This document shows, in pieces, positions 1-57,366 of a stretch of 57,366 bases of DNA (its first letter is position 1; every line of letters starts with the position of its first letter). Where the stretch lies: positions 1-57,366 of the forward strand of contig JADLBL010000027.1 in NCBI GenBank assembly GCA_020847735.1, read 5' to 3'. Origin of the DNA: Candidatus Eisenbacteria bacterium (GTDB lineage Bacteria > Eisenbacteria > RBG-16-71-46). The notes beneath the pieces were generated by a model. That model did not search any database and was not told the origin of the DNA. It saw nothing but the letters and a program-made list of their open reading frames with translations. The position numbers and the translations under genes are program-made.

Positions 1-166
1 ATGAACCGTGAGCCGAGAGTGACGGATGCCCGTGAAGCGCAAGGAGCAGGGCTGGCCAGCGACGCAGTCGTGTCGGTGACACGTCGAGGAAGCTGGCCAG
101 CCCTGCGACGCAGCGATTCGCGGGCAGGCGGCACTTGCAGGCCATGGGCTCATGAACAGGTCGGGC
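1..166 (+). mobile_element. MITE-like palindromic element, copy 1 (cut by window edge)
   Basis: This is about 97% identical to the reverse complement of the element at 25,498-25,676. Its first ~14 bases lie outside the window. The right terminal repeat reads CATGAACAGGTCGGGC and is followed by TA, the dinucleotide that also flanks copy 2. Inside is a 14-bp inverted repeat (CAGGGCTGGCCAGC at 47-60 against its complement at 92-105) enclosing a smaller GTGTC/GACAC hairpin. There is no transposase. An open frame crosses the whole element, but nothing suggests it is expressed. The stop codon of the neighbouring acetyltransferase gene lies exactly at the edge (166-168), so insertion may have set that protein's C-terminus. 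Confidence 0.75.
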
Positions 167-1038
167 TAGGACGGGTGGACGAAGAAGACCGAGGCCCACG
201 CGAGCCGGTCGGCGAAACCGAGGCGATGGTACAGCGAGATCGCGGGCGCGTTGGTGTCGTTCACGAACAGGCATACGTCGCGCGTTCGTTCCTGCAGCCG
301 CACGCAAAGCTCCGCGAGCGCCCGGCGCGCGACCCCCTGGTTGCGCCACGGCGGCGCGGTCCAGACGCCCGAAACCTGCGCGGCTTCGGACGTCAGGGCG
401 CTGATGCTCGCGCGGAAGACGAGCCCGCGGTCGTCGCGCCACACGTACGTGTGGCCGTCGCGGCATTCCTCCTCCGTCCGGCGTGCGTAGGCGACCGGGT
501 CCTCCTCGCGCGGATCCTCGAGCAGCTCCTCGGCCCGCAGTTGCGCGCCGGATTCGTAGACCAGCGCGTAGTCCTCGCGCTGCGCCGGCCGCAGCTCGGG
601 CAGGCGGGGGATCACCGGCAACGCGCCCGGAGCGAGCGCCATGTAGATCTGGCGCCTTCGCAGGCGCGGCTCGAGCCCGCCTCCCGGGTAGGTCTCGAGC
701 AACCCCGCGACGGACGGTTGGGCGCCGATCACCTGGAAGCGGGGCGGTGTCCCAAGCGGCGACGCGATTTCGCCGAGCAAGCGCAGCGCTTCGCGGTCGT
801 CGCCGATGGGCAACACCGCGCCCGAGCTGCCGCCGAGGTAGAGCAGCGCGGTGAGCCGCCCGCGACGGCTTGCCGCCCAGCAGGTGTGTCCGGGGCGCGC
901 GAAAGCGTCGCGCAGCACGAGCGCGACCAGGTAGACGTTCGCGACCGGATCGCTGTCGAGGAAGGACAGCGCTTCGGGGGCGTCACGCGGCTGAAGCCGT
1001 CGGACCTGGATGGCCGATGTGTCGTCGGAAGGGGGCAT
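166..1038 (-). CDS. GNAT-family N-acetyltransferase with DUF4081-like N-terminal domain
   Basis: A 290-residue predicted cytosolic acyl-CoA-dependent acetyltransferase; the substrate is unknown. The C-terminal GNAT domain (about 145-290) shows motif A around residues 223-240 (VSGVWTAPPWRNQGVARRAL) and the usual late motif NAPAISLYHRLGF at 263-275. The first ~140 residues resemble the DUF4081 domain often fused ahead of GNAT. The start is ATG at 1038. A perfect hairpin (1039-1055) touches the start codon, and a TAGAGT box (1070-1075) lies ~31 nt upstream. The stop coincides with the edge of the MITE-like repeat. The gene is monocistronic, with nothing on the same strand close by except the upstream NnrS/XRE pair. 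Confidence 0.8.
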   Translation of the reverse strand: MPPSDDTSAIQVRRLQPRDAPEALSFLDSDPVANVYLVALVLRDAFARPGHTCWAASRRGRLTALLYLGGSSGAVLPIGDDREALRLLGEIASPLGTPPRFQVIGAQPSVAGLLETYPGGGLEPRLRRRQIYMALAPGALPVIPRLPELRPAQREDYALVYESGAQLRAEELLEDPREEDPVAYARRTEEECRDGHTYVWRDDRGLVFRASISALTSEAAQVSGVWTAPPWRNQGVARRALAELCVRLQERTRDVCLFVNDTNAPAISLYHRLGFADRLAWASVFFVHPS

Positions 1039-1055
1039 GGCGCGGGTCCCGCGCC
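1039..1055 (-). promoter_or_regulatory. GC hairpin directly abutting the GNAT start codon
   Basis: GGCGCGGG and CCCGCGCC pair almost without a loop immediately before the ATG. In mRNA this would cover the ribosome landing site, and no Shine-Dalgarno is visible. Its role as a translational brake is inference. Confidence 0.35.
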
Positions 1056-1119
1056 TTCGCGGGCACGCGACTCTACGACGCGGGCGCGGCCGCGGCCAGC
1101 GCCCGCGGCCGCCCGCCGC

Positions 1120-2376
1120 TCAGCGCTTCGGAGCGCCCGGCGGCGTCATCATGCGGCGCCGCGTCCGGCGAATGCGGGGCCAGGCGTGCGCGATCCACCA
1201 GACCCAGGCCACCACCCACGCACCCGCCGCGAGCGCGTCGCGCCGCAGCGCCGCGGGGGCGGCCCCGTCGGCGGCCAGGCGCAACACCAGCGCGACCGCG
1301 ACCGCGTGCAGGGCGACCGGGCCGAGCACCGCGCCCTCCTCGCGCATCTCGTGCCCGCCGTGCGACACCACCACGCGCGTGGCGATCGCGAGCGTGAGCA
1401 GGCCGTAGCCGCCGATGAACACGACATGCCACGCGGTGACCTCGTAAGCGGGCAGGGCCGCCGCGGCCACGAGGCCGAGGGCGACGCACCAGCCCGCGAC
1501 CCAGAGCGCCCACGAGAGCGCGACGCGCCGCCCCGGCGGACGCCACAGCTTCCAGGCGAGCATCGTGCTGACGAGCCCGGCGATCGCGCGGGACCAGGCG
1601 CCAAGGGCGGCGGCGCCGCGCGCCTCGCACACGAGCGCGAACACGAGCAACGCGCCGATCGCCAGGACGAAGACGCGACGCGGCAGCCGCTGGCCCGCGC
1701 GCGCGACGCCGACGATCGCGAGCGGATCCTTCATCATCGCGAACGTCGGCACGAGCAGGCCGCCGAGCCCGAGAACGAGCGCCGGCATCATGCCGCGGGA
1801 CACCATCCGCAGCGCGAACCGGGGCGCGGGCTCCACGAGCAGGCCGGTCGCGAACAGCGCCTGCGCCAGCCCGGCCAGCACGCCGAGCACGACGCCCAGG
1901 CCGACCAGCAGGAACTCCTCCGGAGGAGCGGCCCCGCCGAATCGCACCCGGCGCGCGAGTGCGACGAGGGAGAAGAGAAGCGTGAGGCCGAACGCGAGGC
2001 CCGCCGCGGCCACCAGCCCGGCCGCCTGAAGCCCGCCGAACCCGACCGCTCCGGCGGTCACGACCGCGAGCTCCCAGGGGCGGCACTTCTCGCCATGGGT
2101 GAAAGCGGGCAGCGCGGTGAACAGGAAGCCGGTCACGAAGCACAGCTCGAATCCCTGGATCATGAGGCCGGCGTGCATCGGTCCCGGCCACGGCGAGGGC
2201 ATGACCGCGGCCACGAGCCAGGGTGCGGCTCCGGCGATCGCGAACAGCGCCCCGAGCGGGAACAGCACGCGGTAGGGCTCGAGCGCCGGGCGGAGGTCCG
2301 GCGGCCGCGGCTTCACCGACTCGAGTGTCGGCGCGTCGATCGGGGCGATTCGGAGGGGGACGGCGGGACGGTTCAC
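1120..2376 (-). CDS. nnrS: NnrS family membrane protein
   Basis: 418 residues with about twelve hydrophobic segments, matching the NnrS family of haem- and copper-containing integral membrane proteins linked to nitric-oxide or nitrosative stress. The N-terminal signature YRVLFPLGALFAIAGAAPWL and the following HAGLMIQGFELCFVTGFLFT are typical. It starts at GTG (2374-2376) inside the stop of the upstream XRE regulator (GTGA overlap), so the two are translationally coupled. No nitrite or NO reductase genes are in the window, so the physiological partner is unknown. Confidence 0.85.
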   Translation of the reverse strand: MNRPAVPLRIAPIDAPTLESVKPRPPDLRPALEPYRVLFPLGALFAIAGAAPWLVAAVMPSPWPGPMHAGLMIQGFELCFVTGFLFTALPAFTHGEKCRPWELAVVTAGAVGFGGLQAAGLVAAAGLAFGLTLLFSLVALARRVRFGGAAPPEEFLLVGLGVVLGVLAGLAQALFATGLLVEPAPRFALRMVSRGMMPALVLGLGGLLVPTFAMMKDPLAIVGVARAGQRLPRRVFVLAIGALLVFALVCEARGAAALGAWSRAIAGLVSTMLAWKLWRPPGRRVALSWALWVAGWCVALGLVAAAALPAYEVTAWHVVFIGGYGLLTLAIATRVVVSHGGHEMREEGAVLGPVALHAVAVALVLRLAADGAAPAALRRDALAAGAWVVAWVWWIAHAWPRIRRTRRRMMTPPGAPKR

Positions 2377-3215
2377 GACCGGACGTCGGGCAGGAGCAGA
2401 TCAATGCGGCCGATGACGGCCGCGAGAATCTGCGAGGCGGATTCGAGACCCGCCCTGCGGAGCGTCTCGGGGATCGGTCCGCCCGCGAGAGTCACCCCGC
2501 GCGCGAGCTCCAGGCGGTCGTTCCAGTGCAGGACGTAGACGGCGCGAGGCGCCGGCTCGCCGACCGGCTCGCGCGTCACGATGGCCAGGTATCCGCCCGG
2601 CAACGACACGCTCGCGGCCTGGGGCTCTTCGAGCGGGAAGGCGAACGGCCGGCGCAGCCGTTCGAACCGCTCCCGCGCGAGGCCGGAGTCGTGGCCCCAC
2701 AGTCCCGGGTCGAGGCTCAGGGTGTTGATGATCATTTCGGGCAGCGGGCGAACGCCGTCGCCGGGGTCGCGCGGCGTCGCCAGCACCGGGATGCGCAGTC
2801 GGCTGCCGTCGCGGACGGTGGCGCCGGGGCCCGTTGCCGGGGGCGCCGACACGGATCGGGCCGCCGGCGGGGGAGAGCCGAACGGGTTTCGCAGCTGCTC
2901 CCAGGCCCGCAGCATCGCCTCGTGGTCCATGCGCCCGGTGCGCCCGCGGCTCTTCGCGCGGGCCCAGGCACGATAGGTCGCCTCGAAGGCGCCGTCTTCG
3001 AGCGCGTGCGCGATGCGCGCGGCGACGTCCTCGCTCGGCACCTTGCGGCCGCACTCGATGTTGAACAGGAACGAGGGCGCAAGGCCGCTCGTGGCCTCGC
3101 TCAGCCGCTTGAACGACCAGCCCAGCCCGAGTCGCCGCTGGCGGATCCTGCCGGCGACCGGGTCGTCCGGGCTCGCCCGCCGAGCGGGCTTCGGTCGGCT
3201 AGCCGTTTCCGTCAT
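2373..3215 (-). CDS. XRE-family transcriptional regulator
   Basis: 280 residues. The N-terminal lambda-repressor-type helix-turn-helix spans about residues 18-75 (IRQRRLGLGWSFKRLSEATSG... ending in the typical ECGRKVPS). The remaining ~190 residues match no sensor domain I recognise. It is the first gene of a two-gene unit with nnrS (4-nt overlap), so it may control nnrS and itself. A TAGGTT box (3222-3227) ends 6 nt before the ATG with no Shine-Dalgarno, which predicts a leaderless message. Confidence 0.8.
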   Translation of the reverse strand: MTETASRPKPARRASPDDPVAGRIRQRRLGLGWSFKRLSEATSGLAPSFLFNIECGRKVPSEDVAARIAHALEDGAFEATYRAWARAKSRGRTGRMDHEAMLRAWEQLRNPFGSPPPAARSVSAPPATGPGATVRDGSRLRIPVLATPRDPGDGVRPLPEMIINTLSLDPGLWGHDSGLARERFERLRRPFAFPLEEPQAASVSLPGGYLAIVTREPVGEPAPRAVYVLHWNDRLELARGVTLAGGPIPETLRRAGLESASQILAAVIGRIDLLLPDVRS

Positions 3216-3221
3216 GGCGGC

Positions 3222-3227
3222 AACCTA
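3222..3227 (-). promoter_or_regulatory. -10 box (TAGGTT) of the XRE gene, leaderless type
   Basis: TAGGTT with 6 nt to the ATG at 3215. Transcription starting 6-7 nt after the box would begin at the start codon itself. Confidence 0.5.
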
Positions 3228-3277
3228 CGCCATTCTCCATAGGGATGCCAGCCGGCGGAGTCATTCGCCCGCTGGAC

Positions 3278-4012
3278 TCAAGCCGGCCGGGAAGCCTCGA
3301 AGACCAGCGTCTCGAACGCACCCATGTCCTCGTCGCCGACCAGCCTCCCGTGGGACTCGATCCCTCGCAGCGCCTCGTGCTCCGAGACTCCGGGGCATGC
3401 GCGGCGGATTCGCGCGAAGCCCGCTTCCCCGAGCGTCATGGCCAGCAGGTCGCCGTCGTACAGGAACTGGTGACCCCAGCTCCGAAACAGATTGTTGATG
3501 ACCAGGGAGGGCCTGCACGGCTGCTGTCCGTCCAGGTAGCGGTCGGTGACCCAGCGCACGTAGCGCATCCCGCGCGGATCGTCCTGGTGGCCATACAGGT
3601 GCACGAACATTTCGAGGTCCGGCGTCGCGACGCGCAGCGTTCCGCCGGGCCGCAACACGCGCCGGCACTCCGAGAGCATGAACCGTCCCTCGGGCCAGCG
3701 GATGTGCTCGATCATGTGCTCGCTGAAGACGTAGTCGAACGACGCGTCCGCGAGCGGGAAGGGTTTCGTGACGTCGAGGTAGGCGACGCAGGCGGAGGCC
3801 GGCGCCAGATCGGTGTTGAGCCAGCCCTCGAGCAGCGCGGGCCCCGCCCCCAGGTGCAGCTTGCGCACCGGATGCGATCGAAGGTACGCGTCAATCAGCG
3901 ACTGGCGCGCTCGCAATTGGCTCAGGCGACGCGGTACCGACGTCAGGCTTCGCGCATCCCTGGCGAGCCCGACGATGGTCTGCGAACGCCGAAGAATCTG
4001 CCGGACGTTCAT
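3278..4012 (-). CDS. Class I SAM-dependent methyltransferase
   Basis: 244 residues from ATG 4012; an upstream start at 4087 is possible but only adds basic, low-complexity sequence. Methyltransf_11-like fold: motif I is KLHLGAGPALLEGWLNTDL, followed by the characteristic SFDYVFSEHMIEHI and CRRVLRPGGTLRVATPDL. This variant is common among sugar and cell-surface methyltransferases. The substrate is unknown. It lies just downstream of kynureninase on the same strand, with ~120 nt between them. Confidence 0.75.
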   Translation of the reverse strand: MNVRQILRRSQTIVGLARDARSLTSVPRRLSQLRARQSLIDAYLRSHPVRKLHLGAGPALLEGWLNTDLAPASACVAYLDVTKPFPLADASFDYVFSEHMIEHIRWPEGRFMLSECRRVLRPGGTLRVATPDLEMFVHLYGHQDDPRGMRYVRWVTDRYLDGQQPCRPSLVINNLFRSWGHQFLYDGDLLAMTLGEAGFARIRRACPGVSEHEALRGIESHGRLVGDEDMGAFETLVFEASRPA

Positions 4013-4133
4013 CTGGACCCCGGGGCGGCCGGCCGCGCATGGCGGGGGGAAGGCTCGCCGCGCGGCACCCATGAGCTTCGGCCGCACCGGCGCCCAGCGT
4101 CAATACCGGAAATGTCCCCAGGGCCGTCCGTCA

Positions 4134-5339
4134 CTACCCCCTCACGACCTCCGCGAGCCCCGCCAGGGCGGCTTCGAGCTGCGCGTCGGACAGGTACGGG
4201 GCGGGGCCCAGGCGCAGCGCCTCTCCCCGGGTGTCCGTCCAGACGCCGAGCCCTCGCAGGGCGGCCGAGAGCTCCGCCGCACGCGGTGAGCGCAGCGCGA
4301 GGAACCCGCCCATGCCGGCCGGCGGGGTGCCGCGATCGCGGGTCACCACCCCGGGGTCGAGATTCAGGTCGTCGAACCCGGCGGCCAGCAACCCGACCTG
4401 GTGGAGGCTCGTTTCACGCAGGAATGCCGGGCTCAGACCCTGCTCGTCCTGGAAGGCGAATGAGCGCGCGCCCCGGTAGTGGGAGACGGGATCGTACGTG
4501 GAGCCGGCCCAGCGCCCCGGCCCCGCGCCGTACGGAACCCCGGCGGCGGGCCGGGAGGCGAGCAGCGCGAACTCGCTGAACCAGCCGGTCAGGACCGGCC
4601 GCAGATGCTCGCGGGCCGGCGGCACGCGCAGGAAGCAGCAGCCCTCGCCGAGCTGGCAGTACTTGTAGCCGCCGCCGGTGACGAACGCGTCTCCGAGTCC
4701 GTCGGCGTCGAGGTCGCAGGGGACGACGTTGACCTGGTGGTAGGCGTCCACCAGCAGCTCGGCCCCTTCGCGCCGGCAGGCCGCGAGCAGGCGCGAAAGA
4801 TGCGGCACGATCTCGGCCGTCTCGAACAGCACCGACGAAACCAGCGCGGCGGCGGTGCGCGAATCCACCTCGCCCGCGAGCCGCTCGGCCAGCGTCGCGA
4901 CCGGGCGCGCGGGCAGCTTCACGACGTGCAGCCGCCCCGTTTCGCCGAGCCGGTCGAGCTGGCGGCGCAGCGTGTGGAACTCGCCGTCGGTCGTGACCAG
5001 CTTCGGCCGGGACTCGAGCGGCAGCGCCGACAGGAAGCGCGTCACCAGCTCGTGCGTGTTCTGGCCGAGGGCGATCTCCTCCGCGCCGGCGCCGAGCCGG
5101 CGCGCGAACCCGGCGCGCACCAGCGACGCCTGTGCGAACGCGCGCTCCCACTTCCCGTCCGCCTCGCGGGCGGCGTCGTCCCAGGCCTCGAGCTGCGCCT
5201 CGCGCGTGACGTCGGGCCACGCCTGATGCGAGTGCCCGGTGAGCAGCACCCGCTCGCCGACACGGAAGCGTCCGTAGTGAGCGGCCAGCGGATTCGGCGT
5301 GCGCCGCAGCGCCGCGAGCGTGATGGACGGAGGGCTCAC
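4134..5339 (-). CDS. kynU: Kynureninase-family PLP enzyme
   Basis: 401 residues; a fold-type I aminotransferase-like PLP enzyme that cleaves kynurenine to anthranilate and alanine. The PLP lysine is K226 in GGGYKYCQLGEG, and the cofactor aspartate is D198 in LVDAYHQ. I chose GTG at 5339 because it overlaps the tryptophan dioxygenase stop (GTGA), giving translational coupling; longer starts run back into the dioxygenase gene. Pairing with a tryptophan dioxygenase strongly supports the kynurenine pathway assignment. The formamidase needed between the two steps is not in the window. Confidence 0.85.
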   Translation of the reverse strand: MSPPSITLAALRRTPNPLAAHYGRFRVGERVLLTGHSHQAWPDVTREAQLEAWDDAAREADGKWERAFAQASLVRAGFARRLGAGAEEIALGQNTHELVTRFLSALPLESRPKLVTTDGEFHTLRRQLDRLGETGRLHVVKLPARPVATLAERLAGEVDSRTAAALVSSVLFETAEIVPHLSRLLAACRREGAELLVDAYHQVNVVPCDLDADGLGDAFVTGGGYKYCQLGEGCCFLRVPPAREHLRPVLTGWFSEFALLASRPAAGVPYGAGPGRWAGSTYDPVSHYRGARSFAFQDEQGLSPAFLRETSLHQVGLLAAGFDDLNLDPGVVTRDRGTPPAGMGGFLALRSPRAAELSAALRGLGVWTDTRGEALRLGPAPYLSDAQLEAALAGLAEVVRG

Positions 5340-6118
5340 AGCTGCGACCGGATCTCCCACAGGTCGGGGTACAGAGGTCGATGGAGCGTCGTCATCAGGT
5401 AGGCCGCGCCCGAGGAGCCGCCGGTTCCGGGCTTCGAGCCGATCGTGCGCTGCACCATCTTGACGTGCCGGTACCGCCACTCCTGCAGGCCCTCGTCGAG
5501 GTCCAGCATCCGCTCACAGAGGCCCGCGGTCGCGACGTCGCTCCGGTAGACCTGGACGAGGACGGCCTGGAGCTCCGGCGAGGGTTCGATGGGAGCGCGC
5601 ACGTCGCGGGCCAGCAGCCCGGGGGGAACGGCGTAGCCGCGGCCGGCGAGCATGCGCAGGAACGCGTCCCACAGCGTGGGGCGTTCGAGCCGCGCCTGCA
5701 GGCGGCGATGTGCGTCGCTGTCCCGCGGGTAGCGCTCGAGGGCGGCCGCCGTCTTGTGTCCAAGCGCGAATTCGAACTCGCGGAACTGGTACGACTGGAA
5801 CCCGCTGCCGGACTCGAGCCGTTCCCGGAACGACAGGAACTCAAGCGGCGTCATGGTCTCGAGCACGTCAATCTGCGCGACCGCGACCTTCAGGATGGTG
5901 AGGATGCGCCGCAGCGTTCCGAGGGCGCGCCCCTGGCCGGGCCGGCCGAACTCCGCGGCGAGGAAGTCGGCCTCGTGGAGCAGCTCCTTGAACCACAGCT
6001 CGTAGACCTGGTGAATGACGATGAACAGCATCTCGTCGTGCTGGGGGCCGTCGGAGAGCGGCTGCTGGAGCCTGAGAAGCTCGTCCACCTTGAGATAGCT
6101 GGTGTAGGTCGTCGCCAT
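5336..6118 (-). CDS. kynA: Tryptophan 2,3-dioxygenase
   Basis: 260 residues; a haem enzyme converting L-tryptophan to N-formylkynurenine. Diagnostic features are the N-terminal YLKVDELLRLQQP, the active-site helix HDEMLFIVIHQVYELWFKEL, SGSGFQSYQFREFE (substrate-contact arginine) and the haem-ligand His218 in EWRYRHVKMVQRTIGSKPGTGGSSG. It is full length for bacterial enzymes. A GAGGGA Shine-Dalgarno precedes the ATG, and a TAGATT box (6197-6202) lies 78 nt upstream, so unlike its neighbours this gene has a real leader. It is divergent from the MFS gene and coupled to kynU. Confidence 0.95.
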   Translation of the reverse strand: MATTYTSYLKVDELLRLQQPLSDGPQHDEMLFIVIHQVYELWFKELLHEADFLAAEFGRPGQGRALGTLRRILTILKVAVAQIDVLETMTPLEFLSFRERLESGSGFQSYQFREFEFALGHKTAAALERYPRDSDAHRRLQARLERPTLWDAFLRMLAGRGYAVPPGLLARDVRAPIEPSPELQAVLVQVYRSDVATAGLCERMLDLDEGLQEWRYRHVKMVQRTIGSKPGTGGSSGAAYLMTTLHRPLYPDLWEIRSQL

Positions 6119-6196
6119 GAAAGTGGTTCCCTCGTGTGCTCGGGAGGTCGCCGGCCGCCGGCCCGCGCGGGGCTCCGGAGACAGGCGTCGGCCGGG

Positions 6197-6202
6197 AATC
6201 TA
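6197..6202 (-). promoter_or_regulatory. Candidate -10 box (TAGATT) of kynA-kynU
   Basis: TAGATT in the 128-bp divergent kynA/MFS intergenic region. No convincing -35 was seen. Confidence 0.35.
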
Positions 6203-6232
6203 GCGGCTGATGCCGAAGCGCAGGAAGTCCAC

Positions 6233-6238
6233 TAGGCT
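6233..6238 (+). promoter_or_regulatory. -10 box (TAGGCT) of the MFS gene, leaderless type
   Basis: TAGGCT with 8 nt to the ATG at 6247 and no Shine-Dalgarno between. The context (GTCC-N2-TAGGCT) resembles the boxes before the ICMT and histidine-kinase genes. Confidence 0.55.
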
Positions 6239-6246
6239 GCCCGACC

Positions 6247-7479
6247 ATGGCGCCCGCCCGAGTCGAAAGCCCGCAGGCCGTCACGCCCGGCCGCATTCCG
6301 CCCAACGTCGTCGCGCTGGGCTGGACCTCGCTGCTGACCGACGTTTCGACCGAGATGCTGACGCCGATCCTCCCGCTGTTCGTCACCGTGACGCTCGGCG
6401 CGTCGGTCGTGAGCCTGGGTGTCATCGAAGGCGTCGCCGAGTGCGCCGCCTCGGTGTTGCGCCTGTCTTCGGGCTGGCTGTCGGACCGCATGGGAAGGCG
6501 CAAGCCATTCGCGGTCTTCGGCTACGCGCTCAGCGGCGCGGCCAAGACCTCGATGGCGCTCGCCTCGACCTGGGGCTTCGTGCTCGGCATGCGCTTCACC
6601 GACCGGCTCGGCAAGGCGCTGCGCACGCCCGCGCGCGATGCGCTGCTGGCGGACTCGGTCGCGCCCGCGGACCTCGGCCGCGCGTTCGGCCTGCATCGCG
6701 CCATGGACACGCTCGGCGCCGCGATCGGCCCGCTGCTCGGCTGGTGGCTGCTGTCGCACTGGCAACGGCTCGGGAGCGAAGGCTACCGGCGGATCTTCCT
6801 CGTCTCGGGGATTCCCGCGCTCCTTTCGGTCCTGGTGCTGGCGCTGATCGTGAAGGCCGCGCCGGCCGCGCCGCGCATCGCGCGCTCGGTGCGCCACCAG
6901 GCGGGCGCGCTCGGGCCGGCGTTCCGGCGCTTCCTGATCGTGGACGCGGTGTTCCAGCTCGGCAACAGCAGCAATGCGTTCGTCCTGCTGAGGACGCAGT
7001 CGGCCGGCTGGAGCGCCGGCCAGGTGTCGCTCGTCTACCTCGCCTACAACGTCGCCTTCGCGCTGCTCGCGCTCCCCTTCGGCCGCCTGTCGGACCGGGT
7101 CGGGCGCCGCCCGCTGCTGTGGGCCGCCTACGCGGCCTACGCGGCTTCCTACTCGATGCTCGCCCTGCACGCGACCCGGTGGGGCGTCGTCGCCGCCTTC
7201 CTGCTGCTCGCGCTGCACAGCGCGCTCATGGACGGGCAGGCGAAGAGCCTGATCGCGGATCTCGTGCCGCGCGACCTGCGCGCGACCGCCTACGGCGTCC
7301 ACGCCACGGTCGCGGGTCTCGCCCTGCTGCCCGCGAGCATCGTCGCCGGCGCGCTGTGGGAGGGAGCCGGCCCGGCGGTGACGTTCCTGCTCGGCGCCGC
7401 GCTCGCGGCGGTCGCCGCGCTGCTGCTGGCCGTGCTCCTGCCGGCGTCCCGCGAGTGGGGGGACCGGCATGCCGCCTGA
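6247..7479 (+). CDS. MFS transporter
   Basis: 410 residues with about twelve membrane segments. The MFS A-motif loop is SGWLSDRMGRRKPF (about 80-93) and is repeated in the second half as FGRLSDRVGRRPLLW. RFTDRLGKALRTPARDALLADS matches a group of drug/sugar-like facilitators near the tetracycline-resistance family. The substrate cannot be read from sequence; divergence from kynA makes an aromatic amino acid product possible but unproven. The 3' end overlaps thiL by 11 nt. Confidence 0.85.
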   Translation: MAPARVESPQAVTPGRIPPNVVALGWTSLLTDVSTEMLTPILPLFVTVTLGASVVSLGVIEGVAECAASVLRLSSGWLSDRMGRRKPFAVFGYALSGAAKTSMALASTWGFVLGMRFTDRLGKALRTPARDALLADSVAPADLGRAFGLHRAMDTLGAAIGPLLGWWLLSHWQRLGSEGYRRIFLVSGIPALLSVLVLALIVKAAPAAPRIARSVRHQAGALGPAFRRFLIVDAVFQLGNSSNAFVLLRTQSAGWSAGQVSLVYLAYNVAFALLALPFGRLSDRVGRRPLLWAAYAAYAASYSMLALHATRWGVVAAFLLLALHSALMDGQAKSLIADLVPRDLRATAYGVHATVAGLALLPASIVAGALWEGAGPAVTFLLGAALAAVAALLLAVLLPASREWGDRHAA

Positions 7480-8518
7480 GACGCCGGGCGAGTTCGAGCG
7501 CATTCGCGGGATCGTGGCCGCGCTTCCGCGCGGCGAGGGCGTCGTGCTCGGCCCCGGCGACGACGCGGCGGTGTTGCGACCGCACGTCGGCCGCGACCTC
7601 GTCGCGACGACGGACGCGTTCGTCGAGGGGCGGCACTGGGACCGCGGACTGCTCGACGTGCGGGCGATCGGCCGCCGGCTCGCGGTCGCGAACCTGAGCG
7701 ACCTCGCCGCGATGGCGGCGCAGCCGCGCTGGGCGCTCGTTTCGGTGGGTGCGCCCGGGCGCGCGGACGCCGGAGAGCTGCGCGAGATCGAGTCGGCGAT
7801 GGCGGAGACGCTGTGGCAGGACGGCGCGGCCGTCGTGGGCGGCAACCTGTCGGCGACGGACGGGCCCGCCTGGTTCAGCGTGACGCTGCTCGGCGAGGTG
7901 GAGCGCGACCGGTACTGGAGCCGCGCCGGCGCACACGCGGGCGACGTGCTGGCGGTGACCGGACACCCCGGCCGCGCCGCCGCGCTGCTCGCGCTGGCGG
8001 CGGCGACGAGCCCGCCATCGCCGCGGCATGCGCCGCTGGGTCTGCTCGAGGCGTTCGCCCACCCGCCGAGCCGGGTGCGCGCGGCCGCGGCGATGGCGAA
8101 GTCGGGGGGCGTGAACGCGGCGATCGATTTTTCGGACGGGCTCGCGGGCGACCTCGGACACCTGTGCTCCGCCAGCGGGGTCGGCGCGGTCGTGCTGGCG
8201 CGCAAGCTGCCGGACGACCCGCAGCTCGTGCAGGCGGCGCACGCGCTCTCGGCCCTGCCCGTCCCGGCCGGGAACGATGCGCCGGCGTCGCCCGGCGACT
8301 GGATCGAGCGCCTGCGCTTCTCGCCCGGGGACGACTACGAGCTGCTGCTGGCGATCGAGCCCGGGCGCTTCGACGCCTGCGCCGAGGCCGCGCGTGAAGC
8401 GGGCACGCCGCTCTTCCGGATCGGCCAGTTCACGGCGACGGCGGGGGCGCTGCTGCTGCAGCGCGAGGACGGTCGCGAGGAGCCGCTGCCCGGCCGGGGC
8501 TACGAGCACTACCGGTAG
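7469..8518 (+). CDS. thiL: Thiamine-monophosphate kinase
   Basis: 349 residues; ATP-dependent phosphorylation of thiamine monophosphate to thiamine diphosphate. AIR-synthase/ThiL fold: VVLGPGDDAAVL near the N-terminus, TTDAFVEGRHW, ANLSDLAAMAAQPRWALVS, VVGGNLS and the later AIDFSDGLAGDL and FSPGDDYELL. A GGGGGGA stretch inside the MFS gene provides the ribosome site and the start overlaps that gene, so expression is tied to it. The 3' end overlaps the convergent cupredoxin gene by 10 bp. Confidence 0.92.
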   Translation: MPPETPGEFERIRGIVAALPRGEGVVLGPGDDAAVLRPHVGRDLVATTDAFVEGRHWDRGLLDVRAIGRRLAVANLSDLAAMAAQPRWALVSVGAPGRADAGELREIESAMAETLWQDGAAVVGGNLSATDGPAWFSVTLLGEVERDRYWSRAGAHAGDVLAVTGHPGRAAALLALAAATSPPSPRHAPLGLLEAFAHPPSRVRAAAAMAKSGGVNAAIDFSDGLAGDLGHLCSASGVGAVVLARKLPDDPQLVQAAHALSALPVPAGNDAPASPGDWIERLRFSPGDDYELLLAIEPGRFDACAEAAREAGTPLFRIGQFTATAGALLLQREDGREEPLPGRGYEHYR

Positions 8519-9465
8519 AGGCTCTTGATCCGACCCCAGGTCGTGCCGAACGTCGGTGTCGCGCAGTTGCCGTCGCCGCCGAAGTTCGGCGTCGAGATCT
8601 CGTGCCACTGGGCCGCGCCGTACTGCCCCGGCTGGCCGCAGAACTCGATCGAGTGGCCCGACGCGACGTTGAGGATCGCGGCCCCGGCGGCCCAGAAGCC
8701 GGCGGCCTGCGCGGTCGCCTCGTTCTCCTGTCCGCCGGCGCCCCACTGGACGAAATCGATCATCTGGTCGGCGTTCGCGAGCGACGTGTAGATCGTGTTG
8801 GGCACGTAGAGCGCGACCGAGCCCTGATCCGGCAGGTTGGTGATCGCGGGCAGGTAGAGGTCCGTCGCGCTGTTCGTGCCCGTGGTGTTGCAGTGCAGCA
8901 CGACCCGCCCGCCGCCGGCCACGACGATGTCGGTGGACGCGCCGATCTGCAGCGTCTGCACCGCGAAGCCCGCGACCTTGAGGCGGTACTTGCCGAGGTT
9001 TCCGGCCGCGCCGAGGTTCGCGATTTCGATCAGGTCGAGGTTTCCGGCGGCGTTGAACTGAACCTCGGTCAGGCGGAAATCCGCGACGCCGGCGGCGCCC
9101 GAAGCGACGAGGTTCAGCGTCGCCGCCATCTCGGGGACATGCGGCTGGCAGTAGTAGGGGCGCGAGCCGGTGACCGTGGACTTCCACGAGAAGGTCGCGC
9201 CCACGGGCGAGAAGCCCGTCGGGCTCGAGTTAAAGAGGCCGTCGCCGGTGAGGATCGGATCGGTGTTGAAGTCGCCGCTCGTCACCGTGTGGGCTCCGCC
9301 GGTCCAGACCCAGACGATGTGGTCGCCGAGGTTGGCGCTCGCGCTCGAGGGCGTGAAGGCGTAGTTCGAGACGTTCACGCGGATCTGTCCGGCGCGGAGC
9401 GCGTGCGGAAATGCGAGCGCGGCGACGAGCGCGGCGACGGCGGGCAACGGCCAGCGGTTCCTCAT
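8509..9465 (-). CDS. Secreted cupredoxin (plastocyanin-like) with lamin-tail-like C-terminal domain
   Basis: 318 residues with a Sec signal peptide (1-25). Residues 26-120 form a plastocyanin/azurin-like domain with a complete type 1 copper set: His59 (GGAHTV), Cys106, His109 and Met113 (YYCQPHVPEM). Residues ~125-290 are a beta-rich region of the LTD type (FRLTEVQFNAAGNLDLIEIANLG... SIEFCGQPGQYG... STPNFGG). A CAGGAG Shine-Dalgarno precedes the ATG. It probably carries electrons or binds copper outside the inner membrane; no C-terminal sorting signal was noted. Confidence 0.75.
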   Translation of the reverse strand: MRNRWPLPAVAALVAALAFPHALRAGQIRVNVSNYAFTPSSASANLGDHIVWVWTGGAHTVTSGDFNTDPILTGDGLFNSSPTGFSPVGATFSWKSTVTGSRPYYCQPHVPEMAATLNLVASGAAGVADFRLTEVQFNAAGNLDLIEIANLGAAGNLGKYRLKVAGFAVQTLQIGASTDIVVAGGGRVVLHCNTTGTNSATDLYLPAITNLPDQGSVALYVPNTIYTSLANADQMIDFVQWGAGGQENEATAQAAGFWAAGAAILNVASGHSIEFCGQPGQYGAAQWHEISTPNFGGDGNCATPTFGTTWGRIKSLYR

Positions 9466-9507
9466 GGATGCTCCTGTGGGGTGGCCACCGGCCGGACCGG
9501 GATCAGT

Positions 9508-10230
9508 TCAGGTGGCGCGGGTCTTCGAAGGGGCCGGTGCGGCGACGCGGCGCGCGGCCTTCGCGGGCGGCGCGCTTCGCGCCGCCGGGGCGGCCGCGAC
9601 GCCCGCGGGGCGCCGGCGCGCGGGCTTCGACGGCTTCTTCGCGCGCGGGCGTGCGGCCGGCCGGCTCACCTTCACGTGGAGTTGTTCGATGACGCGGTCG
9701 CCGTCCACGTCCTGCAGGCCGCGAAAGCGGGACTCGAGCGCGAGCAGCGCCTTCTTGCGCGGCAACCCGCCGGCGTAGCCGACCAGCTTGCCGTCGGCGC
9801 CGATCACGCGATGGCAGGGCACGACGATGACGAGCGGGTTCTGGTTCGCCGCGAGCCCGACGGCGCGCGCGGCCCGCGGCTCGCCGATCGCCTTCGCGAT
9901 GTCGCCGTAGCTGCGCGTCTCGCCGTAGGGAATCCCGGCGAGCGCCCGCCAGACGCGGCGCTGATGCTCGCTGCCGGCCGGATCGAGCGGCACCTGAAAC
10001 GTCTTGCGCGTTCCGCAGAAATACTGTTCGACCTGCTCGACGAGCGGTCGAAGTTCGCGGACCGAAGGCTCCCACGTGGCGCCGGGATGGTCGTTCGCGT
10101 GCGCCGCGATCATGCGCTTGAGGCTCCTGCGCTCCATGTATTCGACATAGCGCAGCCCCCGCTCGGTGGCCGCCAGGAACAGCAGGCCGAGCGGCGCGGG
10201 CGCCGACATCACATGGTAGAGAATGCGCAT
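9508..10230 (-). CDS. ogt: Methylated-DNA--protein-cysteine methyltransferase with basic tail
   Basis: 240 residues from ATG 10230. It repairs O6-alkylguanine by suicide transfer to Cys139 in VIVVPCHRVIGADGKLVGYAGG. The DNA-binding helix region RRVWRALAGIPYGETRSYGDIAKAIG is typical. An extra ~50-residue Ala/Pro/Lys/Arg-rich tail (190-240) follows the enzyme; it resembles histone-H1-like tails and probably increases DNA affinity (inference). A TAGACT box ends 8 nt before the ATG, predicting a leaderless transcript. Confidence 0.92.
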   Translation of the reverse strand: MRILYHVMSAPAPLGLLFLAATERGLRYVEYMERRSLKRMIAAHANDHPGATWEPSVRELRPLVEQVEQYFCGTRKTFQVPLDPAGSEHQRRVWRALAGIPYGETRSYGDIAKAIGEPRAARAVGLAANQNPLVIVVPCHRVIGADGKLVGYAGGLPRKKALLALESRFRGLQDVDGDRVIEQLHVKVSRPAARPRAKKPSKPARRRPAGVAAAPAARSAPPAKAARRVAAPAPSKTRAT

Positions 10231-10238
10231 GGCGCGGC

Positions 10239-10244
10239 AGTCTA
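10239..10244 (-). promoter_or_regulatory. -10 box (TAGACT) of ogt, leaderless type
   Basis: TAGACT with 8 nt to the ATG at 10230. Confidence 0.55.
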
Positions 10245-10321
10245 GTGGATATTCCCCGATTCGGCACCACGGTTCGGACGCACCAGCGGCGGGCGACGAA
10301 CGCTGCCTTGCCGGCGCCGGC

Positions 10322-11005
10322 CTAGCCCCGGCGGCCCGGTCGCGGCAGGAGCGCGCCGGTGCGGGCCGCGTAGCGCGACCACTCGTCACCGAAGCGCACC
10401 GCGAGCAGCTTTTCCTCGCGGCGCACGCGGGCGAGCTGCGCGACCAGCATGAGCGCGGGCGCCGGCAGGGCGAGCGCGCTGCCGAAGGCGACGGACCCGC
10501 CGAGGCAGGCGAGCAGCGCTCCCAGGTAGCCCGGGTGCCGCACGAACGCGTAGGGCCCGCCGGTCTCGAGCGTGTGTCCCTTCTGCAGCGCGACGAGCGG
10601 CGAGAAGCGCCGGCCGAGCCGGGCCATGGCCGCGATGCGCAGCCACAGCCCGGCGGCGACCAGCGCGACGCCGCACCAGGAAACGGTGTTCGCCCAGGGC
10701 AGCGTGAACAGGGCGTGCGCCGCGCCGTAGGCGCCGAGCGGCGCGGCCACGAGCGGCAGCACGAACAACGCGAGCATCACGGGCGGATCGGGGCTCGACG
10801 CGGTGGCGTCCTGGCCGCGCACCGGGCGCAGCAACGCGAGCGTGAAACCGGCGAGGCCCCAGACGACGAGCAACGCGAACGCGCGCGGGTCGCGCAGCAG
10901 CAGTCCGGGGTCGCCGAGCCCGAGCGCGAGCAGCGCCGCGTCGAGCGCCAGCACGACGAGCGCCGAGACGACCGAACGCAGCGGATGGGGACGGGGGGCG
11001 TCCAC
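10322..11005 (-). CDS. Isoprenylcysteine carboxyl methyltransferase-like membrane protein
   Basis: 227 residues from GTG 11005, with about five membrane segments. The ICMT/PEMT signature lies in the C-terminal third: KGHTLETGGPYAFVRHPGYLG (SAM-binding and substrate region) and RREEKLLAVRFGDEWSRYAARTGALLP. Bacterial members methylate small lipophilic substrates or isoprenoids; the actual substrate is unknown. The GTG start is supported by a TAGTCT box 8 nt upstream, the same spacing as at ogt. A longer ORF back to 11116 would be proline/arginine-rich and is unlikely. Confidence 0.75.
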   Translation of the reverse strand: MDAPRPHPLRSVVSALVVLALDAALLALGLGDPGLLLRDPRAFALLVVWGLAGFTLALLRPVRGQDATASSPDPPVMLALFVLPLVAAPLGAYGAAHALFTLPWANTVSWCGVALVAAGLWLRIAAMARLGRRFSPLVALQKGHTLETGGPYAFVRHPGYLGALLACLGGSVAFGSALALPAPALMLVAQLARVRREEKLLAVRFGDEWSRYAARTGALLPRPGRRG

Positions 11006-11013
11006 GACGCGGG

Positions 11014-11019
11014 AGACTA
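11014..11019 (-). promoter_or_regulatory. -10 box (TAGTCT) of the ICMT-like gene, leaderless type
   Basis: AGTCCTCTAGTCTCCCGC here is identical to the sequence upstream of the histidine kinase at 38.3 kb, with the same 8-nt spacing to the start codon. Confidence 0.55.
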
Positions 11020-11149
11020 GAGGACTTCCGGCGAATCGGCATCCGCCACCGGGCGCCCTTGCGTCCCTCCGCGCCGAAACCCTACGGTCCTGCCCGGGAT
11101 TTCCGCGCGACCGCATCCGCAGCCCACTTCTTCAGGAGAGCGAAGCGTC

Positions 11150-11695
11150 ATGGACCTTCTCGGCCGGTTCCACCCGCAGATCGTGCACACGCCCGTGGCG
11201 CTGCTGGTCTTCAGCGCCTTCTTCGCGATCGTCGGCCGGCTGTTCGATCGCGAGTGGGTGCGCAGGACGTCGGTGCTGCTGCTGGTGTTCGGTTTCCTCG
11301 GGGCGTTCGCGGCGGTGCAGTCCGGCCAGATCGCGCACCGTGTCCCCGAGCACGAGCAGGGCGTGCCGGAGGACGCCATTGACGGGCACGCCGCGTGGGG
11401 GCGCTACACCCTGTGGGCCTCGGGGGCTGCGGTCGTGGCGTACGTCGTGGCCTCACGCCTGGCCGGCGGAGCGGCGGGCGCCGTCTCGGCGCTCGCGCTG
11501 ATCCTGCAGCTTGCGGCCGCGGCGCTCGTCGGCGTCTCCGGCTTCAAGGGCGGCAAGCTGGTCTACGACTACGGCGCCAACGTGCGCATCGGCGGAACGC
11601 TGGTGCGAAACCCCGGCGCCGACAACCACCGCAGGGCCCCCGGCTCGGGGGCAGCGGGTGGCGAACGCGAAGGCGGGGCGCAACAACAGCCGTAG
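11150..11695 (+). CDS. DUF2231-type membrane protein
   Basis: 181 residues with four hydrophobic segments. The opening FHPQIVHTPVALLVFS and the later SGQIAHRV and GGKLVYDYGANVR are the hallmark of the DUF2231 family, in which the conserved histidines near the membrane suggest haem or metal binding. The last ~35 residues are polar and low complexity. CAGGAGAG lies upstream of the ATG as ribosome site. Function is unknown. Confidence 0.8.
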   Translation: MDLLGRFHPQIVHTPVALLVFSAFFAIVGRLFDREWVRRTSVLLLVFGFLGAFAAVQSGQIAHRVPEHEQGVPEDAIDGHAAWGRYTLWASGAAVVAYVVASRLAGGAAGAVSALALILQLAAAALVGVSGFKGGKLVYDYGANVRIGGTLVRNPGADNHRRAPGSGAAGGEREGGAQQQP

Positions 11696-11737
11696 GCGCG
11701 GCCGCGCGCCACGCGGAGCGATGCGCGCCGCCGCCGA

Positions 11738-13081
11738 TCAGCGGCTCGCGAACACCATCTCGTGCTTCGCCCAGTCGAACGTCACGCGGCGACCGCGGAA
11801 CCATTCCGGACCGAGCACGCCGTCGAGGCGCGCGCCCTCGCTCCACGCCTCGCCCGGATCCATCGCGCCCATCCAGCCGCTCACGCGGTCGCCGACGACA
11901 CCGCCCAGCGCGAGCGTGGGCACCGGCACCTGCGTCCACGGCCGGCCCTGCATGAGCATGCCGGGGCCGCGCATCAGATTCGCCATCTTGCCGGGCCGCA
12001 GCCCGAGCTCGTCGAAGACGTCCGCGGGGCCGCCGAAGCCGGCTCCCGGCAGGCCGGTGCCCACGATCATGGACACGCGCCGCCCGCCGCCGATCGTGCC
12101 CCAGGCGACGAGCTGGTTCTCGGTCCAGCGCTCGAACGGGACGCGCTGTCCCGGCGCCGTCACCGCCGCGCCGGGCCGGGCCAGCTCGATCCTCTGGGCG
12201 CGAAAGTCGAGGGTCACGCCGAAGTGCTCGAGAAAGTCCAGGCCGATGACGAGCCCGATGTCGCGGCCGAGCGGGTTCACGTCGATGCTGTAGCGGTGGA
12301 GTGACGTCGCGGCGAGCGGAACGTTCGCCAGCCCCATGTGCCCCAGCTCGAGCTTCCGCGCGAGGGCGTTGCTCGCGGCCACGCGCGAGCCCAGCCAGAA
12401 GACCGCGCGCTCTCCGGCCAGCCGCTCGACGCCGTTGGCCCGCATCGCCGACGGGTCCACGAGGACGCCGGGCGAGCCCGGGTCGATCGCCGCGAGCACC
12501 ACGTGTCCGTTCAGGCGCGCCTTGACGATCGGCACGGGAAAGGAGCGGACGAAGCCGATGGCGTCGGAGTCCGGTCCCGGCAGCAGCTCGAAAGCCTGGA
12601 CTTCCTGAAGTCGCTCGAGCAGCGGCACCCGGCCCAGGTCGCCGACCGCCTCGGCCAGCGCCGCCGCGCCCTTCCAGTCGCCGGTGCGCAGGCGCGCCGC
12701 GTACAGGTCACGCGCGGCCCCATCGGCGGACCCGGCGGCGACGAGCAGGCTCTCCGCCTCGGGAACGTGATGGCGGTAGAGCGCGATCTTGCCCAGGCCC
12801 GCGAGCGCCGCAGGGTCCGCCGGGCGCACCGCGAGCACCCGCTGCAGCACTCGTTCGGCGTCGTTGAAGCGGCCGAGCCGCACCAGCAGCTGGCCGAGCG
12901 CGCCGAGGCGGACGGGGTCCTCGCCGCGCCCGACGGTGTCGCGTGCCGCCTCGCGCAGCAGTGACTGCGCGTCGCGCCAATTGGTCGGCAGGTCGTCCTG
13001 CGAGCGGGCCGCGGGGACGAAGGCGGCCGCGAGCAGCAACGCGATCAGTGCGGGCAGGACGGAGCGGAGCCGGGTCGTCAT
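11738..13081 (-). CDS. Exported TPR protein with retropepsin-like aspartyl protease domain (probably degenerate)
   Basis: 447 residues: signal peptide (1-27), TPR-like helical repeats (about 36-165), then two halves of an aspartyl-protease-like fold. The first half has AAIDPGSPGVLVD (D200-P-G-S) where families have D-T/S-G; the second has SMIVGTGLPGAGF, with no aspartate at the expected place. VIGLDFLEHFGVTLDF is the usual flap-side motif of this family. The gene starts in the stop codon of the M20 amidohydrolase (ATGA) and is therefore coupled to it. A proteolytic role is doubtful. Confidence 0.65.
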   Translation of the reverse strand: MTTRLRSVLPALIALLLAAAFVPAARSQDDLPTNWRDAQSLLREAARDTVGRGEDPVRLGALGQLLVRLGRFNDAERVLQRVLAVRPADPAALAGLGKIALYRHHVPEAESLLVAAGSADGAARDLYAARLRTGDWKGAAALAEAVGDLGRVPLLERLQEVQAFELLPGPDSDAIGFVRSFPVPIVKARLNGHVVLAAIDPGSPGVLVDPSAMRANGVERLAGERAVFWLGSRVAASNALARKLELGHMGLANVPLAATSLHRYSIDVNPLGRDIGLVIGLDFLEHFGVTLDFRAQRIELARPGAAVTAPGQRVPFERWTENQLVAWGTIGGGRRVSMIVGTGLPGAGFGGPADVFDELGLRPGKMANLMRGPGMLMQGRPWTQVPVPTLALGGVVGDRVSGWMGAMDPGEAWSEGARLDGVLGPEWFRGRRVTFDWAKHEMVFASR

Positions 13082-14265
13082 GACGCGAGGTACCTCTTCG
13101 CCGTGCGCAGGAGAACCTCGGCGCCGATGCGCAGGGCGTCCTCGTCCACGTCGAACTTCGGGTGATGGTGGTCGTGAACGAGCCCGCGCGACTCGTTGCG
13201 CGAGCCCACCGCGATGAAAACGCCCGGGACGCGGGCGAGGATCGCCGAGAAGTCCTCCCCGCCCATGGTGCGCACGTCGTCGCGCACCCGTTCGGCTCCC
13301 ACCACCTCGGCGGCGGCGGCGCGCGCGTGGGCGCACATCGCCGGATCGTTGACCGTCGGCAGGTTGCCGCGCTCGAACAGCACGTCGGTCTCGCAGCCCA
13401 TGGCCTGCGCCACGCCCTTCACCACGCGTTCGAACTGGCCCGGGATCGCCGCCCACAGGTCGCGATCGAAGATCCGGATGGTGCCGTTCATCCACGCGCT
13501 CTCGGGAATGATGTTGAACGCCGTGCCCGCGCGCAGCTGCGTGACGCTCACCACCGCCTGCTGGAACGGATCGGTGTTGCGCGACACGATCGACTGCAGC
13601 GCGGTCACCATGTGCGCGAGGCAGACGACGGGATCGCGGCTGACCTGTGGCATCGCTGCGTGCGCGCCGCGGCCGCGAACGGTCACGGTGAACTCGTCCA
13701 CCGCCGCCATCCACGGCCCGGCGGTCACCCCCACGACCCCCACCGGCAGGTCCTGCCAGACGTGCAGGCCGAAGGCGGCGTCCGGCTTCGTGTCCTCGAG
13801 CAGGCCGTCCTGGATCATCGCCTCGGCGCCGCCCTTGGGGCCGCCGAGCTCTTCGGCGGGCTGGAAGACGAACACGACGTTGCCGGCCAGATCCTTCGCC
13901 CCGGCGACGAGCCTGCGCGCGACCGCGAGCAGGATGCTGACGTGGCAGTCGTGCCCGCACGCGTGCATCTTGCCGTCGGCCTTGGAACGGTAGGGGGTTT
14001 CGTTCAGCTCGTGGATGGGCAGCGCGTCCATGTCGGCGCGCAGCAGCACGGTCCGTCCCGGCCGCGCCCCGCGGAGCGTCGCGACCACGCCGGTGCGGCC
14101 CACCTGGGTGCGCGGTTCGAGTCCCAGCGCCCGCAATCGGGTCGCGACGATGCCCGAGGTGCGCACCTCCTCGAAGCCGAGCTCGGGGTGCTGGTGCAGG
14201 TCGCGACGGACGGCGATCAACTCGTCGGCGTCGGGTCCCGTGAAACCGGGCGTGGCGATGGTCAT
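13078..14265 (-). CDS. M20 family amidohydrolase (N-acyl-amino-acid / hippurate hydrolase type)
   Basis: 395 residues from ATG 14265. Metal-dependent amidohydrolase: LHQHPELGFEE, RADMDALPI, the metal-binding HACGHDCH (C103, H105), QPAEE (E138/E139) and a dimerisation lid between about residues 185 and 295; the late metal-site histidine is in VHDHHHPKFDVDEDAL. It probably removes an acyl group from an N-acyl amino acid or peptide in the cytoplasm. The longer start at 14322 adds a non-homologous basic stretch. It is the first gene of a pair with the TPR protein (4-nt overlap). Confidence 0.87.
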   Translation of the reverse strand: MTIATPGFTGPDADELIAVRRDLHQHPELGFEEVRTSGIVATRLRALGLEPRTQVGRTGVVATLRGARPGRTVLLRADMDALPIHELNETPYRSKADGKMHACGHDCHVSILLAVARRLVAGAKDLAGNVVFVFQPAEELGGPKGGAEAMIQDGLLEDTKPDAAFGLHVWQDLPVGVVGVTAGPWMAAVDEFTVTVRGRGAHAAMPQVSRDPVVCLAHMVTALQSIVSRNTDPFQQAVVSVTQLRAGTAFNIIPESAWMNGTIRIFDRDLWAAIPGQFERVVKGVAQAMGCETDVLFERGNLPTVNDPAMCAHARAAAAEVVGAERVRDDVRTMGGEDFSAILARVPGVFIAVGSRNESRGLVHDHHHPKFDVDEDALRIGAEVLLRTAKRYLAS

Positions 14266-14349
14266 GAACGGGCCTCGGGTGGTGGCCGGGAGCGAACGGC
14301 GATGCGCGGCGCATCTTGCCATCGCTGAGCGGCCGCCACCAAGAAGCGC

Positions 14350-14377
14350 CGCGGGCCGGAGTCGCCTCCGGCCCGCG
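14350..14377 (-). terminator. Hairpin terminator after the lipoprotein gene
   Basis: A 12-bp perfect GC stem (CGCGGGCCGGAG / CTCCGGCCCGCG) with loop TCGC lies 24 bp past the lipoprotein stop. No U-run follows. Confidence 0.5.
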
Positions 14378-14401
14378 CGTCCGCCCGAAACCTGCCGCGG
14401 A

Positions 14402-14953
14402 CTACCAGCCCGCCTTGCCGTCCGTCTCGACGCGATAGGTCGAGAAGTGCGAGAGCGGGGCCGTGATCGAAACGGTCGCGAGGTTCACCGACACGCCGCC
14501 GCAGCGTTCCCAGCTCGAGGAATCCGGGTTCCACCAGGACAGGTACGACAGCGACACCAGCGTGGGCTCCATCGGCCTGGCGTCGGCGACGAGCAGCACC
14601 GGAACGAGGAAGCGGTTGCGCTCCTCGGGCGTGATGCTCAGCTCGACGACCGGCCTGGTGACGTCGGGCTGGCGCACGGTGACGATGGCGTCGCCCGAGA
14701 GCGCGCCGACCGGGATCACGACCCGGAAGTTACCCGCCGCGACGGTGCCGCCGAGCAGGGCGCGCACGTACTTGGACCGCGAGACGCTTACCGCCGGCGC
14801 CGGGGTTTCGGTCGAGGTCGAGTCGGTGTTGCCCGAGGGCGGACCGCCGGCCGGAGGCTCCGCGGGCGAGGTCGGCAGGCTCGAGCAGCCCGCCACGAAC
14901 AGTCCCGCGGCCAGCACCAGCGAAAGCGCGCCAAGCAGGGGTCGGGTCGTCAC
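14402..14953 (-). CDS. Putative lipoprotein, ZU5/beta-sandwich-like
   Basis: 183 residues from GTG 14953, supported by a GGAGGAA ribosome site. The signal peptide ends in a clear lipobox VAGC (Cys23), followed by a Ser/Pro/Thr-rich linker to about residue 60. The remainder (about 65-180) is beta-rich (VAAGNFRVVIPVGALSGDAIVTV... LSHFSTYRVE), resembling ZU5-type domains seen in envelope proteins of uncultured phyla. A role in the envelope is inferred; no enzyme motif is visible. Confidence 0.7.
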   Translation of the reverse strand: MTTRPLLGALSLVLAAGLFVAGCSSLPTSPAEPPAGGPPSGNTDSTSTETPAPAVSVSRSKYVRALLGGTVAAGNFRVVIPVGALSGDAIVTVRQPDVTRPVVELSITPEERNRFLVPVLLVADARPMEPTLVSLSYLSWWNPDSSSWERCGGVSVNLATVSITAPLSHFSTYRVETDGKAGW

Positions 14954-15234
14954 GTTCGGGTTCCTCCGGGGTTCGCTCCAGGCGCTCCGCCGGCGATACG
15001 GGCTTCGGCGGGGCGTCTCATGCCGGACCTGTAGCGCAACGACCGTTCCCCGCGGGGCACGCCGGCGCCGTGCGCCCCGCCCGGCGTGCGATTCGCAACC
15101 TCCGTTGGCGGCGAGGAGCTTGCGGGCGCGCCTCGCGCCCCGCGAGGCGGGCGCGTGCAGGACGCTCTCCGCGGCCATGGCGGTCGCTGGGGCGACAGCC
15201 GCAGCCGCTGCGGGATTCGCCCCGAAATAGCGGC

Positions 15235-15262
15235 GGGGCCGCGGCATTGCTGCCGCGGCCCC
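15235..15262 (-). terminator. Hairpin terminator after the first OmpA gene
   Basis: A perfect 12-bp stem GGGGCCGCGGCA / TGCCGCGGCCCC with loop TTGC, 27 bp downstream of the stop. Confidence 0.55.
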
Positions 15263-15288
15263 TTGCCGTGCGGAGAGTTCGATCGGCG

Positions 15289-16755
15289 CTACTTCGTGAG
15301 CAGCTTGCGCTTCTCGATTTCCTTCTTGAGGACGTCCTTGTTGGTCACCACGAACTCGACGCGGCGGTTCTTCGCCATGTTGAGCGCGTTGTTGTTCGGG
15401 GCGATCGGCCGCGACTCGCCGTAGCCCTTCGCGGTCAGCTGGTTCGGATCGATGTCCGGGAAGGTGGTCAGCAGGTACGAACGCACCGACTGCGCCCGGG
15501 CCTCGGACAGCTTCTGGTTCGACGCCGCCGTGCCGCGCGAGTCCGTGTGCCCGCCGATCTCGATGTTCAGCTGCTTCCACTTGCGGAGCACCGTCCCGAC
15601 CTCGTTGAGCGCCGGGTAGGAGTCCGGAAGCAGGTCGGACTTGCCGGTCTCGAAGTTGACGCCCTGCAGCCGGATCATGCCGGTGTCGAGCAACTGCGTT
15701 TCCTTCTCGGTCACTTCGATCGGGCAGCCCTCGGAATCCACCTTGAGGCCGGCCGGGGTGTTGGGGCACTTGTCAATGCCGTCGAAGACGCCGTCACCGT
15801 CGGAGTCCGTCGGACAACCCTTGGCGTCCACCGTCGCGCCGGTCGGGGTGTTCGGGCACTGGTCGAGGCCGTCGAGCACGCCGTCGCCGTCGGAGTCCTT
15901 CGGGCAACCGGTGACGTCCACCGTCGCGCCCTTGGGCGTGTCCGGGCACTTGTCGATGCCGTCGTAGACGCCGTCGCCGTCGGAGTCCTTCGGGCAGCCC
16001 GAGGCGTCCACCGTCGCGCCCTTGGGCGTGCCGGTGCACTTGTCGAGGCCGTCATAGACGCCGTCGCCGTCGGAGTCCGTCGGGCAGCCGGTCGCGTCCA
16101 CGGTCGCGCCCGCGGGCGTGTCGGGACACTTGTCCTTCTTGTCGGGAACGCCGTCGCCGTCGGTGTCCTTCGGCGTGCCGCCCCAGGCGAAGTCGAGTCC
16201 TGCCCACAGCTGCTGGTCGGCCTTGTTCGAGCGCGTCCAGTGCTCGTGCGGAACGCTGAGGACGTTGCGGCCCTCGAGCCGCAGCGCCATGTGGTCGCCC
16301 ATCCACGCGCGCCAGCCCAGCGCCTGCTCGAAGGTGCCGAAGTGCGACTCCTCGACGCCGGTCACGTCGGTGTCGTAGCGGACGTAGCCGCCGCCGGCGG
16401 CGAGGTACGGCCCGCCGATGTTCCAGGTGACGGGCGTGAACATCAGGTTGCCGGAGACGTTGAGGACCGTCGCCTCGTCACCGCGGGCGTTGTCCTCCTT
16501 CGGCTTCGAGTACGCGCCGGCCGCTTCGAGGCCCCACCAGGTGTTGAGGCGCGCGCCCACCCGGGCGCCGAAGACGGGCGCGTCCTTGAGGGGTGCGTCG
16601 GTCGGATAGAGATGCTTGTCCGAGAAGAGGCCGTAGCCCGCCATGGGAGTGATCCAGTAGAGGCTTCCCTCCGGAGCGGCGGCGCTCGCGATGCCGGCGG
16701 CGAACGCGCAGGCACCCGCGAGCAGGAACGTAGTGAGTGCGATACGGAAGCGCAT
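15289..16755 (-). CDS. OmpA-family outer-membrane protein with five TSP3 calcium repeats (paralogue 1)
   Basis: 488 residues: signal peptide (1-26), an eight-stranded-barrel-like region (about 30-192), five exact 30-residue thrombospondin type 3 repeats (197-346; unit DSDGDGVYDGLDKCPDTPKG...), then an OmpA C-terminal peptidoglycan-binding domain (about 355-480) with VNFETGKSDLLPDSYPAL, IEIGGHTDSRGTAASNQKLSEARA and KNRRVEFVV. It anchors the outer membrane to peptidoglycan; the repeats should bind calcium. AGGAGGT precedes the ATG. It has the same architecture as the gene at 21.8-23.3 kb. Confidence 0.88.
   Translation of the reverse strand: MRFRIALTTFLLAGACAFAAGIASAAAPEGSLYWITPMAGYGLFSDKHLYPTDAPLKDAPVFGARVGARLNTWWGLEAAGAYSKPKEDNARGDEATVLNVSGNLMFTPVTWNIGGPYLAAGGGYVRYDTDVTGVEESHFGTFEQALGWRAWMGDHMALRLEGRNVLSVPHEHWTRSNKADQQLWAGLDFAWGGTPKDTDGDGVPDKKDKCPDTPAGATVDATGCPTDSDGDGVYDGLDKCTGTPKGATVDASGCPKDSDGDGVYDGIDKCPDTPKGATVDVTGCPKDSDGDGVLDGLDQCPNTPTGATVDAKGCPTDSDGDGVFDGIDKCPNTPAGLKVDSEGCPIEVTEKETQLLDTGMIRLQGVNFETGKSDLLPDSYPALNEVGTVLRKWKQLNIEIGGHTDSRGTAASNQKLSEARAQSVRSYLLTTFPDIDPNQLTAKGYGESRPIAPNNNALNMAKNRRVEFVVTNKDVLKKEIEKRKLLTK
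15718..16167 (-). repeat. Five 90-bp tandem repeats (TSP3 coding)
   Basis: Five in-frame 90-bp units, each encoding a 30-residue D-x-D-x-D-G calcium-binding repeat. They are similar to the units at 22,301-22,750. Confidence 0.9.
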
Positions 16756-17013
16756 GGGGTCCACCTCCTGCGGGCCGAGAGCTGCGGAACTCGAAGTCGT
16801 GCGAGGTGCGGGTCCGTTCGGGGCCGGACGATAGGCGGAACACCCGCAGGCGGCAAGCCGGGCGACCCGCGGGAGGCGCCGGAACACCGTTCGTCCGCCT
16901 CGAAGGACCGTTCGGCGCACGCGCCTCGCCGGCGCACGCCGCCGCGGGCATCCTGCCCCTCCGACGCCGCGAACCCGATCGGTTCGCACGGACACGGGGC
17001 GGAGGAGGCCGGC

Positions 17014-17925
17014 ATGGCGGTGCTGCAGATCGAGGAGGCCCGGAGGCGCTTCGGCGCCACCGAAGCGCTTCGCGGGTTGTCGCTGGAGCTGCGCGAGGGC
17101 GAGTTGCTCGCCCTGCTGGGACCGAACGGCGCGGGCAAGACCACGCTCGTGCGCGCCCTGGCCGGCCGGCTGCGGCTCGACGGCGGCGTGCTCACGCTGC
17201 TCGGCCGCGACCTCGCGCCGCACACGCCGCGGCCGGAGCTCGGCATCGTGCCGCAGGAGATCGCGGTCTATCCGTCCCTCACCGCCCGGGAGAACCTCGA
17301 GGTCTTCGGCCGCCTGAGCGGGGTGAGCGGGGCCGCGCTCGCGGAGCGCGTCCGCTGGGCCCTCGAGTGGACCGGGCTCGGCGACCGCCCGAAGGCGCAG
17401 GCGGGAACGTTCTCGGGCGGCATGAAGCGCCGGCTCAACATCGCCTGCGGCGTGCTGCACGAGCCGAAGGTGATCCTGCTCGACGAACCCACGGTCGGAG
17501 TGGACCCGCAGAGCCGCGAGCGCATCTTCGACATGCTGGCGGTGCTCCGCGCGCGCGGCGCCTCGCTGCTGCTCACGACGCACGACCTCGCCGAAGCCGA
17601 GGCGCGCTGCGACCGGATCGTGATCGTGGACCACGGCCGCGCGGTCGCGGCCGGCAGCTTGTCCGAACTGGTGGCGCACGCGGGCCTTGCCGGCCGGCGG
17701 GTGCGCGTGCGACTCGAACGGCCGGCGATGGCGGCGCCCGAGGGCTTCACCCTCGCCCCGGGCGGCCGCGAGCTGGACGCCGACGTCGCCGACATCGCCA
17801 CCGACCTGCCCGCGCTGCTCGCGCGCGTGCGCGCGGCCGGACTCGCGGCGCAGGATCTCGAGGTGCGCTCGGCGACGCTGCACGAGGTCTTCCTCGCGCT
17901 CACCGGAAAGGAGCTGCGCGAATGA
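17014..17925 (+). CDS. ABC transporter ATP-binding protein (ABC-2 type)
   Basis: 303 residues. Walker A GPNGAGKTT (36-44), Q-loop at Q81, signature FSGGMKRRL (133-141), Walker B VILLDEPTVGVDP (153-165) and H-loop TTHD (188-191). The C-terminal ~90 residues are the extension common in ABC-2/NatA/CcmA-like exporters. GGAGGAGG gives a strong ribosome site. The stop overlaps the permease start (ATGA), so the two form one transporter. Confidence 0.93.
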   Translation: MAVLQIEEARRRFGATEALRGLSLELREGELLALLGPNGAGKTTLVRALAGRLRLDGGVLTLLGRDLAPHTPRPELGIVPQEIAVYPSLTARENLEVFGRLSGVSGAALAERVRWALEWTGLGDRPKAQAGTFSGGMKRRLNIACGVLHEPKVILLDEPTVGVDPQSRERIFDMLAVLRARGASLLLTTHDLAEAEARCDRIVIVDHGRAVAAGSLSELVAHAGLAGRRVRVRLERPAMAAPEGFTLAPGGRELDADVADIATDLPALLARVRAAGLAAQDLEVRSATLHEVFLALTGKELRE

Positions 17926-19109
17926 TCCGCATCCTGGCGCAGGTGGCGTGGAAGAAGCTGATGCGGGACCGGGCGGCGCTGATGCTGGTGTTCGTGGTGC
18001 CGGTCGTGTTCTTCACCATCTTCGCGATGATCTTCGGCCAGCAGGGCGGGCCGAGCACGCGGCGCGTGGACCTGCTCGTGGTGGACGAATCGCACACGGC
18101 CGTGAGCGAGCGGCTGGTGGCGGCGCTCGCCGCCGACCCGGGCCTGCGCGTGCACACCGCGTGGCGCGCCGAAGGCACGCGCGACACGACGAGGTTCCCG
18201 CTCACCCGCGCGCGCGCCGAGCAGCTGGTGCGCGAAGGCGAGTGTTCGGTGGCGATGGTGCTGCCGGCCGGCATCGACACGTCGCTGTCGCGCTTCGACG
18301 GCCGGGGCGAGGCGGTCGTGCTGCTGACCGACCCCTCCGACCCGGTCGCGCCGCCCATGGCGGCCGGGCTGCTGCAGCGGGCGGTGCTCGCCGCGGGCCG
18401 CGCCGAGGCCGCCGAGTTCGGGGCCACCGGAGCTGCGACGCCGGTGGAGGACCTGATGCCGGCCCGCACGCGCGTCGAGCAGGTGGTGGGGCGCGAGCGC
18501 AAGCCCAGCGGCTTCGTGTCGTTCTACGCCGCCGGCGTGGCCGTCATGTTCCTCATGTTCAGCGCCAGCGGCTCCGGCGGTTCGCTGATCGAGGAAAACG
18601 AAACGGGCACGCTCGAGCGCGTGCTGTCGAGCCGCGTGAGCATGACGCAGCTGCTGCTCGCCAAGTGGCTGCACATCGCCGGGCTGGGCGTGTTGCAGAT
18701 CACGATCATGTACGTGTGGGGCGCGCTCGTCTTCGGGCTGCCGCTCGCGGACCACCTGCCGGGGTTCGCGGTGATGACCGTCTTCACGGCCGCCTGCTGC
18801 GCCTCGTTCGGGCTCGTCATCGCGACGCTGTCGCGCACGCGACAGCAGCTGCAGGCGCTCGCCAACCTGATCATCCTGACGCTGTCGGGCATCGGCGGCA
18901 GCATGTTCCCCCGGCCGCTGATGAGCGAGGGCATGCAGAAGTTCTCGCTGGTGGGCTTCAACGCCTGGGCGCTGGACGGCTACCTCAAGGTCTTCTGGCG
19001 CGACCAGCCGCTGGTGGCGCTGTGGCCGCAGCTGCTCGCGCTGGCGCTGTTCACCGCCGGCTTCTTCTGGCTCGCGCGCCGGCTCGCCGCCCGCTGGGAG
19101 AGGGACTAG
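17922..19109 (+). CDS. ABC-2 type transporter permease
   Basis: 395 residues: an N-terminal membrane anchor (about 14-40), a large extracytoplasmic domain (about 45-200), then five or six membrane segments with the ABC2 membrane signature around GGSLIEENETGTLERVLSSRVSMTQLLLAKWL and GGSMFPRPLMSEGMQKFS. This is the YhhJ/NatB-like layout. It exports an unknown substrate, with energy from the overlapping ATPase gene. No membrane-fusion protein gene is adjacent, so it may be a bipartite transporter. Confidence 0.88.
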   Translation: MIRILAQVAWKKLMRDRAALMLVFVVPVVFFTIFAMIFGQQGGPSTRRVDLLVVDESHTAVSERLVAALAADPGLRVHTAWRAEGTRDTTRFPLTRARAEQLVREGECSVAMVLPAGIDTSLSRFDGRGEAVVLLTDPSDPVAPPMAAGLLQRAVLAAGRAEAAEFGATGAATPVEDLMPARTRVEQVVGRERKPSGFVSFYAAGVAVMFLMFSASGSGGSLIEENETGTLERVLSSRVSMTQLLLAKWLHIAGLGVLQITIMYVWGALVFGLPLADHLPGFAVMTVFTAACCASFGLVIATLSRTRQQLQALANLIILTLSGIGGSMFPRPLMSEGMQKFSLVGFNAWALDGYLKVFWRDQPLVALWPQLLALALFTAGFFWLARRLAARWERD

Positions 19110-19312
19110 TCGGGCCGGGCTCGAGCACATCGGCCACGGCGGGACCGCGGCCCGCTTGCTCGGCATCCTGCCTCGCCGCGCTGCATCCACTCGGGCTCCC
19201 GCCATCCATGGCTTCGCCCTCGTCGGACGCACCGCGGTCCCGCCCTGGCCGATTGGTCCGAGCCCGGCCCTCCCGACGCGTCGGACGTTGGGCAGGCGGC
19301 GCTCGCGCGCGG

Positions 19313-19318
19313 TAGCAT
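19313..19318 (+). promoter_or_regulatory. Candidate -10 box (TAGCAT) of the GT-C gene
   Basis: TAGCAT, 42 nt before the ATG at 19361. The rest of the 251-bp gap 19110-19360 shows no gene or clear structure. Confidence 0.3.
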
Positions 19319-19360
19319 TGCCGGTCCCGACGCCCGATTCGCACCCGGAGCCGCGCCCGC

Positions 19361-20890
19361 ATGAACCGCACCCGCCGCCCGCGCGCGGCCGCTTCCGCCA
19401 CCGCGCCCGCGGCGACGCCGTCCACCGCGCTGCCATGGCTCGACGTGCGCGGCCCCTTCCTCGTGCCGGCGCTGCTGCTGCTGGCCACGCGCCTGTGGAT
19501 GGCGAGGCTGATCCCGGTCGCCGCCGAGGACGCCTACATCACGTTCCGCTACTCGTGGAACTTCGCGCACGGGCTGGGCGCGGTCTTCAACCCCGGCGAG
19601 CGCGTCTTCGGGTTCACCTCCGCGCCGTGGATGGCGTGGGTCGCGCTCGGTCTGCGGCTCGGCCAGGACCCGGTCCTGTGGACCCGGGTCTCGCTCGTGG
19701 CGGCGGACCTGGTGACGCTGTTCGCGCTCGGCGCGCTGCTCGAGCGGCACGCGTCGCGGCGCAGCGCCTGGTGCTTCGGCGCGTTCTTCGCGCTGTGGCC
19801 GTTCTTCGCGGCGATGCCGGCCAGCGGCCTCGAGATGGGCGCGATGCTGGCGCTGATCTCGCTCTCGGCCTGGCTCGTGGACCGGCGTCACCCGCTCGCC
19901 GGCGCCGCGATCGGCCTGCTCGGCGTGTTCCGTCCCGAAGGACTGGTCGCCGCCGGGGCGCTCGCGATCTGGGCGGGCAGGCGCGACCGGCTGGTCGCGC
20001 TGGGCATCGTGGCGGCCGTCTTCGGCGTGCTGGCGCTCTACTTCGGCTCGCCGCTGCCGCAGAGCATGCTGGCGAAGGCCGCGATCTATGGCACGCCCGG
20101 GCCGGCGGCGTCACGCCACTGGTGGGACTGGGCGCTGCCGTTCACGTTCAACAACGGCCTCGCCAGCACCTCGGAGGGCAAGAACTTCTTTCTCGTCGCG
20201 GTGCTCGTCTCGCCGGCGGCGGCCGCGGGCGCCGTCGCGCTCTGGAAGGCGAGAACGACCGCGCTCGCGGCCGCGGCGGTCGCGGCGCTGCTCGTGTGGG
20301 CGGGCTACGTGGCGGCCGGCGCCGTGTACTTCTACTGGTACTTCATGACGCCGCTGTTCGCCTGGATCCTGCTCGCGGCGGTCGGGCTGCCACGCATGGT
20401 GAACGGCCCGTACGCGTACGTCGCCGCCCTGCTCGCGATCGCGGGGCACTGGATGTACGAGCCGCGGCTCTATTCCGGGCGGGCTGCCGTGGAAGGCAAC
20501 GCGTTCGGAACGCTCGGCAACTATGTCGAACAGCGGGCGCGGCCGGGCGAAACGCTGATGCTCGAGCCGATCGGCACGATCGGCTGGCGCGCGCGCGACC
20601 TGCGCATTCTCGACGAGGTCGGGCTGGTCTCGCCCGAGGTCGCGCGGCGCCGGCGGCAGGGACCGGGCTGGTACGCCGACCTGCTCGCGGCGAAGCGTCC
20701 CGATTGGCTGGTCGTGCGGGCGGCGCTGCTGCGGCACGGCGAGGTGTTCACCGGCGTCGGCGCGCCCTTCCGATCGTTGCCCGAGCGCCTCGAGGCGATG
20801 GCGGCCTACGACACCGCCGCCGTGGCCGACACGACCGCCGGTGAGGACACGTTCGTGATCCTGCGCCGCAGGGACGGTCCGAAGCGCTGA
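19361..20890 (+). CDS. GT-C fold membrane glycosyltransferase-like protein
   Basis: 509 residues with about ten to eleven membrane segments. Soon after the first one comes EDAYITFRYSWNFAHGLGAVFNPGERVFGFTSAPW, with the acidic catalytic pair (E-D) in the first periplasmic loop. This is the pattern of polyprenyl-phosphate-sugar dependent GT-C enzymes (ArnT, PMT and mycobacterial arabinofuranosyltransferases). It should transfer a lipid-linked sugar on the periplasmic face; acceptor and sugar are unknown. It is monocistronic, converging on the methionine aminopeptidase gene. Confidence 0.75.
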   Translation: MNRTRRPRAAASATAPAATPSTALPWLDVRGPFLVPALLLLATRLWMARLIPVAAEDAYITFRYSWNFAHGLGAVFNPGERVFGFTSAPWMAWVALGLRLGQDPVLWTRVSLVAADLVTLFALGALLERHASRRSAWCFGAFFALWPFFAAMPASGLEMGAMLALISLSAWLVDRRHPLAGAAIGLLGVFRPEGLVAAGALAIWAGRRDRLVALGIVAAVFGVLALYFGSPLPQSMLAKAAIYGTPGPAASRHWWDWALPFTFNNGLASTSEGKNFFLVAVLVSPAAAAGAVALWKARTTALAAAAVAALLVWAGYVAAGAVYFYWYFMTPLFAWILLAAVGLPRMVNGPYAYVAALLAIAGHWMYEPRLYSGRAAVEGNAFGTLGNYVEQRARPGETLMLEPIGTIGWRARDLRILDEVGLVSPEVARRRRQGPGWYADLLAAKRPDWLVVRAALLRHGEVFTGVGAPFRSLPERLEAMAAYDTAAVADTTAGEDTFVILRRRDGPKR

Positions 20891-20923
20891 CGCCCGGGTG
20901 CGCCGGCGCGGTGCGCGCGCCCT

Positions 20924-21670
20924 TCAGGCCGCGGTCAGCAGCAGCGGGCCGCGCCGGGTGACGACGAGCGTGTGCTCGTGGTGCGCCGCGAGCGAGCCGT
21001 CGGCGGTGCGGATCGTCCAGCCGTCGGCCGCCTCGAACGCGTCGCCGCGCCCCATCGCGATGATCGGCTCGACGGTGATCACCAGGTTTTCGGTCAGCAC
21101 CGCGGACGCCGAGGGATCGTCCCAGTTCGGCACCATCGGCTGTTCGTGGATCGTGCGGCCGATGCCGTGCCCCTGCAGGGCCGGGACCACCGAGAAGCCG
21201 TCGCGGCGCACCTCGCGCTCGATCGCCGCGCCCACCTCGCGCACGCGCCGGCCCGGGCGCACCTCCCGCAGGGCGCGTTCGAACGCGCGCTCCGCGCACG
21301 CCGCCAGCGCCAGCGCCCGCCCGGAGACACGGCCCACCGGCACGGTGATCGCCGCGTCGGCCATGTAGCCGTCCTTCTCGAACGTCGCATCGAGCTTCAC
21401 CAGATCGCCCTCGGCGAGCCGGCGATCGGGCGAGGGGATGCCGTGCACGAGCTCGTCGTTGACGCTGATGCACGTGACCCCGGGAAAGCGGTAGACGAGC
21501 TGCGGCGCCGAGCGGGCGCCGTGCGCGCGCATGACGTCCGCGCCGATGGCGTCGAGCCCGGCCGTGGTGACGCCGGGAGCGACGGCGGCGCGCATCGCCT
21601 CGAGCGCGGCGCGCACGATCCGCCCGATGGCGCGCAGGCCCTCGAGGTCGCGATCGTCGTCAATGGACAT
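20924..21670 (-). CDS. map: Methionine aminopeptidase, type I
   Basis: 248 residues from ATG 21670 with GGGAGGA upstream. It removes N-terminal methionine from nascent proteins. All five metal ligands are present: D94 (VKLDATF), D105 (YMADAA), H168 (GHGIGRTIHEQP), E201 (VITVEPII) and E232 (AHHEHTLVVT). It starts directly with the catalytic domain, without the zinc-finger extension of longer forms. Confidence 0.95.
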   Translation of the reverse strand: MSIDDDRDLEGLRAIGRIVRAALEAMRAAVAPGVTTAGLDAIGADVMRAHGARSAPQLVYRFPGVTCISVNDELVHGIPSPDRRLAEGDLVKLDATFEKDGYMADAAITVPVGRVSGRALALAACAERAFERALREVRPGRRVREVGAAIEREVRRDGFSVVPALQGHGIGRTIHEQPMVPNWDDPSASAVLTENLVITVEPIIAMGRGDAFEAADGWTIRTADGSLAAHHEHTLVVTRRGPLLLTAA

Positions 21671-21762
21671 GGGGAATCCTCCCGAAGCCTGCCGTCGGAA
21701 CGAACGCAGCCTCGCGCGGCGTCCGGCGCGACGCAAGCCGGACGCGAGTGGCGCGCACGCGA

Positions 21763-21794
21763 AAGGGCCGGCGCGAACGTTCGCGCCGGCCCTT
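21763..21794 (-). terminator. 32-bp perfect palindrome, terminator of the second OmpA gene
   Basis: A perfect 16+16 palindrome centred between 21,778 and 21,779, 17 bp beyond the OmpA stop. It is symmetric but lacks a T-run. Confidence 0.55.
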
Positions 21795-21811
21795 CGTGAT
21801 CCGGACGGCCG

Positions 21812-23332
21812 CTACTGCTTCTTCGTCGTATCCGCGGGCGCTGGCGTCGGCGCCGGCGCGGCCGAACCTTCGCTCTCCTTGAGCAGGCGGCGCTTCTCGA
21901 CTTCCTTCTTGAGCACTTCCTTGTTGATCACCGTGAACTCGACACGGCGGTTCTTCGCGCGGTTCAGGTCGTTCGTGTTCGGCACGAGCGGCTTCGACTC
22001 GCCGTAACCCTTGACGGTGAACTGCGCGGGCGGCAGCGCCGGGTACTTGCGCAGCATGTACGCGAGCACCGAGTCGGCGCGCGCCTGCGACAGGCGCTGG
22101 TTCAGGCCTTCCGAACCGCGCGAGTCCGTGTGCCCGCCGACCTCGATGCGCAGCTGCGGCCACTTGAGCATGACCGCCCCGACCGCATCCAGCGCCGGGT
22201 ACGCGTCGGGCAGCAGGTTCGCCTTGCCGGTTTCGAAGTTCACGTCCTGAAGGCGGATGAGCCCGGTGTCGAGCAACTCGGTCTCGCGCTCCGAAACCAT
22301 GATCGGGCAGCCGTCGGAGTCCACCTTCAGGCCGGCCGGGGTGTTCGGGCACTTGTCGAGGCCGTCGTAGACGCCGTCGCCATCGCTGTCCACCGGGCAG
22401 CCGGTGGAGTCGATCTTCGCGCCGGTCGGAGTGTTCGGGCACTTGTCGAGGCCGTCGAGCACGCCGTCGCCGTCGGAGTCCTTCGGGCAGCCGGTGGCGT
22501 CCACCGTCGCGCCCTTCGGCGTGTCGGGGCACTTGTCGATGCCGTCGAAGACGCCGTCGCCGTCGGCGTCGCTCGGGCAGCCCGAGGCGTCCACGGTCGC
22601 GCCCTTCGGCGTGTCGGGGCACTTGTCGAGGCCGTCGAAGACGCCGTCGCCGTCGGAATCCTTCGGGCAGCCGGTGGCGTCCACGGTCGCGCCCTTCGGC
22701 GTCGCCGGACACTTGTCCCTGCGGTCGGGCACGCCGTCGCCGTCGGTGTCGCGCGGCGTCGCGCCGAGCGCGAGCGTCAGGCCGGCGCCCAGCACGACGT
22801 TGTGGAAATGGTTCTGCGGGCCGAGGTTCTCGAGCGGCTTGAACGAAATGTCGCGCGCCTCGAAGCGCAGGCCGACGCCGTCGGTCATCCACAGCTTCAC
22901 GCCGCCGCCGAACTCGATCGAGCCCGTTTCCCGCTTCTCGCCGGAGGACGGTTTGAGCTGCGCGTAGCCGCCGCCGACGAACGCGTAGGGCGTGCCCCAG
23001 CGGCGCTTCGCCGGCGAGATCACGAGGTTGCCCGAGGCGTGGAAGAAGTCGTATCCGAGCGCGCCGCTCGCCAGGTCCTCGGCCGTCGGCGTCGTGCCGG
23101 CGGCGAGTTCGAGGCCGATCCAGGAGCGCGTCTCGTAGCTCAACCGGCCGCCCAGGTAGAGGTCGTCGGCGAGCGGCACGTTGCTGCCCGGGTAGCGCAG
23201 CTTGGGATCGAACAACGTGAAGCCGCCGAAGGGCGACAACTCCCAGTGGGCTCCGATGGGTTCGGCGACCGCGGCCCCGACGCCGAACACGGCGGTCGCG
23301 AGCAGCGGCAGGAGCCAGAGACGTGCGCGCAT
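21812..23332 (-). CDS. OmpA-family outer-membrane protein with five TSP3 calcium repeats (paralogue 2)
   Basis: 506 residues: signal peptide (1-23), beta-barrel-like region (about 25-190), five 30-residue TSP3 repeats (195-344), OmpA C-terminal domain (about 350-475: DVNFETGKANLLPDAYPAL, IEVGGHTDSRGSEGLNQRLSQARAD, KNRRVEFTV) and an Ala/Pro/Thr tail. Barrel sequences of the two paralogues differ strongly while the repeats and OmpA domains are close, so they probably bind different partners. CAAGGAG lies before the ATG. Confidence 0.88.
   Translation of the reverse strand: MRARLWLLPLLATAVFGVGAAVAEPIGAHWELSPFGGFTLFDPKLRYPGSNVPLADDLYLGGRLSYETRSWIGLELAAGTTPTAEDLASGALGYDFFHASGNLVISPAKRRWGTPYAFVGGGYAQLKPSSGEKRETGSIEFGGGVKLWMTDGVGLRFEARDISFKPLENLGPQNHFHNVVLGAGLTLALGATPRDTDGDGVPDRRDKCPATPKGATVDATGCPKDSDGDGVFDGLDKCPDTPKGATVDASGCPSDADGDGVFDGIDKCPDTPKGATVDATGCPKDSDGDGVLDGLDKCPNTPTGAKIDSTGCPVDSDGDGVYDGLDKCPNTPAGLKVDSDGCPIMVSERETELLDTGLIRLQDVNFETGKANLLPDAYPALDAVGAVMLKWPQLRIEVGGHTDSRGSEGLNQRLSQARADSVLAYMLRKYPALPPAQFTVKGYGESKPLVPNTNDLNRAKNRRVEFTVINKEVLKKEVEKRRLLKESEGSAAPAPTPAPADTTKKQ
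22301..22750 (-). repeat. Five 90-bp tandem repeats (TSP3 coding)
   Basis: Five in-frame 90-bp units encoding D-x-D-x-D-G-V calcium-binding repeats. The same repeat number and unit length occur in the paralogue at 15,718-16,167. Confidence 0.9.
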
Positions 23333-23460
23333 AGAATCTCCTTGCGGTACGGAAGTGCGAAGCCCCGGCCGACGGGACTCGAAAGCCTGATTGAGCGTGG
23401 CGGCGCGCAGGTTACGGGCGGCGGCAGGGGCGCGCAAGGCCTCCCGCCGCCGCCCGCGGC

Positions 23461-25446
23461 TCAGTGCGCGTCGTACCAGTCGGCCCAGCGTCGGATGTAG
23501 TCGGCCCGGTGCGCGGGCTCGACGAACCCGTGGTCCTCGCGCGGATAGGCCCAGAACTCGACTTCACGGCCGAGATCGGCGAGCGCGCGGTAGAACTGGA
23601 CGCTTTCGGCGAACGGCACGCGCCGGTCCGCCTGCCCGTGCAGCAGCAGCAGCGGCGTCCGCACGTTCGTGACGAAGCGGATCGGGTTCACGCGGTCGAA
23701 ATGTTCCGGCTGCCTCCAGGGATCGCCCTCGAACTCCCACCGCGCGGCGACGCCGTGGTTGATGTCGCTCAGCGAGTACGAATGGAAGACGTCCGAGACG
23801 GCGGCGCCCGCGACCGCGGCGCGATAGCGTTGCACGTGGCCGATCGTCCAGGTCGTGATGTAGCCGCCCCACGACCAGCCGCCGAAGTAGAGCCGCTTCG
23901 GGTCGGCGAGCCGCTCGCGGATCAGCTCGTCCACGCCGCTTTCGATGTCCGCCTGCTCCACCTCGCCGAAGCGGTTGCGGTTGGCGGCGTAGAACGCGAA
24001 GCCGTAGCCGAACGAGCCGCGGTAGTTCGGGCGCAGCGTCGAGTAGCCGCGCGAGGCGAAGTACTGCACCAGCGGCGAGAAGCGCGTCGTGGTGACCTCG
24101 TCGGGCCCGCCGTGCGGCAGCACGACCAGCGGCGCGGGCAGGCCCGGCTTCATTCCGGCCGGGGTCGTGAGCACGCCCTCGATCGCGATGCCCTCGGCGT
24201 TCCTCCAGCGCACGAGTCGGGTGTCGCCGACGCGCCAGGCCGCGACCTGCGGGTTGAGCGCCGTGAGCACCGAGACCTCGCCGCCGTCCGGGTCGCAGAC
24301 CGTCACCTCCTCGGGCGTGCGATCGGTCGCGGAGAGGAACGCGAGCCGGGTTCCCGCCGGGTTCGCGACCAGCGCGCTCGTGACGGTGCGGGCGGGGGTC
24401 GGCAGCGCCCGCGGCGCGCCCGCGAGCGGAAAGCGCTCGAAGACCGTCGCCGTGCGCGCGCTGACCACCGCGACCAGCGACTTCGAGTCCGCGGCCCACG
24501 CGAACCCCATGAACGTGCGATCGGCGTCGGGCGCCAGATCGCGCACCGCCCCGCTCGCGGCGTCGCAGACGAGCAGCGCGTTCGGGTTCGACAGCCCGCC
24601 GTTCAGCGACAGCGTCGCCACCCACCGGCCGTCGGGGGACCACGCGGGCCGGGTGTGGAAGCTCGGCGCGCGCGGCACCGGCCGCGCCGGCCGTGCGCCG
24701 GAGGCGTCCACGATCGCGAGCCGGTTGAGGCTCGAGACGAGGTAGGGGTCGGACGATTCGCTCGTCAGCACCGCGAAGCTCCTGCCGTCGGGGGACCAGG
24801 CGAACGAGACCACGTTGGGCCCCGCCGGGACGAGCCGGGGCTCGCCGCCCGCCACGGGGACGATCCACAGCCGCGCCGGCGCGAACTCGTGCTCCCAGTG
24901 GATCGCTCCGCCGCGCGCCCGGCGCGCGCGCCGCTCTTTCGCATCGGGGGGCGCGTCGGCGAGAAACGCGATGAACCTTCCATCCGGCGAGAACGCGGGC
25001 TCGGAAGGCTCGAGAGCGCCGGTCGCGAGCTTCGCCGCCTCGCCGCCGGAAAGAGGCAGCAGCTGCAGGACGGCCTTGCCTCCGGCTTCGCGCACGAACG
25101 CGAGCGTCCGCCCGTCGGGGGACCAGCACGGGCCCGAAGCGGCGGCGTCTCCGTGCGTCAGCGCGCGCGCCTCGTGGCTCGCCGCGTCCACGACCCAGAC
25201 CTGGCGCTCGCGCTTCCAGCCCGCGCCGTCGTCGCCCTCCTTCGGTTGCGCGGTCGAATCGAACGTCGCGCTCGCGAGCAGGAACGCGACGCGCCCGCCG
25301 TCGGGCGAGAGCGCGAGCGCCGAAGCGGCGCGCAGCGAAACCAGCTCGGTCGCGCTCGGACGCGACTCGCGCGCGGCCTGGCCGGGCTGCGCGGCGCAGC
25401 ACAGGGCGATGACGACGAACAACGAACCTGCGGTCGAAGGGCGCAT
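23461..25446 (-). CDS. S9 family peptidase (acylaminoacyl-peptidase / prolyl oligopeptidase type), exported
   Basis: 661 residues from ATG 25446: signal peptide (1-24), a seven-bladed beta-propeller-like region with repeated SPDGR/SPDG motifs (about 45-400), then an alpha/beta-hydrolase domain with Ser525 in GGWSWGGY, Asp607 in HGQADRRVP and His639 in REDHGFV. It is likely a periplasmic serine peptidase acting on short peptides. A TATGGT box sits exactly at the edge of the adjacent MITE-like element (25,492-25,497), 45 nt upstream, so the insertion may shape its promoter. Confidence 0.9.
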   Translation of the reverse strand: MRPSTAGSLFVVIALCCAAQPGQAARESRPSATELVSLRAASALALSPDGGRVAFLLASATFDSTAQPKEGDDGAGWKRERQVWVVDAASHEARALTHGDAAASGPCWSPDGRTLAFVREAGGKAVLQLLPLSGGEAAKLATGALEPSEPAFSPDGRFIAFLADAPPDAKERRARRARGGAIHWEHEFAPARLWIVPVAGGEPRLVPAGPNVVSFAWSPDGRSFAVLTSESSDPYLVSSLNRLAIVDASGARPARPVPRAPSFHTRPAWSPDGRWVATLSLNGGLSNPNALLVCDAASGAVRDLAPDADRTFMGFAWAADSKSLVAVVSARTATVFERFPLAGAPRALPTPARTVTSALVANPAGTRLAFLSATDRTPEEVTVCDPDGGEVSVLTALNPQVAAWRVGDTRLVRWRNAEGIAIEGVLTTPAGMKPGLPAPLVVLPHGGPDEVTTTRFSPLVQYFASRGYSTLRPNYRGSFGYGFAFYAANRNRFGEVEQADIESGVDELIRERLADPKRLYFGGWSWGGYITTWTIGHVQRYRAAVAGAAVSDVFHSYSLSDINHGVAARWEFEGDPWRQPEHFDRVNPIRFVTNVRTPLLLLHGQADRRVPFAESVQFYRALADLGREVEFWAYPREDHGFVEPAHRADYIRRWADWYDAH

Positions 25447-25497
25447 GGCGGGAAAGCCCCGGGTGGGACGGCGGCGAAGGCGAACCCGCGCACCATA

Positions 25498-25676
25498 ACC
25501 CGACCTGTTCATGAACCCATGGCCTGCAAGTGACGGCTGCCCGCGAATCGCTGCGTCGCAGGGCTGGCCAGCTTCCTCGACGTGTCACCGACACGACTGC
25601 GTCGCTGTCCAGCCCTGCTCCTTGCGCTTCACGGGCATCCGTCACTCTCGGCTCACGGTTCATGAATAGGTCGGGT
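25498..25676 (-). mobile_element. MITE-like palindromic element, copy 2 (complete)
   Basis: A 179-bp element with ~18-bp terminal inverted repeats (ACCCGACCTGTTCATGAACC against the same with one mismatch). It is flanked on both sides by TA (25,496-25,497 and 25,677-25,678), as expected for a TA target duplication. The centre folds into a long hairpin (AGGGCTGGCCAGC and its near-complement). It has no transposase, so it must be mobilised in trans. It is inverted relative to copy 1, from which it differs at roughly five positions. Confidence 0.75.
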
Positions 25677-25718
25677 TAACTCTCCGCTCGCCCGGTTTCG
25701 CGCTCCGGCAAAGACCCC

Positions 25719-25724
25719 TACAGT
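25719..25724 (+). promoter_or_regulatory. -10 box (TACAGT) of the PBP gene, near-leaderless
   Basis: TACAGT with 10 nt to the ATG at 25735. Confidence 0.5.
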
Positions 25725-25734
25725 CGCCGCCCAG

Positions 25735-28233
25735 ATGGCGACCGTTCCTCCTCAGTTCCGGGGCGCGCCCGCCGGCGCGTCCGCGCCGCGGCGATTCAGG
25801 CGCCGCTGGCGCGTGGCGCTCGTCCTGCTGCTGGTCGGGGCCGCCGCGCTGCTCGCGCGCTTCGTCGAGCGCGTGCGCGCCTTCGAGGCGCGGCACGCGA
25901 CGGGCCCCGCGTGGGCCTTTCCCTCGCGCGTCTGGTCGGCCGACATTCCGCTCGTGCGCGGCGCGCTGGCGCCCGTGCCGTGGCTGCGCGCCGAGCTGGC
26001 GGCGCGCGGCTACCGCGAAGCGTACGTCGTCCGCGCACCGGGCCAGTGGGCGCCGACGGCCGAGGGCGCCGAGATCTGGCTCAGGGGCTTCGCCGCCGTG
26101 CCGGGGCGCGCCGCCGCGCCCGAACGCGTGCGCCTGCGCATCGAGCAGGGGCGCATCGCCGCCGTGCGGCGCCTGCAGGACGCGGGGGAGCCGGCGGCCC
26201 CGCGAACCGGGCGGAGCCTGCGCGCTCGCGGCACGGCCCGGTCCTCGCGCGCCGATCGCGCCGACGCCGCGCCGCCCCCGCCGGCGATCGAGCCGCTGCT
26301 GATCGCGACCCTCGCCGACTCGAACAACGTGGCGCGCGAGTTCGTGCCGCTCGCGCGCATCCCGCGCGTGCTGCAGCAGGCCGCGATCGCGGCCGAGGAC
26401 CGGCGCTTCCGCTCGCACTGGGGGCTGGACCTCAAGGGCAACGCACGCGCGCTGGTCGCGAACGTGCGCGCGGGCGGCGTGCGCCAGGGCGCGAGCACGA
26501 TCACGCAGCAGCTCGCGCGCGGACTTTTTCTCGGCCAGCAGCGCTCGCTGGCGCGCAAGCTCGCCGAGATGCCGCTCGCGGTGATGCTCGAACGCGTGAT
26601 CGGCAAGGACCGCGTGCTCGAGATGTACCTCAACAGCGTCTACTTCGGGCGCGACGAGTGGGGCGGCATCGCCGGCGTCGCCGACGCCTCGCGGCGCTTC
26701 TTCGGCGTGCCGGTGGACTCGCTCTCGACCGCGCAGGCGGCGCTGCTGGTCGGCGTCATCCCGGCGCCCAACCTCTACTCGCCGCTGCGCCGTCCGGACC
26801 AGGCGCGGCGCCGGCGCGCCGCGGTGCTGCGCGACATGGTCGAAGTCGGCGCGCTCGACAGCGCGAGCGCGGCCGCGTCGGCCGCCGGGCCGCTGGGGCT
26901 GAAGCCATCGCCGCCACTGCGCCAGCGTTTTCCTTCGTACGTCTCCTACGTGCGCCAGTATCTCGGGACTCGACTGCCGAAGGGCGCGCTCGAAGGCTGG
27001 GGGCTCGACGTGATGACCGCGCTCGATCCGGTCTGGCAGCAGGCGGCGGAGGCCGGCCTCGCGGCCGGCGTGGACGCGCAGGAAGGCTGGCGCGGCCGCG
27101 GCCGGGGTCCGCTGCAGGGCGCGTTCGTGCTGCTCGACAACGAAAGCGGCGAGGTGCGCGCGCTGGTCGGCGGCCGCGACCCCGGCCGCGGCGACTTCAA
27201 CCGCGCGACGCAGGCGCTGCGCCAGCCGGGTTCGGCGATCAAGCCGGTCGTTTACGCGGCGGCCCTCGATGCGCGCCGCGGTGGAGTGAAGTTCACCGCC
27301 GGCTCGACCTTGCCCGACCTGCGGCGCGAGTTCGCGACCCCCGAGGGCCCGTGGAAGCCGCGCAACGACGAGGGCGACTATCACGCGAGCGTGACGCTGG
27401 CCAAGGCGCTCGCCAAGTCGCTCAACGTCGCCACCGCGAACCTGGTCGAAAGGGTCGGCGCCGGAACCGTGTCGCGCTATGCCGAGCGCTTCGGGCTCGG
27501 CCGGCCGGCGGCGGTCGCGAGCATCGGGCTCGGCACGCACGAGGTGACGCCGCTCGCGCTCGCCGACGCCTACACCGTCTTTCCGAACGGCGGATGGCGG
27601 CGCGAGCCCACGCCGGTGCGCGCCGTGTTCGACGGCCGCGGGCGCGCGCTGCGCCTCGAGGGCGGGAAGCGCGTGGACGTGCTGCCGCCCGAGGCCGCCT
27701 CGCTCGCCCGCGGCCTGCTCGAGGACGTGGTGACGTTCGGCATCTCGAACCCGCTCGTCTCCACCTACGGTTTCGCGCGCCCGTGCGGCGGCAAGACCGG
27801 GACGACGAACGACTACCACGACGCCTGGTTCGTGGGCTTCACGCCCGTGGTCACGGCGGCCGTGTGGATCGGCTACGACCAGCCGCAAAGCCTGGCGCGC
27901 CCGGCCGTGCGCGTGGCGCTGCCGGCGTGGGCCGGGATCATGACGCGGGTGCTGGACGGCTTTCCGCCCGAGCCGTTCGCGCCCGCGCCGGGCGAGACGC
28001 TGGTGTGGGTGGATCCGTGGTCGGGCCTGCGCGCGCGCGAGGACTGCCCAGCGCCGATGCGCGTGCCGTTCTCGAAGGGCAGCGAGCCGAGCGCGGCCTG
28101 CGCGCTCGACCACACCGCCGACTGGGAGGCGATTCTTTCCAGAGCCTACGCGGACAGTCTGGCGAAGGCGGCCGCCGACTCGGCCGCCGCCGCAGATTCG
28201 GCGGCCGCGGAATCGCTCGGGATCGAGTCGTGA
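25735..28233 (+). CDS. Class A penicillin-binding protein (bifunctional, PBP1b-like)
   Basis: 832 residues; polymerises and cross-links peptidoglycan. One membrane anchor (about 26-44); a UB2H-like region (about 60-150) with a disordered Ala/Pro/Arg stretch to 184; the GT51 transglycosylase with catalytic Glu221 (AIAAEDRRFRSHWG) and GASTITQQLARGLFL; the transpeptidase with S500-x-x-K503 (QPGSAIKP), KSLNVATANL and K687-T-G (GGKTGTTNDYHDAWFVGF). The C-terminus is an Ala/Asp/Ser tail. It converges on mscL with a shared hairpin between. Confidence 0.93.
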   Translation: MATVPPQFRGAPAGASAPRRFRRRWRVALVLLLVGAAALLARFVERVRAFEARHATGPAWAFPSRVWSADIPLVRGALAPVPWLRAELAARGYREAYVVRAPGQWAPTAEGAEIWLRGFAAVPGRAAAPERVRLRIEQGRIAAVRRLQDAGEPAAPRTGRSLRARGTARSSRADRADAAPPPPAIEPLLIATLADSNNVAREFVPLARIPRVLQQAAIAAEDRRFRSHWGLDLKGNARALVANVRAGGVRQGASTITQQLARGLFLGQQRSLARKLAEMPLAVMLERVIGKDRVLEMYLNSVYFGRDEWGGIAGVADASRRFFGVPVDSLSTAQAALLVGVIPAPNLYSPLRRPDQARRRRAAVLRDMVEVGALDSASAAASAAGPLGLKPSPPLRQRFPSYVSYVRQYLGTRLPKGALEGWGLDVMTALDPVWQQAAEAGLAAGVDAQEGWRGRGRGPLQGAFVLLDNESGEVRALVGGRDPGRGDFNRATQALRQPGSAIKPVVYAAALDARRGGVKFTAGSTLPDLRREFATPEGPWKPRNDEGDYHASVTLAKALAKSLNVATANLVERVGAGTVSRYAERFGLGRPAAVASIGLGTHEVTPLALADAYTVFPNGGWRREPTPVRAVFDGRGRALRLEGGKRVDVLPPEAASLARGLLEDVVTFGISNPLVSTYGFARPCGGKTGTTNDYHDAWFVGFTPVVTAAVWIGYDQPQSLARPAVRVALPAWAGIMTRVLDGFPPEPFAPAPGETLVWVDPWSGLRAREDCPAPMRVPFSKGSEPSAACALDHTADWEAILSRAYADSLAKAAADSAAAADSAAAESLGIES

Positions 28234-28265
28234 GCGGTGGCCGCGGCCCGTCCCGCGGCCACCGC
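28234..28265. terminator. Bidirectional hairpin between PBP and mscL
   Basis: A 13-bp perfect stem GCGGTGGCCGCGG / CCGCGGCCACCGC with a 6-nt loop, between the convergent stops. Confidence 0.6.
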
Positions 28266-28283
28266 GTGTCGTTCCCGGTCGGG

Positions 28284-28682
28284 CTAGACGGCGCTTCCGC
28301 ACGCGCGGCACTTCTTCGCCGCAGCGGGAATGGTCTCGAGGCACTCGCCGCACTGCTTGGTCGCCGGCGCGGGCGGCGCGGGCGCCGGCTTGAGGAGCTG
28401 CTTCGTGACCACGTAGACCACGAACGCGATGATCACGAAGTCCACGACCGAGCCGCTGAACGCGCCGATGCCGAGCGCCTTGTCCACGCTGCCGTCGGCC
28501 TTGTGGGTCAGCGCGAGTTTGGCCTCGCGCCAGTCGCCGGCCGGCATCGCCAGGCTGATGAGGGGCATGAGCAGATCGCCGACGATCGAGCTGACCACCT
28601 TGCCGACGGCCCCGCCGATGATGACGCCGATCGCCAGAGCCAGCGCGTTCGTCTCCTTCAGGAATGCGATGAAGCCCTTCAT
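28284..28682 (-). CDS. mscL: Large-conductance mechanosensitive channel with C-terminal zinc ribbon
   Basis: 132 residues; an inner-membrane tension valve releasing solutes on hypo-osmotic shock. MKGFIAFLKETNALALAIGVIIGGAVGKVVSSIVGDLLMPLI is the conserved N-helix and TM1 region; TM2 is about 73-95. The C-terminal helix is replaced by a C-x2-C...C-x2-C ribbon (QCGECLETIPAAAKKCRACGS). Such tails occur in some MscL proteins of environmental bacteria. It lies downstream of the OMP gene. Confidence 0.95.
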   Translation of the reverse strand: MKGFIAFLKETNALALAIGVIIGGAVGKVVSSIVGDLLMPLISLAMPAGDWREAKLALTHKADGSVDKALGIGAFSGSVVDFVIIAFVVYVVTKQLLKPAPAPPAPATKQCGECLETIPAAAKKCRACGSAV

Positions 28683-28697
28683 GCTCCCCTCCCCGGG

Positions 28698-29927
28698 TCA
28701 GAAGACCGTCTGCAGCTGCAGAAAACCCTTGTCGTGGTGAAACGTGACGTCGTAGGCCTCGTGATCGAGCTCGATGCCCTCGATGCCCTGCACGCGAACC
28801 CTGCCGAAACGCGCCTCGAGCCCGACATAGGCGCGCGACTCCTTGCGCGTTCCCCACGTCCAGTCGGGGACGCTGCCGGTCTCGGCGATGCCGACGCGGT
28901 CGTGCATGACGCCGACGCGCAGCCGCCAATCGCGGACCGGCTCGCCCGCCATCTCGAGTGAGAGTCCGCGGTCGAGCGCGCGGAATGTCGCAGGCCCGAT
29001 GGGCGGCCGCCAGTCCTGCGCCCGGTCCTGGTAGGCTCCGCGCGCCTCGGCGGACCAGCTCCTGCCGAGTTCGCGCCGGAGCGCGACCTCGCCCCGCCAG
29101 CGCCGGCGGAACTGGTAGCCATCGCCCGGCAGGAGCACGGACGACTCGGCAGAGCGGACCTGTTCGGTCTCGAAACGGCCCTCAGCGCTCCAACAGGAGA
29201 ATGTCGTCTGCGCGAGCAGGTCGGCCTTGGTTCCGAGTAGAGAATACGAACCGTCTTTCGTGGGATCAGGATCGCGTATCGCCTTGCGGGAAGGCGTCAG
29301 CCACTTGCCGTTGAACTCCACGCGGTGGTGCGCCCCTTCGGACGCGATCCGCAGCGCCGGCTCAAGAGGATGCGCCCGGTAGGGCTCGTTGTGATTGCCC
29401 ACGCGGTCCTGCCGGAACTCCCAGAGGGAGTTGAACGCGTCCTCGAGGGTGAACGCCGCCCCGATCTGAAGCGGATCGCCCGGAGCCCCCCAGTCCCAGA
29501 GCGCTGCGAAGTCCTGCCGGCTCTTGTCGGGCGTGGGCACGAAGCGGAACCCGAACGTTCCCGCGCCGCGACTGGCCCAGCGGAAATCGAGCCGCAGCCA
29601 TTCCCACGACGCCATGTTGTCGTTGACCTGCAGGTAGCCGATGTCGAGCCACGATCTGGCGCCGAGCGCCGCCCGCGCCTTGAGGTCGTGGCGCATGTAC
29701 CACTCACCCGACGTGTAGCAGCCCTGACTGGTACGGAAGGCGTTCGGCGACGCCGCGAACTCGCGATGCCAGTGATCCGGCACGCGGGTCAGCCAGTGAT
29801 CGAGAAAGTTTTCGTCGTCCTCCTCCATGCGCGCGAGCTGGTAGCTCGAGAACTCCTCGACCGACGCACGCGCCGCGGGCGCGAGCAGCAGGACCAGCGA
29901 GACGGCCGCGAGCAGCCGTCGCGTCAC
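28698..29927 (-). CDS. Exported beta-rich protein, probable outer-membrane barrel
   Basis: 409 residues from GTG 29927, which overlaps the aldolase stop (GTGA). Signal peptide (1-21). The rest is dominated by alternating aromatic/polar strands (for example LRLDFRWASRGAGTFGFRFVPT and VALRRELGRSWSAEARGAYQDRAQDW) and ends in a terminal aromatic residue (LQLQTVF), as outer-membrane barrels do. I recognise no family. Coupling to a KDPG aldolase gene may reflect sugar-acid uptake, but that is speculative. Confidence 0.6.
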   Translation of the reverse strand: MTRRLLAAVSLVLLLAPAARASVEEFSSYQLARMEEDDENFLDHWLTRVPDHWHREFAASPNAFRTSQGCYTSGEWYMRHDLKARAALGARSWLDIGYLQVNDNMASWEWLRLDFRWASRGAGTFGFRFVPTPDKSRQDFAALWDWGAPGDPLQIGAAFTLEDAFNSLWEFRQDRVGNHNEPYRAHPLEPALRIASEGAHHRVEFNGKWLTPSRKAIRDPDPTKDGSYSLLGTKADLLAQTTFSCWSAEGRFETEQVRSAESSVLLPGDGYQFRRRWRGEVALRRELGRSWSAEARGAYQDRAQDWRPPIGPATFRALDRGLSLEMAGEPVRDWRLRVGVMHDRVGIAETGSVPDWTWGTRKESRAYVGLEARFGRVRVQGIEGIELDHEAYDVTFHHDKGFLQLQTVF

Positions 29928-30580
29928 GCGGTCGCCCCGGCGCGGCGCTTCCCGATGAGCGCGACGAACGCGCGGGCGCGCGCCTCGATCTCGTCGAAGC
30001 GGCCCGCGGCGGCGAGCGCCGGGTCGGCGAGCGACGCCCCGAGCCCGACGCCGACGCAGCCGGCGTCGAGGAACGGCCCGACGTTGCCGAGGTTCGTGCC
30101 GCCCGCGGCCAGGTACGGGATGTGCGGCAGCGGGTCGCGGATGATCCGGATGTAGTCGGGCCCGCCCGCGACGCCGACCGGATAGACCTTCACCACGTGC
30201 GCGCCCTGCTCGCGCGCGGCCACGATCTCGGTGGTCGTGTAGGAGCCCGGGCAGTAGAGGACGCCCGACTCGAGCGCGACCGCCGCCACCGCCGGCGAGA
30301 GGTTGGGCGCGATGAGGAAGCGCGCCCCCGCCTCGAGCGCCGCGTGCGCCTCGGTCGGCGTGAGCACCGTGCCCGCGCCGATCGTCGCGTTCTCGCCGCG
30401 CAACTTCGCCATCACCGCGGGCGCGTCGGGCACCGAGTACGTGATCTCGACCAACTGGATGCCGCCGCGGATCACGGCCTTCGCCGCCTCGTACGCCCAC
30501 TCGGGGCGCGCGGCGCGGATCACCGAAACCAGCCGGTGCTCGGTCAGCGTGGCGAAGACGGCGGCGTGGACGGGGGTCAT
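29924..30580 (-). CDS. eda: 2-dehydro-3-deoxyphosphogluconate aldolase (KDPG/KHG aldolase)
   Basis: 218 residues from ATG 30580. Class I aldolase splitting KDPG into pyruvate and glyceraldehyde 3-phosphate. Schiff-base Lys131 is in HVVKVYPV, the catalytic Glu45 in GIQLVEITYSVP, and TIGAGTVLTPTEA and ARFLIAPNLSP are conserved. No other Entner-Doudoroff gene is nearby, so KHG or another 2-keto-3-deoxy acid could equally be the substrate. A TACTCT box lies 10 nt upstream. Confidence 0.9.
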   Translation of the reverse strand: MTPVHAAVFATLTEHRLVSVIRAARPEWAYEAAKAVIRGGIQLVEITYSVPDAPAVMAKLRGENATIGAGTVLTPTEAHAALEAGARFLIAPNLSPAVAAVALESGVLYCPGSYTTTEIVAAREQGAHVVKVYPVGVAGGPDYIRIIRDPLPHIPYLAAGGTNLGNVGPFLDAGCVGVGLGASLADPALAAAGRFDEIEARARAFVALIGKRRAGATA

Positions 30581-30590
30581 GAGGGCCGCG

Positions 30591-30596
30591 AGAGTA
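30591..30596 (-). promoter_or_regulatory. -10 box (TACTCT) of eda, near-leaderless
   Basis: TACTCT with 10 nt to the ATG at 30580, in the 104-bp divergent region shared with the AsmA gene. Confidence 0.45.
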
Positions 30597-30671
30597 GCCC
30601 GCGGCGCGCGCGCGTCCAAGCGGATCGCGCCCACGCCGGGTCGGGCGGGTTCCCCGTCGACCCGCCGGCGC

Positions 30672-30677
30672 TATAGT
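30672..30677 (+). promoter_or_regulatory. -10 box (TATAGT) of the AsmA gene, leaderless type
   Basis: TATAGT with 7 nt to the ATG at 30685 and no ribosome site between. Confidence 0.55.
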
Positions 30678-30684
30678 CCCGCGC

Positions 30685-33300
30685 ATGAACGCCACTCCTT
30701 CGAAGTCCTCGCCGGCCCGCGCGCTGCTCGTCGCCGCGGGCGTCGTCGTCGCTCTCGTCGCGGTCGCCTGGATCGCGCTCGCCGTCCTGCTGCCGCCCGC
30801 GCGCGTCAAGGCGCTCGTCGAATCGCAGATGAAGACCGCCCTGCGGCGCGAGGCGCGCTTCGAAGGTGCCTCGGTCGGGCTGTTCCCGCCGGTGCGGCTG
30901 ACCGTGAGGAAGTTCGAGCTGGCCGAGCCCGGGGGCTTCGCGGAAGGCTCGGCGCTCTCGACGCGCTCGATCGATCTGGACCTCGACGTCTTCGCGCTGC
31001 TCGGCCGGAAGGTGAAGGTCCGCCGGCTCGCGATCGTCGAGCCGGAGCTGCACGTCGTCCTGCGCGCGAACGGCACCACGAACCTCGACAGCCTCGGCGC
31101 GCCGCCGAAGCCCGGCGCGCCCGCGCCGGCGATGGACCTCGACGTGCGCACGTTCGCGATCCGCGACGGCCGCGTGCTGCTCGACGACGTCGCGGCCGGG
31201 CGCCGCACCGCGTTCCAGCTCGGCACGACGACCTCGCTCGCCACCGAAGGCGGCGGCGCGCGCGTCGCGACCGAAGGCGAGACCGAGATCTCGGACCTCG
31301 CGTTCGGGCCGCTCTCGGCGGCGCGCATGTCGGACCTGAACCAGGGCCTCGCGAAGCTGGTCTTCAAGCTCGAACACAAGGGCAAGTTCGACGCGAAGCA
31401 GAACCGGCTCGCGCTCGAGAAGCTGGCGCTCGAGCTCGGCCGCACGCAGCTGGCGCTCTCGGGGCTCGTGGACGACGTCGGCCCGAAGGCGCGCTACGAC
31501 CTGCGCGCGAGGGGCGACGGCGTGGACTTCGGGCAGGTGCTGGCGTGGGTGGCCGTCGCCGACGCGAAGGCGGTGAAGGGCGTCTCGGGCCGCGGCAGGA
31601 TGGCGTTCGACCTCGCCGCGAAGGGCGGGGCCCCGGCGCCGGGCGCCGCGGCGGCGCTGCCGGAGCTGAAAGGCTGGCTCACCGTGAAGGACGCGGCTTT
31701 CAAGTACGCCGGCGCGCCCGTGGGCGTCGAGGGCCTGAGCTTCACGACGCGCTTCGCGCCCGACACGGTTTCGATTCCCGACCTCGCGGCGACCGTCTCG
31801 GGCCAGCCGGTGCGCGCGGCGTTCCGCGCCCGGCGGCTCGCCGATCCGATCGTGGATTTCGCCGTTCGCGGCAACGTGGACCTCGCCGCGATCGCACCGA
31901 TGCTGGCCGCGCCGGGTACGAAGCTCGCCGGCCGCGCGAACGTGGACGTGCGCGGCAGCGGCCGCGCGAAGGACCCGGGCGCGATCGCGCTCGACGGCCG
32001 CGCGGAGCTCAAGGACGTGAGCGTCGAGGCGAAGGACCTGCCGAGGAAGGTCGAGGGCGTGAACGGCGTCGTGCTGCTCTCGCCGCAGCGCGCGGCGGTG
32101 CAGCACCTGACCGCGAAGGCGGGCGCTTCGTCGTTCACGCTCGACGCCACGGTCACGCGCCCGCTCGCGCTCATGGCGAAGCCCGACTCGGTGCCGCCGG
32201 CGGGCGTGCAGTTCGAGTTCCGCTCGCCACACCTGGACCTCGCCGAACTGCTGCCGACGACGCCGGGCGCGCCGTTCCTGCCCAACGCGAAGGGCGGCGG
32301 GCACGTGAGCATCGCCCGGCTCCGGCAGGGCAAGCTCGACGTGCGGGGCGTGGACGCGCAGGTCGCGCTCGCGCCCGCGGCCCTCGAATCGCCGGCGTTT
32401 TCGCTGCGGGGCTACGGCGGCACGGTCACCGGCAGCGCGAAGTTCGACCTGCGCGATACGCGGCGGCCGGTGTTCGAGGTCAAGAGCAAGGTGGCGGACG
32501 TGCAGGCCGACTCGCTCCTTTCGGCGTGGACTCCGGCGCGCGACCTGCTGCGCGGCACGCTCAGCACCGACCTGACGTTCGCGGGCGCGGGCAGCGAGCC
32601 GGCGGACCTGAAGAAGACGCTGACGCTGATGGGCCTCGCGGCGCTCTCGCAGGGCCAGCTCGGGCCCGGTCCGGCGCTGCAGGCGGTCGCCGACCTGGTG
32701 AAGATCCCGCAGCTGAAGGAGGTGAAGTTCAAGGACCTCAAGCTCCCGCTGCGGGTCGAGAACGGCCGCCTGTACACCGACGCGGTGACGATCTCGGGCG
32801 CGAGCGGCGAATGGAATCTTTCGGGCGCGATCGGCTTCGACGGCACGCTCGATTACGCGGTCAGCGTCACGCTGCCGCCCGAGGTGGTGGCGGCGGTGAA
32901 CGCGAAGTCGGCGCTCGCGGCCGGGGCGCTCGCCGACGACAAGGGCCGCATGCTGCTCGACCTGCACGTCGGCGGCACGGCGAAGGCGCCGCGCGTCGCG
33001 TGGGACACGCGCGCCATGCGCGACCGGCTCGCGGGCCGGGCGTCGCAGGCGCTCGCCGAGCAGCGCGCGAAGATCGAAGGCGAGGCGAAGGCGGCCGCCG
33101 CGCAGGCGCTGCAGCAGAAGCTCGGGCTTGCCGCCGACAGCACGAAGGGCACGGCGCAGCAGCAGCTCGAGGCGGCGCGTGACAGCCTGAAGAAGGCCGC
33201 GGGCTCGGCCGTGGACCGTTTCTTCGGCGGCTTCGGGAAGAAGAAGGAGTCGCCCGCGGTCACGCCGGCGCCGGCCGACAGCGATACGACGGGACGCTAG
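30685..33300 (+). CDS. AsmA family protein
   Basis: 871 residues with one N-terminal membrane anchor (about 13-36) followed by a long periplasmic, repetitive beta-rich chain. The AsmA signature is at both ends: LPPARVKALVESQMKTALRREARFEGASVGLFPPVRLTVRKFELAEP near the start, and a C-terminal AsmA_2-like segment (KIPQLKEVKFKDLKLPLRVENGRLYTDAVTISGASGEWNLSGAIGFDG). The family bridges inner and outer membranes and is implicated in phospholipid transport. The end is a Lys/Ala helix and a Pro/Ala tail. Confidence 0.85.
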   Translation: MNATPSKSSPARALLVAAGVVVALVAVAWIALAVLLPPARVKALVESQMKTALRREARFEGASVGLFPPVRLTVRKFELAEPGGFAEGSALSTRSIDLDLDVFALLGRKVKVRRLAIVEPELHVVLRANGTTNLDSLGAPPKPGAPAPAMDLDVRTFAIRDGRVLLDDVAAGRRTAFQLGTTTSLATEGGGARVATEGETEISDLAFGPLSAARMSDLNQGLAKLVFKLEHKGKFDAKQNRLALEKLALELGRTQLALSGLVDDVGPKARYDLRARGDGVDFGQVLAWVAVADAKAVKGVSGRGRMAFDLAAKGGAPAPGAAAALPELKGWLTVKDAAFKYAGAPVGVEGLSFTTRFAPDTVSIPDLAATVSGQPVRAAFRARRLADPIVDFAVRGNVDLAAIAPMLAAPGTKLAGRANVDVRGSGRAKDPGAIALDGRAELKDVSVEAKDLPRKVEGVNGVVLLSPQRAAVQHLTAKAGASSFTLDATVTRPLALMAKPDSVPPAGVQFEFRSPHLDLAELLPTTPGAPFLPNAKGGGHVSIARLRQGKLDVRGVDAQVALAPAALESPAFSLRGYGGTVTGSAKFDLRDTRRPVFEVKSKVADVQADSLLSAWTPARDLLRGTLSTDLTFAGAGSEPADLKKTLTLMGLAALSQGQLGPGPALQAVADLVKIPQLKEVKFKDLKLPLRVENGRLYTDAVTISGASGEWNLSGAIGFDGTLDYAVSVTLPPEVVAAVNAKSALAAGALADDKGRMLLDLHVGGTAKAPRVAWDTRAMRDRLAGRASQALAEQRAKIEGEAKAAAAQALQQKLGLAADSTKGTAQQQLEAARDSLKKAAGSAVDRFFGGFGKKKESPAVTPAPADSDTTGR

Positions 33301-33764
33301 CGGATCCCGGAGTCGGGGCGCGCGCCTCGAACGGGCGTGCCGGGTCGAGGCCCTGGACGGCACCGCGAGCGCCGGCGCCGACAGCCGGCGCGGCGCAAAC
33401 GAAGACCGCGAGCGAGAGGGAGGACCCTCACCCGCGGCTTCGTCACAACCCTGCCTGGAATCCTCCGCCGGGAGTCCGCCGGACTGCCATCCGGCGGCGA
33501 CCGGCGAAGCGGGTACGAGCCCTGGACGTGCGAACTGCCCCGCGCCCATGCATGCGCGGCCCACGCCTGGAGTGAATACACAGCAAGGCATGTGCCGGTT
33601 GGCGACTTTCTCGCGCCGGGAACCCGCCTGCCGCCGGAGGCTGTTGCCGGATCAGCCTATTCGCCGCCAGCCGCGTCGGCTGCCCCGCCGCCCGGGTCGC
33701 AGGAAAGTTGGCACCCCTGCCCACGGACTGGACACAGGGTGTCACTCGTGGTGACACACACGGG
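33301..33764. other. 464-bp intergenic region with hairpins, no gene seen
   Basis: It lies between the convergent AsmA and debranching-enzyme genes. It contains an 8-bp stem at 33,476-33,497 (CCGCCGGA / TCCGGCGG) and the hairpin at 33,739-33,757. No ORF with a plausible start, codon pattern or homology was recognised. Confidence 0.5.
33739..33757 (-). terminator. Hairpin after the debranching enzyme gene
   Basis: GTGTCAC / GTGACAC with loop TCGTG, 8 bp past the stop at 33,765. Confidence 0.4.
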
Positions 33765-35783
33765 CTAGAGCGCGGGGCTCGGAGCGGTCAGCGCCTCGCG
33801 GTCCGCGTCCTCGATCCAGGCGCGCAGCATGATCGCCGCCGCGAGCGTCGAGAAGCGCCGGCCCGGCACCCCGCCCGGCAGCACGCCGCGCTCGCGGACG
33901 TGCGCCACGACGCGCTCGAGACGCGCGTAGACCGGCGCCTGCTCGCCGGGCTCGCGCGCGAGCACGCGCAGCATCGCCGAGACCCAGGTGCCGAGCCATT
34001 CGCCGCGCGGCTCGCCGTCGCCCGGGCGGTCGAAGAGCCCGCCGCGTGCGATCAGCTCGCGGTCCACGGTTCGCAGCAGCCTGCGCGCGAGCGGCAGGGG
34101 CAGCAGCGCGGGCGGAAGCCCCGCGGCCCACAGTTGCGGCGCCGACAGTCCGCGAACGACGCCGCCGGGGGTCAGCGCCTCGAACAGGCAGCCGGCCTCC
34201 TCGTCCCAGAAGCGCTCGACGAAGCTGCGCTGCAGCTCGTGCGCCCACGCGAGGTAGAAGGCCGCGTTCTCGCGCCTGCCGACCCACCGCGCGAGCTGCG
34301 CCATGGCGACCAGCGCGTGGTACCAGAGCGCGTTCGTTCCGGCCGCCGCGCGCGCTCGCGCGCCGTCGCCGCACCACAGGAAGCCCTCGTGGTCGCAGCG
34401 CACGCCGTCGCGCGCCCCGGCGCGCAGGTGCTGCAGCACCTGCTCGAGCGCCGGCCACGCCGTGCCGCGCAGGAACTCGTCGTGCCCGGCCGTGCCTTCG
34501 CCGCGCCGCGCCAGCAGGTCCACGAGATGGATGAGCCACAGCGACGGCTCGGGGCTGCCGTAACGCGGCGCGCCGTCGGCGGGATCGAAGCCTTCGGGCG
34601 CGAGCCCCTCGTCGAGGTACTCGAGGTAGCCGCGCGCGATCCCGCGCGCGGCGTCGAAGTCCCGCAGCGAGACGAGCGCGGCGGCGGCGCGCAGCACGTC
34701 GGCGCCGCGCTCCACGCGTTCGGGCCATGCGCCGACTAGCGTGAGCCGGCCGTGGCGCGTGACGAGCGCGTCGCGCACCTGCGCCGCGAGCGTGGCGACG
34801 AGCGGATCGCCCGCGTCCACGAACGGCGAGGTCCGGCGGGCCGCCAGCTCGCCCGCGCCGCCGCGCGCCGAGGCCGCCTGGCGGGCGGTGTAGTCGGCGC
34901 CCGCGAGCGCCGTGCGCCGCCGCGAATCGTGGCGCGCGCGCGCGGCGCCGTCGAGCGCGGCCACGCAGTCGGCGAGCGTGCGTGCGGGCGGAGCGCCGAG
35001 TCGCATCTCGGCCGCGAGCGCGCGGAAGAGCGCCTCCTCGGAAGACAGCACCAGGTGGAGCGCGGCTCCGGGTGCGCCGAGCGCGGCCTGCACCCAGCCC
35101 GGGCGGAAGGCGTCCTCGCCCTCGCCGGCCGGATCGCCGTCGTCGCCGTCGGCGGCGTCGAGCGGATAGGCGATGCCGTGCGCCCAGCCGCGCGCGGGCA
35201 TGAAGACGCCGTTGTGCCACAGCGTCACGCCCGGAAGACCCGGCAGCGTCCCGATGCTCACCCGGCCGGGAATGCCCTGCATGGCGCCGCCGAACTCCGG
35301 GCTCTCGCGCTGCAGCGCGAGCGGGTCGCGCGCCGCCAGCAGCGGCGCGACGCTCAGCCGCGCCGGTCCGCCCTCGCGCAGCGTCCACGAGGCGACGAGC
35401 GCGTGGTGCCCCTCGACCAGCCGCAGGGACCGCTCGATCACGGCGTCGCCGAACCGCCACGTCCACGCCGGCCAGGGTTCGCGCGCGAACGCAACGAGGG
35501 CGGCGTACGCGCCCTCGCGCGCGACCGGCGCGCCGCCCGGGCGCGCCCACCACGATGCGGACAGCTCGTGCGAGTCGGAGCCGAGCTGGAGCTTTTCCTC
35601 GAAGCGCACCAGCAGCGCGGCGAGCGTGCCGGCGGCGGCCGGCGCCGAGAGCAGCACGTGCGCACGCCGCGATGGAGCGCCCGACAGCGTGCCGGCGGCG
35701 TAGCCGCCGAGGCCGTCGGAGAGCAGCCATTCACGGGTGGCCGCGGCGGCGAATGCGGGGAGTGCGTTCGATCCGTCGAACAT
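33765..35783 (-). CDS. Glycogen debranching enzyme (amylo-alpha-1,6-glucosidase family)
   Basis: 672 residues from ATG 35783. N-terminal GDE_N-like beta domain (1-~260) opening with EWLLSDGLGGYAAGTLSGAPSRRAHVLL, the hallmark of the archaeal/bacterial type. The C-terminal (alpha/alpha)6 catalytic domain (about 300-660) has PSLWLIHLVD, GTNALWYHALVAMAQLA and GGLFDRPGDGEPRGEWLGTWVSAMLR. It hydrolyses alpha-1,6 branch points of glycogen in the cytosol. A TATGTT box is 8 nt before the ATG. No other glycogen genes are adjacent. Confidence 0.88.
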   Translation of the reverse strand: MFDGSNALPAFAAAATREWLLSDGLGGYAAGTLSGAPSRRAHVLLSAPAAAGTLAALLVRFEEKLQLGSDSHELSASWWARPGGAPVAREGAYAALVAFAREPWPAWTWRFGDAVIERSLRLVEGHHALVASWTLREGGPARLSVAPLLAARDPLALQRESPEFGGAMQGIPGRVSIGTLPGLPGVTLWHNGVFMPARGWAHGIAYPLDAADGDDGDPAGEGEDAFRPGWVQAALGAPGAALHLVLSSEEALFRALAAEMRLGAPPARTLADCVAALDGAARARHDSRRRTALAGADYTARQAASARGGAGELAARRTSPFVDAGDPLVATLAAQVRDALVTRHGRLTLVGAWPERVERGADVLRAAAALVSLRDFDAARGIARGYLEYLDEGLAPEGFDPADGAPRYGSPEPSLWLIHLVDLLARRGEGTAGHDEFLRGTAWPALEQVLQHLRAGARDGVRCDHEGFLWCGDGARARAAAGTNALWYHALVAMAQLARWVGRRENAAFYLAWAHELQRSFVERFWDEEAGCLFEALTPGGVVRGLSAPQLWAAGLPPALLPLPLARRLLRTVDRELIARGGLFDRPGDGEPRGEWLGTWVSAMLRVLAREPGEQAPVYARLERVVAHVRERGVLPGGVPGRRFSTLAAAIMLRAWIEDADREALTAPSPAL

Positions 35784-35791
35784 CGCGCGGG

Positions 35792-35797
35792 AACATA
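35792..35797 (-). promoter_or_regulatory. -10 box (TATGTT) of the debranching enzyme gene, leaderless type
   Basis: TATGTT with 8 nt to the ATG at 35783. Confidence 0.55.
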
Positions 35798-35866
35798 GCA
35801 CGCGATGCGACGCCCGGCGCGGTCCGGGGTGGCCGGTCCCGGCGATCGCGTCGCCGGAAGCGGGAG

Positions 35867-37060
35867 CTACTCGCCCTTCGCCATCCGGTGGAGCACGCTC
35901 GAGAGCGGCACGATGCGCACGTCGTCCGCCCGGCCCGATTCCAGGGCCTTGCCCGCCCACTTCACGCTCGTCGGGCTCGCGCGCAGCAGCACGATCGCCT
36001 GGTGCCGGTCCTGCACGCGGGCCAGCAGCCCCTCCCACGCGTGTTCCAGCGGTTTCGTCGTCCGGGCTCGCGCCTCGTCGTCGAGGATCCTGTCGGGTTC
36101 GTCGTAGGCGACACCGAGATTGGCCGCGACGGTGCGCGCGACCGAGCGCGAGGGCGGCGAGAGGTGCAGGAACGAGACGCCCTCGCGCTTCAGCTCCTTG
36201 TAGAAGGCGGTCATGAACGGTTCGTCCTGGGCGGCGAAGGAGCCCTGCAGGTTCGCCACCGCCGTGACGTCGCCGGCCTGCTGCAGGTACTGGCGCGTCA
36301 GCCTGCCGATCCGGCCCGCCGGCATGTTGACGAGCAGCGTGCCCGGGCCGGGATTCGCGCGCGGGTAGTCCTCGGGTTCCATCGGCACCTGCAGCACCAG
36401 CTCGCGGTGCGAGGCGCGCGCCCGCTCGAGCAGGGCGTCGCGTTCGCGGCCGATCGCGGGCGCGAGGACCGCGAACGGTTCGCTGCGTGCGAGCAGCGCC
36501 GATGCGGACACCGGGTCGTCGGCGAGGCCGAAGAGCACGATGGCGATCCGCGTCTCGTGGGCCTCGACGGATTCGGCCGCGACGCCCGGGCGCACGACGA
36601 GCAGCTCGTGCGTGGGCCGGCCGGGCAGCCCGAGCAGCATCTTCACCGCGAGTTCGCCGTCCTTGCCGCGCTCCTCGCGCGCGGAAAGCACTTCGGCGCC
36701 CAGCTTCTCGACCGCCTCGGTGACCGCGAAGTTGACCTGGGTCGGCGACTCGCCGCGCTCCAGTTCGACCCGCCAGCGCACGGGCGGTCCGCCGGTGGAG
36801 GAGGAGGCCAGTTCCCGGACGCGCGCCGCCGGTACGCCGGCGGCGGCCAGGCCCTCGCGCGCGTGCCGGCCGACGATGCGGATCGCGTGCGCGCGGTCCC
36901 CGAGATGCAGGTGCCGCCAGATCAGGAACCGACCCGTGTCGGAACGCACGAACGACCACAGCTCGCCGCCCCCGAAGAGCAGCAGGGCGAGCACGGTGAC
37001 CAGGCCGAGCACCAGCGGGGCGCGGCCGGTCTTTTTTCTGGCGGGGCGACGTTTTGACAT
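35867..37060 (-). CDS. Divergent polysaccharide deacetylase (YibQ/DUF610 family)
   Basis: 397 residues: one N-terminal membrane anchor (about 14-31), a spacer domain (about 40-170), then a NodB-like fold from ~172 with RIAIVLFGLADDP, LLQVPMEPEDYPRANPGPGTLLVNM, QGSFAAQDEPFMTAFYKELKREGVSFLHLS and a C-terminal R-x-A-P-like RASPTS. The family lacks the usual metal ligands and its activity is uncertain; it is thought to act in the periplasm on envelope polysaccharides. A TAGTGT box (37,082-37,087) lies 21 nt upstream. Confidence 0.8.
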   Translation of the reverse strand: MSKRRPARKKTGRAPLVLGLVTVLALLLFGGGELWSFVRSDTGRFLIWRHLHLGDRAHAIRIVGRHAREGLAAAGVPAARVRELASSSTGGPPVRWRVELERGESPTQVNFAVTEAVEKLGAEVLSAREERGKDGELAVKMLLGLPGRPTHELLVVRPGVAAESVEAHETRIAIVLFGLADDPVSASALLARSEPFAVLAPAIGRERDALLERARASHRELVLQVPMEPEDYPRANPGPGTLLVNMPAGRIGRLTRQYLQQAGDVTAVANLQGSFAAQDEPFMTAFYKELKREGVSFLHLSPPSRSVARTVAANLGVAYDEPDRILDDEARARTTKPLEHAWEGLLARVQDRHQAIVLLRASPTSVKWAGKALESGRADDVRIVPLSSVLHRMAKGE

Positions 37061-37081
37061 GACGTGACGAGGTTCGATCGC

Positions 37082-37087
37082 ACACTA
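37082..37087 (-). promoter_or_regulatory. Candidate -10 box (TAGTGT) of the YibQ-like gene
   Basis: TAGTGT, 21 nt before the ATG at 37060, so only a short leader would be made. Confidence 0.4.
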
Positions 37088-37284
37088 TCCCGGGCGAATC
37101 AAGAACCGCCAGCGGGGATTGCCGCGTTCCGAAACCACGCTGGGAGGGGTTCCGCACGGACCTTTTGCACTTCACTGACACCGCACGCACGCCTCACGAA
37201 CAAACTTTTGCCCACGCGCGCCGATGCTTCTGGCGTCGATCGCGGGGCCAGATCGGTCCCGTTCCACCTTCCGGGAGGTTGGAC

Positions 37285-38181
37285 ATGAAGCTGTTGCGAC
37301 TCCTCGCTCTTTCCATCGCCGCAACCGCCTGGTGCGCCGCCGCCGCGTTCGCGTGTGGCGATGCGAAGTCGGCCGCGAACACCTCCGCGTGCGGAATGAA
37401 GTCCGCCAGCGCGAAGACCGCGAGCGCGACGTCCTGCGGCTCCAAGTCCGCCGGCACGGTGACCGCCAGCGCGGCATCGTGCGGCTCGATGTCTGCCGGC
37501 ACGAAGACCGCCAGCGCGACGTCGTGCGGCTCGAAGTCCGCCAGCACGGTGACCGCCAGCGCGGCATCGTGCGGCTCGAAGTCCGCCGGCACGAAGACCG
37601 CCGGCGCGATGTCGTGCGGCTCGAAGTCCGCGACGGCCGCGACGGCGGCCGCGGCCGGTTCCGGCAACTGCGCGATGTCCGCCGAGGCCTGCAAGGCGAT
37701 GATGGCCTCGGGCGCGTGCACGGCCGAGATGCAGGCGGCGTGCGCGGCGAAGGGCGCGAAGGCGGCGGCCACGGTCGGCTGCAGCATGCACTCGATGGCG
37801 GCGCACGCCGACTGCGCCGTGTGCTCCGACGAAATGGCCTGCGACGACGACGTCCGCGCCACCGGCGCGCGCGCGCAGGTCGTGCCGCTGCGCAACGGCA
37901 CGATGATCGTCTACACGCTCGACGACCCGCAGAACGTGCGCGGCCTGCAGGCGGCCGTGGCGCGCCACAACGAGCGCGTGATCGCGGCGCTCCAGTCGGG
38001 CGCCAAGCTCTGCTCGTCGTGCAAGAAGCTGCGCGGCGCGCTGGCGAGCGGCAAGCTGGTGCGCGAGGTCGTCAACGTCGAGCGCGGCTGCCAGCTCCTC
38101 ATCACCTCGAGCGACCGCTCGATCGTCCAGCAGGTGCACACGAGCTCGAGCGCGCAGGTCGCGGCGCGCACCCGCAGCTGA
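37285..38181 (+). CDS. Secreted cysteine-repeat protein, unrecognised family
   Basis: 298 residues; GGGAGG ribosome site 7 nt before the ATG. Signal peptide 1-23 (possibly lipidated at Cys24, though the lipobox AFAC is weak). Residues 36-125 are six 15-residue repeats, each starting with a cysteine (36, 51, 66, 81, 96, 111; unit CGSKSAGTKTASATS), alternating in a 30-residue higher-order unit. Then comes a Cys/Met/Ala-rich region (C129-C186, with CAVC), and a folded C-terminal domain (about 195-285) with CSSC at 243-246 and Cys269. I know no such family; metal binding or disulfide cross-linking are guesses. It sits just upstream of the two-component system. Confidence 0.75.
   Translation: MKLLRLLALSIAATAWCAAAAFACGDAKSAANTSACGMKSASAKTASATSCGSKSAGTVTASAASCGSMSAGTKTASATSCGSKSASTVTASAASCGSKSAGTKTAGAMSCGSKSATAATAAAAGSGNCAMSAEACKAMMASGACTAEMQAACAAKGAKAAATVGCSMHSMAAHADCAVCSDEMACDDDVRATGARAQVVPLRNGTMIVYTLDDPQNVRGLQAAVARHNERVIAALQSGAKLCSSCKKLRGALASGKLVREVVNVERGCQLLITSSDRSIVQQVHTSSSAQVAARTRS
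37390..37659 (+). repeat. Six 45-bp tandem repeats in the Cys-repeat gene
   Basis: Each unit encodes 15 residues with one cysteine. Alternate units are more alike (TVTASAA versus TKTASAT), giving a 90-bp super-repeat and suggesting recent duplication. Confidence 0.9.
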
Positions 38182-38200
38182 CGCCCACGATTCGCACGTC

Positions 38201-38230
38201 CGGCCCGGTTCGCCTCGGCGAGCCGGGCCG
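38201..38230 (+). terminator. Hairpin terminator after the Cys-repeat gene
   Basis: A 14-bp stem CGGCCCGGTTCGCC / GGCGAGCCGGGCCG with one G-T pair and a 2-nt loop, 19 bp past the stop. Confidence 0.55.
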
Positions 38231-38303
38231 TCGTGCTGGGGCGGCTCGCGGCCCCGGCGCGGGCGGCGGCCCGGCCGCGGGTGTCCGATTCCCGAAAGTC
38301 CTC

Positions 38304-38309
38304 TAGTCT
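38304..38309 (+). promoter_or_regulatory. -10 box (TAGTCT) of the histidine kinase gene, leaderless type
   Basis: TAGTCT with 8 nt to the ATG at 38318. The surrounding 18 bases are identical to those before the ICMT-like gene. Confidence 0.6.
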
Positions 38310-38317
38310 CCCGCCGC

Positions 38318-39883
38318 ATGAACGCCCGCCCGGAGTCCGCCGTCACGCACTCGCGCCAGCGCAAGCTGGCGCTGCTCGTCGGCGCGGTCGCGGTGCCCGC
38401 GCTGCTGCTGGCGATCGTGGCCTCGGCGCTCACGCTGCGCGTCGGCCGGCAGGTGCGGGCCGACAGCGCGCGCTACAACGCCTACCTCGCCTCGCGGGTC
38501 GCGGAATCGTTCGAGTTCGAGCTGCTGGCGCAGTTGCGCGAGGCGGTGATGCCGGCGGAGAACGTCGCGCAGCTCGGCGGCCCGCCCGAGGCCATCGTCG
38601 CGGCGCTGGCGAGCCGCTCGAGCCGGTTCGAGGCGCCGGTCTTCGTGCCCGTGAGCGAAATGGACAACCTGTCCATCATCATGGTCGAGTCGAACATGCT
38701 GCTGTTCGGCGAGGATCCGAGCGGCCGTCACGACCACCCGTTCGCGGCCGTCGTCCTCAAGGGACCCCGGGGCGACGTCATCGGCGCCGGCGGCTGGTGG
38801 TTCAATCCGCGCGCCTTCCTCGCCGCGAATCTGGCCAACGTCGTGCGCGACCGCCTGGGCACGGGCACGAACATCTACGGCGGCCTCGAGTCCACGCGCA
38901 ACCTGAGCCTGCAGGTGTTCGATCGCGAAGGACACGAGGTGGTGCGGCTGCGGACGCCCGGTCCCGAGGGCAGCGCCCGCAGCGCCGATCTCTCGGGGCC
39001 CTTCGGGCACTACTCGGTGCGCGTGGCCGCGACCGAGAACTCGCCGGCGGCGGTGGCGCAGCGATTCGTGATCGCGCAGATGCTGTTCATCGGCCTGATG
39101 ACGACGGTGCTGCTGGGCGCGACCGTCGTGGGCGTGCGCTACATGCTGCGCCAGATGGAGCTGGTGCGGGTCAAGTCCAGCTTCGTCTCGAACGTCACGC
39201 ACGAGCTCAAGACGCCGATCGCGGTCATCCGCCTGGCGGGCGAGACGCTCGAAATGGGACGCTTCCGCAGCCCGGAGGAGGAGGAGAAGTACCTGCGCGC
39301 GATCCTCCGCGAGACCGACCGGCTGACGCAGCTGGTGGACAACATCCTCGATTTCTCGAAGCTGGAATCGGGACAGCAGGTGCTGCGCCTCGTCCCGATC
39401 CGCGTGGACGAACTGGTCGCGAACGTGCTGGAGAGTTTCCGCCTGCGGCTCGAGGACGGCGGGTTCCAGTGGCAGGTGGACGTGCCGCAGGGGCTGCCGC
39501 GCATCCAGGCGGACGCCATCGCCCTGCAGCACTGCCTGCTGAACCTGCTGGACAATGCCGTGAAGTATTCCCGGGAGCGCAAGGAAATCCGGATCGTGGC
39601 CCGGGCCCGCGAGGACATGGTCAGCATCGCGGTGGGGGACAGGGGAATCGGCATCGGCGCCGACGATTTGCCGCGCATCTTCGAGAAGTTCGTCCGCGTC
39701 GAAACGGGACTGGTGCACACCGTGAAGGGCGCCGGGCTCGGGCTTTCGCTTGTGGATCAGATCGTCCGCGCGCATCATGGCCGCGTCGAAGTCGCCAGCA
39801 CCCCGGGCGAAGGCAGCATTTTCACGATGCTGATCCCGGTTTCGGTGGCCGGCAATTCCTCCCCGCAGGAAGCGGTCCGCTAG
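38318..39883 (+). CDS. Sensor histidine kinase
   Basis: 521 residues. Two membrane segments (about 18-40 and 252-275) bracket a ~210-residue periplasmic sensor with no recognised fold. The kinase core follows: H-box SNVTHELKTP with His295, N-box LLNLLDNAVKYS, G1 GDRGIGIG, F-box and G2 GAGLGLSLV. It autophosphorylates and passes phosphate to the response regulator encoded 50 bp downstream. The signal is unknown; the adjacent secreted Cys-repeat protein is a possible target or input. Confidence 0.92.
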   Translation: MNARPESAVTHSRQRKLALLVGAVAVPALLLAIVASALTLRVGRQVRADSARYNAYLASRVAESFEFELLAQLREAVMPAENVAQLGGPPEAIVAALASRSSRFEAPVFVPVSEMDNLSIIMVESNMLLFGEDPSGRHDHPFAAVVLKGPRGDVIGAGGWWFNPRAFLAANLANVVRDRLGTGTNIYGGLESTRNLSLQVFDREGHEVVRLRTPGPEGSARSADLSGPFGHYSVRVAATENSPAAVAQRFVIAQMLFIGLMTTVLLGATVVGVRYMLRQMELVRVKSSFVSNVTHELKTPIAVIRLAGETLEMGRFRSPEEEEKYLRAILRETDRLTQLVDNILDFSKLESGQQVLRLVPIRVDELVANVLESFRLRLEDGGFQWQVDVPQGLPRIQADAIALQHCLLNLLDNAVKYSRERKEIRIVARAREDMVSIAVGDRGIGIGADDLPRIFEKFVRVETGLVHTVKGAGLGLSLVDQIVRAHHGRVEVASTPGEGSIFTMLIPVSVAGNSSPQEAVR

Positions 39884-39933
39884 CCGGACCGAGGCGGGAC
39901 CGCAGGGGCCGCGCGCCCCGGGAAGGGACACGC

Positions 39934-40632
39934 ATGCAGAAGAAGATCCTCATCGTCGAGGACGAAGAGGGCCTGCTCGACGGACTCGCGCACAACTTCC
40001 GTTACGACGGCTACGAGGTCCTCACGGCGAAGAACGGGCAGGAGGGCCTTCGGCTCGCGCTCCGGCAGAAGCCGGACGCCGTGCTGCTCGACATCATGCT
40101 CCCCGAGAAGGACGGCTTCACCGTCCTCAAGGAGCTGCGGCAGCGGCACCGCGACATCCCGGTGCTGGTGATGACCGCCCGCAACTTCGAGGCGGACGTC
40201 GTCAAGGGCTTCGACCTGGGGGCGGACGACTACATCACCAAGCCGTTCAGCAGCAAGGAACTGATGGCGCGCGTCAAGCGCCTCGTCGCCCGCGGCCCCA
40301 TGAACACGGGGGCGCCCGCGACGACCATCTACGCCTTCGGCGACGTCGAAGTCCGCTTCGAGCCGCGCGAGGTCTACAAGACGGGGAAGCAGGTCGCGCT
40401 CTCGTTCAAGGAGTTCGAGCTGCTCAAGTACCTGATCGAGCACCGCGGCCGCACGGTCAGCCGCGAGGAGCTGCTCGAGGAGATCTGGGGCGTGGACGAG
40501 GAACTCGGGGTCACGACGCGCACCGTGGACACGCACGTCTCCAACCTGCGCAGCAAGCTCGGTGAGGGCTTCGAGAAGCCCTTCATCGTCGCGGTGCACA
40601 AGGTCGGCTACAAGTTCGTCGAGCCCGCCTGA
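39934..40632 (+). CDS. OmpR-family response regulator
   Basis: 232 residues. Receiver domain (1-~118) with the acidic pocket around D10/E11, phospho-acceptor Asp53 (LLDIMLPEKDG) and Lys103 (YITKPFSSKEL); winged-helix DNA-binding domain (about 130-230) ending in RTVDTHVSNLRSKLGE... HKVGYKF. A GGAAGGGA ribosome site precedes the ATG. It forms an operon with the preceding kinase gene. Confidence 0.95.
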   Translation: MQKKILIVEDEEGLLDGLAHNFRYDGYEVLTAKNGQEGLRLALRQKPDAVLLDIMLPEKDGFTVLKELRQRHRDIPVLVMTARNFEADVVKGFDLGADDYITKPFSSKELMARVKRLVARGPMNTGAPATTIYAFGDVEVRFEPREVYKTGKQVALSFKEFELLKYLIEHRGRTVSREELLEEIWGVDEELGVTTRTVDTHVSNLRSKLGEGFEKPFIVAVHKVGYKFVEPA

Positions 40633-40657
40633 GCGCCGCTCCCGGGCGACTTCCACC

Positions 40658-40691
40658 CGCGCCCCGCGGACGTTCGCGTCCGCGGGGCGCG
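40658..40691 (+). terminator. Strong hairpin terminator with TTCG loop
   Basis: A perfect 15-bp GC-rich stem (CGCGCCCCGCGGACG and complement) closed by a TTCG tetraloop, 25 bp past the response-regulator stop. Confidence 0.7.
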
Positions 40692-40854
40692 CGGCTTTCG
40701 GGAGGCGCTCCGGCGCGATTTCTTGCGACCTCCTGACGCGGACGGGCGCGAAAGCGGCCGGTGGCCCTTGAAGCCGCGCTGGCGGCCGGACAGAATCATG
40801 GGGTGTGACCACGGGTTCCGCGTGACCGTCCCCAGTTCCGGAAGGAGCGAGCGA

Positions 40855-41880
40855 ATGCCGTTTCGATACCAGCCGATGACCGCCCCGGGCGTCTCGCGCC
40901 GGGTGGCCGCGCTCGCGGCGACCGCGGCGTTCCTCGCGATGGCGGCGGGCGCCCACGCCGCGCCGGCGACCGCCGCGGCGCCGGCCGACGAGATCGTCAT
41001 CCTCTCGACCAGCGACGTGAAGGGAAAGACCGTCCCCTGCGGCTGCAGCACGCCCAAGGGCGGACTCTCGCGCCGCGCCGGCTTCGCCGACAGCCTCCGC
41101 AAGGTTCACCCGAACCTGCTGGTGGTGGACAGTGGCGGCTTCTTTCCCGACGGCTCCTCTGAGCGCGACGACGCGGTCTTCATGACCGAGGCGATGCACG
41201 ACCTGGACCTCGCCGCCACGGGCGTCGGGGACCGCGAGCTTTCCTTCGGCCGCGCGTTCTTCCTCGCGCAGCTCGCCCGCTGGCCGCTGCCCGTCGTGTG
41301 CGCCAACCTGTGGGACCGCCAGCCGCACCGGACGCTGGTCCAGCCGTGGATCGTGCGGAAGGTCGGGAACTACAAGGTCGGCCTGTTCGGGCTCATCAAC
41401 GACAAGGCGAACCTGGGTCCGTCGGCGGACTCGCTGGAGATCAGCGATCCGACCGCGGCCGCCAAAGCGGCGGTGGCCGAGATGCGCAAGCAGGGCGCGA
41501 ACGTCATCGTGCTGCTGTCATCGCTCGGCAAGATCGAAACCGAGGATCTCTCGGTCGCCGTTCCCGGCATCGACGTCGCCATCGCCGGCCGCAACGTGCC
41601 GCTGCTGCAGCGCAGCCGCCAGATCGATTCCACGACCGTCGTCTTCGGCGGCGAACAGGGCCAGTACGCGGGCGTGACCGAGCTGGGCCTGGACGCGAAG
41701 GGGCGGATCGTCTCGCGCACGAGCGGCGCGTGGATGCTCGGGCCCGCGGTCGCCGACCAGCCGGCGATGCTCGCGAAGGTCACGGCCTACGAGGAGCAGC
41801 CGTCCGTCAAGGCCCGCCGCACGCCGCCCAAGGCGACGTCCGCTTCGGGTTCCAGCGCCGAGGCCGCGCACTCGCACTGA
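40855..41880 (+). CDS. Exported 5'-nucleotidase/metallophosphatase-like protein with PCGC motif, metal site degenerate
   Basis: 341 residues from ATG 40855 (GGAAGGAG upstream); signal peptide to about residue 36. The chain follows the UshA-type metallophosphatase fold: ILSTSDVKGKTVPCGCSTPKGGLSRR, LLVVDSGGFF, AATGVGDRELSFG, VIVLLSSLG and VAIAGRNV. At each point where the family has metal ligands (D-x-H, G-D, G-N-H, H-x-G, G-H-x-H) the histidines are gone (K56, R127, S222, R246). The Cys62-Gly-Cys64 pair is kept. It is probably not a phosphatase; a binding or scaffolding role is inferred. Confidence 0.7.
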   Translation: MPFRYQPMTAPGVSRRVAALAATAAFLAMAAGAHAAPATAAAPADEIVILSTSDVKGKTVPCGCSTPKGGLSRRAGFADSLRKVHPNLLVVDSGGFFPDGSSERDDAVFMTEAMHDLDLAATGVGDRELSFGRAFFLAQLARWPLPVVCANLWDRQPHRTLVQPWIVRKVGNYKVGLFGLINDKANLGPSADSLEISDPTAAAKAAVAEMRKQGANVIVLLSSLGKIETEDLSVAVPGIDVAIAGRNVPLLQRSRQIDSTTVVFGGEQGQYAGVTELGLDAKGRIVSRTSGAWMLGPAVADQPAMLAKVTAYEEQPSVKARRTPPKATSASGSSAEAAHSH

Positions 41881-41902
41881 AACGCCCGCGGGCGGGACGC
41901 GC

Positions 41903-42823
41903 TCAGGCGCGTTCCGCCGCCGCGCGGGCCAGCTTCGCGAACTCCTCGAGCGTGAGCGTCTCGCCCCGCCGGCGCAGGTCCACGCCGGCGATCGCCCCGA
42001 GCCGCTCGACGCCCCCGCGCTCCAGCCCCAGCGAGCCTTCGAGCGTGTTCGCGAGCTGCTTGCGGCGCTGCTGAAACGCGCCGCGAATGATGCGGAACAG
42101 CAGATCCTCGGACGCCTCGACCGGCGGCGTCTCGCGCAGCAGCGCGCGGATCAGCATCGAGTCCACGTCCGGGCGCGGCCAGAACGCCGACGCGCGGATG
42201 TTCATGAGCGGCTCGAGCAGCGCATGGTAGCGCGCGAACAACGTCAGCGAACCGTACTCCGGGCTGCCCGCGGCGGCCGCGAGCCGCTCGGCGTACTCCT
42301 TCTGCACGAGCAGCACCGCCGAGCGCACCACCCGCCGCTGTTCGAACAGCCGCTCGAGGATCGGCGTCGTGACGTTGTACGGAATGTTGCCGATGACGAC
42401 CAGCTTCTCCGCGCCATGCCGTTCCGCCACCGACGCGAGGTCGAACTCGAGGAAGTCCGCCTCGACGACCTCGACGCGCGCCCAGCCCTCGAGATCCTCG
42501 CGCAGGAACGCGGCGAGCCCCGCGTCCTTCTCGACCGCGACGAGCGCGCGAACGCGCCGGGCAATGCGCGGCGTGAGCGCGCCCGCCCCCGGCCCGATCT
42601 CGACCACGACGTCGTCCTCGTGCAGCCGGCCGTGCTCGACGATGCGCTCGGCGAGATCCTCGCGGACGAGGAAGTTCTGCCCGAACCGCTTTCGAGGCGC
42701 CAGCCCGCGCGCCGCCAGCGCGTCCTTGACCCGCCGCGCCTCGCTGCCCTCGGAAGCCGCCCGTTCACGAATGTACTCGGAAGCCCGCGAATGCCTCCGC
42801 CCCAACTTCGGCCGGCCACCCAT
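41903..42823 (-). CDS. rsmA: 16S rRNA (adenine1518/1519-N6)-dimethyltransferase
   Basis: 306 residues from ATG 42823. Adds four methyl groups to two adjacent adenines near the 3' end of 16S rRNA. RKRFGQNFLVREDLAERIVE, VVVEIGPGAGALT, VVEADFLEF, the catalytic NIPYNVTTPIL and the C-terminal RRKQLANTLEG segment are all typical. A ~35-residue basic N-terminal extension precedes the core. A TACATT box 7 nt upstream supports this ATG over the longer TTG-initiated frame. It lies at the end of the cassette region. Confidence 0.95.
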   Translation of the reverse strand: MGGRPKLGRRHSRASEYIRERAASEGSEARRVKDALAARGLAPRKRFGQNFLVREDLAERIVEHGRLHEDDVVVEIGPGAGALTPRIARRVRALVAVEKDAGLAAFLREDLEGWARVEVVEADFLEFDLASVAERHGAEKLVVIGNIPYNVTTPILERLFEQRRVVRSAVLLVQKEYAERLAAAAGSPEYGSLTLFARYHALLEPLMNIRASAFWPRPDVDSMLIRALLRETPPVEASEDLLFRIIRGAFQQRRKQLANTLEGSLGLERGGVERLGAIAGVDLRRRGETLTLEEFAKLARAAAERA

Positions 42824-42830
42824 GCCCCGC

Positions 42831-42836
42831 AATGTA
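42831..42836 (-). promoter_or_regulatory. -10 box (TACATT) of rsmA, leaderless type
   Basis: TACATT with 7 nt to the ATG at 42823. Confidence 0.5.
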
Positions 42837-42953
42837 GCCGTCTCCCCGCGGAGACAAAAGCAGTCCGAAGCTCCCGGGCGTCCAACCCGGAGGATTCACG
42901 ACGCGCAGGGAGCGCGAAGGCCGCCGCGTGGCGGCAGGGGCCCGAAGGGATCG

Positions 42954-43343
42954 CTAGTCCGTGGAAAGCGCGCTGACCGTGACGTGGTACCCATCGGGGT
43001 CTCGCAGCGCGAACTCCACGGTGCCCGTGTTCGGATTGACGCCAGGCTCCGCCTCGAGCGCCGCGACAAGGCCGCGTGCGCGATCCAGCGCCTGATCAAA
43101 GGCCTCCACGCGGAAGAAGAGAAGCAGTCCATTGCCAGGTTCCGCGCGGTCAGGGCTGGCGAGGGATGGGTGACCGTGGTCGCCCCAGCGGTGGAGACAG
43201 AGCAGGACGGTTCCATCCGCGTCGAAGACCTGCCCGAAATAGTCATGCGCCGGCCGCGCGGCCGGCTGCCCCAGAAGCCGCTGATACCAGGCAACGCTAC
43301 GAGGAACGTCCCTGACTCCGATGATCGTCCACAAGCCCTGCAT
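42954..43343 (-). CDS. VOC / glyoxalase-like protein
   Basis: 129 residues from ATG 43343. A single vicinal-oxygen-chelate domain of the bleomycin-resistance/glyoxalase type: WTIIGVRDVPRSVAWYQRLLGQP, then DYFGQVFDADGTVLLCLHRWG and a C-terminal VEFALRDPDGYHVTVS with the conserved metal-site glutamate. Function may be resistance or isomerisation; the substrate is unknown. It lies downstream of attC i and may be the last cassette before rsmA, though its own 3' recombination site is unclear. Confidence 0.8.
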   Translation of the reverse strand: MQGLWTIIGVRDVPRSVAWYQRLLGQPAARPAHDYFGQVFDADGTVLLCLHRWGDHGHPSLASPDRAEPGNGLLLFFRVEAFDQALDRARGLVAALEAEPGVNPNTGTVEFALRDPDGYHVTVSALSTD

Positions 43344-43523
43344 CGCTGCCCCCAAGGCCAACTTCAATGCGCAGTGAGGCCGCAGCACGGGCTCATCGCA
43401 TCGCACTTCCTTCGACGAGTGGCGACAGGTCGCCGCGACGCCGGTGTCGCGGGACAGCACGACCTACAAAGCAGCCTGGAAGTCGGTGTCTCGTGTCACC
43501 TTTCGCCTCCACCGCCAATGGCC

Positions 43524-43604
43524 GGACAACGCTGGAGCTCGTCGGCCGGCCGCCCGGCGTCAGCGGCGGCGCGCGGCGCCTGCCGCCGCGACCGGCTGCT
43601 GGAC
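43524..43604 (-). other. attC i (degenerate), 3' of the molybdopterin cassette
   Basis: 81 bp bounded by GGACAAC (plus strand) and GCTGGAC. The core nearest the gene is off consensus by two bases. The GC-rich inner stem (GCGGCGGCGCGCGGCGCC region) is intact. Confidence 0.55.
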
Positions 43605-43619
43605 CGCCCCGCAGGGGAG

Positions 43620-45410
43620 TCAGATCGACTGCCGATACCCGTAGAATTCGTGGTCTTCGTTGTACCCGCCGTGGCCGCCACCGATTTCGGAGAAGCGGGC
43701 AACAAACTCGATGCCGGCGATCCACTTCACCTGCTTAAAGCCGAGTTGGACCTCGTTGCGCAGTCGAAGCGGCGCGCCGTGGCCATAGGAGAGCGGTTCT
43801 CCGTTCATGTCGTAGGCGAGCATCGTCAACTGATACCGCATCTGCTCGATGGGGTGCGCGTCGTAGTAACGACCCCCGTCGGCGCCGTCGCCGAGCGAGT
43901 AGAACACCACCCACTTCGCCTCCGCCTTCGGCTTGACGAGATCGAGGATGCTCTGCATCGAGACGCCACCCCATTTGGCGATGCCCGACCAGCCCTGGAT
44001 GCAGAAGTGCTGGGTAATTTGCTCGTGGTGCGGAAGGTCCCGCAACTGCTCGAGGCTCAACGCGACGGGATTCGCGACGAGCCCCCCGATGCGCAGCCGG
44101 TAGTCGGCGAAATGGTTGTCGAAGAGCGCCTGATACTCCAGCGTCTCGGGATACTCGCCGTTGTGCCAGAAGTACGGCGAGATGTCCTTCTCCGCGTAGG
44201 TCCCCGGCTTGGAATCGAGGTGCTCGAAGAGGCGTTGCGCCGGGCCGATCAGCGCATACCCGCCTCTCTGAACCCAGCGCGGGTGTCGCAGCGTCAAGGG
44301 CGTGGCCGCCACCCACGCGATCGCGACGACCACCATCGAGCCGGCGAAGATGACGAAACCGACCCAACCGTTCGCGTCGGTCCCTGCATAGATGTGGTTC
44401 AAGTTGCGCAACATGCCGGTGGCGAAGACCAGGGTGACGTGAATGAAAATGAAGAAGAGGAACCAGCACAGGACCAGGAAGTGCAGCGAGCGGGCGGTCT
44501 GGATGCTGAGCCTCTTGCTGACGCCATGGAACCGGGTCGAGAGCGCGGGTGACATGCCCAGCCCGGTCACGAACGCGAGCGGCGCCGCGATGAAGACCGT
44601 GATGAAGTAGGCGAGCATCTGGAGGCCGTTGTACGCGACCCAGCTGTCGTTGGCCGGCCAACTCAAGGACAGGTACTGAAGCAGAACCGAGGCGGCATCG
44701 GGGAACACGTGCCAGTTCGTCGGGACGATCCGGCGCCATTCTCCGGTCGCGAAGAGCAGCACGTAGAAAACAAGTCCGTTCGCGAGCCACAGCGTGTCCA
44801 TGCCGAGGTGCCACCATCGGGCCAGCCCGATCGAATGACGGATGCCCGGCAGCCCAAGATGCCCGGGCAGCGTGAGGGAGTCCTGTTTCGCCGTCCAGAG
44901 CGGAGTGGATGGAACCTGCGTCTGCATCCGGAGCCACTCCTTCCCAGGCGTCGAGTGTCGCGTCCAGTAGAGTCTGGGATGATCGGCGAGGATTTGCGCG
45001 CCGGCCCGGATGATGAAGCAGAGGAGGAACAAGTTGAGGAAGTGCTGGACGCGCAACCAGGCCGGCATCGGCGCGGCAAAGGTGGTTGCGAAGCCCGCGC
45101 CGGGATGACTCTGCACGAACGCCTCGACGGCGGGAATGCCGCGCAGGTACTGCGCCATGGCGACTCCGAGCAGCAGCAACACCCAACCCAGCGGAAGCAG
45201 CCACACCAGGTTGAACCATCGGCTCGCGCCGAATCGCAGATGGGGCGCGATCCCGAAGGCGGTCGGGATGGAGCCGGCCCAGGTCTTCGAGTCGACGACG
45301 TCCTCGCCCTTGATGAGCCGCTTGCGCAGCTGGCTCACCGCCTGCGGTGAGACGCGCTCCGACCCAGAGGGCGGCTGGGGCGTGGCGGCCGTTCGCGGTT
45401 TGTCTGCCAT
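43620..45410 (-). CDS. Cytochrome b561-like membrane domain fused to sulfite-oxidase-type molybdopterin domain
   Basis: 596 residues. Residues ~60-375 hold about six membrane segments with candidate haem-ligating histidines (H123, H201, H310, H324), as in bacterial cytochrome b561 / thiosulfate reductase b subunits. Residues ~410-596 are an oxidoreductase molybdopterin domain with the Mo-ligand Cys470 (FCIQGWSGIAKWGGV) and GADGGRYYDAHPIEQ... YGHGAPLRLRNEVQLGFKQVKWI. It unites in one chain what YedY (MsrP) and YedZ (MsrQ) do as two proteins. It should pass electrons between the membrane and an oxidised substrate; no twin-arginine signal is seen. GGGAG precedes the ATG. It is an unusually large cassette gene. 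Confidence 0.85.
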   Translation of the reverse strand: MADKPRTAATPQPPSGSERVSPQAVSQLRKRLIKGEDVVDSKTWAGSIPTAFGIAPHLRFGASRWFNLVWLLPLGWVLLLLGVAMAQYLRGIPAVEAFVQSHPGAGFATTFAAPMPAWLRVQHFLNLFLLCFIIRAGAQILADHPRLYWTRHSTPGKEWLRMQTQVPSTPLWTAKQDSLTLPGHLGLPGIRHSIGLARWWHLGMDTLWLANGLVFYVLLFATGEWRRIVPTNWHVFPDAASVLLQYLSLSWPANDSWVAYNGLQMLAYFITVFIAAPLAFVTGLGMSPALSTRFHGVSKRLSIQTARSLHFLVLCWFLFFIFIHVTLVFATGMLRNLNHIYAGTDANGWVGFVIFAGSMVVVAIAWVAATPLTLRHPRWVQRGGYALIGPAQRLFEHLDSKPGTYAEKDISPYFWHNGEYPETLEYQALFDNHFADYRLRIGGLVANPVALSLEQLRDLPHHEQITQHFCIQGWSGIAKWGGVSMQSILDLVKPKAEAKWVVFYSLGDGADGGRYYDAHPIEQMRYQLTMLAYDMNGEPLSYGHGAPLRLRNEVQLGFKQVKWIAGIEFVARFSEIGGGHGGYNEDHEFYGYRQSI

Positions 45411-45570
45411 TCACGAACTCCCGAGCGAGGTTCGTCGCGGTTTGTGTTCCGGAATCGGGCGGCCCTCTCTGTCAGCGTGCGTGAGGCACCGACCCCCTGG
45501 GAGTGTGGAGCTCATTTCAAGACGTCCTCACCGCGATGCCACGGCACATCAGGATGCAACCCGTTCTGCG

Positions 45571-45665
45571 GCCCAACGTCAGGTTGTGCTGCGGGCACTC
45601 CCAATGATGCGGCGGTGCAGCCGCCGCCTCTCTGCCGTGACCGTCGGCACCAACCATCGTTAGTC
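45571..45665 (-). other. attC j, 3' of the DUF4260 cassette
   Basis: 95 bp bounded by GCCCAAC and GTTAGTC on the plus strand, with an inner GCGGCGGTGCAGCCGCCGC hairpin. The DUF4260 stop TAA lies inside the core. Confidence 0.75.
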
Positions 45666-46061
45666 AGTGTGTCGTGTGCCGTCGCTAGCCCCGACGGACC
45701 CAAGGTGCGTGAACCGGAATCCCGCCGCGTACTTGAGTCCGAGTCCGATCGAACGATCCATGCCGATGTGCGCCGCCCAGATGAGCGCGACCGCGGTACC
45801 GGTCCCTGCACCCCGACAGAAGGCAATCACAACCGTAGGTCCTAGAAATGTGTGAAGCGCGTTGTAGGCGATGGCCCCGACGCGCGGGCTGGCGAAGTAT
45901 CCGAGCAGGGCCAGGTCAGGCGCGAGGATCAGTGCGCCGAACAGCCACCAGGAGCTCCCGCTTCGCGCGTAGAGGGCCACCGCGAGCACCAGGACCGCAA
46001 GCCCTTCCAAGCGAAGCAGGAGGCGCGGCCCACCGGTCACGGATCCGGTCTCGTGACTCAT
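45660..46061 (-). CDS. DUF4260 family small membrane protein
   Basis: 133 residues with three to four hydrophobic segments. LLRLEGLAVLVLAVALYARSGSSWWLF, LAPDLALLGYFASPRVGAIAYNALHTFLGP and the C-terminal AHIGMDRSIGLGLKYAAGFRFTHLG are the DUF4260 signature. Function is unknown. GGGAG lies 4 nt before the ATG. The stop is inside the attC core, which shows the gene moved as a unit with this site. Confidence 0.85.
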   Translation of the reverse strand: MSHETGSVTGGPRLLLRLEGLAVLVLAVALYARSGSSWWLFGALILAPDLALLGYFASPRVGAIAYNALHTFLGPTVVIAFCRGAGTGTAVALIWAAHIGMDRSIGLGLKYAAGFRFTHLGSVGASDGTRHTD

Positions 46062-46092
46062 TCGTCTCCCGAGCGGTGAGTGTCGTGCATCT

Positions 46093-46152
46093 GGCTAACG
46101 TTCCCGTTCGGCGGCGGCGCGCAGCGCCGTCCTCCGCAACCGGTTGTTCGAC
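46093..46152 (-). other. attC a, 3' of the ankyrin cassette
   Basis: 60 bp, GGCTAAC to GTTCGAC on the plus strand. The arms pair along about 20 bp around a TGC loop, with one unpaired base in the half-site next to the gene's 3' end, as in canonical attC sites. Confidence 0.85.
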
Positions 46153-46155
46153 CGT

Positions 46156-46848
46156 TCATGGCTGCTCATGGGGTCTCCCGAGCAGGGCTGCCTGCATTGT
46201 CGTTCTGTCGGGGTGAATCGTATACGTCCCGTAGCACAATCGCCTCAGGATCGAGTCAGGGCGCACGTACCAACTTGCCCAACTGAGCGGCGTATCGCCG
46301 TTCATGTCCTTCGCTTCGCGTGCTGCACCCGCACGAAGGAGTAGGTCGATCGCATCTTCCGAACCGAAGGCAGCAGCACGATGCAGAGGCGTCTCACCCT
46401 TGGTTCGGCAATCCCGCATGAACGCCCCGGTCGTGGCCCCGGGCTTCGTCACACGATGAGGGTCCGCACCGCGGGCCAGCAAGACGCGCAGGACGAGGTC
46501 GTGCGCGCCACGACGGGGTGTGCACAGCGCGGCATGCAGCGGGGCCTCGCCGGTGTCTTCCGCGGCTCTATTGACGTCGGCCCCCTGCTCGATCAAGAAC
46601 TCACAGAGTTGCCAATGGCCATGGAAGGCCGCGCCGTGCAGTCCATGGTTCTGCCCGAGCGGCGACAACGACTCGCCGCGGTCCAGGAGGAACCGCATCG
46701 CGCTCACGTCTCCGTAGTATGCACACCACCGCACGAGCGGTAGGCCGTCGGCGGCTACAGAGGTCGCGGCGTGGCCTTGAGCAACATAGTCCCAAACCAA
46801 GTCGGTGCGGCCGTCGACGATACGCTCGAGCAGTTCTTCCGGCTTCAT
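46156..46848 (-). CDS. Ankyrin repeat protein
   Basis: 230 residues. Five to six ankyrin repeats (about 30-205): DGLPLVRWCAYYGDVSAMRFLLDRG, NHGLHGAAFHGHWQLCEFLIEQGADVN, EAPLHAALC...LVLRVLLARGADPH, ETPLHRAAAFGSEDAIDLLLRAGA and GDTPLSWAS. A cytosolic protein-binding scaffold; partner unknown. GAGG precedes the ATG. The stop is 3 nt before the attC a core. Similar stand-alone ankyrin proteins occur as integron cassettes. Confidence 0.88.
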   Translation of the reverse strand: MKPEELLERIVDGRTDLVWDYVAQGHAATSVAADGLPLVRWCAYYGDVSAMRFLLDRGESLSPLGQNHGLHGAAFHGHWQLCEFLIEQGADVNRAAEDTGEAPLHAALCTPRRGAHDLVLRVLLARGADPHRVTKPGATTGAFMRDCRTKGETPLHRAAAFGSEDAIDLLLRAGAAREAKDMNGDTPLSWASWYVRPDSILRRLCYGTYTIHPDRTTMQAALLGRPHEQP

Positions 46849-46869
46849 TTCCGCCTCAAAGTTCCGTCG

Positions 46870-46966
46870 GTCGAACGCCCGGCATCAGGCGCGCCGGGCG
46901 TCGGCAGGCGCTGCGGGCCGGCCCTGGCGGTCCGCGCCCGCCGTCGCCCGCATGCCGTTGTTCGGT
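46870..46966 (-). other. attC b, 3' of the GNAT cassette
   Basis: 97 bp, GTCGAAC to GTTCGGT on the plus strand, with extended GC-rich arms. It carries the variant YCGAAC core that matches the 5' edge of the ankyrin cassette. Confidence 0.7.
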
Positions 46967-46984
46967 GGCATGTCGCCCCCATGC

Positions 46985-47482
46985 CTATGCCTGTGAAAAC
47001 TCTGGCGCATATTGTAGGTCGCCACCGCCTGACAAGGCCCCAGGCTGCAACTCTGTGGCCATGAACACCTCGTCCGGGACGTCGAACTGACACCGTAGCT
47101 CGAAGCTGCTGCCGCGCTGAAACCCGAAGCGTGGGTAGTACTCGGCATGGCCCACGACCACGACTGCCTCGTATCCCGCGATACGGCAGGCCTCCAGCCC
47201 GCGCAGGACTAACTCCGAACCGATGCCGCTTCGCTGCCGCGCCGGACTGACGGCCATGGGACCCAGCCCCGCCACACGGAATTGCTTCCCCATGACCTTC
47301 GCGGCCGTGAACAGGATGTGGCCGACGACCCCACCGGCCTCAGTTGCTACCAGCGAGATGCTGCCCGAGGACCCGCGCAACTTGTGGACCAGCGAGGCCT
47401 CGGTTGGCCTCGCGAAGGCTGCCGTATGGATCTGACGGACCGCGTCGTGGTCCGAAGCCAACTCGGATCGCACGTTGGTCAC
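46985..47482 (-). CDS. GNAT-family N-acetyltransferase
   Basis: 165 residues from GTG 47482 with a strong AAGGAGG ribosome site. The GNAT core shows VGHILFTAAKVMG, GLGPMAVSPARQRSGIGSELVLRGLEAC (acetyl-CoA pyrophosphate loop) and VVVVGHAEYYPRFGFQRGS. It is close to the YhbS-type acetyltransferases. The substrate is unknown; small acetyltransferases are frequent cassette cargo and include resistance enzymes, but nothing here identifies a drug. Confidence 0.9.
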   Translation of the reverse strand: MTNVRSELASDHDAVRQIHTAAFARPTEASLVHKLRGSSGSISLVATEAGGVVGHILFTAAKVMGKQFRVAGLGPMAVSPARQRSGIGSELVLRGLEACRIAGYEAVVVVGHAEYYPRFGFQRGSSFELRCQFDVPDEVFMATELQPGALSGGGDLQYAPEFSQA

Positions 47483-47506
47483 CAGTACCCACCCTCCTTC
47501 TTGTCC

Positions 47507-47524
47507 GTCTAACTCAAATTAGGC
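47507..47524 (-). other. Collapsed attC c between the GNAT and DUF4386-like cassettes
   Basis: Only the two outer cores remain (GTCTAAC at 47,507-47,513 and ATTAGGC at 47,518-47,524) with 4 nt between. The whole hairpin is missing. The DUF4386-like stop TAA lies in the core, as it would in an intact site. Confidence 0.6.
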
Positions 47525-48226
47525 GCCCGCCGCCGGGGCTGCACGTGGAGGCCACCGGAGAAGTATGATGCCCAGCCCGATCATCCAGATTGGTAGAAGG
47601 TAATTGTTCACGGCTGCCACCATGTCCACGGCGGATGTGACATTGCGGAACATGCCGACCAGACCCGCTACCCCGGTGAAGAACCCCACAACTGCAAGCC
47701 AGCGGGGCACGGCCCGGGAACGTAACAACGCCCACGCCGACAGCAGGAAGAACGTGCTGAAGCTGAGCTCGCCGAGGAACTCTCCGACATAATTGCCGAG
47801 GTATGAGTTCAGCCCGTCGAACAGAGTGCCAATGGTACTACGCTCGATGGCATCAGCCGAGGTGTAATGCTCTGCCAACTGCCAGTGAATGCTCGGCCAC
47901 CGCATCAGACCCAACATCATGCTCAGTGCGGCGATAATCGCCGTGTGAAGGGCAAGGAACATGGCGCCAGGATGAGTATGGCGCAGAGCATGATAGGCGC
48001 CCACCCCGGCCGGGATCCATACGAGTGGCAAGAAGGCATATATGGCCCAGACAGCCCGGCCGGTACTGCCCGTGGCCAGAAGTTTCGGCAACACGGTGCT
48101 TGCTGGCCCGTCAAGGACAGCCGGGTAGTCGAAGCGTGCTGCGAGAAACGCGAAGACCACCATGAAGGAGATGGCCCCGAGAATGAGGCTCCAGCCGCCG
48201 GCGCGAATCGATCTAGTCGAGTCCAC
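47519..48226 (-). CDS. DUF4386-like multispanning membrane protein
   Basis: 235 residues from GTG 48226 (GAGGG upstream). Six hydrophobic segments. FLPLVWIPAGVGAYHALR, SIHWQLAEHYTSADAIERSTIGTLFDGLNSYLGNYVGEFLGE and the closing PIWMIGLGIILLRW recall DUF4386 proteins. Function is unknown. A longer in-frame start at 48280 would lie inside attC d and is rejected. Confidence 0.65.
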   Translation of the reverse strand: MDSTRSIRAGGWSLILGAISFMVVFAFLAARFDYPAVLDGPASTVLPKLLATGSTGRAVWAIYAFLPLVWIPAGVGAYHALRHTHPGAMFLALHTAIIAALSMMLGLMRWPSIHWQLAEHYTSADAIERSTIGTLFDGLNSYLGNYVGEFLGELSFSTFFLLSAWALLRSRAVPRWLAVVGFFTGVAGLVGMFRNVTSAVDMVAAVNNYLLPIWMIGLGIILLRWPPRAAPAAGA

Positions 48227-48246
48227 GAGACCCTCTGTGTTGGTGC

Positions 48247-48304
48247 GCCTAACGTCTGGCGGCAGCGGCGAGCGTAGCATGTCCGCTGCACGCCGAGGTT
48301 GGGC
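48247..48304 (-). other. attC d, 3' of the first NTF2-like cassette
   Basis: 58 bp, GCCTAAC to GTTGGGC on the plus strand, with a CAGCGG...CCGCTG inner stem and one extra base on the gene-proximal side. Both cores match consensus exactly. Confidence 0.88.
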
Positions 48305-48352
48305 GTCGCCGGGTATAAGGAGATGTGACGGGGGCGCCAGTACAGTTGCGAG

Positions 48353-48757
48353 TCATGGACGGAACGCCTCGCCCGCAATGTACGTGTCGAAGAACTCCTG
48401 AAACCGGCTGATCTTTCCGTCGCGGACCGTGACGAGGTGAACAAAATCGGACTCGTAGACCTTGCCGGTTGATATGGCGCGGCACTTCATGTGACCGACA
48501 ACAGCAACTGAATCGGCATCCGTCAGCATCTGTCCCGGTGCGAGAACGAGGATCTCTTCCGCGTTCTTCCCGATAGTGATCCACTCCAGAAAGCCGGGGT
48601 GTCCCCTTCTTGTGCCACCGGCGGGATTGAATGGATTCTCAGGCTCGCCCCATTCAACGTCCTCCGAGAGGAGAGTAAGGATACTCGGTATGTCCTTGGC
48701 AGCGAACGCAGAGTATAGAGCGCGCACCAGATCAACGTTCTTCGCTTCGGAAGTCAC
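48353..48757 (-). CDS. NTF2/SnoaL-like protein
   Basis: 134 residues from GTG 48757 with GGAG 5 nt upstream. A cone-shaped alpha+beta fold: NVDLVRALYSAFAAKDIPSILTLLSEDVEWGEP near the start and a C-terminal VYESDFVHLVTVRDGKISRFQEFFDTY. Such proteins are ligand-binding or small isomerases; the substrate is unknown. The cassette edges carry perfectly complementary cores. Confidence 0.85.
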   Translation of the reverse strand: MTSEAKNVDLVRALYSAFAAKDIPSILTLLSEDVEWGEPENPFNPAGGTRRGHPGFLEWITIGKNAEEILVLAPGQMLTDADSVAVVGHMKCRAISTGKVYESDFVHLVTVRDGKISRFQEFFDTYIAGEAFRP

Positions 48758-48807
48758 ATGTGCTCCAATCTGCGTAGAAACGATTGCCTGGCTGTCGACC
48801 TTCCGGC

Positions 48808-48990
48808 GCCCAACGCTCCGGTTCAGCGGCGGGCGGTGCAGCGGACGGTCCGCTCCTCAGGACGGAGGCGGGTCTACTCGGCCATCTCCGCAAGACGCCC
48901 CGCATCGCTTGCGAACGGACGCATGAGCGAGGGGATCCTCATAACTCTCTCTGTCGGCGCCCGTTCGTCAAGTGCATGCGGTTGTTTGAC
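48808..48990 (-). other. attC e, split or composite site
   Basis: The right half (in gene sense) at 48,808-48,850 is nearly identical to attC f. It then diverges, and a matching left half (GTTTGAC core, 48,955-48,990) appears ~100 bp further on, giving a 183-bp site. The insert holds a 22-codon open frame with a GAGAG upstream, probably a remnant. Confidence 0.55.
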
Positions 48991-49002
48991 TGCACGAGCG
49001 TC

Positions 49003-49497
49003 CTACGAATGATCTCTCCCGAGGACGCTATCCTGCCACACTCCGCCATCCACCTGAGCGATCAGGGTGACCTCCCGAAAGGTGACGGTGAAGGGGGGCT
49101 GGCCCTCCAGGATCGCTGCAAAGGCCTCGTCCGAGCAGACGCCATTTCGAGGATGTATCACGGTAATGTGCGGCGCATGCTTTCGGACCGGCGCGTCGGG
49201 TCGGGAGAGCAGGATGGCTCTCAGGTGATCGAAGGACGCGGTGGACCCCGTTGCCGGCAAGGTCACGAGGTGGCCGTCCCGCACCGGGGCGCCAAACGCC
49301 AGGGTGATCGCGATCGGTCCGACAGCCGTGAGACGCTGGGCCACCTCGCGCCAGTCCGTGACCTCATCCTCACGGCAGAGGGTGACATGCGCACGGATCA
49401 GTGCGTGCTGGACGGGGTTGTAGGTCATGCGCAGCCGCTCGATTGCGGCCGCATGAGGCTGAGGCAGATAGAGGGTTGCTTGACGCCGACTGGCCAT
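49003..49497 (-). CDS. 2'-5' RNA ligase family protein (2H phosphoesterase)
   Basis: 164 residues from ATG 49497. Both catalytic H-x-T motifs are present: HVTL (residue ~37) and HITV (~110), each in a beta strand, as in LigT/2H phosphoesterases acting on 2',3'-cyclic or 2'-5' phosphodiesters in RNA or cofactors. The substrate is unknown. The start is in the 5' part of the cassette, 33 nt from the attC f core; no good ribosome site is seen. Confidence 0.8.
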   Translation of the reverse strand: MASRRQATLYLPQPHAAAIERLRMTYNPVQHALIRAHVTLCREDEVTDWREVAQRLTAVGPIAITLAFGAPVRDGHLVTLPATGSTASFDHLRAILLSRPDAPVRKHAPHITVIHPRNGVCSDEAFAAILEGQPPFTVTFREVTLIAQVDGGVWQDSVLGRDHS

Positions 49498-49529
49498 CCT
49501 GGAAGGCAGCAATACAGCGAGACCATGCG

Positions 49530-49593
49530 GTCTAACGTTCCGGTTCAGCTGCGGGCCGCGCAGCGGACCGTCCGCTGCAACCGGTTGTTGGGC
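49530..49593 (-). other. attC f, 3' of the cupin cassette
   Basis: 64 bp, GTCTAAC to GTTGGGC on the plus strand. The arms CCGGTTCAGC and GCTGCAACCGG pair with a single unpaired base on the gene-proximal side. One of the clearest attC sites in the window. Confidence 0.9.
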
Positions 49594-49694
49594 GGCTTCG
49601 TCGCTACACTCGTTCTCAAAAACGGTTCCCGAGGCTCCCGAACACGGAAAACGTCGCGTTCGTGTGCCACGCGGAAGGCCATGTAACCCGCCCG

Positions 49695-50171
49695 CTACTT
49701 GCCAAGCGGAGGCGGGGCCACGGTCATGCCGTGTCGCTTGAAGACATCCATCATCTTCGCGCGGTCGGGCGGGCCGCCCGCCGCGGCGCCGATTACCTCG
49801 GCAGCTTCGCGGAAGTACGCGGGCCCCATGATCGCAGGAGTTATGAGAACGAGTTGTTTCGCGTCCACGCTGCCGAGATTGTCGAAACGGTGCACCGCGC
49901 CTCGTGGGATGCACAGCGCCTGTCCAGGGCCAACCTCGATGGGCGTGCCGTCCACTGTCCAGGCAAGAACGCCCTCAATGCCGTAGATGATCTCCTCGTA
50001 GGCGTCATTCTTGTGGGCCGGTGCCGCCAGCTTTTGTCCAACGGGTACGAGCATCTCGAACACCGACGCGCCGCCGTTGGAATCATCGCTCGTGAGGAGG
50101 AACCGAATCCCGAGGGGACCAATCTTGATGGTCTCATCGGAGGGATTGACTCTCATCGTACCTCGCAGCAC
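49695..50171 (-). CDS. Cupin-domain protein
   Basis: 158 residues from GTG 50171, chosen for its AAAGGAG site 8 nt upstream. Cupin barrel: PAHKNDAYEEIIYGIEGVLAWTVDGTPIEVGPGQALCIPRGAVHRFDN contains both conserved cupin motifs with metal-site histidines and glutamate. A ~50-residue C-terminal helical tail follows. It may be an isomerase, dioxygenase or ligand-binding protein; the substrate is unknown. Confidence 0.85.
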   Translation of the reverse strand: MLRGTMRVNPSDETIKIGPLGIRFLLTSDDSNGGASVFEMLVPVGQKLAAPAHKNDAYEEIIYGIEGVLAWTVDGTPIEVGPGQALCIPRGAVHRFDNLGSVDAKQLVLITPAIMGPAYFREAAEVIGAAAGGPPDRAKMMDVFKRHGMTVAPPPLGK

Positions 50172-50202
50172 TCTCGAATCTCCTTTCAGTAAAGCCGGGT
50201 CC

Positions 50203-50209
50203 GCCCAAC
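50203..50209 (-). other. Residual attC g core
   Basis: GCCCAAC followed by TCAAGT, the same context as collapsed attC c (GTCTAAC-TCAAAT). No partner arm was found on the other side; the 3' end of the NTF2-like gene carries only an attC-like fragment (GCTCAGCGG). Confidence 0.35.
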
Positions 50210-50270
50210 TCAAGTCATGCGCCAACGTATGTGCATCCTCGTGCGGGCTCATTATCACGCGTGCCAATGC

Positions 50271-50639
50271 TCAGCGGTAATCGTTCTCCGTGAGAACGAT
50301 CACCCAGGCGCGGCGTTCAGCGATCTTGCCGCCGCGCATGACGAACACCTCGGCCATCGACATGCGCATCTCGCCGCCCCGGGCGCGCTTCGCCTTGCCG
50401 GTGAGTTCTGCCATGACGACGTCCCCCTGCTCAACCATGCGGACGACCTCCAGCTCGGGGGGGTCGATGAACTCAGGCGCCCCGTCGATGGCCTTGTCGT
50501 AGGCCGCTTTGCCGGTCAGATGGAAGGCGCCGAACACGGTCCACTCGATGTCGTCAGTCAGGCAGGACAGGATTTGCTCGTGATCATTCTTGCGAAAGCC
50601 GTCCAGGTAGGTGTTTACGGTCTCGATGTTTCGCGACAT
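50271..50639 (-). CDS. NTF2/SnoaL-like protein (second)
   Basis: 122 residues from ATG 50639 (AGGA upstream). ETVNTYLDGFRKNDHEQILSCLTDDIEWTVFGAFHLTGKAAYDKAI is the ketosteroid-isomerase-like/SnoaL opening, and GEMRMSMAEVFVMRGGKIAERRAWVIVL the closing strand pair. Substrate unknown. It is not closely similar to the NTF2-like gene at 48.4 kb, so the two are separate acquisitions. Confidence 0.85.
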   Translation of the reverse strand: MSRNIETVNTYLDGFRKNDHEQILSCLTDDIEWTVFGAFHLTGKAAYDKAIDGAPEFIDPPELEVVRMVEQGDVVMAELTGKAKRARGGEMRMSMAEVFVMRGGKIAERRAWVIVLTENDYR

Positions 50640-50696
50640 GTCTGTCCTGGCCCCCTGGTACGCTACCTGCGGTGTCCATGCGGTCATGCCCTTGGC

Positions 50697-50756
50697 GCCC
50701 AACGCTCAGCATCAGCGGCGGCGCGTGGCGCCGTCAGCTGCATGCTGTTGTTAGAC
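50697..50756 (-). other. attC h, at the 3' end of the YgjP-like gene (array boundary)
   Basis: 60 bp, GCCCAAC to GTTAGAC on the plus strand. The arms AGCATCAGCGG and CAGCTGCATGCT pair with one unpaired G on the gene-proximal side. The preceding gene reads into it and stops inside. Confidence 0.88.
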
Positions 50757-51537
50757 GCCCGCCCTTGGGCGCCCCATCCAGAATGATCGCCAACTCGACC
50801 TGCAGGTGCGCTTGATGTCTGCACAGCCATTGCTTGGCCTTCTCCGTGTCGCTGCAAAGGCCCTGCACGGTCAGCCAGAACTTCGCGGAATGGTCCGGGA
50901 CGGCCAGGTGGACGGCTTCGTGCGTCACGAGGTATCGGAGCACGTAGTCGGGCGCGAGGATGAGTCTCCAGTTGAACGAGAGGTTCCTGAGCGCCGAACA
51001 GTTGCCCCACTTGGTGCGTTGGCCCATCACGTACACACGCCGCCGGCGCTGACCCAGGCGGCCCATCACCGCCACGAGATGTCTCTCGATCGCCCGGCGG
51101 GCCTCACGACGTAGCCAGCACTCGAGGCTGCGCGCGACAGGGGTGCGCGAGCGTGGGCCGCGCGACACGACGATCTCGCTGTCGACCAGGCGAACGATGT
51201 TGCCTGCTGAGCGCGATGGGGTCATCTCGACCCGAACCCGGGTCGGCTCGCCTCTGAAGAGGATCTCGCCGACACGGCGCTGTGCCGGCCGCCGTGCACC
51301 GCGCAACCGCTCCGCTCGCTCGAGCTGATCGAGGATCCAGTCCCTGTTGGTCGAAAGGAACTCCGCGACTTCCTCACCGTTGCGCCGACTCGGCTGCACG
51401 ACCTCGACTCCGTTCGGCCCCACCCGGACGCGCAGCTTGCGGGCGGCCTTCGAGCGGACCAGCCGGTAGTCCACCACGCGGCCGCGGAGCCGGATCCGAT
51501 GCTGAGTCGCGGACTGCATGGCGTCAGCCCGCGCCAT
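50734..51537 (-). CDS. YgjP-like metallopeptidase of the type I R-M locus
   Basis: 267 residues. Zinc peptidase of the YgjP/DUF45 (M48-like) group: HEAVH at 206-210 with third ligand His216 in PDHSAKFW, preceded by the conserved RTKWGNCSALRNLSFNWRLILAP. Genes of this family often accompany hsdR. The ATG at 51537 overlaps the hsdR stop; an alternative ATG at 51519 follows it. The last residues (about GGRLTTACS) are encoded by attC h, so the natural C-terminus has been replaced or the stop supplied by the attC. Confidence 0.82.
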   Translation of the reverse strand: MARADAMQSATQHRIRLRGRVVDYRLVRSKAARKLRVRVGPNGVEVVQPSRRNGEEVAEFLSTNRDWILDQLERAERLRGARRPAQRRVGEILFRGEPTRVRVEMTPSRSAGNIVRLVDSEIVVSRGPRSRTPVARSLECWLRREARRAIERHLVAVMGRLGQRRRRVYVMGQRTKWGNCSALRNLSFNWRLILAPDYVLRYLVTHEAVHLAVPDHSAKFWLTVQGLCSDTEKAKQWLCRHQAHLQVELAIILDGAPKGGRLTTACS

Positions 51538-54500
51538 CGGACTTCGCCAGCTCGTTCACGGCAGGCTTGAGGAACGCCGGATCTGCCGCATCGCGATCGA
51601 AACCGAGCTGTTCGTAGGACGGATTCCACGACTCCGCGAGCAGCGATTGCTCGACGCGCATCCGGCCACCGATCGAGTTGCTCCAGCCGGTTCCGAGCAG
51701 CCCGTTCGTGCGCAGGTGCGACCCCATGCGCCGGGCGCACTCGGCAACGTAGCCTTCCGCGGCGACGGGGGCATGGGCGCGCAGGATGGTGAAGAGCCCG
51801 TACTCGCCCGGCTGCGTCAGCCCAAGTCTCTCGGGCTCCTGCTTCGTCGCCGCGGCTTGCGCTGCGATCTCCTCCAGCTCGCGCAGCCGTTTCGCCATCG
51901 CCTCATCGGAGGCATCCCTGCGCTCCTTCACGCGCTGGAGGCGCTCGCCGAGCTGGTGGTAGATGAAGCTCGGGTCGTCCTCCGACAGCTCGCCGGTGAG
52001 CATGGCTTCGAGCGCGGCGGCCTTGTCCGCGGGCGTGGGCAGCTCGTCCAGCTTCGCCCCGTAGTCCTCGTCGATCTTGAACACCGGAAGCGCCTCGGCG
52101 ACGTCGAGGAACGTGGTGTTTTCCTGGATGAGCTGCCGCGTCTTCGCCGACAGCTCGCCGTACGTGTCCTTGCTGCCGCGCTGGCGGCGCCGATGCGCGA
52201 CGTAGATGCCGCAGAGCCAGTTGTACTCGTGGCGGTGCGGATACAGGCACGGGTCCGGCGCGATGGCCTCCCACAGTCTCTCGAGGCTCCGGAAGTTCTG
52301 CTCGAAGTTCTTGGCGGCATCGGGGTCGCGCAGGCGCGCGAGCGCCGCGAGCAGGCATTCGCGGGTGTCGGCCCGCGTGATGCCCTTGAACGTCTCCATG
52401 CACCGGGCCACCTCGCCGGGCACCAGGGCCCGCAGCGCGTCCCAGTCGATGAGCGACTCCTCGCGAATGCTCTCGTCGAAGTTGAGCGCCTTCTCGAGGT
52501 TCGTGAACACGCCGAAGTAGTCCATGACCACGCCGGTGCGCTTCTTCATCGAAGGCAGCGGCCGATTGGTGCGCGCGATGGCCTGCAGCAGATTGTGGTC
52601 GCGCAGTGGCTTGTCGAGGTACATGACCTGCTCGACCGGCGCGTCGAAGCCGGTCAGCAGGCGGTCGCAGACGATGAGGATCTTGAGCGGCGGCCGCCAC
52701 TGGCTCCGGTCGACCCCGTGGCGCTCCCGGTTCCAGGCCTCCCACTCCGCGGGCGTGAGCTTGAAGTAATCAATCAGCTCGTCCTGCTTCGCCTTCGCGT
52801 ACTCGAAGTGCTCGACTTCCGGCTCGCTGTTCTGCGCCGACGAGATGATCACGTCGGACCATTCCGGCGGCAGGCCACGGGCCACGAGCTTCGCGTCGAG
52901 CGCGGCCTTGTACGCCGCGCACGCCTTGCGGTCGACGGCCACGAGCTGCGCCTTGAAGCCATTGGGGTCTGGGTGCTCGAGGAAATGCGCGAGCATCTTC
53001 TCCAGCACGATCTCCACCCGGTTGGGATGGCGCGCCAGCTCCTTCCACTGGGAGCGTTGGCGCTGGACGAAGTCCTTCGCTTCCTCGTCTTCGAGCTCCA
53101 TTTCCTCGCAGATCTGCTCGAAGCCGAGGCTGAGCGGCGCCTCGTCCACCTTGAACGGCACCTTGTCGCGCAGGTAGTGCACCTCGAGCGTGGCGCCGTC
53201 CTGGATGGCGCGCCGGATGCCGTAGTAGCTGAGGTAGCGCTCCTGGACGCCGTCCTTGAGCGGGCCGAAGTCGCGGTGCGTGTTCTGCATCGTCCGGTCG
53301 ATGGGCGTCCCGGTGAAGCCGTAGCGGAAGCCGTTCGCCAGCTTCACGCGCATGGTCATCGCGTAGCTCTCCGTGCCGTCGCCCTTCTGCGAGCGATGCG
53401 CCTCGTCCACCAGGCTGATGATGTTGTCGCGCGTGAGCGGCGCCAGTCCCTCCATCTTCTGGAACGACTGGATGGTGGTGACCAGCGTGCCCCGCCAGTC
53501 GGCGCGGAGCTTGCGCTTCAGGTCCTCGACGCCGAGCGCTTTCTCGACGTTCGGGTAATCGCAGGCGTCGAAGTCATCCGAGAGCTGCGTCTTCAGGTCG
53601 CGCCGGTCAACGACGATCAGCACCGTCGGGTTGCCGAGCGCGGGGTGCCGCCGGAGCTTCTGCCCGGCGAAGATCATCGTGAGCGACTTGCCGGAGCCCT
53701 GCGTGTGCCAGACGAGCCCCGTGCGCTCCTGCGTGTCCACGGGCCGGCCGGCGAGCGAGACCGTGCGATCCACCAGCTCGTTCACCGCCTCGAACTGCTG
53801 GTAGCGCGCGACCTTCTTGGTCGTGACGCCCTTCTTCGTCTCGAAGACGACGAAGTGCTGGAGGAAGTCGAGGAGGTGGGCGGGCTTGAGCCGCAGCAGG
53901 CCCTTGACCGGCACCTCCAGCGGATCGTCGGGGTCCTTCGACGCCGGATCGTTCCACCATCCGTGCTGCTCGGGATAGAGGCTCAGCCAGCGGCTCCACC
54001 AGTCGAGGTGCCGCTCGATGTCCTCCTTGCCCGCATCATGGAAAAGGACCGTGCCGAAGCGGAACTCGTCCTCGTCGGCGGCGACGCAGAAGACATTGGG
54101 CGTCAGCGCGAGCGGCGCCTGGCGCTGGTAGCGGTGGAGCTGGTGGACCGCCTCGCGCCAGTCCTTGCCGCTCGCCACGTAGCTCTTGTACTCGGCGATG
54201 ACGAGCGGGATGCCGTTCACCAGCAGCACCGTGTCCTCGCGGCACTGCTTCACGCCCTGCACCCGGTACTGGTTGGTGGCGGTGAAATCGTTCAGGCGCT
54301 GGCGGTCCGGCTCGAACGCGATGAACTGGACCGTGGTCGCGTCCGCTCCCGGCGCGAGCACCACCTTGGCGCCATCGCGCAGCAGGTCGAGCGTCTGGCG
54401 GTTCGCGGTCAGCCTGTCCGGCTGCGACATCGTCTTGCGCAAGGCCGCGACCGCGAACCTGGCCTGCGCCTCGGTCGTCACGCCTGAGTTGATGCGCAGG

Positions 54501-54676
54501 ATCGCCGCGACGAGCAGCTTCTCCACCAGCGGGTCATCCAGCGGCCGATCGAAGGCCGCCATCGCAGTCTCATCGCGATACGTCCAGCCGAGGCCTCCGG
54601 CCGCGTACTCCGGCGGCTTCGGTTCGCCACACAGCCAACGGAGGATCGGCTGCTCCACGTAGCGGTACTCGCTCAT
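51524..54676 (-). CDS. hsdR: Type I restriction enzyme R subunit
   Basis: 1050 residues. N-terminal PD-(D/E)XK nuclease with E162-Y-K164 (GIPLVIAEYKS); SF2 translocase with Walker A TQGSGKSL (325-332), DEAH at 424-427, GFTGTPID and the late motif QAIARTNRP; a helical C-terminal region (about 780-1050) for M/S binding. It translocates and cuts unmodified DNA when bound by HsdM and HsdS. The start ATG overlaps the hsdS stop (ATGA). It is intact here, but its specificity subunit is damaged and hsdM is out of view. Confidence 0.95.
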   Translation of the reverse strand: MSEYRYVEQPILRWLCGEPKPPEYAAGGLGWTYRDETAMAAFDRPLDDPLVEKLLVAAILRINSGVTTEAQARFAVAALRKTMSQPDRLTANRQTLDLLRDGAKVVLAPGADATTVQFIAFEPDRQRLNDFTATNQYRVQGVKQCREDTVLLVNGIPLVIAEYKSYVASGKDWREAVHQLHRYQRQAPLALTPNVFCVAADEDEFRFGTVLFHDAGKEDIERHLDWWSRWLSLYPEQHGWWNDPASKDPDDPLEVPVKGLLRLKPAHLLDFLQHFVVFETKKGVTTKKVARYQQFEAVNELVDRTVSLAGRPVDTQERTGLVWHTQGSGKSLTMIFAGQKLRRHPALGNPTVLIVVDRRDLKTQLSDDFDACDYPNVEKALGVEDLKRKLRADWRGTLVTTIQSFQKMEGLAPLTRDNIISLVDEAHRSQKGDGTESYAMTMRVKLANGFRYGFTGTPIDRTMQNTHRDFGPLKDGVQERYLSYYGIRRAIQDGATLEVHYLRDKVPFKVDEAPLSLGFEQICEEMELEDEEAKDFVQRQRSQWKELARHPNRVEIVLEKMLAHFLEHPDPNGFKAQLVAVDRKACAAYKAALDAKLVARGLPPEWSDVIISSAQNSEPEVEHFEYAKAKQDELIDYFKLTPAEWEAWNRERHGVDRSQWRPPLKILIVCDRLLTGFDAPVEQVMYLDKPLRDHNLLQAIARTNRPLPSMKKRTGVVMDYFGVFTNLEKALNFDESIREESLIDWDALRALVPGEVARCMETFKGITRADTRECLLAALARLRDPDAAKNFEQNFRSLERLWEAIAPDPCLYPHRHEYNWLCGIYVAHRRRQRGSKDTYGELSAKTRQLIQENTTFLDVAEALPVFKIDEDYGAKLDELPTPADKAAALEAMLTGELSEDDPSFIYHQLGERLQRVKERRDASDEAMAKRLRELEEIAAQAAATKQEPERLGLTQPGEYGLFTILRAHAPVAAEGYVAECARRMGSHLRTNGLLGTGWSNSIGGRMRVEQSLLAESWNPSYEQLGFDRDAADPAFLKPAVNELAKSDGAG

Positions 54677-55574
54677 GACGCAGCGACCTTCGCGGGGTTC
54701 GTCACGCGCACGCGGCCGGTGAGGAGGTCGTGCATGAGGGACTTCTTCAAGACCTCCAGCGCTGCTGCCTTTGCTCTGAGCGCGTCGACGTGTGTCCGGC
54801 ACGCGCTCGCGATCTCCACGAGGTGCGCCTGCTCGTCCTGTGAAGCAGGCACCGGCAATCTCAGGAGCCGAATGCTATTCGAGTTGATGTTGTGGTTGCC
54901 CGCAGAGGTTGTAACTCGGCGCAGTAGCTCACGTCGTCCACGCTCGAGCCCAAGAAAGACGTTCACGAAGTCCGGCAGTAGCCCTGCCTTCAGGCGCACG
55001 CGAATCAGGTACGAGGCGTAAACCCATGTGCGTGCGTCGGGACGTCGAAACACGACCGATCGCCCAACATAGTGTGGGTTGCCATTCGTGCGTACGAGCA
55101 GGAGATCACCGTCGTGCAGACTCAAACGCTCGACATCGCCGGTCGGCAGGTCCACCAACGCCAAGTCGCCCAGTGAGAGCCTATCGGCAACGACGTTTGG
55201 GATACGCAGGACCGGGTTCCCCCACGCTCTCTCGCTCGACGCCTTTGATGTTCCATAGCGCACGTCAGCGGTGAACTCTCGAAGTTGAACGTGTTGGGCG
55301 TGCAGGCTCTCGAAGGTGTCCTCGAGCACGGAGCGTTCAAGCTCGCGCGCCCGCTCGACCGCCGCGCGGGTGCGCTCCAGCGCGGTGTCCACGGCGTCGA
55401 GGATGCGGGCGATGGCGGTCTGCTCGTCGGGTGGGGGAAGCGGAATCCATGACCTTCTTATCTCGGAGGGGCGGATGAACGGCTGGGCGGTCGCATAGCG
55501 TTGCCAGAAACGCTCATCGTTGACCACATTCCAAAGAAACACCTCGTTCAGCTTCGACCGGTCGGGAAAAATCA
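54673..55574 (-). pseudogene. hsdS: 5'-truncated type I specificity subunit HsdS (first TRD lost at IS)
   Basis: About 300 residues remain: the end of target-recognition domain 1 (NVVNDERFWQRYATAQPFIRPSEIRRSWIPLPPPDEQ), the central helical spacer (IARILDAVDTALERTRAAVERARELERSV), all of TRD2 and the C-terminal repeat (PVPASQDEQAHLVEIASACRTHVDALRAKAAALEVLKKSLMHDLLTGRVRV). The frame continues into the IS without a native start. A half-HsdS with one TRD can sometimes dimerise, so residual activity cannot be excluded. The missing 5' part is not on the far side of the IS. Confidence 0.85.
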
Positions 55575-56964
55575 GGCTCCTCTCGACTTTCCGTGGAGCG
55601 CAGCGCCTGAGTTGACGGCGTAGGCGCTCCGGTTCATCCGTACCCTTTTCTTTCCGACCAGGGAGAGAGGGGGCAGAGGGATGAACCAGGAGCGGGGCGA
55701 TCTTGTCGCGACGTATCTCGGGTTGCAAGGGTTCGAAGTCGTCGCGGTGGTGCAGGCGCGGCATCCGCGGCGGGGCCGGGTGAAGGTGGTCCGGATCGAG
55801 CGGCGCACGGGGCAGCATGAGTGTTCGGGCTGCGGGCGGCGCCACGCGCGGGGACTGTTCACGGAGCCCGTCCCGATCTGGCTGCGGGACTGCTCGCTCG
55901 GCGACATGGAGACGTACCTGGAGGTGCAGCCGGTGCGACTGGCGTGCTGCGGCGGGACACGGGTGGAGCGGCTTCCCTTCGCGATGCCGGGCTTCCGGAT
56001 GACGCGCCGCTTCTTCGAGCGCCTGGCGGCGTTGTGCACACGGTTGCCGATCTCGGCGGTGGCGAAGATGGCCGGCCTGGCGTGGGAGACGGTGGCGCGC
56101 GTGGACGGACGGGCGATCGCGCTGGCGCTCGGGGACCGCACCGCGGCGCTGGCCGAGCTGCGCTGGATCGGCGTCGACGAGGTCTCGCGTACCGGCGGCC
56201 GGGAGTACTTCACGATCGTGACCGACCTCGAGAACGGACGCGTCGTCTGGATCGGCGACGGCAAGGGGCGCCGCGGGCTGCTGCCGCTGCTGCGCGCGCT
56301 GGGCGCGAAGGGTCGCCGTCGCCTGCGCGGGGTCGTGAGCGACCTGGGCTACCTGCGCATCATCGCCGCGCGGTTGCCGCACGCGGTGCACATCCTCGAC
56401 CGCTTCCACATCGTGCAGTGGGCCAACCGGGCGCTGGACGAGCTGCGCCGGCGGCTGTTCTCGGCGGCGCCGCGGGATGAACTCGGGCGGACCCTGAAGG
56501 TGAAGAAGTGGCTGCTGCTGTCGGCGCGCGAGAACCTCGGGCACCGCGACAAGCTCGTGCTCGGACGACTCGTCGAGCTCAACCAGCCACTCTACCGCGG
56601 CTACCTGCTCAAGGAGGAGCTGCGCGCGATCCTCCGGCATCCGTGGCGCTACTTCGGCGTCCTGCGCGAGCGGCTGCAGGAGTGGATCCTCGCCGTGTTC
56701 GACGCCGCGCTGCCCGAGTTCCGCACGGTTGCGAACCGGCTCGCCTCCCATCTCGACGCGGTCATCGCCGGCCACCAGCACGACGTGCCGCTGGGGCTGG
56801 CCGAGTCACGCAACAGCCAGATCGCCGCCCTGCGCTTCCAGGCCCGCGGCTATCGCGACCCCGAGTACTTCAAGCTGAAGATCCTCCAGCGCTGCGGGCT
56901 ACCCCACAACCCGTGGGCGAGGATCACGCTGTGAGCGTCTCAGCACGGGACATCGAGAGGAGCC
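55575..56964 (+). mobile_element. ISL3-family insertion sequence, complete
   Basis: 1390 bp. The terminal inverted repeats begin with 12 identical bases (GGCTCCTCTCGA) and continue with partial matches (19 of 24). It carries one transposase. The 8-bp flanks (AAAAATCA and GACAAACT) are not a duplication, so the element's neighbours were rearranged after insertion. The first ~105 bp before the gene are shared with the second copy at 57,208. Confidence 0.85.
55681..56934 (+). CDS. ISL3-family transposase
   Basis: 417 residues. N-terminal zinc-binding and helix-turn-helix region (about 40-150; HECSGCGRRHARGL, LACCGG) and a DDE catalytic domain with the first Asp in RWIGVDEVSRTGGREYFTIVTDL, the second in VVSDLGYLRII followed by HILDRFHIVQWAN, and the acidic third residue in LGLAESRNSQIAALRFQARGYRDPEYF. 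GGCAGAGGG lies before the ATG. It appears intact. Confidence 0.93.
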   Translation: MNQERGDLVATYLGLQGFEVVAVVQARHPRRGRVKVVRIERRTGQHECSGCGRRHARGLFTEPVPIWLRDCSLGDMETYLEVQPVRLACCGGTRVERLPFAMPGFRMTRRFFERLAALCTRLPISAVAKMAGLAWETVARVDGRAIALALGDRTAALAELRWIGVDEVSRTGGREYFTIVTDLENGRVVWIGDGKGRRGLLPLLRALGAKGRRRLRGVVSDLGYLRIIAARLPHAVHILDRFHIVQWANRALDELRRRLFSAAPRDELGRTLKVKKWLLLSARENLGHRDKLVLGRLVELNQPLYRGYLLKEELRAILRHPWRYFGVLRERLQEWILAVFDAALPEFRTVANRLASHLDAVIAGHQHDVPLGLAESRNSQIAALRFQARGYRDPEYFKLKILQRCGLPHNPWARITL

Positions 56965-57207
56965 GACAAACTCGCTCGCCCCTGTCATCGGGGGTCGAGA
57001 AGCGCTTCCGACCCGGGAGTTGCTTGTCGGGGGCTACGACCAAGCCCTCGGCAGCGCTGTCGTTCTCAACAGGCTGGCACCGCTGAGCTGGTCGATTCGG
57101 TCGGGCCAGGCTCAGTTCGCCGTCGGCGTCGCGGCGGCCGACACGAGTGGCGACTTCTCCTGCTTCTTCAGTGATCCAGATAATGGAGACTTGTGCGTCT
57201 CAAATGA
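56965..57207 (+). pseudogene. 243-bp internal fragment of an unrecognised gene between two IS copies
   Basis: One plus-strand frame stays open for about 80 codons with natural composition (…PTRELLVGGYDQALGSAVVL… FAVGVAAADTSGDFSCFFSD…), ending where the second IS starts. It lacks both ends. It is not the missing part of hsdS in either orientation. No family recognised. Confidence 0.45.
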
Positions 57208-57366
57208 GGCTCCTCTCACCTTTCCGTGGAGTGCCGGGTCTGAGTTGACGGCGTAGGCGCTCCGGTTCATCCATGGCTCTTCTTTCTTCGCGGGAAGGAG
57301 GAGTCAGCGGGATGAACCAGGAGCCGGGCGATCTTGTCGCGGCGTATCTCGGGTTGCAAGGGTTCG
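57208..57366 (+). mobile_element. ISL3-family insertion sequence, second copy (left end only, cut by window)
   Basis: It starts with the same terminus (GGCTCCTCTC-N2-CTTTCCGTGGAG) as the copy at 55,575, in the same orientation, and is roughly 90% identical over the visible 159 bp. The two are therefore related but not a fresh tandem duplication. Confidence 0.85.
57312..57366 (+). CDS. ISL3-family transposase, N-terminus only
   Basis: The first 18 codons (MNQEPGDLVAAYLGLQGF), matching the start of the transposase at 55,681 with three substitutions. It runs off the window. Confidence 0.8.
   Translation, partial: MNQEPGDLVAAYLGLQGF

What the first reader, a model, noticed from the sequence alone, without database searches (positions are those of the whole stretch)
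43524..50756. An integron gene-cassette array (attC cluster) without a visible integrase
Seen directly: palindromes with RYYYAAC/GTTRRRY cores at 43,524, 45,571, 46,093, 46,870, 48,247, 48,808, 49,530 and 50,697 separate unrelated minus-strand genes. Cores at both edges of single cassettes are complementary (ankyrin, NTF2-like, cupin), the arms pair with one unpaired base on the gene-proximal side, and gene stops lie in or beside the cores. Established knowledge: these are the defining traits of attC recombination sites. Inference: the window carries a CALIN or the tail of a large chromosomal integron in a lineage outside the well-studied Vibrio/Xanthomonas/Pseudomonas hosts, with cargo of mostly unknown function.
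Basis: partly seen in the sequence, partly recalled or inferred. Interest (0 to 1): 0.92.

Follow-up and report, generated by a model that had tools for sequence, protein, structure and literature searches.

The report
Tail of a decaying chromosomal integron
This stretch is a row of captured gene cassettes, the far end of a bacterial gene-collecting device (an integron) whose capture enzyme has a broken gene on another contig of the same genome; it is a genuine but known kind of element, in a little-studied group of bacteria.

Summary
The eighth (43.5 kb) is degenerate. Cassette-edge cores match better than permuted ones (P=0.0036). Near-identical attCs recur in other genomes of the class without the window's genes, so this is no operon.

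The integrase is not missing. Relatives have MetG-TatD-HEAT-rsmA in a row. Here the MetG-TatD-HEAT side is on contig C9, directly before an integron integrase gene, an attI and a cassette with attC; the rsmA side is on C27 (the window), directly beside the array. C9 and C27 are most likely the two ends of one integron. Its integrase has an in-frame 115-residue deletion that removes a catalytic arginine, so the array is probably frozen and decaying: two boundaries have lost the attC hairpin, and one of them may be a relic attI.

The integrase points the same way as the cassettes, as in the 'reverse integrons' of Treponema. Verdict: new member of a known kind.

The parts
42886..42935 (-). 50-bp repeat, 92% identical to C9:57262-57311; the two lie at the two outer edges of the integron, in the same orientation once the contigs are placed
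   Evidence: Only two full-length copies in the genome, no full-length copy in 19 other genomes of the family
42954..43460 (-). VOC/glyoxalase-like gene, last gene of the inserted segment before rsmA
   Evidence: Pfam PF00903; no match at this site in relatives
43524..43604 (-). S1: degenerate attC (insert before R', both cores eroded)
   Evidence: R2 17.4 bits, E 0.06 for 43560-43603; edge match to S2 5/7
43620..45410 (-). Cassette gene: molybdopterin oxidoreductase fused to a cytochrome-b561-like membrane part
   Evidence: PF00174; 72.6% DNA identity to genes on Rhodococcus plasmids
45508..45562 (-). Remnant of an IS5-like transposase 3' end
   Evidence: 89% match to C13:1832-1886; family assigned by eye from the translation
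45571..45665 (-). S2: attC
   Evidence: R2 23.5 bits; fold z -4.3
45660..46061 (-). Cassette gene: DUF4260; stop overlaps S2
   Evidence: PF14079, 6e-35
46093..46152 (-). S3: attC
   Evidence: R2 58.3 bits; fold not better than shuffles, z -0.6
46156..46848 (-). Cassette gene: ankyrin-repeat protein
   Evidence: PF00023; both cassette edges exact, GTTCGAC/GTCGAAC
46870..46966 (-). S4: attC with long loop
   Evidence: R2 24.4 bits
46985..47482 (-). Cassette gene: GNAT acetyltransferase
   Evidence: PF13527
47507..47524 (-). Vestigial cassette boundary: R'' and R' cores (GCCTAAT-TTGA-GTTAGAC) with the hairpin missing
   Evidence: Read directly; ATTAGGC matches the DUF4386 cassette's other edge GTTAGGC 6/7
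47519..48280 (-). Cassette gene: DUF4386 membrane protein
   Evidence: PF14329
48247..48304 (-). S5: attC
   Evidence: R2 43.7 bits; fold z -4.0
48353..48757 (-). Cassette gene: NTF2/SnoaL-like
   Evidence: PF12680; both edges exact, GTTGGGC/GCCCAAC
48808..48990 (-). S6: attC with about 120 bp inserted in the variable loop
   Evidence: R2 24.2 bits, 48808-48990
49003..49500 (-). Cassette gene: 2'-5' RNA ligase/LigT-like phosphoesterase
   Evidence: PF13563
49530..49593 (-). S7: attC
   Evidence: R2 70.3 bits; 87-96% identical attCs in G014, G006, G024, G040, G010
49695..50177 (-). Cassette gene: cupin (likely start near 50160-50177; the open frame runs to 50267)
   Evidence: PF07883
50203..50240 (-). 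Boundary SnoaL/cupin without hairpin; possible relic attI (CACATACGTTGGCGCATGACTTGAG|TTGGGC)
   Evidence: Best of 1005 G|TT positions in the window with an attI profile, 16.9 vs next 13.2 bits; known attIs left out one at a time score 23-40. Not reported by model R3
50271..50702 (-). Cassette gene: SnoaL-like
   Evidence: PF12680
50697..50756 (-). S8: attC
   Evidence: R2 73.0 bits; 83-95% identical attCs in G006, G022, G002, G031, G042
50734..51537 (-). YgjP-like metallopeptidase gene whose stop lies inside S8
   Evidence: PF01863; stop read
51524..54802 (-). HsdR, type I restriction subunit (same order HsdR-YgjP in congener G003, without attC)
   Evidence: PF04313, PF18766
55681..56934 (+). 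ISL3 transposase next to the remaining C-terminal part of hsdS; a second partial copy at 57202-57366 ends the contig
   Evidence: PF01610; self-match 85.6%

Best explanation
The window carries the attI-distal part of a chromosomal integron of the 'reverse' type: integrase gene, attI and cassettes all point the same way. It sits between a HEAT-repeat gene and rsmA. Cassettes were captured one at a time by the integrase, which recombines the folded bottom strand of attC at G|TTRRRY with attI. The attI end, with intI, attI and a first cassette, is on contig C9; transposons and a contig gap separate it from the window's array. The integrase gene has since lost 115 codons in frame, including a catalytic arginine, so insertion and excision have probably stopped in this genome and the array is decaying: hairpins lost, loops enlarged, cores mutated, transposons inserted. 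Shown: attC identity, cassette-edge logic, synteny with relatives, the deletion in the assembly. Inferred: physical joining of the two contigs, loss of activity, and the capture mechanism, which is taken from known integrons.
For: Cassette-edge complementarity, P=0.0036. Near-identical attCs recur in other genomes of the class without the window's genes. TIGR02249 match and in-frame deletion on C9; catalytic Arg position by alignment to 2A3V, the Vibrio IntI4 structure. attI core 3' of intI, conserved in G006, G022, G014 and G045. MetG-TatD-HEAT-rsmA order in relatives, broken in this genome exactly at the ends that carry intI (C9) and the array (C27). The array and the C9 attC have the same orientation once placed between HEAT and rsmA.
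Against: The contigs are not physically joined. The 6.6 kb right of S8 (YgjP, HsdR, HsdS fragment, ISL3) is not a normal cassette and its relation to the array is unclear. The intI deletion could be an assembly error. S1 is only weakly supported. No recombination was tested.
Confidence: 0.83

Rival explanations
1. A true CALIN: a cassette cluster that arose away from any integrase, unrelated to the intI on C9.
For: No intI on the window's contig; CALINs are common and have been proposed to be degraded integrons (PMC9024848). The contigs are not joined.
Against: rsmA flanks the array on C27, and the genes that precede rsmA in relatives flank intI on C9; two unrelated integron pieces would have to break the same junction. 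attC types are shared between C9 and the window (90% identity).
Confidence: 0.12
2. An ordinary operon or gene cluster with repeated intergenic hairpins (REP-like or terminators).
For: All genes lie on one strand, and the spacers are G+C-rich palindromes.
Against: Seven top hits to an independent attC model; edge complementarity across genes rather than within sites; the same hairpins lie beside different genes in other genomes; only the array and one site beside intI match in 3.66 Mb.
Confidence: 0.01
3. The array is still active: the integrase deletion is an assembly error, or an integrase in trans (plasmid, relative) works on it.
For: Four attCs are well preserved (43.7-73 bits). The deletion is in frame and the rest of the gene has no stop. 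CALIN cassettes can be mobilised in trans (stated in PMC9668308).
Against: No second integrase above the family cut-off in the 99.6%-complete genome; half of the boundaries are degenerate or lack the hairpin.
Confidence: 0.15

Closest known systems
Reverse chromosomal integrons of Treponema (PMC3607928, PMC4909258)
   Same: [quoted passage not shown] array with several attCs. T. phagedenis keeps attCs at the syntenic site without an intI.
   Different: Different host class; intI here is truncated rather than absent; the array is interrupted by IS and a restriction system. The integrase groups with those of Rokubacteria, Acidobacteria gp6, Krumholzibacteriota and Elusimicrobia.
CALIN as defined by IntegronFinder (PMC9024848)
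   Same: At least two attCs with no integrase nearby on the contig.
   Different: Synteny places an intI and attI at the other edge of the same locus, on another contig.
Complete integron of relative G006, contig C136 (L017)
   Same: intI, attI core CTACTTCGAG|TTAGGC about 180 bp after intI, attCs 89-95% identical to S7 and S8, same orientation.
   Different: Full-length integrase; different chromosomal location; different cassette genes.

Membership tests
Integron | Two or more attC sites separating unrelated genes, under 4 kb apart | tested here: met
   Seven sites by an independent model, all on one strand
Integron | Cassette logic: R' edge of a cassette complementary to its own R'' | tested here: met
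   48/56 against 42.5 in permutations, P=0.0036
Integron | Integron integrase (TIGR02249, with the IntI-specific patch) | tested here: inconclusive
   Present on C9 as a deleted gene: 256 bits against a cut-off of 265; patch region retained, catalytic Arg region missing
Integron | attI next to intI | tested here: met
   Conserved sequence before G|TTAGRY, about 180-270 bp 3' of intI in five genomes of the class
Integron | Recombination of folded bottom-strand attC by IntI | not testable with these tools
   Needs an attC x attI assay
Integron | Cassette promoter Pc | not tested
   Not examined
CALIN | No integrase belonging to the same element | tested here: inconclusive
   None on the contig, but synteny links a deleted intI on C9
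Reverse integron | intI co-directional with the cassettes and upstream of attI | tested here: met
   C9; the orientation needs one change on the IntI tree

The most novel reading that the evidence does not exclude
The locus is a fusion of two integrons: the array from the cupin cassette onward once had its own attI, now a relic at 50,203-50,240, and a second intI-attI unit was added upstream. In this class, attI-led arrays outlive their integrase genes, so that one genome holds several attI sites with few or no working integrases.
Probability: 0.3. Interest if true: 0.55.

Novelty: new member of a known kind. Interest (0 to 1): 0.45.

Why it matters
It adds a chromosomal integron with a disabled integrase gene, and a class of poorly studied bacteria in which integrons are common: of 59 searched relatives (most of this class), 13 carry an integrase above the family cut-off and 20 genomes carry attCs like these. 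The synteny argument (finding the two halves at a broken conserved junction) shows that an apparent CALIN in a draft genome can be the tail of an integron with an integrase gene elsewhere in the assembly. An attI profile for this lineage allows arrays without integrase to be sorted into those that still have a head and those that do not.

Tried and rejected
Rfam has no family that matches. Modelling the gene strand was dropped because the bottom strand is the one that folds best. Model R1, trained partly on the window's own sites, is circular for four of them, hence R2; R2's members were picked with R1, but all lie beside intI genes of other lineages. The idea that the two hairpin-less boundaries are both attI-like was tested: only 50,203-50,240 stands out; 47,507 ranks 21st. 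Model R3 did not report the 50,203 site, so it stays tentative, and no integrase remnant was found upstream of it. Homologues of the ankyrin and cupin genes in relatives show no attC nearby, so exchange of these particular cassettes was not shown. The organism could not be named; one genome-contig scan was allowed and was used for the integrase.

Full report
Checking the observation. The region 43.4-50.8 kb was read directly. On the gene strand the spacers read like GTCTAACAACAGCATGCAGCTGACGG...CCGCCGCTGATGCTGAGCGTTGGGC, that is R''-L''-loop-L'-R' with one extra base in L''. Folded as single-stranded DNA, S2, S5, S7, S8 and the C9 site are 3.1-5.6 SD more stable than shuffles; S3 is not (z -0.6), S4 is in between (-2.1), and S1 is weak (-1.9). 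In the five-site alignment 92.5% of pair cells are paired against 82.4% in shuffles, and every slid control is worse.

Independent test. Model R1 comes from four window sites and one C9 site. With it, attCs were collected beside integron integrases of named genomes, and model R2 was built from those 25 sequences only. R2 on the window, filters off, ranks S8, S7, S3, S5, S4, S6, S2 first, all on the + strand (the bottom strand, which recombines in known integrons); S1 follows at E 0.06 after two reverse-strand echoes of strong sites. In the 3.66 Mb genome R1 gives strong matches only at window sites and one site on C9, and R2 agrees. In the loci around integrase genes, R2 hits mostly fall on one side of intI and on one strand, as expected of arrays.

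Cassette logic. If cassettes are the units, the right core of one site should match the left core of the next, not its own partner. Over eight edges the match is 48/56 against a permutation mean of 42.5 (P=0.0036; 36/49 within sites). The ankyrin, NTF2-like and cupin cassettes match exactly.

Not an operon. A DNA search of 47 class genomes with 42,950-51,540 gives isolated 50-90 bp matches of 83-96% to S7 and S8 in G006, G014, G022, G024, G040, G010, G002, G031 and G042, without the window's genes beside them. In G006 these attCs follow a short DUF1059-like gene and a methyltransferase gene, assigned by eye.

The integrase. The family TIGR02249 has one strong match in this genome, on C9:57534-58130. 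The gene is open but lacks the equivalent of residues 78-192 of the G006 integrase (115 codons, in frame); the lost part holds the Arg that aligns with R135 of the Vibrio integrase 2A3V. The rest is 77% identical to G006 over 197 columns. After intI, in the same direction, come an attI core, CTACTTGGAG|TTAGGC (conserved in G006, G022, G014, G045), a cassette, a perfect attC at C9:59692-59751, a DUF1801 gene, and an IS1380 transposase that runs into the contig end.

One locus. In G001, G002, G004, G005 and G012 a HEAT-repeat gene directly precedes rsmA (about 40 bp in G001 and G002), with TatD and MetG before it where enough was read; in G014 and G007 about 2 kb lies between. In this genome the MetG, TatD and HEAT genes are on C9, and HEAT is followed by intI, whereas rsmA is on the window contig and is preceded by the VOC gene and the array. 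The orientation fits one integron running from HEAT to rsmA. It is absent from that site in congeners G001, G002 and G004, and G006 has its integron elsewhere. A 50-bp repeat, present twice at full length in the genome and at full length in no other of 19 family genomes, lies between HEAT and intI on C9 and just before rsmA on C27, in the same orientation. It could mark how the segment arrived; shorter partial copies elsewhere keep this open.

Mechanism and state. Capture and excision by an integrase acting on folded attC is established for integrons and is taken over here by inference. In this genome the integrase should be inactive, and the array shows decay. Two hairpins are lost, S6 has about 120 bp in its loop, S1 is eroded, an IS5-like remnant lies at 45,508-45,562, and ISL3 copies lie beside a partial hsdS. 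The 50,203-50,240 boundary scores 16.9 bits with an attI profile, the best of 1005 G|TT positions (next 13.2), but below true attIs (23-40), and the sequence-only model R3 does not report it; it may be a relic attI, which would mean two fused arrays.

Compared with what is known. The co-directional intI is the 'reverse' layout of Treponema (PMC3607928, PMC4909258); attCs at the syntenic site without intI are also reported there for T. phagedenis. On the IntI tree this layout needs one change. CALIN and the warning about split integrons in drafts are in PMC9024848. So this is a new member of a known kind.

Limits. Draft genome from unnamed handles; rough E-values; no reads. The taxon was not named.

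Noticed in passing
L111 (Gallionella) 1-2944; L056:4837; L058:7097; L191, L200, L202, L203 (G005 contig starts): The same sequence start, G|TTGAACTAAACCGC...GCGGT, sits exactly at the attI core position in Gallionella, a Rokubacteria genome and four separate attI-like sites of G005, and after an attC in another Rokubacteria genome. In Gallionella it leads into a tyrosine recombinase and a protein that looks like an IS91-family transposase (by eye). It may be an IS91-like element that uses integron cores (GTTGAAC) as targets.
   Followed up: partly
G022:C300:17214-17257 (L156/L198), G045:C989:7743 (L199), G005 C53, C31, C132: attI-like sites without an intact intI match nearby, found with an attI profile over 47 class genomes; some G005 copies appear, by eye, to keep only the last codons of intI.
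   Followed up: partly
window 42886-42935 and C9:57262-57311: A 50-bp near-identical repeat lies at the two outer edges of the integron, in the same orientation, and nowhere else at full length in the genome.
   Followed up: partly
window 50734-55545: A type I restriction operon end (HsdS fragment, HsdR, YgjP) whose last stop codon lies inside attC S8; the congener G003 has HsdR-YgjP without attC.
   Followed up: partly
window 43620-45410: The molybdopterin oxidoreductase cassette gene is 72.6% identical in DNA to genes on Rhodococcus plasmids and 71% on Curtobacterium plasmids, suggesting a distant transfer.
   Followed up: no
L017, L016, L012, L018 attI regions: Palindromes like GTATCCGGATAC recur just before attI in several genomes of the class; role unknown.
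   Followed up: no
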